Positions 1 through 64,000 of a DNA stretch of 64,000 bases are shown here, in pieces. The stretch covers positions 5,881,001-5,945,000 of the forward strand of contig NZ_CP108569.1 in the NCBI RefSeq assembly GCF_036010505.1, in the 5' to 3' direction. Numbering within the stretch: position 1 is the stretch's first letter; each line of letters starts with the position of its first letter. This stretch comes from Streptomyces sp. NBC_01197. GTDB lineage: Bacteria; Actinomycetota; Actinomycetes; Streptomycetales; Streptomycetaceae. The notes under the pieces were generated by a model. It was given only the letters and a program-made list of their open reading frames with translations. It did not search any database and had not been told where the DNA came from. Made by a program: the position numbers and the translations under genes.

Positions 1-356
1 TCGAGGCCGAGACCGTGCTGGACCGGGTCGCCGTCATCGAACGCGGCCGGGTGATCGCCTGCGACACCCCGGCCGGGCTGAAGGCCCAGGTCGCGGGCGA
101 GGTCCGGGTCGAGCTCGTCTGGCGGGAGCGGGCGCCGCTCGACATCCCGGAGGTCGCCGCGCTGCGCGAGTCCGCGCAGGAGTCCGGGCGCCGCTGGGTG
201 CTGCGGCTGGCGCCCGACGAGGCACGGGCCGCCGTCGCCACGGTGACCGGCGGACCCGCCTTCGCCGCACTCGACGACTTCACGCTGTCCACACCGAGCC
301 TGGAGGACGTGTACATGGCGCTGGGCGGCCGTACCCTCGGGCTGGTGAAGGCGTGA
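1..356 (+). CDS. ABC transporter ATP-binding protein, C-terminal end (5' truncated by window)
   Basis: The reading frame is open from base 3 to the stop at 354-356, so only about the last 117 residues are present. The visible part begins EAETVLDRVAVIERGRV, which matches the region after the Walker B and H-loop of drug-export type ABC ATPases, where a conserved ERG sequence precedes a short C-terminal accessory domain. It ends SLEDVYMALGGR, typical of DrrA-like ATPases. The next gene, a membrane permease, starts inside its stop codon, so the two probably form one exporter. The nucleotide-binding motifs lie outside the window. The substrate cannot be told. Confidence 0.85.
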   Translation, partial: EAETVLDRVAVIERGRVIACDTPAGLKAQVAGEVRVELVWRERAPLDIPEVAALRESAQESGRRWVLRLAPDEARAAVATVTGGPAFAALDDFTLSTPSLEDVYMALGGRTLGLVKA

Positions 357-1234
357 CGGCAGTGGTCTCCGCGCAGTCGCAGCCGAACCCGGAGACCCCG
401 CCGCACGGCGAGTCCCGCACCCCTGACGACTCGGGCGCCCGGGGCGGCCCGGCCGGGGCCGCCGACGCGGTCACCGAGGCCGAGCCGCTCGCGCCGCGCG
501 CCCGGCTGCTGCCCGCGCTGGCCGCGGTCTACCGGGCCCAGCTGTCGCGGGCCCGGGTGGCCCGCATCCCGCTGCTCTTCGTGGCGACGTTCCAGTCCGT
601 CGGGATCATGATCCTGATGCGCGGGGTCGTCGACGGCGGCGACGAGGCCCGCGCCGTGGTGGCGGGCTCGGCCGTCCTGGTCGTGGCGTTCGTCGCGCTC
701 AACCTGCTCGCGCAGTACTTCGGGCAGCTGCGGGCCGGCGGCGGGCTCGACCACTACGCCACCCTGCCGGTGCCGCCCGCCTCCGTGGTGCTCGGGACCG
801 CCGGCGCGTACGCCTCCTTCACGGTGCCCGGCACGGTCGTCACCGCGGTCGCCGGGTCCGTGCTCTTCCAGCTGCCGCTGGCGCATCTGTGGGTGCTCGC
901 CGCCGTCGTCCCGCTCGCGGGAGCGGCGCTCGCCGGGCTCGGCGCCGCACTCGGGCTGCTCGCGCCGCGCCAGGAACTCGCCACTCTGCTCGGCCAGCTC
1001 GGGATGTCCGCCGCGCTGCTGCTGGGCGTGCTCCCGGCCGGCCGGCTGCCGGAGCCGATCGCGTACGCCCGCGATCTGCTGCCCTCCACCTACGGGGTCG
1101 AGGCGCTGGCCCGTACCTTCGGCGGCCACCCGGACTGGCCGATGGTCGGTGCCGACCTCGCTGTGTGCGCGGCGGTCGGGGTCGTCTCGCTGGCCGTGGC
1201 CACCTGGGCCTACCGGCGGGCGGCGGTCCGGTGA
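353..1234 (+). CDS. ABC-2 type transporter permease
   Basis: 293 residues from a GTG that overlaps the stop of the ATPase gene (GTGA, 4 bases), implying translational coupling. The first 60 or so residues are polar and Pro/Gly-rich. The rest carries about six hydrophobic segments, for example around residues 75-95, 100-125 and 140-165, and at the C-terminus. This fits the DrrB/ABC-2 membrane partner of the preceding ATPase. Such two-gene systems export drugs, lipids or polymers. Nothing in the sequence identifies the cargo. Confidence 0.8.
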   Translation: MTAVVSAQSQPNPETPPHGESRTPDDSGARGGPAGAADAVTEAEPLAPRARLLPALAAVYRAQLSRARVARIPLLFVATFQSVGIMILMRGVVDGGDEARAVVAGSAVLVVAFVALNLLAQYFGQLRAGGGLDHYATLPVPPASVVLGTAGAYASFTVPGTVVTAVAGSVLFQLPLAHLWVLAAVVPLAGAALAGLGAALGLLAPRQELATLLGQLGMSAALLLGVLPAGRLPEPIAYARDLLPSTYGVEALARTFGGHPDWPMVGADLAVCAAVGVVSLAVATWAYRRAAVR

Positions 1235-1268
1235 GGCGGCACCCAGGGCCGCCTGGCACGATGGCAGA

Positions 1269-1958
1269 GTGACCGCGCCACTGACACCTCCGCACCAGCC
1301 GCCGAACGACGACCCGTGGCAGAAGGGTCCTTCGGGAGCCACCCCCTGGCCGGGTCCGGAGCAGGCGGCGGACGACGGCCCCGGACTCCGCGCCGAGCTG
1401 GTGCAGGCCGCGGTCGTCGCGGTCGTGCTGACGGTCCTGGGGGTCCTGCTCGGCCTGCTGTGGATGTGGCTCGCGCCGCGCGTTCCGCTGATCTCCGACG
1501 GCAAGGCCGTCTACCTCAAGAACTCGGAGGGCGAGCAGGCGATCGGCGGGGACGGCACGTTCGCGCTGCTCGGGCTGGCGTTCGGCGCGGTGAGCGCGGC
1601 CGCCGTCTTCCTCTTCCGCAGGCGCGGCGGGGTGCCGCTGGTCCTCGCACTCGCCGTCGGCGGCCTGCTCGGCTCGCTGCTGGCCTGGCGCGTCGGAATC
1701 TGGCTGGGCCCGTCGCAGGACGTGGTCGCGGCAGCGAAGCACGCGGGCAAGGGCGTCACCTTCGACGCGCCGCTGAAACTGGCCGCGAAGGGCGCGCTGC
1801 TCGCTTGGCCGGTGGCAGCGATGATCATGCACCTGGGGGTGACCGCGGTGTTCGGACCGCGCGACCCCGAGCCGGAGTGGACCCCGCCGTCGCCGCCCGC
1901 CACGCTGCCGCCGCTGTCGTACGACGACCCCGCCCCGGAGCCGGGCGAACGGCGCTAG
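1269..1958 (+). CDS. DUF2567-type four-helix membrane protein
   Basis: 229 residues from a GTG at 1269; the frame extends further upstream but would overlap the permease. The N-terminus is Pro-rich and cytoplasmic-looking (PHQPPNDDPW). Four hydrophobic stretches follow, at about residues 45-70, 98-118, 123-150 and 170-195, and the tail is Pro/Glu-rich. This pattern matches the actinobacterial DUF2567 family of unknown function. The 34-base gap to the permease gene is compatible with co-transcription. No catalytic motif was seen. Confidence 0.7.
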   Translation: MTAPLTPPHQPPNDDPWQKGPSGATPWPGPEQAADDGPGLRAELVQAAVVAVVLTVLGVLLGLLWMWLAPRVPLISDGKAVYLKNSEGEQAIGGDGTFALLGLAFGAVSAAAVFLFRRRGGVPLVLALAVGGLLGSLLAWRVGIWLGPSQDVVAAAKHAGKGVTFDAPLKLAAKGALLAWPVAAMIMHLGVTAVFGPRDPEPEWTPPSPPATLPPLSYDDPAPEPGERR

Positions 1959-1990
1959 GTGTTCTGTCCGGCCGCCGGGCCGCCCCCCGG

Positions 1991-2524
1991 TCAGGCCGGC
2001 TCCGGATCCAGCCGCGATCCCTGGGCGGCCCGGCCCACCACGGCCAGCAACGCCCCGGTGAGCCCGGCCAGGTCCGCGGGCGACAGCTCCACCTCAAGCC
2101 CCCTGCGCCCCGCCGATACGCAGATCGTCCCGTGCGCCGACGCCGAGGCGTCCAGCACCGTACGGAGGCGCTTGCGCTGGCCCAGGGGGGAGATGCCGCC
2201 CAGGACATACCCCGTGGTGCGTTCCGCCACGGCCGGGTCCGCCATCGTGGCGCGCTTGCCGCCCACCGCGGCGGCCAGGGCCTTGAGGTCCAGGCTGCCC
2301 GCGACCGGGACGACGGCCACGGTCAGTTCGCCGTCCACATCGGCCACCAGCGTCTTGAAGACCCGGTCGGGGGCGACTCCGAGTGCCTCGGCCGCCTCCC
2401 CGCCGTAGGAGGCGGCGGCCGGGTCGTGCTCGTACGTGTGCAGCGTGTACGCCGTGCCTGCCGCGGTCAGCGCCGCCGTGGCGGGCGTGCCGCCCGACTG
2501 CCTCTTCTTGGGCTTCTTCGCCAC
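1991..2524 (-). CDS. ybaK: YbaK/EbsC-family Cys-tRNA deacylase-like protein
   Basis: 177 residues. YbaK/EbsC proteins hydrolyse mischarged aminoacyl-tRNA, classically Cys-tRNA(Pro), as stand-alone editing domains related to the ProRS insertion domain. The family pattern is clear: an EAAEALGV segment followed by RVFKTLVADVDG, whose Lys is the conserved functional residue, then VAVVPVAGSLDLKALA and GYVLGGISPLGQRKRL, the conserved glycine-rich loop. The N-terminus is short and basic (MAKKPKKRQ). It lies 16 bases beyond the stop side of the divergent-phase neighbour on the same strand and could be read with it. Confidence 0.88.
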   Translation of the reverse strand: MAKKPKKRQSGGTPATAALTAAGTAYTLHTYEHDPAAASYGGEAAEALGVAPDRVFKTLVADVDGELTVAVVPVAGSLDLKALAAAVGGKRATMADPAVAERTTGYVLGGISPLGQRKRLRTVLDASASAHGTICVSAGRRGLEVELSPADLAGLTGALLAVVGRAAQGSRLDPEPA

Positions 2525-2540
2525 GTGCGCGCTCCTCGGG

Positions 2541-3293
2541 TCAGTTGAGGTGGGTCGGGGCCCGGGTCAGGTCCATGGCGGGCAGCGACGGAAGATGCCG
2601 GATCACCGCGGTCTCCGACCGCAGCAGCTTCAGCTCCTCGCGCAGCCGGGTCGCGATGTCCGGCGCTTCGAGCAGCCTCTGCTTGGCGGGTACGTCGAGC
2701 ACGGTGGCCGCCGCGACCAGGTACGAGACCACCGAGGGCTCGTCCGGGAGCTCGGCCCCGGTGGTGAGCGAGCGTTCGCGCGCACCGGCCAGCCGCTTCT
2801 GATAGGCGCGGAAGGCGCGCAGCACACCCTCCGCGAGGGCGCCCGCGTCGTCCCCGGCGTCCTCGGGCAGCTCCTCGACCTCGGCGGTCAGATACGGGCC
2901 GCTCGCGTCCAGCGAGTGGATCCGCACCCGCGCCGTGCCGGTGGCGAGCACTTCGAAGCTGCCGTCGTCGCGCTCACGGATCGTCGCGGCGTCGGCGATG
3001 CAGCCGATGTGGTGCAGGGCGGTGGCAGGATCGTCGCCGAAACCGGCGGCCGGGCCCGGCTCGGGCAGCGCGGCGCGGCCGGGCAGCCCGGGCAGCGTGG
3101 GCGCCACCTCGGAACCGTCGCGGATGGCGACGACGGCGAAGCGCCGTGGCTCGGCCTCGTCGTCCACCTTGAGCAGGTCGCGCATCATGGCGCGATAACG
3201 CTCCTCGAAGATGTTCAGAGGCAGCACGAGGCCCGGGAACAGCACCGAGTTCAGCGGGAAGAGAGGGAGGCGCGCGGTGGTCACAGCGGTCAA
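2541..3293 (-). CDS. Lon N-terminal (substrate-binding) domain protein
   Basis: 250 residues beginning with the typical Lon-N start RLPLFPLNSVLFPGLVLPLNIFEERY. It contains only the N-terminal substrate-binding/PUA-like domain: no AAA ATPase or Ser-Lys protease domain follows. Stand-alone Lon-N proteins are common in actinobacteria, and their role is not settled. The start (GTG at 3293) overlaps the stop of the upstream gene at 3290-3293, so the pair is probably translated together. The C-terminal half is helical, as in other stand-alone members. Confidence 0.85.
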   Translation of the reverse strand: MTAVTTARLPLFPLNSVLFPGLVLPLNIFEERYRAMMRDLLKVDDEAEPRRFAVVAIRDGSEVAPTLPGLPGRAALPEPGPAAGFGDDPATALHHIGCIADAATIRERDDGSFEVLATGTARVRIHSLDASGPYLTAEVEELPEDAGDDAGALAEGVLRAFRAYQKRLAGARERSLTTGAELPDEPSVVSYLVAAATVLDVPAKQRLLEAPDIATRLREELKLLRSETAVIRHLPSLPAMDLTRAPTHLN

Positions 3294-4360
3294 GCGTAAT
3301 GGCCGCGGCCGCGGGCGCGCCCCGTACTGTCCCGCCGCGCGCCCCCGGAAGCGGCCAGCAGGCGTGCCGCGCCGCGCAGTTCGAGGAAACGGCCCAGTGG
3401 ATCGTCACTCAGCCGAGCCCACGGGAACGAGGTCACGTCCGGGCCGATCAGCCGGAACTGCTCGACCGCCTCGGCCCACCTCTCCCGGCTGACCAGCACG
3501 TACACCAGCAGATTCCGGACCTCAGCGAGCAGCGCGTCGCCCGGCCCGTAACCGGCGGACAGGGCGATGGCGCGGTCCGCCGCCCCGTCGATCCGCTCCC
3601 GGACCGCGGCGGGCCGCCCGCCGCCGGCGAGGTACGCGAACGCCGCCCGAACCGGCAGCGCCCGCACCAGCGATCCGGGCGGTGCGTCGTCGGCGGCCTG
3701 CTCCGCGAAGTCGAAGCACTCGCGGTGCGAGCCGTGCCACTGCGCCGACAGGTAGCGCAGGGCGGCCACATGGCAGCCGTAGTGCCACGGGGAGCGGCGC
3801 AGCGCCTGCTCCCAGAGGGTTTCGAAGTCGGTGTGCGTGGCGTGCACACCGCGGGCGTGGTCCAGGGCGATGCGCCATGGCACCGGGTCCCGGGGATCGC
3901 CGGCGGCCGCCGCGTCGACCAGTGGGCGGATCTCCCGCAGCAGTTCGGCCCGGGCGGGGGAGTCCCAGGCCCTGAGGACCGCGAGGCCGGCCGCGAGGAG
4001 CAGCGCGTCCGGGTCGTGCGGCGAGGCCGCGAGCCAGCCGGAGAGCCACTCATCCCTGCTGAGGGCGAAGGCGGCGAGCCGGGTGAGGTAGCGGTCGCGG
4101 TCCTCCCACCCGGACGTGGCGCGGGTGGCGGCCAGCAGTCCGGCCGCCGGTCCGTGGTCCCCCTCGGCCGCCGCGACGAGCACGGGCGCCAGCCGGGCGT
4201 CGGGGACGTCGAGCAGCACCTCGTCGTCGCGGTGGTCGGCCGCCCCGGCGGCGGGCCGGTGCGGCGGGCGGCGCCCCGTCCCGGTGAGGGAGCGCAGGGA
4301 GCGCAGGGGCATGGTGCGGAGGGAGGGCAGAGACGTAATGAGGGACATGGTGCGGACCAT
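3290..4360 (-). CDS. Hypothetical helical-repeat (TPR-like) protein
   Basis: 356 residues. I do not recognise a precise family. After a basic 35-residue N-terminus the protein is almost all helical, with Ala/Leu/Arg-rich segments such as WLAASPHDPDALLLAAGLA and PWHYGCHVAALRYLSAQWHG. These resemble tetratricopeptide-type proteins and DUF4034-like proteins that count and weigh neighbouring units. No signal peptide, membrane helix or catalytic motif was seen. It is coupled by a 4-base overlap to the Lon N-domain gene, which suggests a shared role. A second Met five codons in is an alternative start. Confidence 0.6.
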   Translation of the reverse strand: MVRTMSLITSLPSLRTMPLRSLRSLTGTGRRPPHRPAAGAADHRDDEVLLDVPDARLAPVLVAAAEGDHGPAAGLLAATRATSGWEDRDRYLTRLAAFALSRDEWLSGWLAASPHDPDALLLAAGLAVLRAWDSPARAELLREIRPLVDAAAAGDPRDPVPWRIALDHARGVHATHTDFETLWEQALRRSPWHYGCHVAALRYLSAQWHGSHRECFDFAEQAADDAPPGSLVRALPVRAAFAYLAGGGRPAAVRERIDGAADRAIALSAGYGPGDALLAEVRNLLVYVLVSRERWAEAVEQFRLIGPDVTSFPWARLSDDPLGRFLELRGAARLLAASGGARRDSTGRARGRGHYA

Positions 4361-4603
4361 TGAAAACCGCAGGTGAGGAGGGCGCCAGGGGCAGGACGTG
4401 AAGCTTTCGTATCGGGGCGATGGTTGTACGCGGGGTGGTCAAGGAGCGGTAAAGAGGTAAGGGGGCGGACCGGACTTCCCGGACGCGATCGCGCTCCGGA
4501 CGCGGGGGGTGGTGGTCGCGGGACTTCCCGGCCGCGGGCCTGTCCGCCAGGGGCTTCCCCGCCCCGGACGGAACGCACCGCCACCGCCACCGCACCCGGC
4601 CCG

Positions 4604-6196
4604 TCAGCTCCGGCGCAGCAGACGCGTGGCGCCCGTCGCCACCGTCGTGGCCAGGATCCAGCCGAGCACGATCAGCGCGGCGGCCGCCCACTGCCAGCCG
4701 CCGCACAGCTTCCAGTAGCCGTCCTGGCCGAGGTTGACCACCGGGATCAGCAGGTCCAGCGCGTAGAGCGCCGCGTTCCACTGCGGATGCCCGTCCCGGC
4801 TCATCGGCTCCGGGCGGTAGTGCGAGAACGCGACCGTTCCGGCCGCCCACAGCACCGCCATCCAGAGCGCGGCCCGGCCCGGCCGGTAGCCGTACGCCAC
4901 CGTCCAGTCCTGGAGGTACCCCCACACCTTGGCGGCCAGCGGCAGCGTCTCGCGTCGTCTGCGCTGCTTCGCCAGCAGTACCTCGCGGGCGTCCGCGTCC
5001 TCGCCGCTGTTGCGCAGCACCGACGCCAGCCGTTCGTACGGCTCCGGCGCGTACTCCGGAGTCGCCGCCGTCACCCACTCCAGCCGCTGCTCCAGCGGGA
5101 AGCTGCCGACCGGGATGAGGTTCTCGTAGCTGAAGCCCCCCATCGCCAGACCGCCGGGGCCGGGCCAGCTGGTCGACATGTCGACCAGGTTGACCACCTT
5201 GGCGCCCGACAGCACCACCCGGCCCTGCTCGGGGCGGTCCCCGAGGAAGCGCAGCTCGGGGGTCTGGATGCGGCGCAGCGACAGCTCCTGGTCGCGATGC
5301 ATACGGAACTTCGCACTCCGCAGGTCGAGGGCGTCCCCGAACCGCCCGTCGTCCAGCCGTATCCCGCCGACGCACTCGAACGGCTGAAGCCTCGTCCCGT
5401 ACGGCGGGGTCGGTCCGGTGCCGTACGGGGGAGTGGTGCCGCCACCATCCGGTGCCACCCCGGCCGCCGACAGATAGAGCGTGCGCTCCACCGAGAGCTG
5501 CGGCGCGTTCAGCGCCCGCCGGCCGTCCGGATTGAGCAGCCGGCTGCCGTTGAAGCTCAGCGAGACCCCGATCCGCGCCGAACGCAGACTCACCTCGCCG
5601 TGCGACTCGATCATCTCGGCCTGCAGGTCCTGCGCCACGTACAGCCCGTCGGCCGCGATGGAGCGGCCCTTGCGGTCCGGGTGCACCACCATCATGTTGA
5701 TCAGCAGATCCGTGCCGATCTGCGCGTCGGTCAGCCGGATACCGCCCGCCACCCGGCAGCGCGGCAGATGCAGGTCGCCCTCGCTGTGCAGCCGGGCCGC
5801 CTCGAGACGCGGCATCGCACAGCCGACCATCCGGACCGTGGTGACCCGGCACTCCGGCAGCAGCACCTCATCCTCGAACCGGCAGCCGGTCAGCTCCACG
5901 TACGGCGTGACCGTGCCGCCCGCGAGATCCAGCGCACCGGTGATCTGCACCCCGGTCAGCTTGAGCGAGGAGACCCGGCCCGCCAGCGCCGGCGGCCCGC
6001 TGAGCAGCAGCAGGGCCACCACGCGCGCACGGACCGTGCGCTCGGGGCCCCAGGTGCGGGCCGAGAGCGGATTGTCCATGACGGGGTTGCGGGTGCGCAG
6101 ATCGTACGTACTGCCGTTGCGGAAGGCCTCCCACATGCCCAGCTCGGCGCCGGTCAGCCAGTCGGGCGCATGCTCGTCGTGCTGCGCCTCTGTCAC
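4604..6196 (-). CDS. Beta-helix/pentapeptide-like membrane protein of unknown function
   Basis: About 530 residues from a GTG at 6196, chosen because GGGAGGGG lies just upstream; a GTG at 6244 would add 16 residues. The first 300 residues form repeated short units with alternating hydrophobic positions, as in right-handed beta-helix or pentapeptide-repeat proteins. The C-terminal third has hydrophobic segments (for example WMAVLWAAGTVAFSHY and WAAAALIVLGWILATTVA) and looks membrane-inserted. Streptomyces relatives are sometimes labelled membrane-associated oxidoreductase, but I see no cofactor motif. The 243-base gap before the next gene (4361-4603) holds nothing I can name. Confidence 0.55.
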   Translation of the reverse strand: MTEAQHDEHAPDWLTGAELGMWEAFRNGSTYDLRTRNPVMDNPLSARTWGPERTVRARVVALLLLSGPPALAGRVSSLKLTGVQITGALDLAGGTVTPYVELTGCRFEDEVLLPECRVTTVRMVGCAMPRLEAARLHSEGDLHLPRCRVAGGIRLTDAQIGTDLLINMMVVHPDRKGRSIAADGLYVAQDLQAEMIESHGEVSLRSARIGVSLSFNGSRLLNPDGRRALNAPQLSVERTLYLSAAGVAPDGGGTTPPYGTGPTPPYGTRLQPFECVGGIRLDDGRFGDALDLRSAKFRMHRDQELSLRRIQTPELRFLGDRPEQGRVVLSGAKVVNLVDMSTSWPGPGGLAMGGFSYENLIPVGSFPLEQRLEWVTAATPEYAPEPYERLASVLRNSGEDADAREVLLAKQRRRRETLPLAAKVWGYLQDWTVAYGYRPGRAALWMAVLWAAGTVAFSHYRPEPMSRDGHPQWNAALYALDLLIPVVNLGQDGYWKLCGGWQWAAAALIVLGWILATTVATGATRLLRRS

Positions 6197-6262
6197 TGCC
6201 GCCCCTCCCTGCCCACGAGTGATGGAGTGAACGCTAGCGGTCACCGCCAGGGGGCCAGTTGT

Positions 6263-6279
6263 GTATCAGCCACTGATAC
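6263..6279. promoter_or_regulatory. Perfect inverted repeat upstream of hisD, candidate operator
   Basis: Arms GTATCAG (6263-6269) and CTGATAC (6273-6279) are exact reverse complements separated by CCA. The site lies 41 bases before the hisD ATG and between the divergent gene and the his operon. It is where a repressor would sit, but I cannot match it to a known Streptomyces regulator, so the assignment is inference. Confidence 0.4.
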
Positions 6280-6320
6280 GGGCGACCGGAGGCCATAACC
6301 GGTCTGAGAGAATTGGTGTC

Positions 6321-7643
6321 ATGATCTCCCGAATCGATCTGCGCGGCGACGCCCTCCCCGAGGGTGGCGCCCTGCGCGACCTGCTGCCCCGTGCCGACTT
6401 CGACGTACAGGCCGCCCTGGAAAAGGTGCGGCCGATCTGCGAGGACGTGCACCATCGCGGTGACGCGGCGCTCATCGAGTACGCGGAGAAGTTCGACGGG
6501 GTGCGGCTTGAACAGGTGCGGGTGCCCGCAGCGGCCCTCGCCGACGCCCTGGCCGGGCTCGACCCGGCCGTCCGGGCTGCCCTGGAGGAGTCGGTCAGGC
6601 GCGCCAGGCTGGTCCACCGCGCCCAGCGACGCGCCGAGCACACCACCCAGGTCGTCCCCGGCGGCAAAGTGACCGAGAAGTGGGTACCGGTCGAGCGTGT
6701 CGGGCTGTACGCGCCGGGCGGACGCTCCGTCTACCCCTCCTCCGTGGTCATGAACGTGGTGCCCGCGCAGGAGGCCGGGGTCGAGTCGATCGCCCTCGCG
6801 TCCCCCGCCCAGAAGGAGTTCGGCGGCCTGCCGCACCCGACGATCCTGGCCGCCTGCGCGCTGCTCGGCATCGACGAGGTGTACGCGGCGGGCGGCGCCA
6901 CCGCCGTCGCGATGTTCGCCCACGGCACCGAGTCCTGCCCCCCGGTCAACATGGTCACCGGCCCCGGCAACATCTGGGTCGCCGCGGCCAAGCGGTACTT
7001 CACCGGCCGGATCGGCATCGACGCCGAGGCGGGCCCGACCGAGATCGCCGTACTCGCCGACGACACCGCCGACCCCGCGCACGTGGCCGCCGACCTGATC
7101 AGCCAGGCCGAGCACGACCCGATGGCCGCCGCCGTCCTCGTCACCGACTCGGCAGAGCTGGCCGACGCGGTGGAGAAGGAGCTGGCGCCGCAGGTCGCCG
7201 CCACCAAGCACATCACCGAGCGGATCGTCCCCGCCCTTGAGGGCAAGCAGTCCGCGATCGTCCTCGTCGACTCGGTCGAGGACGGTCTGAGGGTCGTGGA
7301 CGCGTACGGCGCCGAGCACCTGGAGATCCAGACCGCCGACGCCGCCGCGGTCGCCGCCCGGGTCCGCAACGCCGGAGCCGTCTTCGTCGGCCCCTGGGCG
7401 CCGGTCTCCCTCGGGGACTACTGCGCCGGGTCCAACCACGTCCTGCCCACCGGCGGCTGCGCCTGCCACTCCTCGGGCCTCTCGGTCCAGTCGTTCCTGC
7501 GCGGCATCCACATCGTCGACTACACCCGGGACGCGCTCGCCGAGGTCACCCACCACGTGGTGACGCTCGCCGAGGCCGAGGACCTGCCCGCGCACGGCGC
7601 GGCCCTCAAGGCGAGGTTCGGATGGAAGGTGCCCACCGCATGA
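6321..7643 (+). CDS. hisD: Histidinol dehydrogenase
   Basis: 440 residues from ATG 6321. HisD is the zinc enzyme that performs the last two steps of histidine synthesis, oxidising L-histidinol through histidinal to L-histidine with two NAD+. The family signature is visible: [15 protein letters not shown] followed by a SQAEHDP segment carrying the Gln and His zinc ligands near residue 265, and a [10 protein letters not shown] segment near the C-terminus. It is the first gene of an operon in which every junction to hisF overlaps or nearly overlaps; the ATGA at 7640-7643 couples it to hisC. Confidence 0.97.
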
Positions 7644-8746
7644 CAGGTATCGACGACCTGCCCGTACGGGACGAACTGCGCGGCAAGTCCCCCTACGGCG
7701 CGCCCCAACTGGACGTCCCCGTACGGCTGAACACCAACGAGAACCCGTACCCGCTGCCCGAGGCGCTGGTCGACCGGATCACCGAGCGCGTACGGGAGGC
7801 GGCCCGCACGCTCAACCGCTACCCCGACCGGGACGCCGTCGAGCTCCGCACCCAGCTGGCCCGCTACCTCACCAAAGCCGCCGGGCACCCGGTCGAAACG
7901 GCCAACGTCTGGGCGGCGAACGGCTCGAACGAGGTCATCCAGCAGCTGCTCCAGACCTTCGGCGGCCCCGGCCGCACGGCCATCGGCTTCGAGCCCTCGT
8001 ACTCGATGCACGCCCTCATCTCCCGGGGCACCGGCACCGGCTGGATCTCCGGACCGCGCAATGAGGACTTCACCATCGACGTGGCGGCGGCCGAGCGCTC
8101 CATCACCGGGAACCGGCCCGACGTCGTCTTCATCACCTCGCCCAACAACCCCACGGGCACCGCCGTCGACACCGAGACGGTCCTCGCGCTCTACGAGGCG
8201 GCGCAGGCGGCCGGCCCCTCGATGGTCGTGGTGGACGAGGCGTACGGCGAGTTCAGCCACGCTCCCTCGCTGCTCCCGCTGATCGAGGGCCGCCCCCGCC
8301 TGGTCCTCTCCCGGACCATGTCCAAGGCGTTCGGCGCCGCCGGACTGCGGCTCGGCTACCTCGCGGCGGACCCCGCCGTGGTCGACGCCGTCCAGCTCGT
8401 ACGGCTGCCGTACCACCTGTCGTCCGTCACCCAGGCCACCGCCCTCGCCGCCCTGGAGCACACCGATACCCTGTTGCGGTACGTCGAGCAGCTGAAGGCC
8501 GAACGCGACAGGCTCGTCGGTGAGCTGAGCTCCATCGGGTACGACGTGACGCAGTCCGATGCCAACTTCATCCAGTTCGGCCGCTTCCAGGACGCATCGG
8601 CTGCCTGGCGGGCGATCCTCGACCACGGTGTCCTGGTCAGGGACAACGGGGTCCCCGGATGGCTGCGGGTCTCCGTGGGCACTCCGGCCGAGAACGACGC
8701 GTTCCTCGAAGTGGCACGCACACTGCACAAGGAGATCACCGCATGA
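7640..8746 (+). CDS. hisC: Histidinol-phosphate aminotransferase
   Basis: 368 residues. HisC transfers an amino group from glutamate to imidazole-acetol phosphate. It is a fold-type I PLP enzyme. The PLP lysine is Lys229 in SRTMSKAFG, and the upstream SPNNPTGT and [10 protein letters not shown] segments carry the conserved Asn, Asp and Tyr that contact PLP. The N-terminal [10 protein letters not shown] is the HisC substrate loop. The start ATG overlaps the hisD stop (ATGA), and its own stop overlaps hisB in the same way. Confidence 0.96.
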
Positions 8747-9345
8747 CTCGCGTGGGCCGCATCGGACGGGTGGAACGCACCACCAAGGAGACCTCGGTCG
8801 TGGTCGAGATCAATCTCGACGGCACCGGCAAGGTCGACGTGTCGACGGGGGTCGGCTTCTACGACCACATGCTCGACCAGCTGGGCCGCCACGGCCTCTT
8901 CGACCTCACGGTCAAGACGGACGGCGACCTGCACATCGACTCGCACCACACCATCGAGGACACCGCCCTGGCGATCGGCGCCGCGTTCAAGCAGGCGCTC
9001 GGCGACAAGGTGGGCATCTACCGGTTCGGCAACTGCACGGTGCCGCTGGACGAGTCGCTCGCCCAGGTCACCGTCGACCTCTCGGGCCGCCCCTACCTGG
9101 TGCACACCGAGCCGGAGAACATGGCCCCGATGATCGGCAGCTACGACACGACGATGACCCGGCACATCCTGGAGTCGTTCGTCGCGCAGGCCCAGATCGC
9201 GCTCCACGTCCACGTGCCGTACGGACGCAACGCCCACCACATCGTGGAGTGCCAGTTCAAGGCCCTGGCCCGCGCGCTGCGTTACGCGTCCGAGCACGAC
9301 CCGCGGGCAGCGGGCATTCTTCCTTCGACCAAGGGCGCCCTGTAA
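8743..9345 (+). CDS. hisB: Imidazoleglycerol-phosphate dehydratase
   Basis: 200 residues. It dehydrates imidazole glycerol phosphate to imidazole acetol phosphate. The protein is monofunctional; the histidinol-phosphatase domain of the enterobacterial fusion is absent. The paired metal-ligand motifs are present as [10 protein letters not shown] and [17 protein letters not shown], about 100 residues apart, which fits the duplicated half-domain structure with its Mn ions. ATGA couples it to hisC. No dedicated histidinol-phosphatase gene was recognised in the window. Confidence 0.96.
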
Positions 9346-9347
9346 GC

Positions 9348-9515
9348 ATGACTGGCCTCAACACCATCCTCATCGTCGTCGGCCTCTTCCTGGCCGGCGG
9401 CGTCTACTCCTTCGCCAAGCAGAAGATGCCCGCGAGCCTCATCGTGCTGCTCTCCATCGGAGCCGTGATGTGCCTGGCCGCCGGTGCGATGCGCATCCAG
9501 GGAATCTGGACATGA
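9348..9515 (+). CDS. Small two-helix membrane protein inside the his operon
   Basis: 55 residues, ATG 9348 to TGA 9513-9515. It starts two bases after the hisB stop, and its TGA overlaps the hisH ATG. Two hydrophobic helices (about residues 5-20 and 27-48) flank a short basic loop containing [11 protein letters not shown]. The tight fit between two histidine genes makes it a real gene rather than chance. Similar small proteins sit at this position in other Streptomyces his operons as far as I recall, but I know of no function. A role in anchoring or regulating the pathway is speculation. Confidence 0.75.
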
Positions 9516-10153
9516 CCGCCCGTAAGAAGGTCGTGGTCTTCGACTACGGCTTCGGCAACGTCCGCTCCGCCGAGCGCGCGCTCGCGCACGCCGGCGCGGA
9601 CGTCGAGATCACCCGTGACTACGACCGCGCCATGAACGCCGAAGGGCTGCTCGTCCCCGGTGTCGGCGCCTTCTCCGCCTGTATGAAGGGGCTCAAGGAG
9701 GCCCGCGGCGACTGGATCGTCGGCCGCAGGCTCGCCGGCGGCCGCCCGGTCATGGGCATCTGCGTCGGGATGCAGATCCTCTTCGAGCGCGGTATCGAGC
9801 ACGGCGTGGAGACCGAGGGCCTCGACGAGTGGCCCGGCACGGTCGGCCCGCTCAAGGCCGACGTCGTACCGCACATGGGGTGGAACACCGTGGAAGCCGC
9901 GGCGGACACCGAGCTCTTCGCCGGGCTCGACGCGGGAGCGCGGTTCTACTTCGTGCACTCCTACGCGGCGCACGACTGGTCCCTCGAAGTCACCAACGCC
10001 AGGATCCGCGCCCCGCGCGTCACCTGGGCCACACACGGCGAACGCTTCGTCGCGGCCGTCGAGAACGGCCCCCTGTCGGCGACCCAGTTCCACCCCGAGA
10101 AGTCCGGCGACGCCGGCGCCCAGCTGCTGACCAACTGGATCGGAACCCTCTGA
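9512..10153 (+). CDS. hisH: Imidazole glycerol phosphate synthase, glutaminase subunit
   Basis: 213 residues. HisH hydrolyses glutamine and channels ammonia to HisF for closure of the imidazole ring. It is a class I glutamine amidotransferase: the nucleophile is Cys84 in GICVGMQ, and the His-Glu pair lies in TQFHPEKSG near the C-terminus. The oxyanion-strand sequence is PGVGAFSAC. Its partner hisF lies two genes downstream. The ATG overlaps the preceding small gene, and the TGA overlaps the priA ATG by one base. Confidence 0.96.
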
Positions 10154-10890
10154 TGACCGCCTTGCAGAAGAAGCTCGAACTCCTCCCCGCCGTCGATGTC
10201 CGGGACGGCCAGGCGGTCCGCCTCGTCCACGGCGAGTCCGGCTCCGAGACCTCCTACGGCTCACCGCTGGAAGCCGCGCTCGCATGGCAGCGGTCGGGCG
10301 CCGAGTGGCTGCACCTGGTCGACCTCGACGCCGCCTTCGGCACCGGCGACAACAGGAAGCTGATCTCCGAGGTCGCCTCGGCGATGGACATCAAGGTCGA
10401 ACTCTCCGGCGGTATCCGCGACGACGCCTCGCTGGCCGCCGCGCTCGCCACCGGCTGCACCCGGGTCAACCTCGGCACCGCAGCGCTGGAGACCCCCGAG
10501 TGGGTCGCGAAGATCATCGCCGAGCACGGCGACAAGATCGCGGTCGGCCTCGACGTACGCGGTACCACCCTGCGGGGCCGCGGCTGGACCCGGGACGGCG
10601 GCGACCTCTACGAGACGCTCGCGCGCCTCGACTCCGAGGGCTGCGCCCGCTACGTGGTCACCGACATCGCCAAGGACGGCACGCTCCAGGGCCCCAACCT
10701 GGAGCTCCTGAAGAACGTCTGCGCGGCCACCGACAGGCCCGTCGTCGCCTCCGGCGGCGTCTCCTCGCTCGACGACCTGCGGGCCATCTCCTCGCTCGTC
10801 CCCTCCGGCGTCGAGGGCGCGATCGTCGGCAAGGCGCTGTACGCCAAGGCGTTCACCCTGGAAGAGGCACTCCGAGCGGTGGCGGCATGA
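10153..10890 (+). CDS. priA: Bifunctional HisA/TrpF isomerase (PriA)
   Basis: 245 residues. In Streptomyces and mycobacteria PriA replaces both HisA (ProFAR isomerase) and TrpF (phosphoribosylanthranilate isomerase). The (beta-alpha)8 barrel is evident: catalytic Asp15 in [10 protein letters not shown], a phosphate-binding loop at ELSGGIRDD, the second catalytic Asp in VTDIAKDG, and a [11 protein letters not shown] phosphate loop. No separate trpF is present near trpE or trpCBA, which supports dual function. A start a few residues further in would match the shorter PriA N-terminus. One-base overlap with hisH. Confidence 0.93.
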
Positions 10891-11300
10891 GCGAAAGCGC
10901 CACGGACGACGGCGTACGCCGTATCACGTCCGGGGGCCCGTGGGAGGAGTCCATCGGCTACTCCCGCGCGGTGGAACTGCCCAACGGCCTGGTCCTTGTC
11001 TCCGGCTGCACCGCGGTCGCCGGCGGCCGGATCGCGGAGGGCGGCCCGTACGAACAAGCCGTCACCGCCTTCGGCGTCGCCATCGACGCGCTCAAGGAGC
11101 TCGGCCTGGGCGCCGGGCACGTGGTCCGCACCCGGATGTACGTCACGCACTCCCGTGACGTGGACGAGGTCGGCCGCGCCCACAAGGAACTGTTCGACGC
11201 GGTGCGGCCCGCCGCATCCATGATCATCGTCTCCGGCTTCATCGACCCCAGCCTGGTGGTCGAGGTCGAGGTGGAGGCGTACCGGGGGAAGCAGTCATGA
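10887..11300 (+). CDS. RidA (YjgF/UK114) family protein
   Basis: 137 residues, ATGA-coupled to both priA and hisF. RidA proteins hydrolyse reactive enamine/imine intermediates released by PLP enzymes. The family pattern is visible as [14 protein letters not shown], then [23 protein letters not shown], which carries the conserved Arg, and an ending VEVEVEAY with the conserved Glu. The position inside the his operon suggests it protects against a product of this pathway or of PLP chemistry generally. That link is inferred from position alone. Confidence 0.85.
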
Positions 11301-12052
11301 CACTCGCCGTACGGGTCATCCCCTGCCTGGACGTGGACAACGGCCGCGTCGTCAAGGGAGTCAACTTCCAGAACCTCCGGGACGCGGGCGACCCCGTCGA
11401 GATGGCCAGGCTCTACGACGTCGAGGGCGCCGACGAGCTGACCTTCCTCGACATCACGGCATCATCCGGCAACCGCGAGACGACCTACGACGTGGTGCGC
11501 CGCACCGCCGAGCAGGTCTTCATCCCGCTGACGGTCGGCGGCGGCGTCCGCACCACCGAGGACGTCGACAAGCTGCTGCGCGCGGGCGCGGACAAGGTCG
11601 GGGTGAACACCGCGGCCATCGCCCGCCCTGAGCTCATCAGCGAGATCGCCGAGCGTTTCGGGCGCCAGGTGCTCGTACTCTCGGTCGACGCCCGTCGCAC
11701 CGCCGATGGCACCTTCGAGGTCACCACGCACGGCGGCCGCCGGGGCACCGGTATCGACGCCGTCGAATGGGCCCACCGGGCGGCCGGGCTGGGCGCGGGC
11801 GAGATCCTGCTCAACTCCATGGACGCCGACGGCACCAAGGACGGCTACGACACCGAGATGATCGCGGCGGTACGCGCACACGTCACCGTCCCGGTCATCG
11901 CGAGCGGTGGCGCGGGCGCGCTGAAACACTTCCCTCCGGCCGTCGGCGCGGGCGCCGACGCGGTGCTCGCCGCATCGGTCTTCCACTTCGGCGACCTGCG
12001 GATCTCCCAGGTCAAGGACGAACTGCGACAGGCAGGCCACCCGGTCAGGTAG
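11297..12052 (+). CDS. hisF: Imidazole glycerol phosphate synthase, cyclase subunit
   Basis: 251 residues. HisF uses ammonia from HisH to convert PRFAR to imidazole glycerol phosphate and AICAR. The barrel starts [18 protein letters not shown] with catalytic Asp12. The second acid is the Asp in [15 protein letters not shown], and phosphate-binding loops are at [11 protein letters not shown] and [17 protein letters not shown]-coupled to ridA. It is the last gene of this block and is followed by a strong hairpin. Confidence 0.96.
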
Positions 12053-12061
12053 CGGCGCCGT

Positions 12062-12097
12062 CGGCCGGCCGCCTCCCTCCCGGGGGGCGGCCGGCCG
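12062..12097. terminator. Hairpin terminator between convergent hisF and the DinB-like gene
   Basis: Perfect 12-base arms CGGCCGGCCGCC (12062-12073) and GGCGGCCGGCCG (12086-12097) with a 12-base loop. It sits exactly between the stops of two convergent genes and has no T tail, as is usual for Streptomyces bidirectional terminators. Confidence 0.7.
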
Positions 12098-12098
12098 C

Positions 12099-12731
12099 TC
12101 ACATACCGAGTCTGGCCTCGATCGCCTTGGCCGACGCGTCCGCGTCCCCGTCGACCTCCACCTTCGCCGCGTCCTGCCGGCCGGAGGCGAACATCATCAG
12201 CTCGCCCGGCTCCCCGGTGACCGTCACCACGGGCGTGCCGCGGTGCGCGACCGCGGTCTGGCCGTCGGGGCGCCGCAGCACGAGCCCCACCGGCGCCCTG
12301 CGCCCCATCAGCCGGGCCCCCTTCTCCAGCCGCCGCCACAGGGCCTCGGAGAAGACCGGGTCCACCTCACGGGGCGACCAGTCGGGCTGCGCCCGCCGGA
12401 CGTCCTCGGCGTGCACGAAGAACTCGACGGCGTTGGCGCCCTCGTCGACCTGCTTGACCGAGTACGGCGAGAACTTGGGCGGCCCCGTACGGATCAGCTG
12501 GATCAGCTCCTCGTACGGCTTCGCGGCGAATTCGCCCTGCACCCGGTCGAGGCGCCCCTTGAGCGCGCCGATCAAGATCCCGCCCGCCGCGTCGAGCCGC
12601 CGCTCACGTACCACCACATGGGCGGCGAGATCGCGGGTCTTCCAGCCCTCGCAGAGCGTCGGTGCGCCGGGCCCCGCCGCCTCCAACAGGTCGGCGAGGA
12701 GAAGTCGTTCGCGTTTGGCATGGGTCGACAT
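12099..12731 (-). CDS. TIGR03085-like DinB/mycothiol-dependent family protein
   Basis: 210 residues from ATG 12731; the frame continues upstream but runs into hisI. It starts with a four-helix-bundle pattern [24 protein letters not shown] followed by [17 protein letters not shown]. This is the LCEGW...DLAAHV signature of the DinB-like/maleylpyruvate isomerase N-terminal superfamily, in which the His residues bind metal. Members in actinobacteria include mycothiol-dependent enzymes; the substrate of this subgroup is unknown. It is convergent with hisF and divergent from hisI. Confidence 0.78.
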
Positions 12732-12814
12732 GCCCGCCAGCGTACGGCCGCGCGCTCCGTTCCGCCCAGTGGACGACGGTCCGCGGGGCCGCGCGGGAGC
12801 GGCACAATGAACCC

Positions 12815-13183
12815 ATGAGCAGCACGCCCGGCACACCGCAGTCCAGCAGTCTCGACCCCGCGATCGCCGCACGCCTCAAGCGCGGCAGCGACGGCCTGGT
12901 GCCGGCCGTCGCCCAGCAGTACGACACCGGTGAGGTACTGATGCTCGGCTGGATGGACGACGAGGCCCTGCACCGCACCCTGACCACCGGCCGCTGCACG
13001 TACTGGTCGCGCAGCCGCCGGGAGTACTGGGTCAAGGGCGACACGTCCGGGCACGTGCAGCACGTCAAGTCGGTCGCGCTCGACTGCGACGCAGACACGC
13101 TCCTGGTGAAGGTGGACCAGGTCGGCGCGGCCTGCCACACGGGCGAGCGGACCTGCTTCGACGCGGACGTCCTGCTGGGCTGA
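12815..13183 (+). CDS. hisI: Phosphoribosyl-AMP cyclohydrolase
   Basis: 122 residues. HisI opens the adenine ring of phosphoribosyl-AMP, the third histidine step. The metal and substrate motifs are present: [45 protein letters not shown] with the Mg-binding Asp residues, and [10 protein letters not shown] with zinc-ligand cysteines. It is the single-domain form without the HisE pyrophosphatase; hisE and hisG are not in the window. It lies apart from the main his operon and 43 bases before trpE. Confidence 0.95.
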
Positions 13184-13226
13184 GACAGCGGCCGGTCAGG
13201 GGCCCCGGCCGCCCTAGACTTCCGCC

Positions 13227-14729
13227 ATGGACCTGGAGACCTTCCGCAAGCTCGCCGCCGACCGCCGCGTCATCCCCGTGAGCCGCACCCTTCTCGCCGA
13301 CGGAGACACCCCGGTGGGTCTCTACCGGAAGCTCGCGGCGGAGCGCCCGGGCACCTTCCTCCTGGAGTCCGCCGAGAACGGGCGTACCTGGTCCCGCTAC
13401 TCCTTCATCGGCGTCCGGTCCGCCGCCACCCTCACCGAGCGCGACGGCGCCACCCACTGGGAGGGCGCCCCGCCGGTCGGCGTCCCGGTCGACGGCGACC
13501 CGCTGCAGGCGCTGCGCGCCACCGTCGAGGCGCTGCACACCCCGCGCGACCTGGCGGGCGGGATGCCGCCCTTCACCGGCGGCATGGTCGGCTACCTCGG
13601 ATACGACATCGTGCGCCGCCTTGAGAAGGTCGGACCCGGCGAGCGCGACGACCTGAAACTCCCCGAGCTGACCATGCTGCTCACCTCGGACCTGGCCGTG
13701 CTCGACCACTGGGCGGGCACCGTCATGCTGATCGCCAACGCGATCAACCACAACGACCTCGACACCGGGGTGGACGAGGCGTACGCCGACGCCATGACCC
13801 GGCTCGACACCATGGAGGCGGACCTCGCGCGCCCCGCCGGGACCGCGCCCGCCGTACTGCCCGCGTCCGAGCTGCCCGAGTACACCGCGCTCTGGGGCGG
13901 CAAGGACTACCAGGACGTGGTCGAGGACATCAAGGAGCGCATCAGGGCCGGTGAGGCCTTCCAGGTCGTGCCGTCCCAGCGCTTCGAGACGGCCTGCACG
14001 GCGAGCGCGCTGGACGTCTACCGGGTACTGCGCGCCACCAACCCGTCGCCGTACATGTACCTCTTCCGCTTCGACGGCTTCGACGTCGTCGGCTCCAGCC
14101 CCGAGGCGCTGGTCAAGGTCGAGGACGGGCGCGCCATGGTGCACCCCATCGCCGGGACCCGGCACCGCGGCGCGACCCCGCGTGAGGACCAGGCGCTCGC
14201 CGACGAGCTGCTCGCCGACCCGAAGGAGCGCGCCGAGCACCTGATGCTGGTCGACCTCGGCCGCAACGACCTCGGGCGGGTCTGCGAGCCGGGCTCCGTC
14301 GAGGTCGTCGACTTCATGTCGGTCGAGAAGTACTCCCACGTCATGCACATCGTCTCCACCGTGACCGGCCGGGTCGCCGGGGGACGTACCGCCTTCGACG
14401 TTCTCACCTCGTGCTTCCCGGCCGGCACCCTCTCCGGCGCGCCCAAGCCCCGCGCGCTGCAGATCATCGACGAGCTGGAGCCGACCCGGCGCGGCCTCTA
14501 CGGCGGCTGCGTCGGCTACCTCGACTTCGCCGGCGACTCCGACACCGCCATCGCCATCCGTACGGCGCTGCTGCGCGACGGCACCGCCTACGTCCAGGCC
14601 GGGGCGGGTGTGGTGGCCGATTCCGATCCGGTCTCCGAGGACAACGAGTGCCGCAACAAGGCGGCGGCCGTGCTCCGCGCGGTCGGTTCGGCCAACCGCC
14701 TCACCGGTGCTTCGGGGCGTAGGGGATAG
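13227..14729 (+). CDS. trpE: Anthranilate synthase component I
   Basis: 500 residues. TrpE converts chorismate, with ammonia from its glutaminase partner, to anthranilate. Family features are clear: an N-terminal LLESAENGRTWSRYSFIG segment, the chorismate-binding core FQVVPSQRFE, SSPEALVKVEDG, HPIAGTRHRGAT, LVDLGRNDLGRVC and TLSGAPKPRALQIIDELE. No trpG glutaminase is in the window, so the amidotransferase must be encoded elsewhere. A hairpin with GCGGCCGG and CCGGCCGC arms lies in the 43-base gap upstream. I see no Trp-rich leader peptide. Confidence 0.95.
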   Translation: MDLETFRKLAADRRVIPVSRTLLADGDTPVGLYRKLAAERPGTFLLESAENGRTWSRYSFIGVRSAATLTERDGATHWEGAPPVGVPVDGDPLQALRATVEALHTPRDLAGGMPPFTGGMVGYLGYDIVRRLEKVGPGERDDLKLPELTMLLTSDLAVLDHWAGTVMLIANAINHNDLDTGVDEAYADAMTRLDTMEADLARPAGTAPAVLPASELPEYTALWGGKDYQDVVEDIKERIRAGEAFQVVPSQRFETACTASALDVYRVLRATNPSPYMYLFRFDGFDVVGSSPEALVKVEDGRAMVHPIAGTRHRGATPREDQALADELLADPKERAEHLMLVDLGRNDLGRVCEPGSVEVVDFMSVEKYSHVMHIVSTVTGRVAGGRTAFDVLTSCFPAGTLSGAPKPRALQIIDELEPTRRGLYGGCVGYLDFAGDSDTAIAIRTALLRDGTAYVQAGAGVVADSDPVSEDNECRNKAAAVLRAVGSANRLTGASGRRG

Positions 14730-15379
14730 TGGAGGACGTGAGTGCCGTACCCCAGCCCCGATCCGAAGCAGGACCGGCCGCAGCCTCCCCGGGCAGCCGC
14801 CGCAGTCTTGCCACCGCTCTGCTGCTCGGCGCAGTCGGCGCTGCCGTCGTCCTGCTCGCTTCCGGGCAGACCTGGGCCCGCGGCAATGCCCCGGTCGGCG
14901 GCGGAGTCCTGCCGCTGACGGCCGACGGGGGTGATGTCACCGGAGTGCCCACGGCCCTCGCCATCGTCGGTCTGGCCGCCCTTGTCGCGGTCTTCGCGGT
15001 ACGCAGCGCGGGCCGCGTCTTCGTCTCCGCCCTGCTCGCCGTCTGCGGGGCCGGAGCGGCCGTGGCGGCCTTCGCCGGGGCGAGCGACAGCGCCGCACTG
15101 GACGAGAAGGCGGCCACCAGCGCCGGCAACACCGCCACCACCATCGAGGCGCTCTCCCACACGGCCTGGCCCTACGTGTCCGCGTTCGGCAGCCTGCTGA
15201 TCCTCTTCGCGGGCCTGCTCGCTCTCCGCTACGGCAAGCAGTGGCCCGCGATGTCCAGCCGGTACGAGCGCGACGGCACCCCGCGACCGCGCCGGCCGCG
15301 CACCGCACCGGACCCCGAGCGGCCCGAGGAGATCTGGAAGGCGCTCGACCGCGGCGAGGACCCCACGCGGGAAGCGTGA
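14729..15379 (+). CDS. Trp-operon-associated membrane protein (TIGR02234 type)
   Basis: 216 residues from GTG 14729, which overlaps the trpE stop; a GTG at 14738 is an alternative. Four hydrophobic helices are visible (about residues 30-50, 70-92, 100-118 and 145-165), with a conserved-looking ASGQTWARG segment after the first and a long basic C-terminal tail RYERDGTPRPRRPRTAPDPE. The order trpE, this gene, small membrane gene, DUF2752, trpC is a recurring actinobacterial arrangement. The function is unknown; membrane support of tryptophan metabolism is only suggested by position. Confidence 0.8.
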   Translation: MEDVSAVPQPRSEAGPAAASPGSRRSLATALLLGAVGAAVVLLASGQTWARGNAPVGGGVLPLTADGGDVTGVPTALAIVGLAALVAVFAVRSAGRVFVSALLAVCGAGAAVAAFAGASDSAALDEKAATSAGNTATTIEALSHTAWPYVSAFGSLLILFAGLLALRYGKQWPAMSSRYERDGTPRPRRPRTAPDPERPEEIWKALDRGEDPTREA

Positions 15380-15530
15380 CGGACAGCTCACCCCCCGAAT
15401 CGTCGCCCGGCGTGGCCGTGCGCGACAATGGGCGTGAGCTTCCGGCGCCCGGCCGGGCCACGGCTGGGACGGGCGACCGCGGAACACGGCTCGCATCAGG
15501 GCCTGGACACACAGCAACGAGGAGCAACTC

Positions 15531-15776
15531 ATGGCGGGCACCAGCCACGGACACACCCCGGCCGCCTGGACCGGCGTCATCATCGCCTTCATCGGCTTCT
15601 GCGTCTCGGGCGCCTTCATGGTGATGGCCAGCCCGATCGGGTTCGTCGCCGGACTCGTCGTCGTGGTCATCGGCGGCGTCGTGGGGCTCGCTATGAAGGC
15701 CGCGGGCCTCGGTATGCCGAAGGAGTCGGACGCCAGCATCCAGGCCCGGGCCCAGGCCGCCCAGGCGCAGCACTGA
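15531..15776 (+). CDS. HGxxPAAW-motif small membrane protein
   Basis: 81 residues. The N-terminal SHGHTPAAWTGV contains the HGxxPAAW motif that names this actinobacterial family, followed by two membrane helices (about residues 14-34 and 40-58) and a polar C-terminal tail ending in Gln/Ala repeats. A well-formed hairpin follows the gene. Function unknown. The 151 bases upstream (15380-15530) hold no other gene I can support. Confidence 0.85.
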   Translation: MAGTSHGHTPAAWTGVIIAFIGFCVSGAFMVMASPIGFVAGLVVVVIGGVVGLAMKAAGLGMPKESDASIQARAQAAQAQH

Positions 15777-15805
15777 CGGCCTGCTCCGCGAGCACCTTCC
15801 GGCAG

Positions 15806-15833
15806 GGCGCAGTCCGGTTCTCCGGGCTGCGCC
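15806..15833 (+). terminator. Hairpin downstream of the HGxxPAAW gene
   Basis: Arms GGCGCAG (15806-15812) and CTGCGCC (15827-15833) pair perfectly around a 14-base loop and are followed by TTCCTGT. It could end or attenuate transcription into the DUF2752 and trpC genes. Confidence 0.5.
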
Positions 15834-15880
15834 TTCCTGTATGAGCTGCGCCATCCCGTACGAACAGGGAGAATCGCCGA

Positions 15881-16378
15881 GTGGACCCCAACGCAGCCCC
15901 TGCCGCCCTCCGCGCCCCGGCCCCTGCCCAGCCGCAGGCCTGGCTCCCGGCGCCCGGACGCCCCGTGCCCCCGGCCTCCGAGCCGCTCGTCCGCAGGCTT
16001 CTCGTACCGCTCGGCACGCTCGCCGCGGTCGCCGCCGCCTTCACCTATGTCGGGGCCGTCGACCCCAACCACCCCGGCCACTACCCGGTCTGCCCGCTGT
16101 ACGCGGTCACCGGCATCTACTGTCCGGGCTGCGGCGGTCTGCGCAGCGCCCACGCCGTCGCCCACGGCGACTTCGCGGCGGCCCTCGGTGACAACGCGCT
16201 CGCGGTCGTCGGGTACGGCGTCTTCGCCGTGGTCATGGTGGTGTGGCTGATTCGCGCTGTTCAGGGACGGTCCGAGCGGTTCACGATCCCTCCGGCCCTC
16301 TGGTGGGGGATCGGCAGCGTCGCCCTGGTCTTCAGCGTGCTGCGCAACCTCCCCATGGGGTCCTTCCTGGCCCCGTGA
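15881..16378 (+). CDS. DUF2752 membrane protein
   Basis: 165 residues from GTG 15881. A Pro/Ala-rich N-terminal 45 residues is followed by a membrane helix, then the DUF2752 hallmark YCPGCGGLRSAHAVAHGDF, in which CPxCGxTR-like sequence precedes a second and third helix (about residues 100-120 and 130-155). The family is widespread and functionally uncharacterised. It sits just before trpC in the trp cluster. Confidence 0.85.
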   Translation: MDPNAAPAALRAPAPAQPQAWLPAPGRPVPPASEPLVRRLLVPLGTLAAVAAAFTYVGAVDPNHPGHYPVCPLYAVTGIYCPGCGGLRSAHAVAHGDFAAALGDNALAVVGYGVFAVVMVVWLIRAVQGRSERFTIPPALWWGIGSVALVFSVLRNLPMGSFLAP

Positions 16379-16493
16379 GCGTCCGCGGGACCGGAACTCG
16401 CACCGACCGGATGCGGGGCCCGGGGTCTACTACGGATACCATCGCAATGGCTGATCCTGATCCATCCACACGTCCCGGAAGGGGGCCGCTCGC

Positions 16494-17303
16494 GTGAGTG
16501 TGCTCGACGAGATCATCGAAGGCGTACGCGCCGACCTCGCGGAGCGGCAGGCGAGCGTCAGCCTCGACGAGCTCAAGGACCGCGCCGCGAAGGCCCCCCA
16601 GGCCAAGGACGGCGTCGCGGCGCTCCGCGGTGACAGCGTCAAGGTCATCTGCGAGGTCAAGCGCTCCAGCCCCTCGAAGGGCGCGCTGGCGGCCATCGCC
16701 GACCCCGCGGCGCTCGCCGCCGACTACGAGGCGGGCGGCGCGTCCGTCATCTCCGTACTGACCGAGCAGCGCCGCTTCGGCGGTTCGCTGGCCGACCTGG
16801 AGGCCGTTCGGGCCAAGGTCGACATCCCGGTCCTGCGCAAGGACTTCATCGTCACCGCGTACCAGCTCTGGGAGGCACGGGCGTACGGAGCCGACCTGGT
16901 GCTCCTGATCGTCGCGGCCCTGGAGCAGGAAGCGCTCGTCTCGCTGATCGAGCGCGCCGAGTCCATCGGGCTCACCCCGCTGGTCGAGGTCCACGACGAG
17001 GACGAGGCCGAGCGGGCGGTCGAAGCCGGGGCCCGGATCATCGGGGTCAACGCGCGCAACCTCAAGGATCTCAAGGTCGACCGCGGCACGTTCGAGCGCG
17101 TCGCACCCGAGATCCCCTCGCACGTGGTGAAGGTCGCCGAGTCCGGAGTCCGCGGCCCGCACGACCTGATCGCCTACGCCAACGAGGGCGCCGACGCCGT
17201 GCTGGTCGGCGAGTCCCTGGTCACCGGCCGCGACCCGAAGGGTGCCGTCGCCGACCTGGTCGCCGCCGGCGCCCACCCGGCCCTGCGGCACGGGCGGGAC
17301 TGA
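16494..17303 (+). CDS. trpC: Indole-3-glycerol phosphate synthase
   Basis: 269 residues from GTG 16494. TrpC closes the indole ring of CdRP. Catalytic and phosphate-binding segments are visible: [13 protein letters not shown] with the catalytic Glu and Lys, [23 protein letters not shown] with the general-acid Lys, VNARNLKDL and [12 protein letters not shown]. It is the monofunctional form; TrpF activity is provided by PriA. A small gene (trpM) starts five bases after its stop, and trpBA follow. Confidence 0.95.
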
Positions 17304-17308
17304 CCACC

Positions 17309-17446
17309 ATGGCCATAGTCCGTCTCGCGCGCGGGTGCCGGCCCCGCGGCTGCCGTGCGCCCGCACGGCGCGTGCACGGGCGGCGGGTGCGGTATCACAT
17401 CGGGTCCGAACCCGGCCAGATCAACGGCATGCGATGGCGTCGCTGA
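17309..17446 (+). CDS. trpM: TrpM-like small Arg-rich protein between trpC and trpB
   Basis: 45 residues, ATG 17309 to TGA 17444-17446. It has 13 Arg residues, a Cys/Arg/Pro-rich first half and a distinctive ending [14 protein letters not shown]. In Streptomyces coelicolor a small gene at the same position (trpCMBA order) was named trpM and reported to modulate tryptophan biosynthesis and differentiation. The position and the composition agree, but I cannot align the sequences here. It holds only one Trp codon, so it does not look like a classic attenuator leader. Its stop lies in an 18-base palindrome. Confidence 0.72.
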
Positions 17447-17459
17447 GCAGCTGCTCAGC
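17442..17459. promoter_or_regulatory. Perfect 18-base palindrome between trpM and trpB
   Basis: GCTGAGCAG (17442-17450) is followed immediately by its reverse complement CTGCTCAGC (17451-17459). It covers the trpM stop and lies 52 bases before the trpB ATG. It could be a protein-binding site or an RNA hairpin affecting the trpM/trpB ratio; neither is shown. Confidence 0.4.
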
Positions 17460-17510
17460 AATACCCTGCCCTCCTGCGTACCCCTACTTACGTACCTGCG
17501 GAGATCACGC

Positions 17511-18758
17511 ATGCCTTCAGAGTTCTTCATCCCGGATCCGGACGGCCGGATCCCCAGCGCCGAGGGCTACTTCGGCGCCTTCGGCGGCAAGTTCATCCCC
17601 GAGGCGCTCGTCGCCGCGGTGGACGAGGTCGCCGTCGAGTACGACAAGGCCAAGGCCGATCCGGCATTCGCGGCCGAGCTGAACGACCTCATGGTCGACT
17701 ACACCGGCAGGCCGAGCGCCCTCACCGAGGTGCCGCGGTTCGCCGAACACGCCGGTGGCGTACGGATGTTCCTCAAGCGCGAGGACCTCAACCACACCGG
17801 ATCACACAAGATCAACAACGTGCTCGGCCAGGCCCTGCTCACCAAGCGCATGGGCAAGACCCGGGTCATCGCGGAGACCGGGGCCGGCCAGCACGGCGTC
17901 GCCACGGCGACCGCCTGCGCCCTCTTCGGTCTCGAATGCACCGTCTACATGGGCGAGATCGACACCGAGCGCCAGGCGCTCAACGTCGCCAGGATGCGAA
18001 TGCTCGGCGCCGAAGTCGTCGCAGTGAAGTCCGGCAGCCGCACCCTCAAGGACGCCATCAACGAGGCGTTCCGCGACTGGGTCGCCAACGTGGACCGTAC
18101 GCACTACCTCTTCGGTACGGTCGCCGGCCCGCACCCCTTCCCGGCGATGGTGCGCGACTTCCACCGGGTGATCGGCGTCGAGGCGCGGCGGCAGATCCTG
18201 GAGCGCGCCGGCCGGCTCCCCGACGCCGTCGCCGCGTGCGTCGGCGGCGGCTCCAACGCCATCGGGCTCTTCCACGCGTTCATCCCGGACGCCTCGGTGC
18301 GGCTGGTCGGCTTCGAGCCCGCCGGACACGGCATCGCGACCGGCGAGCACGCGGCGACGCTCTCCGCCGGTGAGCCCGGGATCCTGCACGGCTCCCGCTC
18401 GTACGTACTCCAGGACGAGGAGGGCCAGATCACCGAGCCCTACTCGATCTCCGCCGGGCTCGACTACCCCGGCATCGGCCCGGAGCACGCCTATCTGAAG
18501 GACAACGGCCGCGGCGAGTACCGGGCGGTGACCGACGACGAGGCGATGCAGGCGCTGCGGCTGCTGTCGCGCACCGAGGGAATCATTCCGGCCATCGAGT
18601 CGGCGCACGCGCTGGCCGGGGCGCTGGACCTCGGCAAGGAGCTGGGCAAGGACGGGCTGATCGTGGTCAACCTGTCCGGCCGCGGCGACAAGGACATGGA
18701 CACGGCTGCCCGTTACTTCGGGCTGTACAGCGCGGACGCGGAGGTGGCAGCCAAGTGA
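17511..18758 (+). CDS. trpB: Tryptophan synthase beta chain
   Basis: 415 residues from ATG 17511, preceded by GGAG. TrpB condenses indole with serine on PLP. The PLP lysine is in the HTGSHKINN motif, the catalytic Glu in ETGAGQHG, and the phosphate cradle in [10 protein letters not shown]. The N-terminal [18 protein letters not shown] is characteristic of the TrpB1 class that works with TrpA. Its stop overlaps the trpA GTG start. Confidence 0.96.
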
Positions 18759-19594
18759 GCGGGAACAGCGAACACGGCGGGCGCGGCGGAAACACCGAGC
18801 TGCTGAGCTCGGTCCTGGCCGGGGCGAAGGCCGAGGACCGGGCGGCGCTCATCGCGTACCTCCCGGCCGGTTTCCCCACGGTCGACGGCGGGATCGCGGC
18901 GGTGAAGGCCGTCATCGAAGGCGGTGCCGACATCGTCGAGGTGGGTCTCCCGCACAGCGACCCGGTCCTCGACGGCCCGGTCATCCAGACCGCCGACGAC
19001 ATCGCGCTCAAGGGCGGGGTGAAGATCGCCGACGTGCTGCGCACGGTGCGCGAGGGGTACGAGGCCACGGGTGCGCCCATCCTCGTCATGACGTACTGGA
19101 ACCCCATCGACCGGTACGGCGTCGAGCGGTTCACCGCCGAGCTGGCCGAGGCGGGCGGCGCTGGCTGCATCCTGCCCGACCTGCCGGTCCAGGAGTCCGC
19201 GCTGTGGCGCGAACACGCGGAGAAGCACGGTCTCGCGACCGTCTTCGTCGTCGCGCCGAGCAGCAGGGACGAACGGCTGGCGACGATCACCGCGGCCGGG
19301 TCCGGCTTTGTCTACGCGGCCTCGCTGATGGGGGTCACCGGCACCAGGAACTCCGTCGGCGAGCAGGCCCAGGAGCTCGTACGGCGCACCCGCGCCACCA
19401 CCGGGCTGCCGGTGTGCGTCGGGCTCGGGGTCTCCAACGCCGAACAGGCCGCCGAGGTCGCGGGATTCGCCGACGGAGTGATCGTCGGGTCCGCGTTCGT
19501 CAAGCGGATGCTCGACGCGGAGAACGGCGCCGCGGGGCTGGACAGCGTCCGCGAACTGGCGGGCGACCTGGCCAAGGGCGTACGCAGAAGCTGA
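18755..19594 (+). CDS. trpA: Tryptophan synthase alpha chain
   Basis: 279 residues from GTG 18755 overlapping the trpB stop (GTGA). TrpA cleaves indole-3-glycerol phosphate and channels indole to TrpB. Catalytic Glu is in [18 protein letters not shown], the second acid in [10 protein letters not shown], and the phosphate loop at [14 protein letters not shown]. The N-terminus is 15-20 residues longer than in enterobacteria. It is followed by a perfect hairpin that probably ends the trp unit. Confidence 0.95.
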
Positions 19595-19622
19595 CGCCGT
19601 CGCTCGTACGGGTGGAACTGGG

Positions 19623-19652
19623 ACCGGGGAGGCACGCTCGTGCCTCCCCGGT
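19623..19652 (+). terminator. Strong hairpin terminator after trpA
   Basis: Perfect 14-base arms: ACCGGGGAGGCACG at 19623-19636 and CGTGCCTCCCCGGT at 19639-19652, with CT between them. It ends 15 bases before the next gene and probably terminates the trp operon or limits read-through. Confidence 0.75.
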
Positions 19653-19666
19653 TCGTTGCTGCGGGT

Positions 19667-20491
19667 GTGAGCGAGAAGAACCGAGACGCGAAGAGGGCCG
19701 CCCGAGAGCGGCTCATCGAAGAGCGCGAGAAGCAGAAGACCCGTGACCGGCGCAAGCGGGGAATGATCGTCGGCGGCTCCGTGGTCGGGGTGCTGGCGCT
19801 GGCCGCGGTGATCGGAGTGGTCGCGGCCAACTCCGGCTCGGACAGCGGCAGTGACAGCGCGAGCAGCCCCCTCACCGTGCCGAGCGGGGCGACCGGAAAG
19901 GACGCCCTGGCGGTCCCCGTGGGCGCGAGCGACGCACCGTCCACGCTCACTGTCTGGGAGGACTTCCGCTGCCCGGCCTGCGGCCAGTTCGAGAACGGCT
20001 TCCGCAGCACAGTCCACGAGCTGGAGAATTCCGGGCAGCTCAAGGTCGAGTACCACCTCGCCACGCTCATCGACAGCAACATGGGCGGCACGGGCTCGCT
20101 GCGCGCGGCCAACGCGGCCGCCTGCGCGCAGGACGAGAGAAAGTTCCCCGCGTACCACGACGTGCTCTACGAGAACCAGCCCGAGGAGACCCAGGACCCC
20201 TACGCGCAGAACAGCAAGCTGATCGAGCTGGCGGGGAAGGTCAAGGGGCTGAAGACGGCCGCTTTCACCTCCTGTGTGAACAGCGGGAAGCACGACAGCT
20301 GGGTGAAGCGGTCGAACGCGGCCTTCCAGAAGGGCGGCTTCAGCGGCACCCCGACGGTCGAGCTCAACGGCTCGTCGGTCTTCCCCAAGAAGGGCAACGA
20401 GCAGATCTCGCCCGCCAATCTGAAGAAGTGGGTGACCGAGGCCAACCAGGGCAAGAAGGCGGGCACCGTCTCACCGGCGCCCGGGGCCTGA
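19667..20491 (+). CDS. Membrane-anchored DsbA-like thiol oxidoreductase
   Basis: About 274 residues from GTG 19667; an upstream GTG at 19640 lies inside the trp terminator and was not used. A highly charged cytoplasmic N-terminus (residues 1-32) precedes one membrane helix (about 33-55) and a Ser/Gly linker. An extracytoplasmic thioredoxin-fold domain follows, with the active site FRCPACGQ (Cys102, Cys105). The C-terminal GTPTVELNG supplies the cis-Pro loop. This matches DsbA-family proteins of actinobacteria that act on exported proteins. The adjacent lgt also acts on exported proteins. Confidence 0.88.
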   Translation: MSEKNRDAKRAARERLIEEREKQKTRDRRKRGMIVGGSVVGVLALAAVIGVVAANSGSDSGSDSASSPLTVPSGATGKDALAVPVGASDAPSTLTVWEDFRCPACGQFENGFRSTVHELENSGQLKVEYHLATLIDSNMGGTGSLRAANAAACAQDERKFPAYHDVLYENQPEETQDPYAQNSKLIELAGKVKGLKTAAFTSCVNSGKHDSWVKRSNAAFQKGGFSGTPTVELNGSSVFPKKGNEQISPANLKKWVTEANQGKKAGTVSPAPGA

Positions 20492-20576
20492 GCCCGCCGG
20501 GGCAGGGGCTTGTTACGCATACGTTGCCGGGTGGGTTGTCCGACGGCCCGCCCGGCCATGTAGCGTCTGCGGTGCC

Positions 20577-21596
20577 ATGAACCTTGCCTTCATTCCCAGT
20601 CCGTCGACCGGCGTGGTCCATCTCGGGCCGATCCCGCTGCGCGGCTACGCGTTCTGCATCATCATCGGTGTCTTCGTCGCCGTCTGGTACGGCAACAAGC
20701 GCTGGGTCGCCAGGGGCGGCAGCGCGGGCACCGTCGCCGACATCGCGGTCTGGGCCGTGCCCTTCGGCCTGGTCGGCGGACGGCTCTACCACGTCATCAC
20801 CGACTACGAGCTGTACTTCAGCAGTGGCCGGGACTGGGTCGACGCCTTCAAGATCTGGCAAGGCGGCCTCGGTATCTGGGGTGCGGTCGCGCTCGGCGCG
20901 GTCGGCGCCTGGATCGGCTGCCGCCGCCGTGGTATCCCGCTGCCCGCGTGGGCCGACACACTGGCCCCGGGCCTCGCTTTCGCCCAGGCCATCGGCCGCT
21001 GGGGCAACTGGTTCAACCAGGAGCTGTACGGCAAGCCGACCGATCTGCCCTGGGCGCTGAAGATCAGCGCGGGCCCCGACAGGATCGCGGGGACGTACCA
21101 CCCGACCTTCCTCTACGAGTCGCTCTGGTGCGTCGGCGTCGGCCTGCTCGTCATCTGGGCCGACCGCCGGTTCAAGCTCGGCCACGGGCGGGCGTTCGCC
21201 CTGTATGTCGCTTCGTACTGCGTGGGCCGCGCCTGGATCGAGCACATGCGGGTCGACTACGCGCACCACATCCTGGGGCTGCGGCTCAACGACTGGACCG
21301 CGCTGGTCATGTTCCTGCTCGCCGTGACGTATCTCGTCGTCTCGGCGAAGCTGCGGCCGGGCCGTGAGGAGATCGTCGAGCCCGCCGCCACGGGCGCGGC
21401 CCTGGAAGCCCAGGCTGAGGGAGCCCAGGCCGAGGTCGACGCCAAGCCCGCCAAGGGCACGGATGCCAAGGCTGAGACCGCCGAGACTGAGGCCACCAAC
21501 GCTGAGGACACGAAGGACGAGGACGCCAAGGACGAGGCAGCCGGGAGCGGGGAGCCGGCCGGGGTCAAGGCGGAGGCGCAGGCCGAGAAGGGCTGA
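20577..21596 (+). CDS. lgt: Prolipoprotein diacylglyceryl transferase
   Basis: 339 residues. Lgt transfers diacylglycerol to the lipobox cysteine of prelipoproteins in the membrane. Key segments are present: IPLRGYAFCIIIG, PFGLVGGRLYHVITD, GLGIWGA, FAQAIGRWGNWFNQELYG with the signature GRxGNFxNxE-like motif, and HPTFLYESLWC. About 265 residues cover the family core; the remaining 70-75 are a low-complexity tail of Ala, Glu, Lys and Asp, which is not needed in shorter homologues. A lipoprotein substrate candidate is the binding protein at 28778-30097. Confidence 0.95.
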   Translation: MNLAFIPSPSTGVVHLGPIPLRGYAFCIIIGVFVAVWYGNKRWVARGGSAGTVADIAVWAVPFGLVGGRLYHVITDYELYFSSGRDWVDAFKIWQGGLGIWGAVALGAVGAWIGCRRRGIPLPAWADTLAPGLAFAQAIGRWGNWFNQELYGKPTDLPWALKISAGPDRIAGTYHPTFLYESLWCVGVGLLVIWADRRFKLGHGRAFALYVASYCVGRAWIEHMRVDYAHHILGLRLNDWTALVMFLLAVTYLVVSAKLRPGREEIVEPAATGAALEAQAEGAQAEVDAKPAKGTDAKAETAETEATNAEDTKDEDAKDEAAGSGEPAGVKAEAQAEKG

Positions 21597-21655
21597 CCGG
21601 CCCGCTCCCTGCCCCGCGTCTCAGACCCGTCCGCGTCCGGGAGACGCCCCGCGTC

Positions 21656-22531
21656 TCAGATGCCCCGGCGCTCCGCGAGGTCCAGCGTGCGCCGGGCCCC
21701 CGCCACCACCGCCGCATCCACGAAGCGGCCGTCGGGGAGCGCCAGCGCCCCCTCGTCGGTGGACGCGGCCAGCACGATGTCCCGCGCCGCCCGGACCTCC
21801 GCCGCTGTGGGCAGATACGCCTGCTCGATCACCGGCAGCTGCCTCGGATGGATCGCCGCGCGCCCCAGGAATCCCAGCGCCCGGCCCCGTGCGCAGGACG
21901 CCGCGAGCCCGTCCAGATCGCGTACGTCCGCGTACACCGACTGAGCCGGCGGGGCCAGTCCCGCCGCCCGCGCCGCGACCACCGCGCGGCTCCGCGGCCA
22001 GGCGAGGCCCGCCTCGTCGTACACGCCGAGATCCGCCCGTAGGTCCGCCTCGCCGAGAGCCAGTCCGCACACCGCCGGGGAGGCCGTGGCGATCTCGTAG
22101 GCACGTTCCACACCGAGCGCCGACTCCAGTATCGGATAGAGCGGTACGCCTTCCCGGCCCGCGGCGGCCGCCCAGTCGGCCACTCTGCGCACCTCCGCCG
22201 GCCCGTTGGCCTTCGGCAGCCGCAGCCCCGCCAGCCCCGGCAGTCCGGCGACGGCTTGTACGTCCGCCTCAGCGAGCGGACCGTCCAGGGCGTTGATGCG
22301 GACATGGACCGGCGAGGGCCCGGGGACCAGGTCGGCGAGGAGTTCGGCGGTGGCCTCGCGTGCGTACGCCTTGCGGTCGGGCGCGACCGCGTCCTCCAGA
22401 TCGACCAGCACCACATCGGCGCCGGCCGCCAGCGCCCTCGCCACCACAGCGGGCCGGTCGCCCGGTACGTACAACCAGGTCAGTACGGTCTGCGCCGGCC
22501 TGCGCGCGGGCAGTTCCTCCGACACGCTCAC
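21656..22531 (-). CDS. HpcH/HpaI-CitE type CoA-ester lyase
   Basis: 291 residues from GTG 22531, overlapping the stop of the CoA-transferase gene (GTGA). The CitE-like barrel begins TWLYVPGDRP. Later motifs include VVLVDLEDAVAPDRK with the metal-linked acids, VRINALDGP with the CoA-binding Arg, LRLPKANG, YPILESALGV with the metal-ligand Glu, and GLALGEADLRADLG. Such enzymes cleave citramalyl-, malyl- or hydroxymethylglutaryl-type CoA esters. Together with the upstream CaiB protein it could activate and cleave a hydroxy-acid, but the substrate is not determined. Last gene of the minus-strand operon. Confidence 0.85.
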   Translation of the reverse strand: MSVSEELPARRPAQTVLTWLYVPGDRPAVVARALAAGADVVLVDLEDAVAPDRKAYAREATAELLADLVPGPSPVHVRINALDGPLAEADVQAVAGLPGLAGLRLPKANGPAEVRRVADWAAAAGREGVPLYPILESALGVERAYEIATASPAVCGLALGEADLRADLGVYDEAGLAWPRSRAVVAARAAGLAPPAQSVYADVRDLDGLAASCARGRALGFLGRAAIHPRQLPVIEQAYLPTAAEVRAARDIVLAASTDEGALALPDGRFVDAAVVAGARRTLDLAERRGI

Positions 22532-23772
22532 CTGACCGCACCCGACTCCCGCAGGGCCGCGATGTCGGCGGGTTCCAGGCCGATCCCGGTGAGTACGGCG
22601 TCGGTGTCGGCGCCGTGCGGCCGCCCCGCCCATTTGATGGCGCCCGGTGTCCCGGAGAGCCGGAAGAGGACGTTCTGCATCCTGATGGTGCCCAGCTCCT
22701 CGTCGGGAACCTCCGCGATCGTGCCCAGCGCCTTGTACTGCGGGTCCGCCATGACATCGCCGATCTCGTAGACCGGCGCGATGGCCGCCTGCGCCTCCTC
22801 GAACGCTTTCACCACATCGGCCCGGTCGTGCCGGGCTATCCAGTCGCCGACCGCCGCGTCCAGCTCGTCCGCGTGGCGGGCGCGCTGCGCCCCGGACCCG
22901 AACCACGGCTCGTCGATGAACTCGGGCCGTCCCACCAGCCGCATCACCCGCTCCGCGATCGACTGGGCCGACGTGGAGACCGCCACCCAACTGCCGTCGC
23001 GGGTGCGGTAGGTGTTGCGCGGCGCGTTGTTGTTCGACCGGTTTCCGGTGCGCGGCTGTACGTAGCCGAGCTGGTCGTACCAGAGGGGCTGCGGGCCCAG
23101 TACCGCCAGCATCGGTTCGATGATCGCCATGTCCACGATCTGGCCGCGTCCGGTGCGGTCGCGCCCGGCGAGCGCCGCCATCACGGCGTACGCGGTGGAG
23201 AGCGCGGCGATCGAGTCGGCGAGGCCGAAGGGCGGGAGTGTCGGCGGTCCCTCCGGTTCGCCGGTCATGGCGGCGAAACCGCTCATGGCCTCGGCGAGCG
23301 TGCCGAACCCGGGGCGCCGGGCGTACGGCCCGAACTGTCCGAACCCGGTCACCCGCGCCAGCACGAGCCGGGGGTTGGCCGCGGACAGTTCCGGCCAGCC
23401 CAGGCCCCACTTCTCCAGGGTGCCGGGCCGGAAGTTCTCGATGACCACATCCGCTTCGGCGACCAGCCGCAGCAGCACATCGCGGCCGCCCGGCGACGAG
23501 AGGTCGAGCGTGATGTTGCGCTTGTTCCGGCCCAGCAGCTTCCACCACAGGCCCACTCCGTCCTTGCTGGGACCGTGCCCGCGTGAGGGGTCGGGCCTGC
23601 GGGGGTGCTCCACCTTGATCACCTCGGCCCCGAAGTCGCCGAGCAGGGTCGCGGCCAGCGGCCCGGCGAAGAGCGTCGCGAGGTCGAGGACGCGCAGCCC
23701 TTCGAGAGAGGACGGCTGACTGCCTGCGGTGTCCGTCGTGTCCGTCGGGTGTGTGATGTCGTCGTCGTGCAT
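22528..23772 (-). CDS. CaiB/BaiF family (class III) CoA-transferase
   Basis: 414 residues from ATG 23772, preceded by GGAGGAG; an in-frame upstream ATG was rejected for lack of such a site. The family start LEGLRVLDLATLFAGPLAATLLGDFGAEVIKVE is clear, with the catalytic Asp expected in the segment VDMAIIEPMLAVLG (around residues 200-205). Class III CoA-transferases move CoA between carboxylic acids through a mixed anhydride. It is coupled to the downstream lyase by a 4-base overlap and follows the four ADP-ribosylglycohydrolase-like genes with a 61-base gap. Confidence 0.87.
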   Translation of the reverse strand: MHDDDITHPTDTTDTAGSQPSSLEGLRVLDLATLFAGPLAATLLGDFGAEVIKVEHPRRPDPSRGHGPSKDGVGLWWKLLGRNKRNITLDLSSPGGRDVLLRLVAEADVVIENFRPGTLEKWGLGWPELSAANPRLVLARVTGFGQFGPYARRPGFGTLAEAMSGFAAMTGEPEGPPTLPPFGLADSIAALSTAYAVMAALAGRDRTGRGQIVDMAIIEPMLAVLGPQPLWYDQLGYVQPRTGNRSNNNAPRNTYRTRDGSWVAVSTSAQSIAERVMRLVGRPEFIDEPWFGSGAQRARHADELDAAVGDWIARHDRADVVKAFEEAQAAIAPVYEIGDVMADPQYKALGTIAEVPDEELGTIRMQNVLFRLSGTPGAIKWAGRPHGADTDAVLTGIGLEPADIAALRESGAVR

Positions 23773-23833
23773 GAGTCGCTGCTCCTCCGCTGCCCTGCTC
23801 ATCCCCGCTGCCCAGCTCGTACCGCTGCCCCGC

Positions 23834-25264
23834 TCATACCGCCCTGCCCCTCCGCCGCACATGGCGCAGCGTGCGCTCGGCGAGCGTGTCGAATCCGATA
23901 CCGTCCAGGCCGCCGACCGTGGTGGCCAGCCGGTTCCGCAGTGGCGCGGTCCAGCGGGCCGGCACGGCGCGGGGGCTGCCCGCGAGCAGTCCGGCGACGC
24001 TGCCCGCCGTCGCCCCGTTGGAATCGGTGTCCCAGCCGCCGGACACCGCGCGGCAGACGGAGCCGGTGAAGTCGCCGTCCGCGTGGGTGAGCGCGGCCGC
24101 GAGCAGCGCCGCGTTCGGCAGCACGTGCACCCAGTGGTGGTCCCCGTACGCCGTGTGCAGCTCGTCCACGACCGACTCGAACGCGGCGGCGGTTCCCAGC
24201 GGTTCGGCGGCGGCCCGGTCGATACCGAAGCGCACGGCGGCCGCGTACCGGGAACCCGGCGGCACCACCGAGAGGCCGGCCCGCAGACACGCGTGGACGT
24301 CCTCGCCGCCGCCCGCGGCCGCCGCGATCACGGCGGCGGCGAACATCTCGCCGTACACCCCGTTCGCCGTATGGGTGAGCACCGCGTCCCGCCAGGCCGC
24401 GCCGGCGGCCGCACCCGGATCACCCGGGTGGGTCCAGCCGAAGACATCGGCCCTGATCTGCGCCCCGATCCACTCGCGGAACGGATTGCGGTACGTGGCG
24501 GTGTCCGGAGGTTCGGCCCCGGCGAGCAGATTGCGGTACGCGACCCGCTCGGCGGTGAAGGTCCGGCCGGCCGGCAGTTCGTCCAGCCACAGCTGTGCCA
24601 CGTCAGCGGTGCTGAAGTCCGGCCCGTACCGGTCGAGCAACAGCAGTCCGAGCAGTGGGTAGTTGAGGTCGTCGTCCTCGGGGGCGCCGTCGATGTTCTC
24701 GGCGAGCGAGGTCGGGCGCGAGCGGCGGTTCCACGGATGGGCGGCGGCCACCTCCGGGTCGAGACCCACCTCGGTGAACCAGCTGTCCAGCGGCCAGTTG
24801 CCGGTGGAGCGGGCGATGGCCCGGATGCCGTCCAGTGTCAGCTTCTCGACCGGCTTGCCGAGCACACAGCCCGCGGCGCGGCCCAGCCAGGACGCCTCAA
24901 GCCGTGAGCGCAGGGCGTCCCGGTCCACCGGACCGCCGCTCGGCTCCGGCCACTCGGGGCACAGTGCCCTGATCGAGGCGAGCTCCGTCGGCTCGCCCGC
25001 CGCCAACGGAGAGGCGGTCGCGCCCAGTTCGTCCAGGAGTTCGCAGGCGAGCGCCCGCAGTTGCGACGTGGCGGGTGCGGCGGAGGCACCCGCGCGGGAC
25101 GGCGCCAGATGGCCGCCCGCCGCCGTCCACCGCTGCTCTGCCACCGCGGGATCGCGCCCGTCCTGCGCCGCCTGGCGCAGCTCGTGGCCCACCAGATCCT
25201 CGGGCTGCACCCAGGTCAGCCGCAGCGGACGGCCGGTCAGCGCCGGGGAACCGGGGCCCGTCAC
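23834..25264 (-). CDS. ADP-ribosylglycohydrolase (DraG/ARH) family protein, copy 4
   Basis: 476 residues, the longest of four consecutive paralogues. About 115 N-terminal residues of unclear function precede the DraG-type helical domain. The first metal-site motif, normally GxxxGDxxG, here reads WLGRAAGCVLGKPVE, so the usual Asp is missing. The second is EDDDLNYP and the third GGWDTDSNG with Asp412 and Asp414, both well kept. DraG proteins use two Mg ions to hydrolyse N- or O-ribosyl bonds. Start GTG 25264 overlaps the previous stop. The changed first motif suggests a different substrate geometry. Confidence 0.85.
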   Translation of the reverse strand: MTGPGSPALTGRPLRLTWVQPEDLVGHELRQAAQDGRDPAVAEQRWTAAGGHLAPSRAGASAAPATSQLRALACELLDELGATASPLAAGEPTELASIRALCPEWPEPSGGPVDRDALRSRLEASWLGRAAGCVLGKPVEKLTLDGIRAIARSTGNWPLDSWFTEVGLDPEVAAAHPWNRRSRPTSLAENIDGAPEDDDLNYPLLGLLLLDRYGPDFSTADVAQLWLDELPAGRTFTAERVAYRNLLAGAEPPDTATYRNPFREWIGAQIRADVFGWTHPGDPGAAAGAAWRDAVLTHTANGVYGEMFAAAVIAAAAGGGEDVHACLRAGLSVVPPGSRYAAAVRFGIDRAAAEPLGTAAAFESVVDELHTAYGDHHWVHVLPNAALLAAALTHADGDFTGSVCRAVSGGWDTDSNGATAGSVAGLLAGSPRAVPARWTAPLRNRLATTVGGLDGIGFDTLAERTLRHVRRRGRAV

Positions 25265-26418
25265 CGGGCACCCGCGATGGCGCCGAACAGCGCCTCGTGC
25301 TCCCGGTGCCGCTCCAGATCGCGGGCGAACACCTCGCGGGTGACGGCCGCGAGCGCGGCGGCCGGAGTGTGCAGATCGAGACGGCTCGCCGTGGCGACCT
25401 CGCCGGCCCAGTCGGCGGGTACCGCGCTCTCGCCGTACAGCGCGCCGACGATCGCGCCGCTCATGGTCGCGATGGAGTCGCAGTCCCGCCCGTAGTTGAC
25501 GGAGCCGAGTACGGTCTCACGGAACTCGCCGCGGCCCGCGAGCAGCATCCCGAGCGCCACCGGCAGCTCCTCGATGGAGTGCAGCCGCGACGGTCGGCGG
25601 GCGCCCAGCGACGGCTTGCGGTACTCGGGGCCCACCGTGTCGAAGGGGGCCACCGCCTCGCGCAGCGGCTTCAGCGCCGACTCGAACCCGTCGTGCGCCG
25701 CCGCCACTTCGCAGACCGCCTCGATCGCCGCGCGGGTGCCGTCCTTCGCCAGCCCGAGCACATCACCGACCACCGAGTCGGGGGTCGCGCCCGGCTTGCA
25801 GGCCGCGGCCACCGCCGCGGCGAAGACCGCTGCCGCCTCCCGGCCGTAACTGGACTGGTGGGCGCCCGCTATGTCGAGTGCCTCGGCGTACGCGTTCGCC
25901 GGGCTGCCCGCGTTGACCAGGCCGACGGGCGCCATGTACATCGCGGCGCCGCAGTTGACGATGTTGCCGACGCCGGCCTCGCGCGGATCGACGTGCCCGT
26001 AGTGCAGCCGCGCCACGATCCACTTCTCGGCGAGGAAGATCCGCTGCAACGGCAGTGCCTCCGCCTCCAGTTCGGGGATCCAGCGCGGTGTGCCCATCAG
26101 GTCGGGCACCAGGTGGTCGGCGACCGCGTACGCGTCGAGGTGGTCGCGCACGGTCTCGTAGACGCGGATCAGCGCATGGGTCATCAGGGTGTCGTCGGTG
26201 ACGTGCCCGTCGCCCTTGTGGTACGGGGCGATCGGCCGGGCCGTACGCCACTCCTCCTTGTAGAAGGGCTCCACGACGCCCTGCACGCGGCCGCCGTGCC
26301 GCTCGCTGATGGCCTCCGGGGTCCAGCCCTCCACCGGGCCGCCGAGCGCGTCCCCGACGGCCGCCCCGATCAGGGCTCCGGTGGTGCGGTCCTCCAGGGA
26401 GGGGGTGGGCACGGTCAT
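25261..26418 (-). CDS. ADP-ribosylglycohydrolase (DraG/ARH) family protein, copy 3
   Basis: 385 residues. All three metal-binding motifs of the family look intact: GALIGAAVGDALGGPVEGW (Asp23), GHVTDDTLMTHAL, and NYGRDCDSIATMSGAIVGAL (Asp312, Asp314). This copy therefore looks catalytically competent. ATGA overlap with the upstream copy and a 4-base overlap with the downstream one show strict translational coupling. No signal peptide, so it acts in the cytoplasm. The true substrate could be an imported N-glycoside rather than ADP-ribosylated protein; see the operon-level finding. Confidence 0.9.
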   Translation of the reverse strand: MTVPTPSLEDRTTGALIGAAVGDALGGPVEGWTPEAISERHGGRVQGVVEPFYKEEWRTARPIAPYHKGDGHVTDDTLMTHALIRVYETVRDHLDAYAVADHLVPDLMGTPRWIPELEAEALPLQRIFLAEKWIVARLHYGHVDPREAGVGNIVNCGAAMYMAPVGLVNAGSPANAYAEALDIAGAHQSSYGREAAAVFAAAVAAACKPGATPDSVVGDVLGLAKDGTRAAIEAVCEVAAAHDGFESALKPLREAVAPFDTVGPEYRKPSLGARRPSRLHSIEELPVALGMLLAGRGEFRETVLGSVNYGRDCDSIATMSGAIVGALYGESAVPADWAGEVATASRLDLHTPAAALAAVTREVFARDLERHREHEALFGAIAGAR

Positions 26419-27608
26419 GAGCGGGTTCCTTCCGGGAGGACATGCAGATGGGAGGCGAGCCGTGCGGCGACCTCGACGAGGTCGGTGCCGGCCAGCTGGG
26501 GCAGGGCGCAGCCGACGAGGGTGCGGCAGCTGTCCCGCCAGGTGTCGGGCAGGGACCCGGCGCCGCCGATGGCACCGGTGAGTGCGCCTGCCAGGGCGGG
26601 CGCCGAGTCGGCGACCCGGGACAGACAGGCGGCGGTGGGCACCGCCTCGGTGAGCGCGCCACCGGCCGCGAGTGTCATCGCCAGGGCGACGGGCACCGTC
26701 TCGGCGGCGGCGATCCCGTAGCTGTACACGTGGTCGACGATCTCGTGCTCCAGTACGGGGACCAGCGCGAACGCACTGCCGGGGCGGCCCGTTCCGGCGG
26801 CCGTCGCGGTCCGGGCGAGCGCTACCGCGTGCAGTGCGTTGCGGCGGATCTCGCTGCCGTCGGGGAGCTGCGCGAGCGCCTCGTCCACACAGACCGGGGC
26901 TGTCGCCCCGCCCAGTGCGGCGGCGACCGCGGCTGCCATCGCGCGGGCGCCGTGCACCCCGTCGCCGTCCTGGGTGTAGCGGGCGTCGAACTCCGCGAGG
27001 TCGGCGGCGGCTGCCGGGTCACCGGGGTGCACCACGGCGAGTACCGCGGCGCGCACACAGGCGGCGTCGTCGAAGTGGTGTGGATTGTCGTGGCCGGTGG
27101 CGGGGGGCCGCAGCCCCGCCGCCAGATTCCCGAGACCGGCCCGTACGGAGATCCGGGCGCGCAGCGGGATCAGCGCCGACTCGATCTCGTCGGCCCGGGC
27201 CGACGCGGCGGCCACCTCGTCGGCGAGCGCGTTCCAGGCCAGCGCCAGCGCGGAGCGCACCCGCTGCTGCGGGGCGAGATCGCTGGGCCCGGCGGTGGCG
27301 GCCGACAGGATGGCCCGCGCGGTGAACGTGGCCCACTCGGCGTCGTCGGACGGCCCCAGCTGGAGCGGGGCCGGCGGCTGGTTCAGGGCGATGGGCACCG
27401 GCAGTGTGGTGGTCGCGTTCTGCTCGGCGAAGGTGTCCAGTTCGCGGGTGAGCCTGCGGGTCCAGTTGGGCAGCAGCGCCGCGCGGTGCCGCCCGGCCGG
27501 CCAGCCGGCGGCGTCACCCGCGGCGATCCCCAGGAGCAGGCCCTCCACCCGGCGGTGCGGATCGCGGCCGGACAGCTCGGCGGCGGGACGGGTCAGCTGT
27601 GTCGTCAC
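26415..27608 (-). CDS. ADP-ribosylglycohydrolase family protein, copy 2, degenerate metal site
   Basis: 397 residues from GTG 27608 overlapping the preceding stop. The N-terminal motif is kept (LLLGIAAGDAAGWPAG, Asp32), and the second motif reads SDDAEWATF instead of TDDTxxx. The third motif, GRDADTxAAxxG in its neighbour, here reads SRVADSAPALAG: the first Asp is replaced by Val332 and only Asp334 remains. That should weaken or abolish two-metal catalysis. It could be an inactive partner subunit, a regulator, or an enzyme with altered chemistry. Its reading frame is intact and coupled on both sides, so it is under selection. Confidence 0.8.
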   Translation of the reverse strand: MTTQLTRPAAELSGRDPHRRVEGLLLGIAAGDAAGWPAGRHRAALLPNWTRRLTRELDTFAEQNATTTLPVPIALNQPPAPLQLGPSDDAEWATFTARAILSAATAGPSDLAPQQRVRSALALAWNALADEVAAASARADEIESALIPLRARISVRAGLGNLAAGLRPPATGHDNPHHFDDAACVRAAVLAVVHPGDPAAAADLAEFDARYTQDGDGVHGARAMAAAVAAALGGATAPVCVDEALAQLPDGSEIRRNALHAVALARTATAAGTGRPGSAFALVPVLEHEIVDHVYSYGIAAAETVPVALAMTLAAGGALTEAVPTAACLSRVADSAPALAGALTGAIGGAGSLPDTWRDSCRTLVGCALPQLAGTDLVEVAARLASHLHVLPEGTRS

Positions 27609-28726
27609 GAGGCGGCCTGCCTGTTGTCGTTCGCTGTATCGGTGTTGTCCGCTGCCTGCCGCGGCAGGAGACCGTCGGCGACGTCGAGGATGTGGCGTCC
27701 CGCCATGGCGGGCAGACAGCTGCCGCGTACCGGCCCGATGGCTTCGGCCCAGTGGGCGGGGATGCCGCTCTCGCCGCCGAGTGCCCCGGCGAGGGAGCCC
27801 GCGACGGCCGCCGTGGTGTCGGCGTCGCGGCCCATGTTCACGGCCGTCAGCACCGAGCCCCGGAAGTCGCCGCGTGCGGCGATGAACGCCCCGAAGGCGA
27901 GGCCCACCGCCTCGGGTGCCAGATCGGTCCACGGGTATCCGCCGATGACGACGGCCGAGCGCACCGCGCGTTCGACCGGCAGCGGCGAACCGTCCGGCCC
28001 CGGTACCGCCCGGCGGGCCGCGCTGACCGCGCGGTGCAGTGAGCGCGCGGTCCAGGAGTCCTCGGGGATCACCGAGAGCGCGGCCTGCACCACCGCGTCG
28101 GGGCTGTCGCTCACCATGGCGGCGGCCACTCCGGCGGCGACGGCCTGCCCGCCGTAGATCCCCTCGCCGTCATGGCTGACCGTGCCGTCCACCGCGACCA
28201 GCCTGGCCGCCTCGGCGGGCCGCCCCGTCGCGTACACCCCGAACGGCGCGGCCCGCATGGCGAGCCCGTCGCTCCACGCGTGCCGGTGCTGGGCGGAGAT
28301 CGGAGCCGCAAGACCGCGCCGCAGGTTCTCCAGGGTGCCGCGCTCACTGAACCCGGCGCCGCGGAACGGCCCTTCGTCGCGGTCGGCGATCCACAGGTGC
28401 CACGCCGCCTCGACATGGGCGACGGTCAGCGCCGAACCGTGCTGGGCGAGCAGCAGCCCCGAGAAGATCGCGTACTCGGTGTCGTCCGTACCCGCGGGCT
28501 CGTCCAGGACGAAGCCCTCGATACGGCCCCAGCGCTCCCTGATCCGGGAGGGCTTCATGTTCTCGGCGGGGGCCCCGAGGGCGTCACCAACGGCGAGGCC
28601 GAGGAGGGCGCCGCGGGCGCGGTCCCGGAGCGTACCGGGAAGACCGGTCCGCTCGTGCCGGAGCCGGGCCGGGGGTGGTCCGTTCGCCGTGTCTGCTTCG
28701 GGGGCCGGGCCTGGGCTGCCGCTCAT
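27605..28726 (-). CDS. ADP-ribosylglycohydrolase (DraG/ARH) family protein, copy 1
   Basis: 373 residues, the first of four tandem paralogues. Motifs are GALLGLAVGDALGAPAENM (Asp48), GTDDTEYAIFSGLLL, and NMGRDADTTAAVAGSLAGAL (Asp301, Asp303), all as expected for an active dinuclear Mg enzyme. The first 30 residues are disordered-looking and specific to this copy, and the C-terminus is Asn/Gln-rich. It begins 51 bases after the stop of the lipoprotein binding-protein gene and overlaps the next copy by 4 bases (GTGA). Confidence 0.9.
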   Translation of the reverse strand: MSGSPGPAPEADTANGPPPARLRHERTGLPGTLRDRARGALLGLAVGDALGAPAENMKPSRIRERWGRIEGFVLDEPAGTDDTEYAIFSGLLLAQHGSALTVAHVEAAWHLWIADRDEGPFRGAGFSERGTLENLRRGLAAPISAQHRHAWSDGLAMRAAPFGVYATGRPAEAARLVAVDGTVSHDGEGIYGGQAVAAGVAAAMVSDSPDAVVQAALSVIPEDSWTARSLHRAVSAARRAVPGPDGSPLPVERAVRSAVVIGGYPWTDLAPEAVGLAFGAFIAARGDFRGSVLTAVNMGRDADTTAAVAGSLAGALGGESGIPAHWAEAIGPVRGSCLPAMAGRHILDVADGLLPRQAADNTDTANDNRQAAS

Positions 28727-28777
28727 GGGCTGATCGTGCTCATTTCTGGGGTTGTGCGGGCGCGGGCGCGGGAGGCG

Positions 28778-30097
28778 TCAGCGCTGGTACCGGTCGAGGA
28801 CCCGCTGGCCGTCGCCGGTCAGCTTGGAGCGCAGCGAGCTCAGACCGATCGAGCCGTTGTAGTACTCCTGGAAGGCGGGGGTGGCGATCTTGTCCTTCCA
28901 CTCGGCGTAACCGCGCACCCCGAGTACGGGGGAGGGGACCAGGCCGCCGGCCATCTCGCTGCCGGTGCGCCAGCCGTTCTCCGGGGTGCGCAGTGCCGGG
29001 TCCGTCAGCGCCGAGCGGCTGTCGGGCAGCAGCCAGTCGCCGAGGGCCAGGCGCGCGGCGTTCTTGCCCTGGGTGAGGAAGGAGATGAAGTCGACCGCCG
29101 CCTGTTTGTGCCGGGAGTCCTGCGAGACCGACAGGGTCTGCGGTACGACCCCCTGCGAGCTGCCCCGCGGCCCGCTCCCCGCGGGCATCGGCAGGACGGT
29201 CCAGCCGAAGCCCTTCGGCGCCTGCTGCTGGACCTGCTGCCGGAAGGAGAAGTTCAGCGGCACCATGGCGTACTTGCCGGCGAAGAACCCGGGCAGGGTG
29301 TCCGAACCGCCCATGCCCAGACTGCTCTTGGGGGCGGTGTGGTCCTGGTTGATCTGCCGGTTGATGACCTGGGCCACCGCCGAGTCGGCGGCGTCGAAGC
29401 TCACCTTGTTCTTGCCGCCGGCCTTTTTGAAGATCTGCCCGCCGGTGGAAGCGGAGCTGTTGACGGACTGGCTCACCGGCTCCTTCATCGACCAGGCGAC
29501 GCCGTACTGCCGGGTCTTCCCGCCCGGCCCCCTGACCGTGAGCTTCTTCGACACCTGCTCGAACTCCTGCCAGCTCCAGGGGTGTTCGACGGTCGGGATC
29601 CGTACGCCCGACGCCTTGAGCAGTTTGGTGTTCGCGACCATGACGCGCGGCTCCTGGAGGAACGGCACGCCGTAGATCCCCTTGCCGAAGGTGGCCATGT
29701 CCCAGGACTGCCGGGGGATGTCCTTGCGCAGCGACGCGGGCAGCATCCCGCGTATGTCGGCGAGGTAGCCGCCGTACGCGAAGTCCGTGAGGTCCGACGC
29801 GTCGTCATGGATGATGTCCGGCGCCTGGCCGCCCTCGAAGGAGGTGAGCAGCTGGTCGTGGATGCCGTCCCAGCTGCCCTGCACGTACGTGACCTGGACG
29901 TCGGGGTGCTGCCTGTTCCACTGCGCGACCAGCGCCTTGTTGGCGGCCACGGAGTCCTTCTGCCAGGCCAGGCTGAGGAATTGCAGCGTGACACGGCCCG
30001 AGGAGTCGTCGCTGCCGCCCTGGTCGCAGCCGGTGACGAGGACCAGCCCGGCAGCGGCGGCCAGCGCCGCGGTAAGGATCCGGGTACGGGTGCGCAT
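28778..30097 (-). CDS. Sugar ABC transporter lipoprotein substrate-binding protein
   Basis: 439 residues. A lipoprotein signal peptide is clear: basic RTRTR, a hydrophobic core, and lipobox VTGC with Cys24 as the predicted lipidation site. The mature protein is a family 1 (maltose/oligosaccharide type) binding protein with NKALVAQWNRQHPDVQVTYV and, later, DTLPGFFAGKYAMVPLNF. TGATG overlap with the upstream permease. The ligand cannot be predicted; the neighbours argue for an N-glycoside or nucleoside-like compound rather than a plain disaccharide. Confidence 0.9.
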   Translation of the reverse strand: MRTRTRILTAALAAAAGLVLVTGCDQGGSDDSSGRVTLQFLSLAWQKDSVAANKALVAQWNRQHPDVQVTYVQGSWDGIHDQLLTSFEGGQAPDIIHDDASDLTDFAYGGYLADIRGMLPASLRKDIPRQSWDMATFGKGIYGVPFLQEPRVMVANTKLLKASGVRIPTVEHPWSWQEFEQVSKKLTVRGPGGKTRQYGVAWSMKEPVSQSVNSSASTGGQIFKKAGGKNKVSFDAADSAVAQVINRQINQDHTAPKSSLGMGGSDTLPGFFAGKYAMVPLNFSFRQQVQQQAPKGFGWTVLPMPAGSGPRGSSQGVVPQTLSVSQDSRHKQAAVDFISFLTQGKNAARLALGDWLLPDSRSALTDPALRTPENGWRTGSEMAGGLVPSPVLGVRGYAEWKDKIATPAFQEYYNGSIGLSSLRSKLTGDGQRVLDRYQR

Positions 30098-30951
30098 CAG
30101 CCCTTCACCGCCCCTGCGAGCATCCCGCCGACCAGCCTGCGCTGGAGCAGCGCGAAGAAGAGCAGGCTGGGGATGGTCGCGATGACGGAGGCCGCGGCGA
30201 GCGGCCCCAGGTCGGCGACGCCCTCGGCGCCGAGGAAACGGGTCAGGATCACGGACATCGTCTGGTTCTCCGGGGACTTGAGCAGCACGAGGGCGAAGAA
30301 GAACTCGTTCCAGGCGGTGACGAAGGTGAACATCGCCGTCGCGACCAGACCCGGGGTGAGCAGCGGGAAGACCACGCTGACCAGCGTCCGCAGCCGCCCG
30401 GCGCCGTCGACGGCCGCGGCCTCCTCCAGCGTGACCGGGACGGCCTTGACGTACCCCTGGAGCATCCAGAGCGAGAACGGCAGGTTCCAGACCACGTACA
30501 CCGCGACCAGACCGGCGAGCGAGTTGATCAGGTGCAGGTTCTTCAGCACCAGGAACAGCGGGATGATGATCAGTACGAACGGGAACATCTGGCTGACCAG
30601 CACCCAGCCGTTGGCCACCGTGGACATCCGGCTGCGGAAGCGGACCAGGGCGTACGCGGCGGGCACCGCGAGCGCCACCGAGATCACCGTCGCGCTGCCC
30701 GCCACGATGAGGCTGTTGAGCGCGGAGTGCAGCAGCGGCTGCGCGTCGAAGGCGGCCCTGAAGTTGTCCAGGGTCGGGTGTACTGGGAGCCAGGTCGGGC
30801 TGATGGACCCGAGTTCCCTGGGGGGCTTGAACGCGGTGGACACCAGCCACACCAGCGGGAACGCCAGGAAGACCAGGTAGCACAGGAGGGCGAGGTACTG
30901 ACCGGTGCGGCCGGCCGTCCGCCGGGCGCGGAGCCGTGCGGGGACACTCAT
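30097..30951 (-). CDS. Carbohydrate ABC transporter permease, MalG type
   Basis: 284 residues from ATG 30951 (ATGA overlap with the first permease). Six membrane helices are expected. The EAA loop that docks the ATPase reads VTLEEAAAVDGAGRLRTL followed by VVFPLLTPG, and the FVTAWNEFFFALVLL helix is typical of MalG-type (CUT1) permeases. It pairs with the permease encoded upstream and the lipoprotein encoded downstream. No ATPase gene is present in the operon. Confidence 0.92.
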   Translation of the reverse strand: MSVPARLRARRTAGRTGQYLALLCYLVFLAFPLVWLVSTAFKPPRELGSISPTWLPVHPTLDNFRAAFDAQPLLHSALNSLIVAGSATVISVALAVPAAYALVRFRSRMSTVANGWVLVSQMFPFVLIIIPLFLVLKNLHLINSLAGLVAVYVVWNLPFSLWMLQGYVKAVPVTLEEAAAVDGAGRLRTLVSVVFPLLTPGLVATAMFTFVTAWNEFFFALVLLKSPENQTMSVILTRFLGAEGVADLGPLAAASVIATIPSLLFFALLQRRLVGGMLAGAVKG

Positions 30952-31907
30952 GCCGCCTCCTCCTTGAGCTTCTTGCGCAGGAACACGGTGAGGAACACCG
31001 CGATGAGGGCGACCATCACCAGGCCCATCGCGGCCGCGTAGCCGAACTGTCCGTACTTGAAGGCCTCTTCGTACGAGAAGAGCATCGGCAGCCGGGTCTT
31101 GCCGCCGGGTCCGCCCTGGGTCAGCACATAGACCAGGCCGAACGAGTTGAAGTTCCAGATGAAGTTCAGCGCGGTCACCGCGACCACCACCGGCCTGATG
31201 GCGGGCCCGGTGACGCTGGTGAAGCGGCGCCACAGCCCGGCGCCGTCGAGCTGCGCGGCTTCCTTCAGCTCAACCGGCACGTTCTGCAGCCCGGCCAGCA
31301 GCACCACGGTGGTCTGCGGCATCCCCGCCCAGACGCCGACGACGATCACGGCCGGGAGCGCCACCGAGAGGCTGGTCAGCCAGTCGACGTTGTCGCTGAT
31401 CAGGTGCAGCTGGGTCAGCGTCTTGTTGAGAATGCCCGCGTCCGGGTGGTACACGAGCCGCCACATGATCCCGACGACCACCTCGGGCATCGCCCACGGG
31501 ACCAGCGCGAGCGTGCGGGCCAGCCAGCGGAAGCGCAGGTTCTCGTTGAGCAGCAGGGCGAGGCCGAGCGCCAGGACGAATTGCAGCACGGTGACGCTGA
31601 CCGCCCACACGATGCCGATCCGGAACGACTCCCAGAACAGTGAGTCGTGCAGCAGATCGCCGAAGTTGGCGAGTCCGGTGAACCGCGTCGGCGTGGTGCG
31701 CCCGGCCTGCGAGTCGGTGAAGGCGAGCGAGAAGCCGTACAGCAGCGGTCCCACGCTGAGCACCAGGATCGGGATCAGTGCGGGCGCCAGCAGGAACCAG
31801 GCCCCCCGGTCCAGACCCAGCGCCCGTCTGCGCTGGTCGGGGGTGCGGGGCGGTGGGGTGCCGCGGTGGCCCGCGGCGTCTCTGCCCCGGGCTGCGGTGA
31901 GACTCAT
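30948..31907 (-). CDS. Carbohydrate ABC transporter permease, MalF type
   Basis: 319 residues. The Arg-rich N-terminus RRRALGLDRGAWFLLAPALIPIL leads into six membrane helices. The EAA loop is VPVELKEAAQLDGAGLWRRF followed by TGPAIRPVV. This is the CUT1 sugar-import class. Its start overlaps the stop of the LacI gene at 31904-31907 (ATGA), so regulator and transporter are on one message. The missing ATPase is probably supplied by a shared one such as MsiK, known in Streptomyces to energise several sugar importers. Confidence 0.92.
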   Translation of the reverse strand: MSLTAARGRDAAGHRGTPPPRTPDQRRRALGLDRGAWFLLAPALIPILVLSVGPLLYGFSLAFTDSQAGRTTPTRFTGLANFGDLLHDSLFWESFRIGIVWAVSVTVLQFVLALGLALLLNENLRFRWLARTLALVPWAMPEVVVGIMWRLVYHPDAGILNKTLTQLHLISDNVDWLTSLSVALPAVIVVGVWAGMPQTTVVLLAGLQNVPVELKEAAQLDGAGLWRRFTSVTGPAIRPVVVAVTALNFIWNFNSFGLVYVLTQGGPGGKTRLPMLFSYEEAFKYGQFGYAAAMGLVMVALIAVFLTVFLRKKLKEEAA

Positions 31908-32941
31908 ACGGACCTCGGGTTCTCCAGGTCGGTCGCCGGCGCGGTGGAGGCGCGTACGACGAGGCGGGGTACGGCGGTGCTGTGCTGCGGTGCTTCAGGG
32001 GCCGCGCCCTGGCCCAGCCGGGCGAGCAGCAGTTCTGCCGCCCGCCTGCCGCGCTCGACGGAGCCCAGGTCGACGCTGGTCAGCGGCGGCCAGGCGGCCT
32101 GGGCCAGGGTGCTGTCGTCCATCCCCGCCACGGCGATGTCGTCGGGGATGTGCAGCCCGCGGGAGTGCAGGGTGCGGACCGCGCCGACCGCCAGCTGGTC
32201 GTTGGCGCAGAACAGCGCGTCGGGGGAGGCGGCCAGCAGCCGCTCGGCCGCCGCGGCGCCGGACTCGGTGGCGAAGCCGGTGTTCACCACGAGCGCCTCG
32301 TCGTAGGGGAGACCCAGGCTGTCGAGGGCCTTGCGGTAGCCCGTGGCGCGGTTACGTCCGGGCACCGTGTCGAGCGGGCCGTTGATGAACGCGATTCTGC
32401 GCCGCCCCGTCTCGTACAGATGGCGTACGGCGAGCCCGGCGCCGCGTACGGAGTCGGCGCGCACGCTGTCGACCTGGACGTTCTCCGGCAGCGAGCCGAT
32501 GATCACGACCGGCGCTGCCGCCGAGCCGAGCACCTTCGCGTAGGCGCCGGTGATGCGGATGGGGCAGAGGATCAGCCCGTCGCTGGTGCGGTCGCCCAGA
32601 CTGCGGATGGCGGCGAGCTCGTCCTCCACGACCGCGTCGGTGGAGTGCAGCAGCAGCCGGTATCCGGCGGCCCGGGTGACGGACTGGATCCCGCGGACCA
32701 TCGCCACGTACACGGGGTTGCCGATGTCCTCCATCGCGAAGGTCAGCTGCCGGGTCCTGCCGCCCTTGAGCGAGCGGGCCACGGCGTTCGGTACGTAACC
32801 GAGCTCCGCGACCGCGCGCTCGACCCGGGCGACGGTGTCGGGGCGTGCGCCGACACCGTTGAGGACCCGGGAGACGGACGCGATGGACACCCCGGCGCGC
32901 TGGGCGATCGACACGATGGTCGGTGTCCCGTTCTGCGGCAT
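31904..32941 (-). CDS. LacI-family transcriptional regulator
   Basis: 345 residues. The N-terminal helix-turn-helix TIVSIAQRAGVSIASVSRVLN and the hinge RVERAVAELGYVPNAVARSLK are classic LacI/GalR; the rest is a periplasmic-binding-protein-like effector domain with CANDQLAVGAVRTL and DIAVAGMDDS. It is the first gene of the minus-strand operon, and a perfect twin operator lies 32-66 bases upstream of its start, so it very likely represses its own operon. The inducer is probably the imported compound or a product of it. Confidence 0.93.
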   Translation of the reverse strand: MPQNGTPTIVSIAQRAGVSIASVSRVLNGVGARPDTVARVERAVAELGYVPNAVARSLKGGRTRQLTFAMEDIGNPVYVAMVRGIQSVTRAAGYRLLLHSTDAVVEDELAAIRSLGDRTSDGLILCPIRITGAYAKVLGSAAAPVVIIGSLPENVQVDSVRADSVRGAGLAVRHLYETGRRRIAFINGPLDTVPGRNRATGYRKALDSLGLPYDEALVVNTGFATESGAAAAERLLAASPDALFCANDQLAVGAVRTLHSRGLHIPDDIAVAGMDDSTLAQAAWPPLTSVDLGSVERGRRAAELLLARLGQGAAPEAPQHSTAVPRLVVRASTAPATDLENPRSV

Positions 32942-32972
32942 GCCTGCCCCCTGAGCATCCGTGACGTGTGAG

Positions 32973-33007
32973 CTGTAAACGTTTCCAGCAACTGGAAACG
33001 TTTACAG
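32973..33007. promoter_or_regulatory. Twin LacI-type operator upstream of the transporter/glycohydrolase operon
   Basis: Two 16-base arms, CTGTAAACGTTTCCAG (32973-32988) and CTGGAAACGTTTACAG (32992-33007), are perfect reverse complements around CAA. Each arm contains the palindromic core AAACGTTT, the typical LacI/GalR half-site fusion with a central CG. The two cores are 20 bases apart, about two helical turns, so two dimers would bind the same face of the DNA. It stands alone upstream of the LacI start; the divergent VIT gene begins 223 bases away. Confidence 0.88.
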
Positions 33008-33230
33008 ATACTGAGGACCCCACCTCGGGGCGTCAATGCGGCCGTCGTGTGATCCACGTCTCAATGGAGTTCACGGAAGGTCGCATCCGGGCTGGTCCCG
33101 GCCCTTCGGGCCCCTGGTAAGTACGGCCTTCCTTGCTGGCGAGAGCCATTTTTCGTGCGTACTTTCGACTGTGTTCCCGGGTCCGCTGTGCGGAACGGGG
33201 GCGCTGACGCAAGAGAGAGGGCGGGGACCG

Positions 33231-33962
33231 ATGTCCATCATGGAGAACGAGGCAGCGCTGCACGAGGCGCACCGCGACAACCACACCCACCGGGATGTCA
33301 ACGGTGGCTGGCTGCGCCCCGCCGTCTTCGGTGCGATGGACGGGCTGGTCTCCAACCTCGCGCTGATGACCGGGGTCGCGGGCGGCGACGTCTCGCACCG
33401 CACCATCGTGATCACGGGTCTTGTGGGCCTTGCGGCCGGAGCCTTCTCGATGGCCGCGGGCGAGTACACGTCGGTCGCCTCGCAGCGCGAGCTGGTCCAG
33501 GCCGAACTCGAAGTCGAGCGGGGGGAGTTGCGCAAGCACCCGCTGGACGAGATGAAGGAGCTCGCGGCGCTCTACGTGTCGCGCGGGGTGGAGCCCCAGC
33601 TGGCGGCCGCGGTCGCCGAACAGCTCTCCAGGGACCCCGAGCAGGCGCTGGAGATCCACGCCAGGGAGGAGCTGGGCATCGACCCGGACGACCTCCCGTC
33701 CCCGCTGGTCGCCGCGGTGTCGTCCTTCGGCGCCTTCGCGCTGGGCGCCCTGCTCCCGCTGCTCCCGTATCTGCTCGGCGCCACCGCGCTGTGGCCGGCC
33801 CTGCTGCTGGCCCTGATCGGTCTCTTCGGCTGCGGCGCCGTGGTGGCGCGGGTCACCGCACGATCCTGGTGGTACAGCGGGCTCCGGCAGCTGGCGCTGG
33901 GAGGGGCGGCGGCCGGGATCACCTATGCGCTGGGTGCGCTGTTCGGCACCGCGGTGAGCTGA
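33231..33962 (+). CDS. VIT1/CCC1-family divalent metal transporter
   Basis: 243 residues from ATG 33231. The VIT family start is clear: GGWLRPAVFGAMDGLVSNLALMTGV, then GLAAGAFSMAAGEYTSVASQRE with the conserved Met and Glu residues of the transport path. A soluble helical metal-binding region with many Glu residues (about residues 85-155) is followed by three more helices. Relatives move Fe2+ or Mn2+, in plants and yeast into vacuoles; in bacteria export is presumed. It is transcribed away from the LacI operon and is followed by a perfect palindrome. Confidence 0.88.
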   Translation: MSIMENEAALHEAHRDNHTHRDVNGGWLRPAVFGAMDGLVSNLALMTGVAGGDVSHRTIVITGLVGLAAGAFSMAAGEYTSVASQRELVQAELEVERGELRKHPLDEMKELAALYVSRGVEPQLAAAVAEQLSRDPEQALEIHAREELGIDPDDLPSPLVAAVSSFGAFALGALLPLLPYLLGATALWPALLLALIGLFGCGAVVARVTARSWWYSGLRQLALGGAAAGITYALGALFGTAVS

Positions 33963-34002
33963 CGGGCGGGCCAGCCCGGCAGGCCCCCCGGGTCGCCTAT
34001 GT

Positions 34003-34028
34003 CTCACTCCGCCGGCCGGCGGAGTGAG
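34003..34028 (+). terminator. Perfect palindromic hairpin after the VIT gene
   Basis: Arms CTCACTCCGCCGG (34003-34015) and CCGGCGGAGTGAG (34016-34028) are exact reverse complements without spacer. It lies 41 bases after the VIT stop and is the main feature of the 356-base gene-free stretch 33963-34318, the rest of which is gltB leader and promoter. Confidence 0.6.
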
Positions 34029-34239
34029 GCATTATGCATTGAACGTCATAGGTATCGGGTACTCGGCGGTTTTGAGTGCCGGACCACCGGGCATAAGGCG
34101 GGAACGCGCCGCAGGCAACGCCGCCTGCTCCGTTCCGGGCCCACGGACGCCGATCCCGGCCGTGCCGCCCCGCCTCCACCGCTCCGCGGTGTCCGCATGC
34201 TGGAATGAAACATCCGCTTTTCGAGAAGCATTCCATCAT

Positions 34240-34255
34240 GTAACCTGCTCGAAAT
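34240..34255 (+). promoter_or_regulatory. Possible GlnR half-box upstream of gltB
   Basis: GTAAC (34240-34244), six bases, then GAAAT (34251-34255) resembles one a/b unit of the actinobacterial GlnR box, gTnAc-n6-GaAAc. Only one unit is seen, 64 bases before the gltB ATG; no second unit follows at the expected spacing. Nitrogen control of gltB would make sense, but the match is weak. Confidence 0.25.
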
Positions 34256-34318
34256 TTCGCAGAGGGCCAACGTCGTCCCTATGCCATTGCATATGCCACG
34301 ACGACGACGGGAGAGCCG

Positions 34319-38888
<4,570 letters not shown>

Positions 38889-38896
<8 letters not shown>

Positions 38897-40367
38897 CCCC
38901 AAGGGCTTTCTGACAACGGACCGCGAGGTCGCGCAGACCCGCCCCGTCGAGGAGCGGGTGAAGGACTGGAACGAGGTCTACGTTCCCGGATCCCTGCTGC
39001 CGATCATCAGCAAGCAGGCCGGCCGCTGCATGGACTGCGGTATCCCGTTCTGCCACAACGGCTGCCCGCTGGGGAACCTCATCCCCGAGTGGAACGACTA
39101 CGCCTACCGCGAGGACTGGTCGGCGGCGTCCGAGCGGCTGCACGCCACCAACAACTTCCCGGAGTTCACCGGGCGCCTCTGCCCGGCGCCCTGCGAGTCG
39201 GCGTGTGTCCTCGGCATCAACCAGCCCGCCGTCACCATCAAGAACGTCGAAGTCTCGATCATCGACAAGGCGTGGGACAGCGGTGACGTCACCCCGCAGC
39301 CGCCCGAGCGGCTCTCCGGCAAGACGGTCGCGGTCATCGGATCGGGTCCGGCGGGACTCGCCGCCGCCCAGCAGCTGACCCGCGCCGGGCACACGGTCGC
39401 CGTCTATGAGCGCGCGGACCGCATCGGGGGACTGCTCCGGTACGGCATCCCCGCTTTCAAGATGGAGAAGTCCCACATCAACCGGCGTATCGAGCAGATG
39501 CGCGCGGAGGGCACCAAGTTCCGCACCGAGACGGAGATCGGCCGCGACATCGACGCGGCGAAGCTCCGCCGCAGGTACGACGCGGTGGTCATCGCGGCCG
39601 GTGCGACGGTCTCCCGCGACCTGCCCGTACCGGGCCGCGAGCTGAACGGCATCCACTTCGCGATGGAGTACCTGCCGCTCGCCAACAAGGTGCAGGAGGG
39701 CGACCTCACGGTGGCCCCGATCACCGCCGAGGGCAAGCACGTCGTGGTCATCGGCGGCGGCGACACCGGCGCCGACTGCGTGGGCACCGCCCACCGCCAG
39801 GGCGCCAAGTCGGTCACCCAGCTGGAGATCATGCCCCGGCCGGGCGGCGAGCGGAACCCCGGCCAGCCCTGGCCGACCTTCCCGATGCTCTACAAGGTCA
39901 CCTCCGCGCACGAGGAGGGCGGCGAGCGCATCTACGCCGTCTCGACCACGCACTTCGAGGGCTCCGAGCCCGAGGAGGGGGAGACGGTCGGAAACGTCAA
40001 GTACCTGCACCTCGTCGAGGTGGAGTTCAAGGACGGCAAGCTGGAGCAGCAGCCCGGCACCGAGCGCCGGATCCCCGCCGAGCTGGTCACCCTGGCCATG
40101 GGCTTCACCGGCACCGACCAGGCCAACGGCCTCGTCCAGCAGTTCGGCCTGGAGCTCGACGCCCGCGGCAACATCGCCCGCGATGCCGACTACGCGACCA
40201 ATGTTCCCGGCGTGTACGTTGCTGGGGACGCGGGCCGCGGTCAGTCGCTGATCGTCTGGGCGATCGCCGAGGGCCGCTCGGCGGCGCGCGGTGTGGACCG
40301 CTTCCTCACCGGCGCCAGCGAGCTGCACGCCCCGATCAAGCCGACGGACCGGGCACTGATGGTCTGA
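38889..40367 (+). CDS. gltD: Glutamate synthase small subunit
   Basis: 492 residues. GltD carries FAD and passes electrons from NADPH to GltB. The N-terminal cysteine-rich region ([23 protein letters not shown] and [12 protein letters not shown]) holds the 4Fe-4S ligands, the FAD site is [17 protein letters not shown], and the NADPH site is [19 protein letters not shown]. The C-terminal [22 protein letters not shown] is the FAD-capping segment. The frame overlaps the 3' end of gltB by 8 bases. Confidence 0.97.
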
Positions 40368-40558
40368 CGGCCCCACCAGAACGTCCCGCACAATGGGGTG
40401 CGGAACTGAACGCGGCGCCTGCCTTGTCCCCGACCGGACACTGGGTGGGCGCCGTGGCGCGTCCGGCAGTCTCCGGGGCTGCTGAAGGCGGACGAGAGAG
40501 CGGATCAGCGAATGGAACAGCGGGCGCAGAGGCGACCGGGGCCGGGGGCGGTGCGGGT

Positions 40559-41134
40559 ATGACCGTACGGATACTGCGGGCCGCAGGCCGGGCCGCCGCG
40601 CCCTGGAAGAACGGCGGCGGGGTCACCCGTGAGATCGCCGCCGGGCCTGAAGGCGCCGGGATGGACACCTTCGCCTGGCGGGTGAGCCTGGCGGATGTCG
40701 GCGCCGACGGGCCGTTCTCCGTCTTCCCCGGGGTCACCAGGGTGCTGACGGTGGTGGACGGTGCGGGGATGGAGCTGACGGCCGGCGGAGTCCCGCTGCG
40801 GGCGGACGCGCGGTTCGTGCCGCACCGCTTCGCCGGCGACGTGGCGACGCACGGACGGCTGCTCGAAGGACCCGTCGTGAACTTCAACGTGATGTACCGG
40901 GAGACGCTCACCGAAGCGCTCACCTCGGTCGTACGGGGCAGACTCACCCTCGACGTCCCGCCGGACGCCACCGTGCTGGTCGTCGCGCTGGATGGGACCG
41001 CGGCCCTGGAGGACGCCGGCGCCGCCCTGGCGCCGTACGACGCGGCGGTGGTGACCGGCGAGTCACCGGGTGTGCTGCGGGCCGATGGCCACACCGCCCT
41101 CGTCACCCTGCGGAGCGGGACGCGGAGCGCCTGA
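40559..41134 (+). CDS. hutD: HutD family cupin-like protein
   Basis: 191 residues from ATG 40559; the open frame upstream is low-complexity and was not used. It starts with the HutD signature RAAAPWKNGGGVTREIA and continues FAWRVSLADVGADGPFSVFPGVTRVLTVVDG, then FNVMYRE. HutD is found in histidine-utilisation operons of other bacteria; a role as regulator of the flux or of intermediates has been proposed. No hut genes are nearby, but the gene follows gltBD, so it sits with glutamate metabolism. The 191 bases between gltD and this gene hold nothing I can support. Confidence 0.8.
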   Translation: MTVRILRAAGRAAAPWKNGGGVTREIAAGPEGAGMDTFAWRVSLADVGADGPFSVFPGVTRVLTVVDGAGMELTAGGVPLRADARFVPHRFAGDVATHGRLLEGPVVNFNVMYRETLTEALTSVVRGRLTLDVPPDATVLVVALDGTAALEDAGAALAPYDAAVVTGESPGVLRADGHTALVTLRSGTRSA

Positions 41135-41174
41135 ATTCCCTTACCGGTCACATGTGTTGAGGCATGATGCGATC

Positions 41175-41552
41175 ATGACTTCATTCGTACGCCATGTGAC
41201 GGTCGACTGCGCCAACGCCTACGAGCTCGGCAGTTTCTGGGCCAAGGTCCTCGACATCCCGCTCGCCGACGATGACAAGCCGGGCGACCCCGAGGCGCTG
41301 ATCCAGGCCACCGGTTTCGGCCTGCTCTTCATCCAGGTGCCCGAGCCCAAACAGCTCAAGAACCGCCTGCATCTGGACCTCCAGCCGACGGACCGCACCC
41401 GGGAGGAGGAAGTCGAGCGGCTGCTGACGCTAGGCGCCACGCTCGTCGAGGACCACCGCAGGCCCGACGGCCGGGGGTGGGCGACGCTGGCCGACATCGA
41501 GGGCAATGAGTTCTGTGTCGAGCGGAGCACCGCCGAGCGCTCCAGGGGCTGA
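41175..41552 (+). CDS. VOC (glyoxalase-like) family protein
   Basis: 125 residues from ATG 41175. The vicinal-oxygen-chelate fold is indicated by RHVTVDCANAYELGSFWAKVLDIPL, a middle NRLHLDLQP strand with the His-type ligand position, and the final DIEGNEFCVE. This matches Glyoxalase_6-like proteins of Streptomyces with unknown substrate. A second VOC gene lies 61 bases downstream on the other strand, and the two are convergent. Confidence 0.85.
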   Translation: MTSFVRHVTVDCANAYELGSFWAKVLDIPLADDDKPGDPEALIQATGFGLLFIQVPEPKQLKNRLHLDLQPTDRTREEEVERLLTLGATLVEDHRRPDGRGWATLADIEGNEFCVERSTAERSRG

Positions 41553-41591
41553 CCGGCCACGCTCCCGCCGGCAGTGGCCCGCCCCGCCTTC

Positions 41592-41631
41592 GGTCAGTGG
41601 CGGACCAGGCAGGTCAGTGGCGGACCAGGCA
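41592..41631. repeat. Perfect 20-base tandem duplication at a gene end
   Basis: The unit GGTCAGTGGCGGACCAGGCA occurs at 41592-41611 and again at 41612-41631. The right-hand copy contains the stop codon and last codons of the minus-strand VOC gene (CLVRH then stop), so the duplication repeats the end of the gene just beyond itself without changing the protein. Confidence 0.9.
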
Positions 41632-41985
41632 GAAGGGGTGCCCCGCGGGGTCCGCGTAGATACGCCAGTCCGGCGCGCTGTCGTCGAGCAGATGGGCGCC
41701 CGCGTCGAGAACTTCGACCTCCGCCCGGTCGAGGTCGGGCACGCCGAAGTCCAGATGGAACTGCTGGGGCCGGGTCGGGTCGGGCCACGCCGGTGCGCGG
41801 TGGTTCTCGGCGCGCTGGAAGGCCAGTACCAGTCCGGACGCGGTGTGCAGCGTGGACCAGTCGGAGCTGAGCGCCCAGCGGGGGTCGGGCCGGTCGACGC
41901 TGCCGCCGAGGACCGACCGGTAGAACGCGGCCAGGTCTGCGGGCTCGGGGCAGTCCAGCACTATGCACTGCAATTCGGCGATCAT
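41614..41985 (-). CDS. VOC (glyoxalase-like) family protein
   Basis: 123 residues. The first half LQCIVLDCPEPADLAAFYRSVLG is the standard VOC beta-alpha start; FHLDFGVPDLDRAEVEVLDAG and YADPAGHPFCLVRH are the second module, with Pro-Gly-His-Pro-Phe-Cys typical of the Glyoxalase_6-like subgroup. Substrate unknown. The end of the gene lies in a 20-base tandem duplication that leaves an extra copy of its last codons after the stop. Confidence 0.87.
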   Translation of the reverse strand: MIAELQCIVLDCPEPADLAAFYRSVLGGSVDRPDPRWALSSDWSTLHTASGLVLAFQRAENHRAPAWPDPTRPQQFHLDFGVPDLDRAEVEVLDAGAHLLDDSAPDWRIYADPAGHPFCLVRH

Positions 41986-42290
41986 GCCCGGAATCCTAGG
42001 CTGCGGGCTGCGGCGCCCCGTACGGGGAGGGGGCGTCCCGGACGCCGCGGGCGCGGGTGAACGTCAATCGAACAGTGCGGGGACTCTCTCACCCTTCCGG
42101 TTCGTCCTGCGGGGAGCTTCCCGGCTTCCGCCGCCTTCCGGGGCGGTCCGGTGTGCCGGGGCAACTCCTCTTTGCGTCCAGGCGAGTTGACCGGCTGCCG
42201 GGTCGCGTTCGGGGCGGAACCACCGGTCGGAGGCGTGCGCGGAGATCATCCGGGTCCCGCTGGGTCCAGACATCCGGGCGACAAGCGTGC

Positions 42291-42460
42291 TAGGCTGACG
42301 TTGTTGCAGTTTTGGTACCCATGAACTTTATGTGCGCCTGACGGGAATGCTCCGACAGGCGCTTTATTGTTTTCCGGCTTTCTCCGGATGGGGTTCAATG
42401 CGGCGACGCGGAATTCGTAAAGTGCGAATTTCCGGCACTGCACCTGTTGAGGAGAATGTT
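42291..42460 (+). promoter_or_regulatory. Cold-shock gene leader with short uORF and terminator-like hairpin
   Basis: A TAGGCT at 42291-42296 could be a -10 box, giving a leader of about 155 bases that is less GC-rich than the surroundings. It holds a six-codon ORF, ATG 42321 to TGA 42339-42341 (MNFMCA). Its end overlaps a hairpin with arms GCGCCTG (42334-42340) and CAGGCGC (42356-42362), and the hairpin is followed by TTTATTGTTTT. Two smaller hairpins come next. The ribosome site AGGAG is at 42450-42454. This looks like attenuation or temperature sensing. The stretch 41986-42290 upstream holds no gene I can support. Confidence 0.55.
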
Positions 42461-42664
42461 ATGGCCACCGGTACCGTGAAGTGGTTCAACTCGGAAAAGG
42501 GCTTCGGCTTCATCGAGCAGGACGGCGGCGGCGCCGACGTCTTCGCCCACTACTCGAACATCGCCACCCAGGGCTTCCGTGAGCTCCAGGAGGGCCAGAA
42601 GGTCTCCTTCGACGTCACGCAGGGCCAGAAGGGCCCGCAGGCGGAGAACATCGTTCCGGCCTAA
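42461..42664 (+). CDS. Cold-shock protein (CspA family)
   Basis: 67 residues. A single OB-fold cold-shock domain binds single-stranded RNA and DNA. RNP1 (KGFGFIEQ) and RNP2 (VFAHYS) are present, and the protein starts [20 protein letters not shown] as usual for Streptomyces. A strong ribosome site AGGAG lies 6 bases before ATG 42461. The long structured leader is typical of regulated csp genes. A DEAD-box helicase gene lies immediately downstream past a hairpin; the two often work together on RNA structure. Confidence 0.95.
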
Positions 42665-42690
42665 TTGTCGGACGCGTACCTCGCTGACCG

Positions 42691-42718
42691 GGGCCCGCAC
42701 CTCCAAGGTGCGGGTCCC
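42691..42718 (+). terminator. Hairpin between csp and the DEAD-box helicase gene
   Basis: Arms CCCGCACCT (42694-42702) and AGGTGCGGG (42706-42714) pair perfectly around CCA and are extended by GGG and CCC with one bulged T. It ends 42 bases before the helicase start, so it may terminate most csp transcripts and allow limited read-through. Confidence 0.65.
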
Positions 42719-42759
42719 GGTTTGTGCTGTCCTACATCCGGCAGGAAGGCTTGAACCGC

Positions 42760-44334
42760 ATGACCCGCTCCGCTGAACGCCCGGCACGCCCCGCACGCAC
42801 CAGTCCGCCGAGGGGCCGAGGCAAGGCCCCCGCAAAGTCTCCGGCCCGCAAGGCAGCTCCCAGGCCTGCCGAATTCACGCTGCCGGACACCATCACCCCC
42901 GCGCTGCCCGCCGTCGAGGCCTTCGCCGAGCTGGACATGCCCGCCGCACTCCTGAAGACCCTCGCGGCGCAGGGTGTGACCGACCCCTTCCCGATCCAGG
43001 CAGCCACCCTGCCGAACTCCCTCGCGGGCCGCGATCTGCTCGGCCGCGGGCGGACCGGCTCCGGCAAGACCCTCGCTTTCGGGCTCGCGATGCTGGCCCG
43101 GGTCGCGGGCCGCCGCGCCGAGCCGAAGGCGCCGCTGGCCCTCGTGCTGGTGCCCACCCGCGAACTCGCCCAGCAGGTCACCGACGCGCTGACGCCGTAC
43201 GCCACCTCGGTCCAGCTGCGGCTGACCACCGTCGTCGGCGGGATGTCGATCTCCAGGCAGTCCGGCGCGCTGCGGCGCGGCGCCGAGGTGCTGGTCGCCA
43301 CCCCCGGGAGGCTCAAGGACCTCATCGAGCGCGGCGACTGCCGCCTCGACCAGGTCGGCATCACCGTGCTCGACGAGGCCGACCAGATGGCCGACATGGG
43401 GTTCATGCCGCAGGTCACCGCACTGCTCAAGCAGGTCGAGCCGGGCGGTCAGCGGATGCTGTTCTCGGCGACCCTGGACAAGAACATCGACCGGCTGGTC
43501 AAGATGTTCCTGACCGACCCGGTCGTCCACTCGGTTGACCCGTCGGCGGGCGCGGTGACCACGATGGACCACCACGTGCTCTACGTCGCCGACGAGACCG
43601 ACAAGAAGGCCGTCACCACGCGCATCGCGGCACGCGACGGCCGGGTGATCCTCTTCCTGGACACCAAGCGGTCCGTCGACCGGCTGGTGAAACGGCTGCT
43701 GGCCAGCGGTGTACGGGCCGGCGGTCTGCACGGCGGCCGCTCCCAGCCGCAGCGCAACCGCACCCTCGACCAGTTCAAGAACGGCCAGGTCACCGCATTG
43801 GTCGCGACCAACGTCGCGGCGCGCGGCATCCACATCGACGACCTCGACCTGGTCGTGAACGTGGACCCGCCCACCGACCACAAGGACTACGTCCACCGCG
43901 GCGGGCGCACCGCGCGGGCGGGCGAGTCGGGCAGCGTCGTCACGCTCGTGCTCCCGGAGCAGAAGCGCGAGATGACCCGGCTGATGTCGGACGCGGGCAT
44001 CACACCCAGGACCGCCCGGGTCAGGTCCAGCGACGAGGAACTCACCCGGATCACCGGGGCGCAGGAGCCCTCGGGTGTGGCGATCGTCATCGACGTACCG
44101 CAGCAGGCCACCGCCCCGCAGCGGCGCTCCAGGCCCAGCAGGCCCGCGACCGGGGCTGTCGCTCCGGCCGGGCAGGGCCGCGGTGGCCGCGGCCGCCGCG
44201 GTGGCCAGGGCCGTGGCGGCCAGGGCCAGAGCGGTGGCCAGGGCGGCGGTCAGGGCGGTCAGAGCCGTGGCGGCGCCGGCCGTGGCGGCGGCCAGGGCCG
44301 TGGTGGCCAGGGCGGCCGCAGGGCCGCCGCCTGA
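42760..44334 (+). CDS. DEAD-box RNA helicase
   Basis: 524 residues from ATG 42760, with AGGAAGG upstream. Helicase motifs in order: Q-motif FPIQAATLP, motif I GRTGSGKT, PTRELAQQ, ATPGRLKDLI, motif II LDEADQM, motif III FSATLD, motif IV RVILFLDTKR, VATNVAARGIHI, motif VI HRGGRTARAG. The N-terminus is basic and disordered, and the last 80 residues are a Gly/Arg/Gln-rich RGG-like tail that should bind RNA non-specifically. Location after a cold-shock gene fits an RNA-unwinding role at low temperature or in decay and ribosome assembly. Confidence 0.94.
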   Translation: MTRSAERPARPARTSPPRGRGKAPAKSPARKAAPRPAEFTLPDTITPALPAVEAFAELDMPAALLKTLAAQGVTDPFPIQAATLPNSLAGRDLLGRGRTGSGKTLAFGLAMLARVAGRRAEPKAPLALVLVPTRELAQQVTDALTPYATSVQLRLTTVVGGMSISRQSGALRRGAEVLVATPGRLKDLIERGDCRLDQVGITVLDEADQMADMGFMPQVTALLKQVEPGGQRMLFSATLDKNIDRLVKMFLTDPVVHSVDPSAGAVTTMDHHVLYVADETDKKAVTTRIAARDGRVILFLDTKRSVDRLVKRLLASGVRAGGLHGGRSQPQRNRTLDQFKNGQVTALVATNVAARGIHIDDLDLVVNVDPPTDHKDYVHRGGRTARAGESGSVVTLVLPEQKREMTRLMSDAGITPRTARVRSSDEELTRITGAQEPSGVAIVIDVPQQATAPQRRSRPSRPATGAVAPAGQGRGGRGRRGGQGRGGQGQSGGQGGGQGGQSRGGAGRGGGQGRGGQGGRRAAA

Positions 44335-44349
44335 CGGCAGCGTGAGAAC

Positions 44350-44381
44350 CGGGCCCCTTCCGCTCCGCGGAGCGGGCCCGG
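44350..44381. terminator. Bidirectional hairpin between convergent genes
   Basis: Outer arms CGGGCCC and GGGCCCG enclose an inner palindrome GCTCCGCGGAGC. The element lies between the helicase stop and the end of the convergent F420-type gene and can serve both. Confidence 0.6.
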
Positions 44382-44383
44382 CG

Positions 44384-44827
44384 TCAGTTCGGGGGATGCA
44401 GGTCGATACGGACCGTCAGCAGTTCCGTCCCCATCGCCCGGACGACCACGGCATTCAGCGCGCGCAGCGGATGCCCCCGGACGAGGGTGCGCTGCCGTGC
44501 GTACGGGTCGTCGCCGGGCAGCAGCTGGGCTGTCCCCGGCACCCAGACGAAGCGGCTCCCCGCACGGAGGCGGACCCGCACGTCCGGGCAGTCCCGGATG
44601 TTGCGGACATAACCGGCGTGCGTGCCGTGTTCCGCGACGATCCAGAACACCGGCCCCTCCCGCCCCTCGCCGACCGGGGTGGTGCGGATCTGCCCGGTGA
44701 CCCGCCCGCGCGTCTCCAGCAGCGCGTATCCGGGCGCCGCCCCGAGCCGCAGCAGCAGCCGGACCGGTGGGTTGACCAGATACCGCTGGAGCGGCCGGAC
44801 CAGTGCGTGCTTGGTCTCTACGCGCAT
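44384..44827 (-). CDS. Deazaflavin (F420)-dependent nitroreductase/quinone reductase-like protein
   Basis: 147 residues from ATG 44827, preceded by AGGAG. The Ddn-like split-barrel pattern is visible: PVRLLLRLGAAPGYALLETRGRVTGQIRTTPVG, then FWIVAEHGTHAGYVRNIRDCPDVRVRL and LVRGHPLRALNAVVVRAMG. Family members in mycobacteria and Streptomyces use reduced F420 to reduce quinones or activate nitro drugs. The substrate is unknown here. It stands alone and converges on the helicase gene. Confidence 0.82.
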   Translation of the reverse strand: MRVETKHALVRPLQRYLVNPPVRLLLRLGAAPGYALLETRGRVTGQIRTTPVGEGREGPVFWIVAEHGTHAGYVRNIRDCPDVRVRLRAGSRFVWVPGTAQLLPGDDPYARQRTLVRGHPLRALNAVVVRAMGTELLTVRIDLHPPN

Positions 44828-44898
44828 GAAGGTGGCTCCTCTGGTGTCACGAACCGGATGCCGGGCCCCGCGAGCCCGGCCGACCCAACCGAAAGACC

Positions 44899-46705
<1,807 letters not shown>

Positions 46706-46730
46706 CGCCGCGACGGGCGCCCGGCACACC

Positions 46731-46802
46731 AGCCAGGCAGAAGAGAGCCAGGCAGAAGAGAGCCAGGCAACGGAGAGCCGGGTGAAGAGAGCCGGGTAAA
46801 AG
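46731..46802. repeat. Degenerate 13-15 base tandem repeat
   Basis: Five units of 13-15 bases: two identical AGCCAGGCAGAAGAG (46731-46745 and 46746-46760), then AGCCAGGCAACGGAG and two shorter variants starting AGCCGGGT. They lie in the gap after the trypsin gene, in no recognised frame. Confidence 0.75.
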
Positions 46803-46839
46803 AACGGCCAAACCGGTCGGAGGAGTGGACGGGAGGCCA

Positions 46840-46892
46840 GGACAAAGCGCCGGATATCGCTTTAGTCCAAGACCTGTCCCTCCTTTGTCCAT
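46840..46892. promoter_or_regulatory. Cluster of GGACAAAG-type elements upstream of the GH101 gene
   Basis: GGACAAAG at 46840-46847, an inverted CTTTAGTCC about 46859-46868 with one extra base, and an inverted CTTTGTCC at 46883-46890, the last followed by AT. The first two can pair with one bulged base. The ten-base core ATGGACAAAG recurs at 51967-51976 between the GH35 and AraC genes, which suggests binding by the AraC-type regulator. This is inference. Confidence 0.4.
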
Positions 46893-46957
46893 AGGCTCAC
46901 ACGCCCTGCCCCTCCATCGTGACGTGCACGGATGATCGTCGCGATGGAGGAGCGAGC

Positions 46958-49900
46958 GTGCACGAAGAAGACCGAGGGCCCAGCCGCAGGACCGTGGTGG
47001 CCGCCACCGCGCTGGCCGGTGTCGGTGCGGCATTCGCCACCCCGTCCGCCTTCGCGGCGGACGCGGGGGCCACGGGCTCGGGGACCGCGGGCGGGGCCGA
47101 GGCCGTCCTGCGTTCCGAAGCCCTCGACGTACGCGTCGACCGCGGCTTCCCGCGCATCGTGTCGTACACCGACCGCCGGACGGGCGCGCTGCTGCACGGA
47201 CAGGAGGACCCCGTCACCTCGGTGCTCATCGACGGGGCCCCGCACACCCCGAAGGTGACGTCCGGGCCCGGCCGGGACCGGATCGCGTACACCCTCGCCT
47301 TCGACGGCGGGACCGAGATCGGCGTCGAGATCCGGGTCCACGGATGGCGGACCGACTGGCGGGTCACCCGTATCGCGGACACCGCGGCGCTGCGTGTCGG
47401 GACGCTGGAGATCCCCGCCCTGGCCTTCCTCTCCGTACGCAGCGACCAGCCCGGCGCCACCCTGCTGGCCGCCAAGCTCGACCTGGACAAGGCCAAGAGC
47501 GGCGACACCCTGGTGAAGGTCGCACCGGACAGCGCGGCGGACGCGGCGCCCGTCGGCTGCGCGTACGCAGTGGTGGCGCACGACGGGCTCGGCGGCGCCG
47601 TCGAGACCAACACGGTCTACGACAAGCCGGCCGACACCCCGGGCGCCACCTGGGAGAACGGCCGGATGTGGCGGCAGACCGTCAAGAGGGACGGCTACGT
47701 CAAGGCGCAGCTGGCGTGCGGCCAGTGGACCCACCGCGCGGACTCCTCGCCGGTGGACGCCACCGAGCCGCTGCCGTACGCGACCGTCATCCTCACCCGG
47801 GACCGCAACGGCGACGGCGTGGTCGACTGGCAGGACGCGGCGATCGCCTTCCGCGACATCATGGTGACCCCGCTCGGCGCGGACGACACCCATCTTCGGG
47901 TCGTCCCGCACATCCCGTTCAACTTCGCCTCGCAGGCCACCAACCCGTTCCTCGCGACGCTCGACAACGTCAAGCGGATCTCGCTCGCCACGGACGGGCT
48001 GCGCCAGTACACGCTGCTCAAGGGGTACCAGTCGGAGGGCCACGACTCCGCGCACCCCGACTACGCGGGCAACTACAACGAGCGGGCCGGCGGCCTCGCC
48101 GACCTGAACACCCTCGTCAAGGAGGGCAGCAAGTGGAACAGCGACTTCAGCGTGCACGTCAACGCCACCGAGTCGTACCCCGTCGCCCACGCCTTCTCCG
48201 AGAAGCTCGTCGACAAGACCGACAAGCAGTGGGACTGGCTCGACCAGTCCTACCGCATCGACTCCCGGCGTGACCTGGTGTCCGGCGACATCATCAAGCG
48301 GCTGCAGGACCTGCGCGACGACACCCACCCGGCGCTCAACGCCATCTACTTCGATGTCTTCCGGGAGTCCGGCTGGAACGGCGACCGGCTCCAGCGCGCC
48401 CTGCGCGAGCAGGGCTGGACGGTCAGCAGCGAGTGGGGCCACGGCCTGGAGCGCTCCTCGGTCTGGTCGCACTGGGCGAACGAGACCGACTACGGCGGCG
48501 ACACCTCGCGCGGCATCAACTCCCAGCTGATCCGCTTCATCCGCAACCACCAGAAGGACGTCTTCTCCAACAAGTGGCCCACGCTGCTGGGCGCCGGCCG
48601 GATGGGCAACTTCGAGGGCTGGGTCAACAAGACGGACTGGAACGCCTTCTACGACATCATCTGGACCGAGGCGCTGCCGGCGAAGTACCTCCAGGCCTAC
48701 CCGGTCAAGCGGTGGACCGAGCACGAGATCACCTTCTTCGGCCCCACCGGGACCGTCGTCGGCGACGCGGACGGCAACCGCCGCATCACCACCGACGGAC
48801 GCGTCGTCTACACCGGCGGCAGCTATCTGCTGCCCTGGGAGCCCCGCAGGGCGACCGACCCGGAGAAGCTCTACCACTACAACCCGAAGGGCGGCAGCAC
48901 CACCTGGCAGCTGCCGCGCGGCTGGTCGGGCTCCTCGCGCGTCGCGCTCTACCGGCTCACCGACCAGGGCCGGGTGCACGCCGGTGACCTGGCGGTCCGC
49001 TCGGGCAAGGTCACCGTGGAGGCCACCGCGGGACAGCCCTATGTGCTGTACCGCTCAAGGGTGAAAGCCCCGGCCGAACCCCAGTGGGGGCAGGGCACCC
49101 CGGTGTACGACCCGGGCTTCAACTCCGGTTCCCTGAAAGGATGGCAGACGCAGGGGCCCGCGTCCGTCGTACTCAGCTCCATCGGCGACTACGAGCTGGT
49201 GATCGGCGCCGGAGCGGCCACCACCGTCGGTCAGCGCCTGGGCCGGCTGCCCGCAGGCACCTACGTAGCCTCGGTGCAGGTCGAGGTCGGCAAGAAGGCG
49301 GGGGAGCGGCGCAGGGCCGCCCTGGAGATCCGTACCGCCGACGGCGTGACCGCGGCCAACTGGACCGACACGTCGTGCGCGGGCAACTACGTCGCGGCCG
49401 ACCGCAAGCACGACTCCCGTTTCCAGCGGATGTTCACGTACTTCACCGTGCCGGAGAGCGGCGGCCGGGTCGACCTCACGCTGCGGGTCGCGGCGGGCGA
49501 TGCGCAGGTGCGGTTCGACAACCTGCGGATCGCCGGGGCCAAGCCCACCCGGAAGGCGGGCGCGCTGGCCTTCGAGGACTTCGAGAACGTCCCGCAGGGC
49601 TGGGGCGCCTTCGTCAAGGGCGACGCCGGCGGCTCGACCGACCCCCGGACCCACATCGGGCAGCGGCACGCGCCGTTCACCCAGCGGGGCTGGAACGGCA
49701 AGGTCATCGACGACGTCATCGACGGCGGCCAGTCGCTCAAGTCGCGCGGCGAGAACGACGGCCTGGTCTACCGGACCGTCCAGCACACCGTCCGTTTCGA
49801 GCCGTCCAAGCGGTACCGGGTCGCCTTCCGGTACGAGAACGACACAGCCGGCCAGTACGCCTGGATCACCGGCGTCGACGAGCCCGCGGCGCGTGAGCTG

Positions 49901-50056
49901 GACCGCAGGGTGCTGCCCGTCGCGACCGAACCGACGGAGCTGAGCTACGAGTTCACGGCGCCGGCCGGTGGCGACGCCTGGGTGGGGCTGCGCAAGGTCG
50001 GCGACGACGGGGTAGCCGAGTTCGCGCTCGACGCCTTCGAGGTCCGCGAGGTGTAG
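46958..50056 (+). CDS. Endo-alpha-N-acetylgalactosaminidase-like glycosidase (GH101), Tat-exported
   Basis: 1032 residues from GTG 46958, with GGAGG upstream. A twin-arginine signal SRRTVVAATALAGVG is followed by a secreted multidomain enzyme. An N-terminal beta-sandwich precedes a catalytic barrel, in which AIYFDVFRESGW gives candidate nucleophile Asp466 and VSSEWGHGLE candidate acid/base Glu492, as in GH101. Two C-terminal carbohydrate-binding-like modules follow (about residues 700-860 and 875-1032). GH101 enzymes release Gal-beta-1,3-GalNAc from Ser/Thr of mucin-type glycoproteins. The GH35 gene downstream could split that disaccharide. Confidence 0.85.
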   Translation: MHEEDRGPSRRTVVAATALAGVGAAFATPSAFAADAGATGSGTAGGAEAVLRSEALDVRVDRGFPRIVSYTDRRTGALLHGQEDPVTSVLIDGAPHTPKVTSGPGRDRIAYTLAFDGGTEIGVEIRVHGWRTDWRVTRIADTAALRVGTLEIPALAFLSVRSDQPGATLLAAKLDLDKAKSGDTLVKVAPDSAADAAPVGCAYAVVAHDGLGGAVETNTVYDKPADTPGATWENGRMWRQTVKRDGYVKAQLACGQWTHRADSSPVDATEPLPYATVILTRDRNGDGVVDWQDAAIAFRDIMVTPLGADDTHLRVVPHIPFNFASQATNPFLATLDNVKRISLATDGLRQYTLLKGYQSEGHDSAHPDYAGNYNERAGGLADLNTLVKEGSKWNSDFSVHVNATESYPVAHAFSEKLVDKTDKQWDWLDQSYRIDSRRDLVSGDIIKRLQDLRDDTHPALNAIYFDVFRESGWNGDRLQRALREQGWTVSSEWGHGLERSSVWSHWANETDYGGDTSRGINSQLIRFIRNHQKDVFSNKWPTLLGAGRMGNFEGWVNKTDWNAFYDIIWTEALPAKYLQAYPVKRWTEHEITFFGPTGTVVGDADGNRRITTDGRVVYTGGSYLLPWEPRRATDPEKLYHYNPKGGSTTWQLPRGWSGSSRVALYRLTDQGRVHAGDLAVRSGKVTVEATAGQPYVLYRSRVKAPAEPQWGQGTPVYDPGFNSGSLKGWQTQGPASVVLSSIGDYELVIGAGAATTVGQRLGRLPAGTYVASVQVEVGKKAGERRRAALEIRTADGVTAANWTDTSCAGNYVAADRKHDSRFQRMFTYFTVPESGGRVDLTLRVAAGDAQVRFDNLRIAGAKPTRKAGALAFEDFENVPQGWGAFVKGDAGGSTDPRTHIGQRHAPFTQRGWNGKVIDDVIDGGQSLKSRGENDGLVYRTVQHTVRFEPSKRYRVAFRYENDTAGQYAWITGVDEPAARELDRRVLPVATEPTELSYEFTAPAGGDAWVGLRKVGDDGVAEFALDAFEVREV

Positions 50057-50115
50057 CGGAGCGCCGTGAGGTGTTGCGGAGGCCCGTCAGATGTGGCGGA
50101 GCGGACGCGCCCGAC

Positions 50116-50157
50116 GGCAGCGGGGCCGGTCCTCAGCCGAGGACCGGCCCCGCTGCC
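50116..50157. terminator. Strong bidirectional terminator between GH101 and GH35 genes
   Basis: Perfect 19-base arms, GGCAGCGGGGCCGGTCCTC (50116-50134) and its reverse complement at 50139-50157, with loop AGCC. It separates the two convergent glycosidase genes. Confidence 0.85.
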
Positions 50158-50183
50158 TTATCGGCCCGGCGCGCGCAGGAGGC

Positions 50184-51932
50184 TCAGCGGAGCGTCAGCC
50201 CCGGCTCGCTCGCGTCCGCCGAGGCGCCCGCGAGCTCAAGCACCCACACTTCGTTCTCGCCCTCGCGCAGCACCGGGCCCGGTACGAACAGCGAACTCTG
50301 CGGCCCCGCCGACCAGTAGCGGCCCAGACCGAAACCGTTCACCCAGACGAACCCCCGTACCCAGCCGGTCAGTTCCAGCGTCGCGTCCCCGGCCCCGGTC
50401 ACCTGGAACGTCCCCCGGTGCAGCCCCCGGGCCCCGGCATCCGGCCCACCCGGCGGCACCGCACGGAACGGCAGCTTCGCGACGGCCGACGCGTCGTCGA
50501 ACGCGTCGAGCCGCAGCCCCCGCGCACGGACCCCGTGCAGGTACTGGCGCTCGTGCAGCACCCCGCCCGTCAGGCCCTTCGGCTCACCGAGCCGGGGGCC
50601 GTAGTTGACCCGGCCCAGCGACTCCACCCACAGCTCCACCGAAGCGGGCCCGGCCACCGGGGTGCCCAGTTCCGTGCGGACCCCGTCGACGTACAGCTGC
50701 GCCACATCGCGCAGTCCGGGCGCGGTCAGCGGATACGGCTTGCGCGGGCCCGGCACCGTCAGGCGGTAGCGGACCAGGCCCCGGTCGACATCCAGCTCCT
50801 CGAACGACGGCGTAGCCCCCGTGACCTGCTCGGGACCACCCAGCGCGTCCGTCACCCCGCCGAGCGGCACCCACTCCGGGAGCGCGGCCCGTACCGGCGC
50901 CGCCAGCGCGGCGGGGGCCGACGGAAGTTCCGGCAGCGGACCGTCGGCGTACTCCGCCAGCACCTCGCGGAACAGCCAGAACTTCCGGGTCGGCCGCCCG
51001 TACTCGTCGATGGGCGCGCCGTAGTCGTACGAGGTCACGGTCGGCTGCAGCTCGCCGTCGTGCAGCTCACCCGCGCGGTTGGCGCCCGCCCAGCCGGCGA
51101 AGTTCGTCCCGCCGTGCGCCATGTACAGGTTCACCGAAGCCCCGCACTCCAGGATCTCCCGCAGCGCCAGCGCGGCGTCCGCCGGATCCCGTACGACGGG
51201 CTCGGCGCCCCAGTGGTCGAACCAGCCGCACCAGAACTCCATACACATCAGCGGCCCCTTCGGGCGGTGCCGGCGCAGCACGTCGAAGCCCTCGCGCGCG
51301 TCCGCGCCGAAGTTGGCCGTGGCCAGCACCCCGGGGACCGAACCGCCGGTCAGCATGTGGTCCTCGGGCCCGTCCGAGGTGAACAGCGGCACGCTCACCC
51401 CGAGCGTGCGGAGCAGCCCCGCCATATGGCGCAGATAGGCCTGGTCGGATCCGTAACTGCCGTACTCGTTCTCGACCTGCACCATGATCACCGGGCCGCC
51501 CCGGTCGATCTGCCGGGGGACGACCTCACGCAGCAGCCGGTGGAACCAGCGGTCCACCTGGCGCAGATACTCAGCGTCACGGGTGCGCACCCGCGACCCC
51601 AGTGCTCCGGTCAGCCAGTGCGGCAGCCCGCCGTTCTCCCACTCGGCGCAGATGTACGGTCCCGGGCGGACGACCGCCCACAGGCCGGCCTCGTGCGCGG
51701 CGTCCAGGAACCGGCCGAGCGCCCGCACGTCATGGAAGCGGCCCTGCTGGGGCTCGTGCAGATTCCACGGGACGTATGTCTCCACGGAGTTGAGCCCCAT
51801 GGCCCGGAGCATGGCCAGCCGGTGGCCCCACTGTTCCTCGTGCACCCGGAAGTAGTGCAGTGCCCCCGACAGCAGCCGGACCGGCCGCCCGTCGATCAGG
51901 AAATCCTCGTCACCCACAGTGAAATCAGCCAC
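50184..51932 (-). CDS. Beta-galactosidase (GH35)
   Basis: About 582 residues from GTG 51932; in-frame TTG 51974 and ATG 51968 upstream were not chosen because they would cover the putative operator. The GH35 pattern is clear: LLSGALHYFRVHEEQWGHRLAMLRAMG, then YVPWNLHEP, VVRPGPYICAEWENGGLPHWL, acid/base Glu in MVQVENEYGSYG, and nucleophile Glu in MCMEFWCGWF. C-terminal jelly-roll domains end with GFVWVNGFGLGRYW. No signal peptide, so it is cytoplasmic and should act on imported galactosides. It diverges from an AraC regulator and faces the GH101 gene. Confidence 0.92.
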   Translation of the reverse strand: MADFTVGDEDFLIDGRPVRLLSGALHYFRVHEEQWGHRLAMLRAMGLNSVETYVPWNLHEPQQGRFHDVRALGRFLDAAHEAGLWAVVRPGPYICAEWENGGLPHWLTGALGSRVRTRDAEYLRQVDRWFHRLLREVVPRQIDRGGPVIMVQVENEYGSYGSDQAYLRHMAGLLRTLGVSVPLFTSDGPEDHMLTGGSVPGVLATANFGADAREGFDVLRRHRPKGPLMCMEFWCGWFDHWGAEPVVRDPADAALALREILECGASVNLYMAHGGTNFAGWAGANRAGELHDGELQPTVTSYDYGAPIDEYGRPTRKFWLFREVLAEYADGPLPELPSAPAALAAPVRAALPEWVPLGGVTDALGGPEQVTGATPSFEELDVDRGLVRYRLTVPGPRKPYPLTAPGLRDVAQLYVDGVRTELGTPVAGPASVELWVESLGRVNYGPRLGEPKGLTGGVLHERQYLHGVRARGLRLDAFDDASAVAKLPFRAVPPGGPDAGARGLHRGTFQVTGAGDATLELTGWVRGFVWVNGFGLGRYWSAGPQSSLFVPGPVLREGENEVWVLELAGASADASEPGLTLR

Positions 51933-51966
51933 GTCGACACTCTCACCCCTGGCGGCGGCCCGGTCC

Positions 51967-51976
51967 ATGGACAAAG
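51967..51976. promoter_or_regulatory. ATGGACAAAG element between GH35 and AraC genes
   Basis: Exact copy of the ten-base core found (inverted) at 46883-46892 upstream of the GH101 gene. It lies in the 88-base divergent gap if the proposed starts of both genes are right. Candidate operator for the adjacent AraC protein. Confidence 0.35.
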
Positions 51977-52020
51977 ATCAACGCTGGTTGGACGCAAGAG
52001 ACCGCGGCGAACAACCCGTG

Positions 52021-52938
52021 ATGGACCGCTACGCACCGTACAGGGAGGCCGGAAAAGGGATGTACCACACCTGGATGCGCTACTTCACTCCGAGCCCCGC
52101 CCACCACAAGCTCGGCCTGGTCTGCCTCGGAGTGGGCCTCCAGCACGGCACCCTGCCCCCGGTCGGGCCGCGGACGCTCGACCACCATGTCGCCGTCATC
52201 GTCGGCGCGGGCAGCGGCTGGTACCGCGGCGCCGACGGACGCCGTACAACCGTCACCGCGCCCGCGCTCATCTGGATAACCCCCGGCGCCACCCACCACT
52301 ACGGAGCAGATCCGGCCACCGGCTGGGACGAGTCCTTCGTCGACTTCACCGGGCCCGCCACCGCCACCTACACCGAACTCGGCTACATCGAACCCGACCG
52401 GCCCGTCGTCACGCTCACCGACGTCGCGGGTGCACGCGCCGCCGTGGGGCGCATCGTCCGCGCCGCGCGCCGCGGGAACCCGCTGCTCGAAGTGGAGAGC
52501 GGAGCCGCGGTCCATGAACTGCTCGTCGCGCTGCGCCGCGCCCGCGCCGACACCGACGCGGAAGGCGCCCCCGTTCTCCAGGCGCTCGCCCGCGACGCCT
52601 TCCAGCCGCTGACCGTCGCCGAACACGCGGCCCGGCACGGCATGACCCCGGCCGAACTGCGCAACGCGGTACGGCAGGGGGCGGGCTGCAGTCCCAAGGA
52701 CTACCTCCTGGGCATCCGCCTCGGCCGCGCCAAGGAACTGCTCGCCGCCACCGATCTGCCGGTCGCCGCCGTCGCCCGCCGCGTGGGGTACGACGACCCC
52801 GCCTACTTCTCCCGGCTCTTCACCCGCCGGGTGGGAAAGGCCCCCGTCGTCTTCCGCCAGCAGCAGGGGCACACCGTGCCCGGCGGCTGGAGTGACCAGA
52901 TACCGGACCCCGACGACCCGCCGACGATCACGACGTAA
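52021..52938 (+). CDS. AraC-family transcriptional regulator
   Basis: 305 residues if ATG 52021 is used; ATG 51967 would add 18 residues but covers the putative operator, and neither has a clear ribosome site. The N-terminal half is a cupin-like ligand-binding domain (GAGSGWYRGADGRR, WITPGATHHYGAD). The C-terminal has two helix-turn-helix units, the second reading LLAATDLPVAAVARRVGYDDPAYFSRLFTRR when taken over its full length in two parts. Divergent from GH35, it is the likely activator of the beta-galactosidase and perhaps of GH101. Confidence 0.87.
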   Translation: MDRYAPYREAGKGMYHTWMRYFTPSPAHHKLGLVCLGVGLQHGTLPPVGPRTLDHHVAVIVGAGSGWYRGADGRRTTVTAPALIWITPGATHHYGADPATGWDESFVDFTGPATATYTELGYIEPDRPVVTLTDVAGARAAVGRIVRAARRGNPLLEVESGAAVHELLVALRRARADTDAEGAPVLQALARDAFQPLTVAEHAARHGMTPAELRNAVRQGAGCSPKDYLLGIRLGRAKELLAATDLPVAAVARRVGYDDPAYFSRLFTRRVGKAPVVFRQQQGHTVPGGWSDQIPDPDDPPTITT

Positions 52939-52949
52939 GCTCGACGACC

Positions 52950-53264
52950 ATGACCGAGACAGCCCCGTCCGTACAGGCCGAACTGGACCGCCTGCGCGGA
53001 TCCATCGACAACATCGACGCCGCCGTCGTCCACATGCTCGCCGAGCGCTTCAAAGCCACCCAGCAGGTCGGCCTCCTCAAGGCGCGGAACCAGCTCCCGC
53101 CCGCCGACCCGGCCCGCGAGGCCCGCCAGATCGCCCGGCTGCGCAGCCTCGCCGAGAGCGCGAAACTCGACCCAGCCTTCGCCGAGAAGCTGCTCAACTT
53201 CATCGTCGCCGAAGTGATCAGACACCACGAGCGCATCGCGGACGGCTCCGCCCCCGAGAGCTGA
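52950..53264 (+). CDS. Chorismate mutase (AroQ type)
   Basis: 104 residues. The three-helix AroQ fold begins LDRLRGSIDNIDAAVVHMLAERFKAT, with the first active-site Arg, followed by VGLLKARNQLPPADPAREARQIARL, where Lys is the second conserved basic residue, and FAEKLLNFIVAEVIRHHERI. It converts chorismate to prephenate for Phe and Tyr. It competes with TrpE for the same substrate. No signal peptide, so it is cytoplasmic. It starts 12 bases after the AraC gene; that closeness may be accidental. Confidence 0.9.
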   Translation: MTETAPSVQAELDRLRGSIDNIDAAVVHMLAERFKATQQVGLLKARNQLPPADPAREARQIARLRSLAESAKLDPAFAEKLLNFIVAEVIRHHERIADGSAPES

Positions 53265-53295
53265 CCGCCGCCGGCCGCGACCGGGGGCCCACCGG

Positions 53296-53664
53296 ATGAC
53301 CGACCTGACGACGACCCACACGATCGGCATCGGCCCCACCACGGTCGTCAAGCGTTTCCGCTCCTGGGACCGCGAGTGGCAGACGCTCACGCTCCTCGCC
53401 CGGTACGCGCCTGGGCTCGCCCCCGTACCACTGGAGCGGACGGCGGCCCCGCCCACATCGCCACTGGAGCAACCGGCGGCCATGGTCACCGAGATGTTCA
53501 CCTTGCCGGACGTGGAGTACCTGGAAATCGCGCACGACCTGTCCAACGCCTCCAGCGCCGCCATACCACGCCGGTTGGGCTTCACCGAGGCCTGCGTGAA
53601 CAGGGAAAACCGCCCGTAGCTCCCTCAGGCAGCGGCATCGACGTGGTCTGGCGGCTGAACCGTC
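53296..53664 (+). pseudogene. Chimeric remnant: phosphotransferase start joined to GNAT acetyltransferase end
   Basis: An open frame 53296-53619 begins like a small-molecule (APH-type) phosphotransferase (TVVKRFRSWDREWQTLTLLARYAPGLAP), but about residue 60 it changes to the end of a GNAT acetyltransferase (VEYLEIAHDLSNASSAAIPRRLGF). The expected GNAT ending, GSGIDVVWRL, continues in a different frame to about 53664. Neither half is complete and the second is frameshifted, so I read it as a deletion fusion of two genes. The 269 bases after it (53665-53933) hold no gene that I can support. Confidence 0.7.
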
Positions 53665-53933
53665 CTACGCCACCCTTCAACGGCACTGCCCGCCCCTGAA
53701 CATCCGAACCCACCGAGCGCAGCTCCCTGTCCCTGCGGCACCAAACGAGACGTCCTCCATGTACTCGCTGGTCAGACGCCGGTTCTGGTTCACCACAGCA
53801 ATTGGTGTGTGAACTGGGCTTCTGACAGCGTGAAAACGTGGGGTCACGACCGCTCTCCCCCCTCCCCTCCCGATCGGCCACCGGTCCCCATTACCCCGTG
53901 CGCAGGGCCGGTGGCGTACGGCACCATGGCCCC

Positions 53934-56435
53934 ATGTCCGTACTGACGCGCGATGAAGCGCAGCTCCGAGCCCAGCTCCTCGATGTCCAGCGGTACACGA
54001 TCGACCTCGATCTGACGCAGGGCGACGACACCTTCGACTCCCGTACCGTCATCCGATTCACCGCGCGTGCGGCCGGAGACACCTTCGTCGAAGTCAAGCC
54101 CGCCGAGCTGCGCTCCGTGACCCTCGACGGACACCCCGTCGACCCCGGCACGCTCTCCGGGAACCGGCTCCCGCTCACCGGGATCACGCCCGGCGAGCAC
54201 GAACTGCTGATCGACGCCGCGATGCGCTACTCGCACACCGGCGAGGGCATGCACCGGTTCACCGACCCCACCGACGGCGAGACATACGTCTACACCCAGC
54301 TGTTCATGGAGGACGTCCAGCGGGTGTTCGCCGCGTTCGACCAGCCCGACCTCAAAGCCGTCTTCCAGCTCGGCGTCACCGCACCCGAAGGCTGGACCGT
54401 CCTCGCCAACGCCGTCACCCGGCGCACCGGCGGCGGCCGCTGGCAGGCCGCACCCACCCCGCTGATCTCCACCTACCTCGTGGCCGTCGCCGCGGGTCCC
54501 TGGCACTCCGTGACCACCGAGCACGCCGGGCTCCCCTTCGGCCTGCACTGCCGCCGCTCGCTCGCACCCCACCTCGACGCCGACGCCGACGAGATCTTCG
54601 AGATCACCCGTGCCTGCTACGACCGGTACCACGAGAAGTTCGACGAGCCGTACCCCTTCGACTCGTACGACCAGGCATTCGTCCCGGAGTTCAACGCCGG
54701 CGCCATGGAGAACCCAGGCCTGGTCACCTTCCGCGACGAGTTCATCTACCGCTCCGCCGTCACCGACACCGAGCGGCAGACCCGCGGCATGGTCATCGCC
54801 CACGAAATGGCCCACATGTGGTTCGGCGACCTCGTCACGCTCCAGTGGTGGGACGACATCTGGCTGAACGAGTCCTTCGCCGAGTACATGGGCTACCAGA
54901 CCCTCGCCGAAGCCACCCGCTTCACCGGCACCTGGGTCGACTTCGCCATCGCCCGCAAGAGCTGGGGGTACGACGCGGACCAGCGCCCCTCCACCCACCC
55001 GGTCGCCCCTGACCCGGCCCTCGTCCCCGACACCGCGTCCGCGATGCTCAACTTCGACGGGATCTCGTACGCCAAGGGCGCGTCCGCGCTGCGCCAACTC
55101 GTCGCCTGGCTCGGCGAGAAGGACTTCCTCGCCGGGATCAACGCCCACTTCGCCCGGCACCGCTTCGGTAACGCCACCCTCGCCGACTTCATCGACAACC
55201 TGGCGTCCGCCACCGACCGCGACGTCCACGGCTGGGCCGCGCAGTGGCTGGGCACCACCGGAGTCGACACCCTCACCCCCACCGTCACCGAGACCGACAA
55301 CAACTGGTCGTTCAGCATCGCCCGCACCGGCAGCCGCCCCCACCGCATCACCGTCGGCGCCTACGACCACGACCCGGTCGACCCCGCCCACCTCGTCCTG
55401 CGCGAACGCTTCGAACCCGACGTCCCCGCCGAGGACAGCACCGGCATCGCGACGCCTCTCCAGGGCCGCCGCCCCGACCTGCTCCTCCTCAACGACGGCG
55501 ACCTCACCTACGCCAAGGTCCGCCTCGACCCCGCCTCCTGGCAGACCGCCGTACGCGCACTCTCCGGCCTCCCCGACCCGCTGACCCGCGCCGTCGTCTG
55601 GAACGCCGCACGCGACATGGTCCGCGACGGCGAACTGCCGCCCGCCGCCTACCTGGACGCCGCGCTCGCCCACCTCCCGCACGAGTCGGACCTCGCCGTC
55701 GTCGAGGGTGTCCTCGCCTTCGCCGCCACCCAGATCGCCGACCGCTACCTGTCGGCCGCCGACCGGCCCGGCGCACTCGCCACCCTCAGCACGATCTGCC
55801 GCGCGCTCATCCGCCGCACCGAGGACGGGAACCACGCCGGGCTCCGCCTCATCGCCGTCCGCCACTTCATCGACGCGGCCGGCCAGCCCGACGGCATCCA
55901 GGCATGGCTCGACGACGGCGGAGTCCCCGGCGGCCCCGAACTCGACCCGGAGCTGCGCTGGCGCATCCTCCAGCGCCTCGCCGCCCTCGGCGCCGTCGAC
56001 GAGAGCGCCATCGACGCCGAACTCGACCGGGACATCAGCGCCACCGGACAGGAGGGCGCCGCCCGCTGCCGGGCCGCGCTGCCCGCACCGGAGGCCAAGG
56101 CCGCGGCCTGGCAGCGGATGTTCGGCTCCGACGACCTCTCCAACTACCTGTTCATCGCTACCGCACGCGGCTTCTGGCAGCCCGGACAGGCCGCACTCGT
56201 CGCGGAGTACGCCGAGCGCTACTACGCGGACGCCGTCGCACTCGCCGGCCGGCGCGGCCCTGCCATCGCCGACGCGGCCGGACGGTACGCCTTCCCCGCG
56301 TACGAGATCACCACCGAGGCACTCGCCCGCGGCGAAGCCTGTCTGCGCGACACCGACATGATCCCCGCCCTGCGCCGCAAACTCACCGACCAGCTCGACG
56401 ACCTGCGGCGCGCCCTGGAGGTCCGCGGGGCATGA
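53934..56435 (+). CDS. pepN: Aminopeptidase N (M1 family)
   Basis: 833 residues from ATG 53934. PepN removes N-terminal residues from peptides. The exopeptidase motif GAMEN is in FNAGAMENPGLVTF, the zinc site is His290, Glu291, His294 (IAHEMAHMWFGD) plus Glu313 in WLNESFAEYMGYQ, and a later Tyr in the usual position follows. The N-terminal beta domain and C-terminal helical (ERAP1_C-like) domain are both present, so the length is normal. No signal peptide, so it is cytoplasmic. The pseudogene region precedes it. Confidence 0.95.
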   Translation: MSVLTRDEAQLRAQLLDVQRYTIDLDLTQGDDTFDSRTVIRFTARAAGDTFVEVKPAELRSVTLDGHPVDPGTLSGNRLPLTGITPGEHELLIDAAMRYSHTGEGMHRFTDPTDGETYVYTQLFMEDVQRVFAAFDQPDLKAVFQLGVTAPEGWTVLANAVTRRTGGGRWQAAPTPLISTYLVAVAAGPWHSVTTEHAGLPFGLHCRRSLAPHLDADADEIFEITRACYDRYHEKFDEPYPFDSYDQAFVPEFNAGAMENPGLVTFRDEFIYRSAVTDTERQTRGMVIAHEMAHMWFGDLVTLQWWDDIWLNESFAEYMGYQTLAEATRFTGTWVDFAIARKSWGYDADQRPSTHPVAPDPALVPDTASAMLNFDGISYAKGASALRQLVAWLGEKDFLAGINAHFARHRFGNATLADFIDNLASATDRDVHGWAAQWLGTTGVDTLTPTVTETDNNWSFSIARTGSRPHRITVGAYDHDPVDPAHLVLRERFEPDVPAEDSTGIATPLQGRRPDLLLLNDGDLTYAKVRLDPASWQTAVRALSGLPDPLTRAVVWNAARDMVRDGELPPAAYLDAALAHLPHESDLAVVEGVLAFAATQIADRYLSAADRPGALATLSTICRALIRRTEDGNHAGLRLIAVRHFIDAAGQPDGIQAWLDDGGVPGGPELDPELRWRILQRLAALGAVDESAIDAELDRDISATGQEGAARCRAALPAPEAKAAAWQRMFGSDDLSNYLFIATARGFWQPGQAALVAEYAERYYADAVALAGRRGPAIADAAGRYAFPAYEITTEALARGEACLRDTDMIPALRRKLTDQLDDLRRALEVRGA

Positions 56436-56602
56436 CCGCAGGTGCGGGGGCGTCAGCCCCTTGTACACCACAGGAGGCTCCAACTTCCCTCCGCACCAGG
56501 GCAATACCACTTTCGGGTTGAGCTCGTTGTGCTCTTCGGGCGCGCCGCCTGTCCCCCGTACAGGCTGGGGTGACAGCCCCCAGCGCACCGAAGGACACCC
56601 GT

Positions 56603-57967
56603 ATGAGTACGCCGCCACTCGCCGGAGGGGCCGCCGGGCCGAACGCCCTGCGGCCCCTCGTCGGTACCGTCCTCGACGCGCTGCACGACGGGGCCGCCGA
56701 CCGGATCGGCCCGCTGCCGCCCGGCGGTCCGCAAGCCGTCGCCGCACGTGTACGGGCCACCGCCCACCCCGTACTGCCCGACACCGGAACCGGCGCGGAA
56801 GAAGCCCTGCGCACCCTGGTCCACGCCATCACCGAAGGCGCGGCCGACCCCGCCGACCCCCGCTGCGCGGCCCATCTGCACTGCCCGCCGCTCGCCGTCG
56901 CCGCAGCCGCCGACCTCGCCGCCTCCGCCCTCAACCCCTCGATGGACTCCTGGGACCAGGCACCCGCGGCCTCCGAACTCGAATCCCTCGTCACCCGTGC
57001 CATCGCCGCCGAGATCTACCCGGCGGGCGACGCGCTCGTCACCACCGGCGGCAGCGAGTCCAACCAGCTCGCACTGCTCCTCGCCCGCGAACGCCACGGC
57101 GCCGTCCGGATCGTCTGCGGCGCCAACGCCCACCACTCCCTGAACCGCGCCGCCTGGCTGCTCGGCCTCCCCGAACCCCTCACCGTCCCGTCGCCCTCCG
57201 GAACCATCGACCTCGCCGCGCTCGACGAAGCACTCACCGCGACACACGGCCCGGTCCTGGTCACGGCCACCGCGGGCACCACCGACGCCGGACTCATCGA
57301 CCCGCTCCCCGAGATCGCCGACCTCTGCGACCGGCACGGCGCCGAACTCCACATCGACGCCGCATACGGCGGCCCGCTCCTTTTCAGCGCCCTGCACCGG
57401 CTCCTGCTCGCCGGACTCGAACGCGCCCACTCGGTAACCCTCGACCTGCACAAACTCGGCTGGCAGCCGGTCGCGGCAGGACTCCTCGCCGTCCCGTGCC
57501 CCGCCACCCTGGACGCCCTCACCCACCAGGCCGACTACCTCAATGCCGACGACGACACCGAAGCCGGCCTCCCCGACCTCCTCGGCCGCTCGCTGCGGAC
57601 CACCCGGCGCCCCGACGTGTTCAAGATCGCGGTTACACTCCGCGCCCTCGGCAGGACCGGACTCGCCGCCCTCGTCGACCGCACCTGTGCCATCGCCGTG
57701 GAACTCGCCGACCTCATCGATGGCCACCCCGGCCTGGATCTCTACGACCGGCCCACCATCTCCACCGTGCTCTTCCGCCCCACCGGAGCGGACGACGCGA
57801 CCGTGGCTGCCATCCGCCGCACCCTCCTCACCGAGGGCCACGCCGTACTGGGCCGGGCCCGCGCGGACAACCGCCTCTGGCTGAAAGCCACCCTGCTCAA
57901 CCCCCACGCCACCACCGGTGACCTGGAAGCTCTCCTCAAACTCCTGGAAGGCAGTACGCCCCGATGA
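56603..57967 (+). CDS. PLP-dependent group II decarboxylase (DesA-like)
   Basis: 454 residues from ATG 56603, with AAGGA upstream. The fold-type I decarboxylase pattern is clear: CAAHLHCPPLAVAAAADLAASALNPSMDSWDQ, GGSESNQLALLLARE, ATAGTTDAGLIDPL, HIDAAYGGPLLF, and the PLP lysine Lys284 in LDLHKLGWQPV. It resembles DesA, which makes cadaverine from lysine for desferrioxamine, and diaminobutyrate decarboxylases. It overlaps the next gene, a flavin N-hydroxylase, by 4 bases, so the product diamine is probably N-hydroxylated. No iron-box palindrome was seen upstream. Confidence 0.87.
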   Translation: MSTPPLAGGAAGPNALRPLVGTVLDALHDGAADRIGPLPPGGPQAVAARVRATAHPVLPDTGTGAEEALRTLVHAITEGAADPADPRCAAHLHCPPLAVAAAADLAASALNPSMDSWDQAPAASELESLVTRAIAAEIYPAGDALVTTGGSESNQLALLLARERHGAVRIVCGANAHHSLNRAAWLLGLPEPLTVPSPSGTIDLAALDEALTATHGPVLVTATAGTTDAGLIDPLPEIADLCDRHGAELHIDAAYGGPLLFSALHRLLLAGLERAHSVTLDLHKLGWQPVAAGLLAVPCPATLDALTHQADYLNADDDTEAGLPDLLGRSLRTTRRPDVFKIAVTLRALGRTGLAALVDRTCAIAVELADLIDGHPGLDLYDRPTISTVLFRPTGADDATVAAIRRTLLTEGHAVLGRARADNRLWLKATLLNPHATTGDLEALLKLLEGSTPR

Positions 57968-59367
57968 CGGACCAGCAGTCTCCCCTGGACCGGCCCCACG
58001 ACCTGGTGGGGGTCGGCATCGGACCATTCAACCTCTCCCTCGCGGCACTCGCCCACCCCCTCACCGAACTCTCCACCGCCTTCTACGAACAGCGCCCTGC
58101 CTTCCACTGGCACCCCGGCCTGCTCATCGAGGACGCCACCCTCCAAGTCCCCTTCCTCGCCGACCTGGTGACCCTCGCGGAACCCGCCAGCCCCTGGTCG
58201 TTCCTCAGCTACCTCAAGGAACGCGAGCGGCTCTACCCCTTCTACTTCGCAGAGCACTTCCACATCAGGCGCACCGAGTACGACGCCTACTGCCGCTGGG
58301 TCAGCGAGAGCCTGCCCGGGCTCCACTTCGGCCACCAGGTCGACGCCATCCGCTGGAACGCCGAACACGCCCTCTTCGAGGTCGACTTCACCCAGCTCGA
58401 CGCCGACGGAGAGGCAGAGGCACTCGGCCGCACCCACACCCGCAACCTCGCACTCGGCGTCGGCACCGAGCCGTACATCCCGGAGGCCCTCCAGCCGCTC
58501 GCCGAAGCACCGTCCGTACCCGTCGTGCACTCGTCCGACTACCTCGCCAGCCGAGAACGGCTCCTTACCGCCGGACACATCACCGTCATCGGAGCGGGCC
58601 AGTCCGGTGCCGAGATCTTCCTCGACCTGCTCCGGGCCCGCCCCGCAGGCCACGAGAAGATCACCTGGCTCGCCAGGACCGAGGCCTTCGCCCCCATGGA
58701 GTACTCCAAACTCGGCCTGGAGCACTTCACCCCCGACTACACCCGCTACTTCCACCAGCTGCCCGAGGCCGCCCGCGACTCCCTCGCCCCTCAGCAGTGG
58801 CAGCTCCACAAGGGCATCGACGCCGAAACCATCGCGGCCATCCACAGCGAGCTCTACCGCCGCACCCAGCACGGCGGCTGGCCCGACGCCGTCCTCACCC
58901 CGGGCGTCACCGTCCGCACCGCCGGACGCGTCGCCGCCACCAAGGTCGAACTCCACCTCGAACACGCCCGGCAGGGCTCCCGCTCCCGCCTCACCACCGA
59001 CGCCGTGGTCCTCGCCACCGGCTACCGGGAGCGCCCGCTCGAGGGAATGCTCGCCGGCCTCGACCCCTACATGCGGCGCGACGCCTCCGAGCGCCCCCAC
59101 ATCGACGATCAGTACCGGCTGCTCCTCGACCCCGCAGTCACCGGCTCCGTGTACGTACAGAACGCCGAACGCCACACCCACGGCGTCGGCGCCCCCGACC
59201 TCGGCCTCGCCGCCTGGCGCAGCGCGACGATCCTCAACTGCCTCACCGGCAAGGACCCTTACCCGCTGCCCAGGCGCACCGCGTTCACCAGCTTCGGCCT
59301 CGACCGCGAGCACGGCCTGCCCCCGCAGGGCCGTAGCGCCCTCATCCCGCTGGCCGAACGCAGCTGA
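57964..59367 (+). CDS. Flavin-dependent lysine/ornithine/diamine N-monooxygenase (DesB/IucD-like)
   Basis: 467 residues. The FAD site GVGIGPFNLSLAALAHPL, the NADPH site ITVIGAGQSGAEIF, and the FATGY-type sequence VVLATGYRERPLE identify a SidA/IucD/PvdA class B N-hydroxylase; AFHWHPGLLIEDATLQVPFLAD is the substrate-side hallmark. Coupled to the decarboxylase gene (ATGA), it should hydroxylate the primary amine of the diamine made there. No acyltransferase or NIS synthetase gene (DesC, DesD) follows, so the final product is unclear. Confidence 0.9.
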   Translation: MTDQQSPLDRPHDLVGVGIGPFNLSLAALAHPLTELSTAFYEQRPAFHWHPGLLIEDATLQVPFLADLVTLAEPASPWSFLSYLKERERLYPFYFAEHFHIRRTEYDAYCRWVSESLPGLHFGHQVDAIRWNAEHALFEVDFTQLDADGEAEALGRTHTRNLALGVGTEPYIPEALQPLAEAPSVPVVHSSDYLASRERLLTAGHITVIGAGQSGAEIFLDLLRARPAGHEKITWLARTEAFAPMEYSKLGLEHFTPDYTRYFHQLPEAARDSLAPQQWQLHKGIDAETIAAIHSELYRRTQHGGWPDAVLTPGVTVRTAGRVAATKVELHLEHARQGSRSRLTTDAVVLATGYRERPLEGMLAGLDPYMRRDASERPHIDDQYRLLLDPAVTGSVYVQNAERHTHGVGAPDLGLAAWRSATILNCLTGKDPYPLPRRTAFTSFGLDREHGLPPQGRSALIPLAERS

Positions 59368-59389
59368 CGGCAAGGGCGCCGGCCGGACC

Positions 59390-59416
59390 GGCACACCCGG
59401 TCAGGCCGGGTGTGCC
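59390..59416. terminator. Bidirectional hairpin between convergent genes
   Basis: Perfect 11-base arms GGCACACCCGG (59390-59400) and CCGGGTGTGCC (59406-59416) around TCAGG, between the N-hydroxylase stop and the end of the 5'-nucleotidase gene. Confidence 0.75.
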
Positions 59417-59445
59417 CGCTTCCCGCGCCAGTGCCGCGGCAGGCC

Positions 59446-61251
59446 CTAGAAGACCGGCGTACCGTCCCGCGTCAGCTTCCAGTCCACCGAAGCGAACTCC
59501 GAAGCGTCCACCGTCCCCTTCGCCTGCACCCAAGCGATGATCGTGTTCCGGATCTCGTCCGAATTGGCCCACAGCTGCTTGGCGGCCGGCACATGCGGGA
59601 AGTTACCGCCGCCGCTCGCCCGGTAGTTGTTCACCGCAAGCACGAACTGCGCCGCCGGATCGATCGCCTTGCCGCCGAAGGACAGCTTCGCGATCCGCGA
59701 ACCGGCCGCCTTGGCGATGTCGATCTCGTACGTCAGTCCCGACACCGCGTCGTAGTTGTAGTCCGGCGTGTCGTCCGCGTTCGTCAGCTTCGAGGTGTCG
59801 ACAGGACCGCCCGCCGGGGTCTGCACGTAGTAGCGCGCCGAGAACTCCAGGTAGTCCTTGATCTGCGCGCCCGTCACCAGTCGTGCCTCCAGCGTGTTCT
59901 CGAATGGGTAAAGACCCGCCGCGTCCTTGATCGTCACATTCCCGGCCGGAATCTGCGCCGTACGGGAGAAGCACGACGCCTGCGAGAGCACCGGCAGCGC
60001 CGCGTACTCGCCACCGGCCAGCGCCGCCTTCACCGTGTCGGTCTGGACGGCGTTGATCAGATCGATGATCGGCTCGTCCTTCCACGGCGCGTCCGCCGTG
60101 GTCATCGCCGCGGACGACGTCCCGATCACCTGGTTGACGTACGCAACGACCTTCTTGTGCTCGTCCGTCAGCAGCTTCACAAGCTCCGGGTCCTCGGCCG
60201 CGGTATTGGAGTTCAGCACCCGCGAACCGGCCTTCTCGACCGCCCAGCGCCCCTTCTCCCACACCAGGTCGAAATCGAAGACCGTGAGCCGCTCGCCCCA
60301 CATCAGCGGCTCGGAGAGCACGACCTGCTTCCCGGTCCTCTTGTTCTCCACGAACCTCTCGGGGATCTCGACATGCGCGTGACCCACCAGGATCGCGTCG
60401 ATCCCCGGCACCTGCTCGGCCACCAGGGCGGCCGCGTTCTCCACGTACGGGATCTGATCACCGTACGAGGACGTGCCGCTGGCCCCCGAGTGCGCCGCGA
60501 CGATCACCACGTCGGCGCCCATGGAACGCAGCCGCGGCACGTACTTCGCCGCCTGCTCCTCGAGCCCCGGAAACACCATCTTGCCCTGGACGTTCGCCTT
60601 GTCCCAGATGGCGATGCCCGGGTTCGTCAGCCCGAGAATCGCGACCTTCACATCCCGGCCGTGCGGCGTGCGGAGCGTCCTGAATACGTACGGGGTGAAC
60701 GCGGGCCTGAGCGTCTTCGCGTCCAGGGCGTTAGCCCCCAGCAGCGGGAAACGGCACTGTTCCTCGAACTTCCGCAGCACCGGAATGCCGTAGTTGAACT
60801 CGTGGTTGCCCAGCGCGGCCGCGTCGTAGCCGATGTGGTTCATCGCCTGCGCCATCGGGTGCACCGGGCCGTGCTTGGCCGTGATCGGGTCGATCTTCGC
60901 GTAGTAGTACGACAGTTGGGTGCCCTGGATGGTGTCGCCCGCGTCGATCATCAGCGTGTTGTGGCGGCCTCTCTCCTCGCGGATCCCGCTGACCAGCGTC
61001 GAGATCTTCGCCAGGCCGACATCGTTGTGCGCGGCGTCGTCGAACTCCTTGTCCGTGAAGTAGTCCCAGTTGAAGACATGACCATGCAGATCGGTCGTCC
61101 CCATCACGGTGAAGGAGTACCGCTTCTGCGGACGCCCGTGGCCATGGCCGTGCCCCTGCGCGGCGGCGGGCACCGCAGTGCCGCCGGCGATGGCCACACC
61201 GGCACCGGCGGCGGCCGAAGTACCCAGGAACGTCCTACGGTTGAGCGGCAA
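59446..61251 (-). CDS. Tat-exported 5'-nucleotidase/metallophosphatase
   Basis: About 601 residues from a TTG at 61251, chosen because AGGGAG lies at good distance; a GTG at 61269 is an alternative. A twin-arginine signal LNRRTFLGTSAAAGAG precedes a His/Gly-rich linker. The two-metal phosphatase motifs follow: TTDLHGHVFNWD, DAGDTIQGTQ, LGNHEFNYG, VAAHSGASG and VGHAHVEIPE. The C-terminal domain has the nucleotide-stacking type sequences (NNYRASGGGNFP). This is the UshA/CpdB class that dephosphorylates extracellular nucleotides. Two 16-base direct repeats lie just upstream. Confidence 0.93.
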   Translation of the reverse strand: MPLNRRTFLGTSAAAGAGVAIAGGTAVPAAAQGHGHGHGRPQKRYSFTVMGTTDLHGHVFNWDYFTDKEFDDAAHNDVGLAKISTLVSGIREERGRHNTLMIDAGDTIQGTQLSYYYAKIDPITAKHGPVHPMAQAMNHIGYDAAALGNHEFNYGIPVLRKFEEQCRFPLLGANALDAKTLRPAFTPYVFRTLRTPHGRDVKVAILGLTNPGIAIWDKANVQGKMVFPGLEEQAAKYVPRLRSMGADVVIVAAHSGASGTSSYGDQIPYVENAAALVAEQVPGIDAILVGHAHVEIPERFVENKRTGKQVVLSEPLMWGERLTVFDFDLVWEKGRWAVEKAGSRVLNSNTAAEDPELVKLLTDEHKKVVAYVNQVIGTSSAAMTTADAPWKDEPIIDLINAVQTDTVKAALAGGEYAALPVLSQASCFSRTAQIPAGNVTIKDAAGLYPFENTLEARLVTGAQIKDYLEFSARYYVQTPAGGPVDTSKLTNADDTPDYNYDAVSGLTYEIDIAKAAGSRIAKLSFGGKAIDPAAQFVLAVNNYRASGGGNFPHVPAAKQLWANSDEIRNTIIAWVQAKGTVDASEFASVDWKLTRDGTPVF

Positions 61252-61271
61252 TTTCGTCTCCCTAGTCACTA

Positions 61272-61319
61272 CACAACGCGCGTAGATGCGGACAGCAACC
61301 ATGCACAACGCGCGTAGAT
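61272..61319. repeat. 16-base direct repeat in the promoter region of the nucleotidase gene
   Basis: CACAACGCGCGTAGAT occurs at 61272-61287 and exactly again at 61304-61319, 32 bases apart or about three helical turns. On the coding strand it reads ATCTACGCGCGTTGTG. It lies 20-70 bases upstream of the nucleotidase start and before the divergent SIMPL gene, as expected for a pair of regulator sites. The regulator is unknown. Confidence 0.6.
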
Positions 61320-61409
61320 TCTGACCCAGGAGTCACGCGGCGCAAAACCCCCCGGAGGTTTCGATCTGGTGACCGCCGACTGTCGTACCGGGGTGCGACA
61401 GTGGGAACC

Positions 61410-62189
61410 ATGACCGACGAAGTCCCGTACCCGGCACAGGCCGCAGCCGCTCCGCCCGCAGCCCCTCAGCCCGCAGCCCCTCAGCCCACCGCCCCGCGAG
61501 CCGCAGTGCCCTACGGCACGCCCGACACCCCGCGCGTCGCCGTGCGCGGCGAAGCGAGCCTCGAAGTCGAACCCGAGACCGCCACCCTCACCGTCACCAC
61601 GAGCGCACGCGGCAAGGACCGGCGCGCGGCGCTGCAGGACCTCACCCGGCGCAACGCCGCCATCCTCGAACTCGCGCGCGGATACGGCGAAGCCGTCGAG
61701 AAACTGGAGAGCGGCGCGCTCTCCGTCAGCCCCGAACCGGCACAGCACGGCCGGGGCGAAAAGGTCCGCGCCTACTCCGGTCATGTCCGGATCACCGTCG
61801 TGCTCAACGACTTCACCGCACTCGGGGACCTCACCTCCCGCCTCGCCGACCAGGAACTGACCCGGGTCGAAGGACCCTGGTGGGCGCTGCGCCCTGGATC
61901 ACCCGCCCGCCGCGACGCCCGCAGGCAGGCCGTACGGGACGCCGTCACCCGCGCCCGCGAGTACGCCGGGGCGCTCGGAGCCGAGCTGACCGCCCTCGTA
62001 GAACTCTCCGACCCGGGCGCGGACGACGGCGCACGCCCGCCCGCCCCCGGATTCGCCGGCGCCCGTGGATTCAGGGCGGCGGCACCCGGCGCGGCGGACG
62101 ACGCACCCGCTATCGACCTCGAACCCCAGCGCCAGACCGTTCACGCCCAGGTGAACGCCCGTTTCACCATGTCACCACCGGCACTCTGA
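61410..62189 (+). CDS. SIMPL-domain protein
   Basis: About 259 residues from ATG 61410 (a GTG at 61401 is in frame). A Pro/Ala/Gln-rich N-terminus, which includes two copies of a 15-base repeat, is followed by VAVRGEASLEVEPETATLTVTTSARGKDRRAALQDLTRR, the SIMPL (DUF541) start, and DAVTRAREYAGALGAELTALVEL, its conserved helix. SIMPL proteins form oligomeric shells or signal through IRAK in eukaryotes; in bacteria many are periplasmic with unknown function. No signal peptide is evident here. It diverges from the nucleotidase gene. Confidence 0.82.
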   Translation: MTDEVPYPAQAAAAPPAAPQPAAPQPTAPRAAVPYGTPDTPRVAVRGEASLEVEPETATLTVTTSARGKDRRAALQDLTRRNAAILELARGYGEAVEKLESGALSVSPEPAQHGRGEKVRAYSGHVRITVVLNDFTALGDLTSRLADQELTRVEGPWWALRPGSPARRDARRQAVRDAVTRAREYAGALGAELTALVELSDPGADDGARPPAPGFAGARGFRAAAPGAADDAPAIDLEPQRQTVHAQVNARFTMSPPAL

Positions 62190-62359
62190 GGCGCAATTCC
62201 CTATCGGGGTCATCCGGGTCATCATCGTGGCCATCGAAATTGCTCATCGGAGCGCACCCGCGCACAATTCAACAGTTGTCAATAGCTTTTCATGTAAAGG
62301 TGGTTGAGACGTCATGTGTGACCCATCACTTACCCATCGGTAAGGCATACGCTCGGACC

Positions 62360-63796
62360 ATGCGCCGAGCAAAGATCGTTTGCACCCTGGGCCCCGCGAC
62401 CGACTCGTACGACCAGATCAAAGCACTGGTCGAGGCCGGTATGGACATGGCCCGATTCAATCTCAGCCACGGTAGCTACGCCGAGCACGAGGAGCGTTTC
62501 CGCCGCGTACGCAAGGCGGCCGAGGAGACCGGCCGCAGCGTCGGCATCCTCGCGGATCTTCAAGGCCCGAAGATCCGCCTCGGCCGCTTCGCCGAGGGCC
62601 CCGTACTCCTTGAACGCGGAGACGAGTTCACCATCAGCGTCGCTCCCGGCGCCCGGGGCGACCGGAGCAGCTGCGGCACCACCTACGACGGCCTCGCCGG
62701 AGACGTGACCACCGGCGAGCGCATCCTCGTGGACGACGGCAAGGTCGCCCTCGAAGTCACCTCGGTCGACGGCCCCCAGGTCCACACCATGGTGGTCGAG
62801 GGCGGCATGGTCTCCGACCACAAGGGGCTCAACCTCCCCGGTGTCGCGGTGTCGGTCCCCGCGATGTCCGAGAAGGACGCCGATGACCTCCGCTGGGCAC
62901 TGCGGATTGGAGCCGACATCATCGCGCTCTCCTTCGTACGCAGCGGCCAGGACGTCGACGAGGTCCACCAGATCATGGACGAGGAGGGCCGCAGGCTCCC
63001 CGTTATCGCCAAGATCGAGAAGCCTCAGGCCGTCGAGAACATCGACGGGATCGTCGCGGCCTTCGACGGAATCATGGTCGCCCGAGGTGACCTCGGCGTC
63101 GAGATGCCCCTCGAACAGGTGCCGATCGTCCAGAAGCGCGCCGTGAAGCTGGCCAAGCGCAACGCCAAGCCCGTCATCGTCGCGACCCAGATGCTCGACT
63201 CGATGATCGACAACTCCCGGCCCACCCGTGCCGAGGCCTCCGACGTCGCCAACGCGGTCATCGACGGCACCGACGCCGTGATGCTCTCCGGCGAGACCAG
63301 CGTCGGCAAGTACCCGGTGGAGACGGTCCGTACGATGGGCCGCATCGTCGAGGCCGCCGAGGAGGACATCCTCGCCCAGGGCCTGCCCCCGCTGAACGAC
63401 CGCAACAAGCCACGCACCCAGGGCGGCGCAGTCGCCCGCGCGGCAGCCGAGATGGGCGACTTCCTCGGCGCGAAGCTGCTGGTGGCCTTCACCCAGTCCG
63501 GCGACACGGCGAAGCGGCTCTCGCGCTACCGCTCACCGATCCCGCTGCTGGCCTTCACCCCGGATCCGGCCACACGCGCCCAGCTCACCCTGACTTGGGG
63601 TGTGGAGACCTATCTCGGCCCGCACGTGGAATCCACGGACGAAATGGTCGCGCAGGTCGACGAACAACTCCTGAAGGCGGGCCGCTGCCAGAAGGGCGAC
63701 ATCGTCGTCATCACCGCGGGCTCCCCGCCCGGCGTCGCGGGCTCCACCAATCTGGTCCGCGTCCACCACGTCGGGGAGGACGATTCGCCGAAGTAG
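62360..63796 (+). CDS. pyk: Pyruvate kinase
   Basis: 478 residues from ATG 62360. It makes pyruvate and ATP from phosphoenolpyruvate. Motifs: RRAKIVCTLGPATDSYDQIKALVEAGMD when taken in parts, ARFNLSHGS, ILADLQGPKIRLG, the active-site signature VIAKIEKPQAVENIDGI with catalytic Lys, MVARGDLGVE and ATQMLDSM. The C-terminal effector domain is complete (GSPPGVAGSTNL), so length is normal. The upstream region 62190-62359 is AT-richer than the rest and probably holds the promoter. A strong terminator follows. Confidence 0.97.
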   Translation: MRRAKIVCTLGPATDSYDQIKALVEAGMDMARFNLSHGSYAEHEERFRRVRKAAEETGRSVGILADLQGPKIRLGRFAEGPVLLERGDEFTISVAPGARGDRSSCGTTYDGLAGDVTTGERILVDDGKVALEVTSVDGPQVHTMVVEGGMVSDHKGLNLPGVAVSVPAMSEKDADDLRWALRIGADIIALSFVRSGQDVDEVHQIMDEEGRRLPVIAKIEKPQAVENIDGIVAAFDGIMVARGDLGVEMPLEQVPIVQKRAVKLAKRNAKPVIVATQMLDSMIDNSRPTRAEASDVANAVIDGTDAVMLSGETSVGKYPVETVRTMGRIVEAAEEDILAQGLPPLNDRNKPRTQGGAVARAAAEMGDFLGAKLLVAFTQSGDTAKRLSRYRSPIPLLAFTPDPATRAQLTLTWGVETYLGPHVESTDEMVAQVDEQLLKAGRCQKGDIVVITAGSPPGVAGSTNLVRVHHVGEDDSPK

Positions 63797-63818
63797 CCAG
63801 ACTGGTCAGCAGTAGACC

Positions 63819-63850
63819 AGGGCCCCTCGAATTCGCTGCTGAGGGGCCCT
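63819..63850 (+). terminator. Strong hairpin terminator after pyk
   Basis: Perfect 10-base arms AGGGCCCCTC (63819-63828) and GAGGGGCCCT (63841-63850), loop of 12, followed by TTTCG. An overlapping smaller hairpin (CTGGTC and GACCAG, 63802-63820) precedes it. Confidence 0.85.
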
Positions 63851-63910
63851 TTCGCGGTTCAGTACTTCGGACTGCCCCTGCCAGCGTTCCAGCGCGATAG
63901 TTCGGTCGTG

Positions 63911-63939
63911 CTTTTCCCCGGGCCGTGCTGGGGAAAAAG
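63911..63939. terminator. Second hairpin before the last partial gene
   Basis: CTTTTCCCC (63911-63919) pairs with GGGGAAAAAG (63930-63939), with one extra A. It may be a back-up terminator or a leader hairpin for the gene that starts at 63964. Confidence 0.45.
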
Positions 63940-63963
63940 CAGATCCAATGGGTGGAGAAGGAC

Positions 63964-64000
63964 ATGACCTCAGTGCAACCCTTCTTCTGCGACGGGCCAC
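63964..64000 (+). CDS. Start of a further gene (3' truncated by window)
   Basis: ATG 63964 is preceded by GGAGAAGG at good spacing and opens a frame of 12 codons (MTSVQPFFCDGP) up to the window edge. Too short to name. An ATG at 63948 in another frame is less likely because it has no ribosome site. Confidence 0.4.
   Translation, partial: MTSVQPFFCDGP

Follow-up and report, generated by a model that had tools for sequence, protein, structure and literature searches.

What do four consecutive genes of the ADP-ribosylglycohydrolase family (PF03747) do in an operon that also encodes a LacI-family repressor and a sugar-type importer, when bacterial members of the family are, in the accessible portion of the literature, mostly listed as enzymes that reverse ADP-ribosylation? 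The operon occupies positions 21656–33007 of the window, the 64,000-nucleotide stretch of the Streptomyces sp. NBC_01197 genome analysed here, and on balance we favour its interpretation as an operon for the catabolism of a small riboside under LacI repression. The original prediction described ten minus-strand genes for LacI, an importer, four DraG-family proteins, a CoA-transferase and a lyase, and all ten, from lacI through citE, were verified by open reading frame calls and by Pfam assignments above gathering cut-offs (Table 1). The predicted 1–4-base overlaps and gaps of 51 and 61 bases agree with the junctions measured from the chosen starts (−4, −4, −1, +51, −4, −4, −4, +61 and −4 bases from lacI to citE). 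A promoter and terminator scan gave no signal exceeding that of shuffled sequences.

Table 1. Features of the lacI–citE operon, in window coordinates.
Feature	Position	Strand	Evidence
LacI operator-like site O1, CTGGAAACGTTTACAG	32992..33007	.	palindrome; genome-wide match search
LacI operator-like site O2, CTGTAAACGTTTCCAG	32973..32988	.	palindrome; genome-wide match search
LacI-family repressor, 345 aa	31904..32941	-	LacI 43.3 bits, Peripla_BP_3 127.7 bits
MalF-type permease, 319 aa	30948..31907	-	BPD_transp_1 75.6 bits
MalG-type permease, 284 aa	30097..30951	-	BPD_transp_1 61.4 bits
Substrate-binding lipoprotein, sugar type, 439 aa	28778..30097	-	SBP_bac_1 141.4 bits
D1, PF03747 hydrolase, 373 aa, active-site residues present	27605..28726	-	ADP_ribosyl_GH 199.5 bits
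D2, PF03747 member, 397 aa from a GTG start, probable pseudoenzyme with a degenerate active site	26415..27608	-	117.8 bits; model and fold match
D3, PF03747 hydrolase, 385 aa, close kin in rhizobial importer operons	25261..26418	-	180.6 bits
D4, PF03747 hydrolase, 476 aa, ~120-residue N-terminal extension ahead of Pfam domain 124–430	23834..25264	-	152 bits
CaiB/BaiF family III CoA-transferase, 414 aa	22528..23772	-	CoA_transf_3 423.8 bits
CitE-type CoA-ester lyase, 291 aa, GTG start	21656..22531	-	HpcH_HpaI 123 bits

The upstream limit, position 33007, is the final base of a 16-bp palindrome, and palindromic operator-like sites are found at the promoter of lacI itself, as for a local repressor. 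O1 and O2 are two perfect sites; no further match with ≤1 mismatch was found in the 7.7-Mb genome, and the control pattern gave 0. Among 19 other genomes, a site at ≤1 mismatch is present in 3/3 with this lacI–importer locus versus 0/16 without it, and a palindrome of the same kind accompanies 20 of the other 26 lacI copies, a set in which one genome is represented twice. The best NCBIfam match of LacI is the RbsR model (196.7 bits, under its 382 cut-off). These in silico sites suggest that LacI represses a catabolic operon through O1 and O2; LacI would bind the two adjacent palindromes ahead of its gene and be released by substrate or product. A repressor with seemingly only two genomic sites is open to direct test.

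The importer is of the CUT1 sugar type: both permeases match BPD_transp_1, and the lipoprotein, in whose N terminus a lipobox-like LVTGC can be read, matches SBP_bac_1. Most of the descriptively named solved relatives of the binding protein bind sugars, and the solved relatives include oligosaccharide binders. No ATPase gene lies between 21656 and 33007; an ATPase shared among importers is usual in Streptomyces. The ATPase of one rhizobial operon of the kind described below has its best match at another genomic location, with 59% identity across residues 19–291 of 349.

D1–D4 all exceed the 26.2-bit gathering score of PF03747. They are ~30% identical to one another and fall into separate supported groups in the tree, each with a Nonomuraea counterpart; by sequence they are separate subfamilies, and the same evidence rules out tandem duplication of one enzyme. 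The active-site residues of the family (Glu, Asp-Asp, His, Asp-x-Asp-(Thr/Ser)) were aligned to DraG for D1 and placed by eye for D2, D3 and D4. They are present in 91/91 rows per site in D1 (His 90/91), in 101/101 rows in D3 (Glu in 100, with one gap) and in 101/101 rows in D4. D2 has Asp-Asp in 96/96 rows and no Glu near the expected place; Gln or Asn replaces His in 96/96 rows and Val or Leu replaces the first Asp of Asp-x-Asp in 95/95 rows with a letter, such that three residues are gone in every aligned orthologue spanning the site. The structural model of D2 matches a DraG/ARH-type fold. Mean column identity among 26 D2 orthologues is 74%, and the Nonomuraea copy is degenerate at the same positions, which together rule out a decaying gene; the presence of D2 in Nonomuraea also led us to drop the idea that it is Streptomyces-specific. 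D2 is likely a conserved pseudoenzyme. In-frame D1–D2 fusions (4 of 93 loci) are consistent with a D1/D2 complex. The four fused loci may reflect few events; one D4–CaiB read-through (L058) is also present.

Housekeeping (ADP-ribosyl)hydrolases acting on protein, nucleic-acid or small-molecule ADP-ribosylation, beside an incidental importer, would be an alternative account of D1–D4, and one that we consider unlikely. Family membership and the absence of the importer from most Streptomyces loci fit this account, and D1 retains the active-site residues of its nearest solved relative, Rhodospirillum DraG. Where two DraG proteins have GNGAAMR, a stretch with a role in phosphate binding, D1 has SDGLAMR, in which S, D, G, M and R are found in 91/91 rows, and the stretch appears, by eye, further altered in D3 and D4, which argues against housekeeping function. 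Scores far below the equivalog cut-offs point the same way: the best is 76.5 bits (D1) against 337.05 for DraG (TIGR02662), and 60.3 bits (D1) against 490 for the Tri1 ADP-ribosylarginine hydrolase (NF041672). In Streptomyces coelicolor, the accessible text of PMC9411070 lists SCO2028–2031 as uncharacterised DraG/ARH homologues, as does that of PMC5087735 for SCO2028–2030, and another ARH of this species, SCO5809, is described in part of PMC11833690 as reversing ADP-ribosylation of RNA and DNA ends; these reports favour the housekeeping account. Recombinant SCO2028 and SCO2030, which from gene order probably correspond to D1 and D3, were inactive on uracil-linked ADP-ribose (U-ADPr), the one substrate assayed, according to the available portion of PMC13036486, and this counts against it, as do the operon and fused ribokinases and the importer operons of other phyla described below. 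D4 has no match among solved structures by sequence, and fold comparison leads to DraG and ARH3. An anti-phage defence role was ruled out, PADLOC having matched no model to D1–D4, CaiB or CitE.

Conservation was surveyed at 100 Streptomyces loci (one genome represented twice, as L039 and L062, and incomplete contigs included), with genes read by our own open reading frame picking and tblastn. D1–D4 are all present at 94 loci, and together with CaiB and CitE at 91, in identical gene order wherever all six occur. The repressor and three importer genes accompany them less widely: lacI plus the importer is found at 24/100 loci and lacI alone at one, at least 65 have VIT and D1 without lacI, MalF or the binding protein, and the remainder are incomplete or odd. 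The VIT–D1 gap is <460 bases in 12/12 measured loci without the importer. Conservation of the ten genes together, the check proposed with the original prediction, goes beyond chance for the hydrolases and CoA enzymes, the full ten-gene form being a minority.

Many relatives carry an eleventh, ribokinase-like gene between D4 and CaiB (59 of the 96 Streptomyces loci having both genes), and 13 loci hold the full set lacI–importer–D1–D4–kinase–CaiB–CitE. The operon studied here has no ribokinase gene, and its D4–CaiB gap is 61 bp. Ribokinase is the top model among all NCBIfam models for five operon kinases, three of which pass its 299.65 cut-off (309.8, 307.6 and 311.0 bits) and two of which fall slightly under it (290.8 and 279.4); a sixth kinase, from a yegTUV-like Pantoea set, fails at 90.1 bits. 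Among the best 120 of 6605 relatives, four (P0016, P0026, P0048 and P0098) are single D4–ribokinase proteins with PF00294, and the sequence of P0016, when read, is such a fusion. The frequency of a ribose-phosphorylating enzyme in related operons of distant bacteria suggests import and breakdown of a ribose-containing small molecule. Catabolism of a non-riboside glycoside or furanoside, with the relatives' kinase re-tuned and the importer serving an oligosaccharide, is distinctly unlikely given these kinase scores, although it accords with the oligosaccharide binders related to the binding protein, with the kinase-free operon here, and with Microvirga and Halalkalicoccus, where the neighbours of PF03747 genes include galactonate dehydratase or members of the mandelate-racemase family and the stretch has no annotated kinase.

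Operons combining PF03747 genes with sugar-type ABC importers are found in Nonomuraea, Mycolicibacterium, Deinococcus and rhizobia, and some of these operons also contain CoA-transferase and CoA-ester lyase genes. The Nonomuraea order is lacI–importer–D1–D2–D3–D4–ribokinase, and Sinorhizobium and Ensifer have lacI–permeases–binding protein–D3 type–PF03747–ATPase–CoA-transferase–CoA-ester lyase. ABC permeases adjoin a PF03747 gene (unannotated ones by tblastn) in 15 of 20 plasmid-record loci, a sample picked around D4- or D3-like matches and containing close relatives. The rhizobial D3 relatives are 42–43% identical to D3 over nearly full length and group with it at 100/99 support. Rhizobial PF03747 proteins of 700 aa are not D1–D2 fusions, as their C-terminal half is unmatched by D1–D4 profiles; when two of these halves were scanned with a threshold of E ≤ 1, one gave a weak Laminin_G match (0.047) and the other nothing. 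A 'hypothetical' gene of Deinococcus considered as D2 gave no match.

The earlier proposal that the hydrolases act on an imported small glycoside therefore gains from importer–PF03747 operons in other phyla, the operon ribokinase, D4–ribokinase fusions and a LacI operator unique in the genome; it loses in that the four proteins are not equivalent, D2 being degenerate, and that importer and hydrolases often occupy separate Streptomyces loci. Such a substrate, rather than ADP-ribosylated protein, is partly supported. Our search of the open-licence literature yielded neither biochemical studies in which these proteins were given small glycosides nor a paper describing a pathway of this make-up.

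The separate loci raise the alternative that importer, hydrolase quartet and CaiB–CitE are three independent modules brought under LacI by chance, with no single pathway, to which we assign a low probability. In a near relative (G023; trpA 97% and gltB 98% identical) the locus still carries the three importer genes, with lacI, D1, D3, D4, CaiB and CitE missing from the 18-kb stretch and D2 missing genome-wide; same-family importers also lack hydrolases at 6/6 other loci read. An importer without hydrolases can serve another use. D1–D4 occur without the importer in Streptomyces loci and without CaiB–CitE in three (L073, L082 and L102), and CaiB–CitE type genes are also found away from hydrolases, as a stand-alone pair. 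Set against this modularity are the equal combination in actinobacteria and alphaproteobacteria, the translational overlaps and the confinement of operator sites to this locus within the genome. An importer with a 70–77% identical MalF is encoded elsewhere in 14/16 genomes having the quartet without a local importer, versus 15/35 selected genomes that have no strong D2 (G023 was not scored as a match; Fisher p 0.005, with genomes treated as independent of kinship). Common descent of CaiB–CitE with the rhizobial pair is unsupported: the rhizobial CoA-transferase is 43% identical to CaiB, other relatives reach 63%, and the Nonomuraea CaiB–CitE pair lies ~580 kb from the hydrolase operon. The predicted role of the CoA enzymes in degrading an acid part is possible and the combination recurs in Sinorhizobium and Ensifer, qualified by their occurrence as an independent module.

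In the favoured catabolism of a small riboside, the binding protein and two permeases, with an ATPase encoded elsewhere, would import a ribose compound with a carboxylic-acid aglycone. D1, D3 and D4, which have the residues for it, would hydrolyse the ribosyl bond by two-metal ARH chemistry, with D2 perhaps a non-catalytic partner. The ribose would be phosphorylated by a kinase encoded elsewhere, for example in an rbs operon, or within the operon in many relatives, and the acid would be loaded with CoA by CaiB and then cleaved by CitE. More tentatively, and possible rather than probable, this may be a widespread, previously undescribed bacterial pathway in which carboxylic acids in ribosylated form, perhaps alpha-ribosides that remain after turnover of NAD or of ADP-ribosylation, are taken up and cleaved by PF03747 complexes that include a pseudoenzyme (D1/D2), delivering ribose to ribokinase and acid to the CoA-transferase and lyase. 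If so, a large share of PF03747 would serve ribose salvage and not protein de-modification; should much of the family turn out to salvage small molecules, many annotations would need revising, as would many inferences about ADP-ribosylation in bacteria. The operon offers a direct test, with a measurable binding-protein ligand, three proteins that are candidates for catalysis and a conserved partner in which key residues are missing.

Several known systems resemble parts of this operon. DraG/ARH enzymes (Rhodospirillum rubrum DraG, ARH3) share the fold and, with D1, D3 and D4, the acidic and His active-site residues, but differ in the importer operons and ribokinase, the degenerate D2, the failed DraG and Tri1 models and the altered GNGAAMR stretch seen here. 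Itaconate degradation proceeds by Ict CoA-transferase, Ich hydratase and Ccl/RipC lyase; likewise, a CaiB-type CoA-transferase adjoins a CitE-type lyase here and RipC (NF038242) is the best NCBIfam model for CitE, but at 162.4 bits, below the 375 cut-off, and this operon has no hydratase gene. Ribose (rbs) operons share the LacI-type repressor, an ABC importer and, with many relatives of this operon, ribokinase; they differ in importer family and in the glycoside-cleaving enzymes found here, and by our reading the genome carries an rbs-like operon apart from this one. Escherichia coli yegTUV combines a transporter, a PF03747 gene and a sugar kinase under a dedicated repressor (YegW/GgaR), the role of its enzymes being unproven according to the accessible part of PMC10819704; it has an MFS nucleoside permease, one hydrolase and a GntR regulator, whereas here the importer is a sugar-type ABC system, there are four PF03747 genes, CoA enzymes are encoded and the repressor is LacI. 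The same Streptomyces genome also holds a GntR–PF03747–cytosine/purine permease–PfkB set.

The operon is a genuine unit, conserved and served by its own repressor, and its function is best read as riboside catabolism. Its ten minus-strand genes, in a genome of 7.7 Mb, are bounded by lgt and a VIT-family gene and overlap by 1-4 bases except at two junctions, where 51 and 61 bases separate them; the family of each operon gene was confirmed with Pfam. The flank names trpA, dsbA-like, lgt, VIT and gltB are our own readings of translations.

Coordinates of bounding genes and predicted operator palindromes
Feature	Position	Strand	Remark
lgt	20577-21596	plus	name read from translation
VIT-family gene	33036-33962	plus	name read from translation
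16-base palindrome	32973-32988		immediately upstream of lacI
16-base palindrome	32992-33007		immediately upstream of lacI

In a whole-genome pattern scan, the two palindromes were the sole sites at ≤1 mismatch, and a reversed control pattern gave 0. A similar palindrome precedes 20/26 other lacI copies (one genome counted twice, L039 = L062), including that of Nonomuraea. Across 19 other genomes scanned, a site at ≤1 mismatch occurred in 3/3 with a lacI-importer locus versus 0/16 without, and no palindrome of this kind was found upstream of D1 in the first 12 of 70 lacI-free loci. LacI is therefore most likely the repressor of a single operon, with the palindromes as its predicted operator sites.

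Within Streptomyces, D2 had any match in 173 of 199 genomes and one below E 1e-60 in 150 (our count); across its order, matches came from one of five genera sampled. Among 100 Streptomyces loci, 24 carry lacI plus the three importer genes, 1 carries lacI alone and 65 have VIT and D1 without lacI, MalF or the binding protein, the remainder being cut short or odd; the VIT-D1 gap was 89-459 bases in all 12 measured loci lacking lacI and importer. The eleven-gene complete set is present in 13 of the 100, and CaiB-CitE are missing from L073, L082 and L102. Where D4 and CaiB are both present (96 loci), a ribokinase-like gene lies between them in 59, and the window-type spacing of <300 bases is found in 36; one locus (L068) has a 3-kb gap with no ribokinase-like gene inside. 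The closest kinase in the window's genome (45%) sits in an operon that we read as rbs. Beyond the window, the same genome encodes a second PF03747 gene between a GntR-type regulator and a cytosine/purine permease plus PfkB kinase (L190:5165-9396), a set resembling Escherichia coli yegTUV, which is described with its repressor in PMC10819704.

Nonomuraea encodes lacI, importer, D1-D4 and ribokinase in a single row. Around D4- or D3-like matches in plasmid records we extracted 20 loci, a sample biased by relatedness and by our choice, and ABC permeases adjoin the PF03747 gene in 15. The other five have LacI and a binding protein only (L199), an ATPase (L204), a nucleoside permease (L207), a GRP sugar transporter (L208) or none beside (L206). 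A ribokinase or PfkB gene is nearby in 7/20 (L193, L194, L195, L197, L207, L208 and L210), a CoA-transferase and lyase pair is present in L198, L203 and L209, a CoA-transferase in L211, and the L200 binding protein is BMP-type. Phylum-wide scans recovered D4 at E 1e-20 in 12/296 genomes and D3 at E 1e-35 in 10/396, all of the latter from the window's genus; the exact quartet of PF03747 proteins is therefore uncommon outside this genus.

D1-D4 match one another at ~30%. In a tree of 42 rows, each pairs with its own Nonomuraea counterpart with high support, short rhizobial proteins adjoin D3 (support 100/99), and D4 falls within a larger group that takes in the long rhizobial proteins, a second copy from Streptomyces, and proteins from Mycolicibacterium, Deinococcus and other actinobacteria; deeper placements are unsure owing to long branches, and row StrepL069_D1, a fused D1-D2 frame, groups with D2. 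Active-site residues are retained in D1 (Glu, Asp-Asp and DxDT in 91/91 aligned rows, His in 90/91), D3 (all sites 101/101 except Glu, 100 with one gap) and D4 (all sites 101/101). AlphaFold2 models of D4 (mean pLDDT 81.3) and D2 (72.6, with low-confidence stretches including 43-84 and 141-179) match DraG and ARH3 folds, the best hits being 2woc for D4 (E 1.9e-06, TM by target 0.71) and 9rfd for D2 (E 4e-06, TM by target 0.53). As side observations, ~700-aa PF03747 proteins (L198:8958-10082 and relatives) have a C-terminal half of ~370 residues for which Pfam gave no convincing match, and in three Streptomyces genomes (L185, L186 and L187) a second D4-like gene is divergent from a gene we read as glycerate kinase, with a gene we read as NUDIX-like close by in L186 and L187.

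D2 retains Asp-Asp in 96/96 rows. The Glu of GDxxGxPxE is replaced: the stretch reads GWPxxRH, and wherever letters are present no row has Glu. At the first Asp of DxD, 94 rows have Val, 1 has Leu and one has a gap; at the His position, 95 rows have Gln and 1 has Asn. At these places the Nonomuraea counterpart has GWPAARH and APLADS. D2 is under strong constraint despite these losses and is taken as a putative pseudoenzyme partner, a role that agrees with in-frame fusions in computed frames of D1-D2 (4/93 loci, which may reflect few events) and D2-D3 (2/98). One D4-CaiB read-through (L058) indicates that such frames can have other origins too. In one genome (G012; L046/L188), D2 and D3 were the only members found in the stretch read, ~0.2 Mb from the contig end and at a distance from their usual neighbours.

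SCO2028-2031 are probably D1-D4, judging by the run of four consecutive gene numbers and by gene order. One source lists SCO2028-2031 (PMC9411070) and another SCO2028-2030 (PMC5087735) as uncharacterised DraG/ARH homologues, and a third reports that SCO2028 and SCO2030 were inactive on U-ADPr (PMC13036486). Another ARH, SCO5809, is reported to act on RNA and DNA ends that carry ADP-ribose (PMC11833690).

Several observations bear against a tightly coupled pathway. At the corresponding locus of a near relative (G023; L290), with nearly identical flanks, MalF, MalG and the binding protein are kept at 90-95%, and lacI, D1-D4, CaiB and CitE were not found in the stretch read; this importer-only locus counts against such coupling. 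So does a second same-family importer (MalF 71-75%, MalG 71-74%, binding protein 58-62%), which has no hydrolases in 6/6 loci read. MalF 70-77% identical was found in 14/16 genomes that carry the quartet without an importer at its locus, and MalF at 69-76% in 15/35 chosen genomes without strong D2, G023 apart (20 of 26 without any D2 match plus 15 of 23 weak ones). Finally, CaiB and CitE have nearer relatives outside hydrolase operons, for example in Rhodococcus, where they adjoin genes for GntR and an aldehyde dehydrogenase, and this kinship would likewise speak against tight coupling. Among stand-alone loci of this importer family in six Streptomyces genomes (L268-L273), a gene that we read as phosphotransferase-looking adjoins in L268 and L271. 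A haloarchaeal CoA-transferase 52% identical to CaiB occurs with HMG-CoA lyase and isopropylmalate-dehydratase-type genes (L242:5923-9951), a set that offers a lead to the acid branch.
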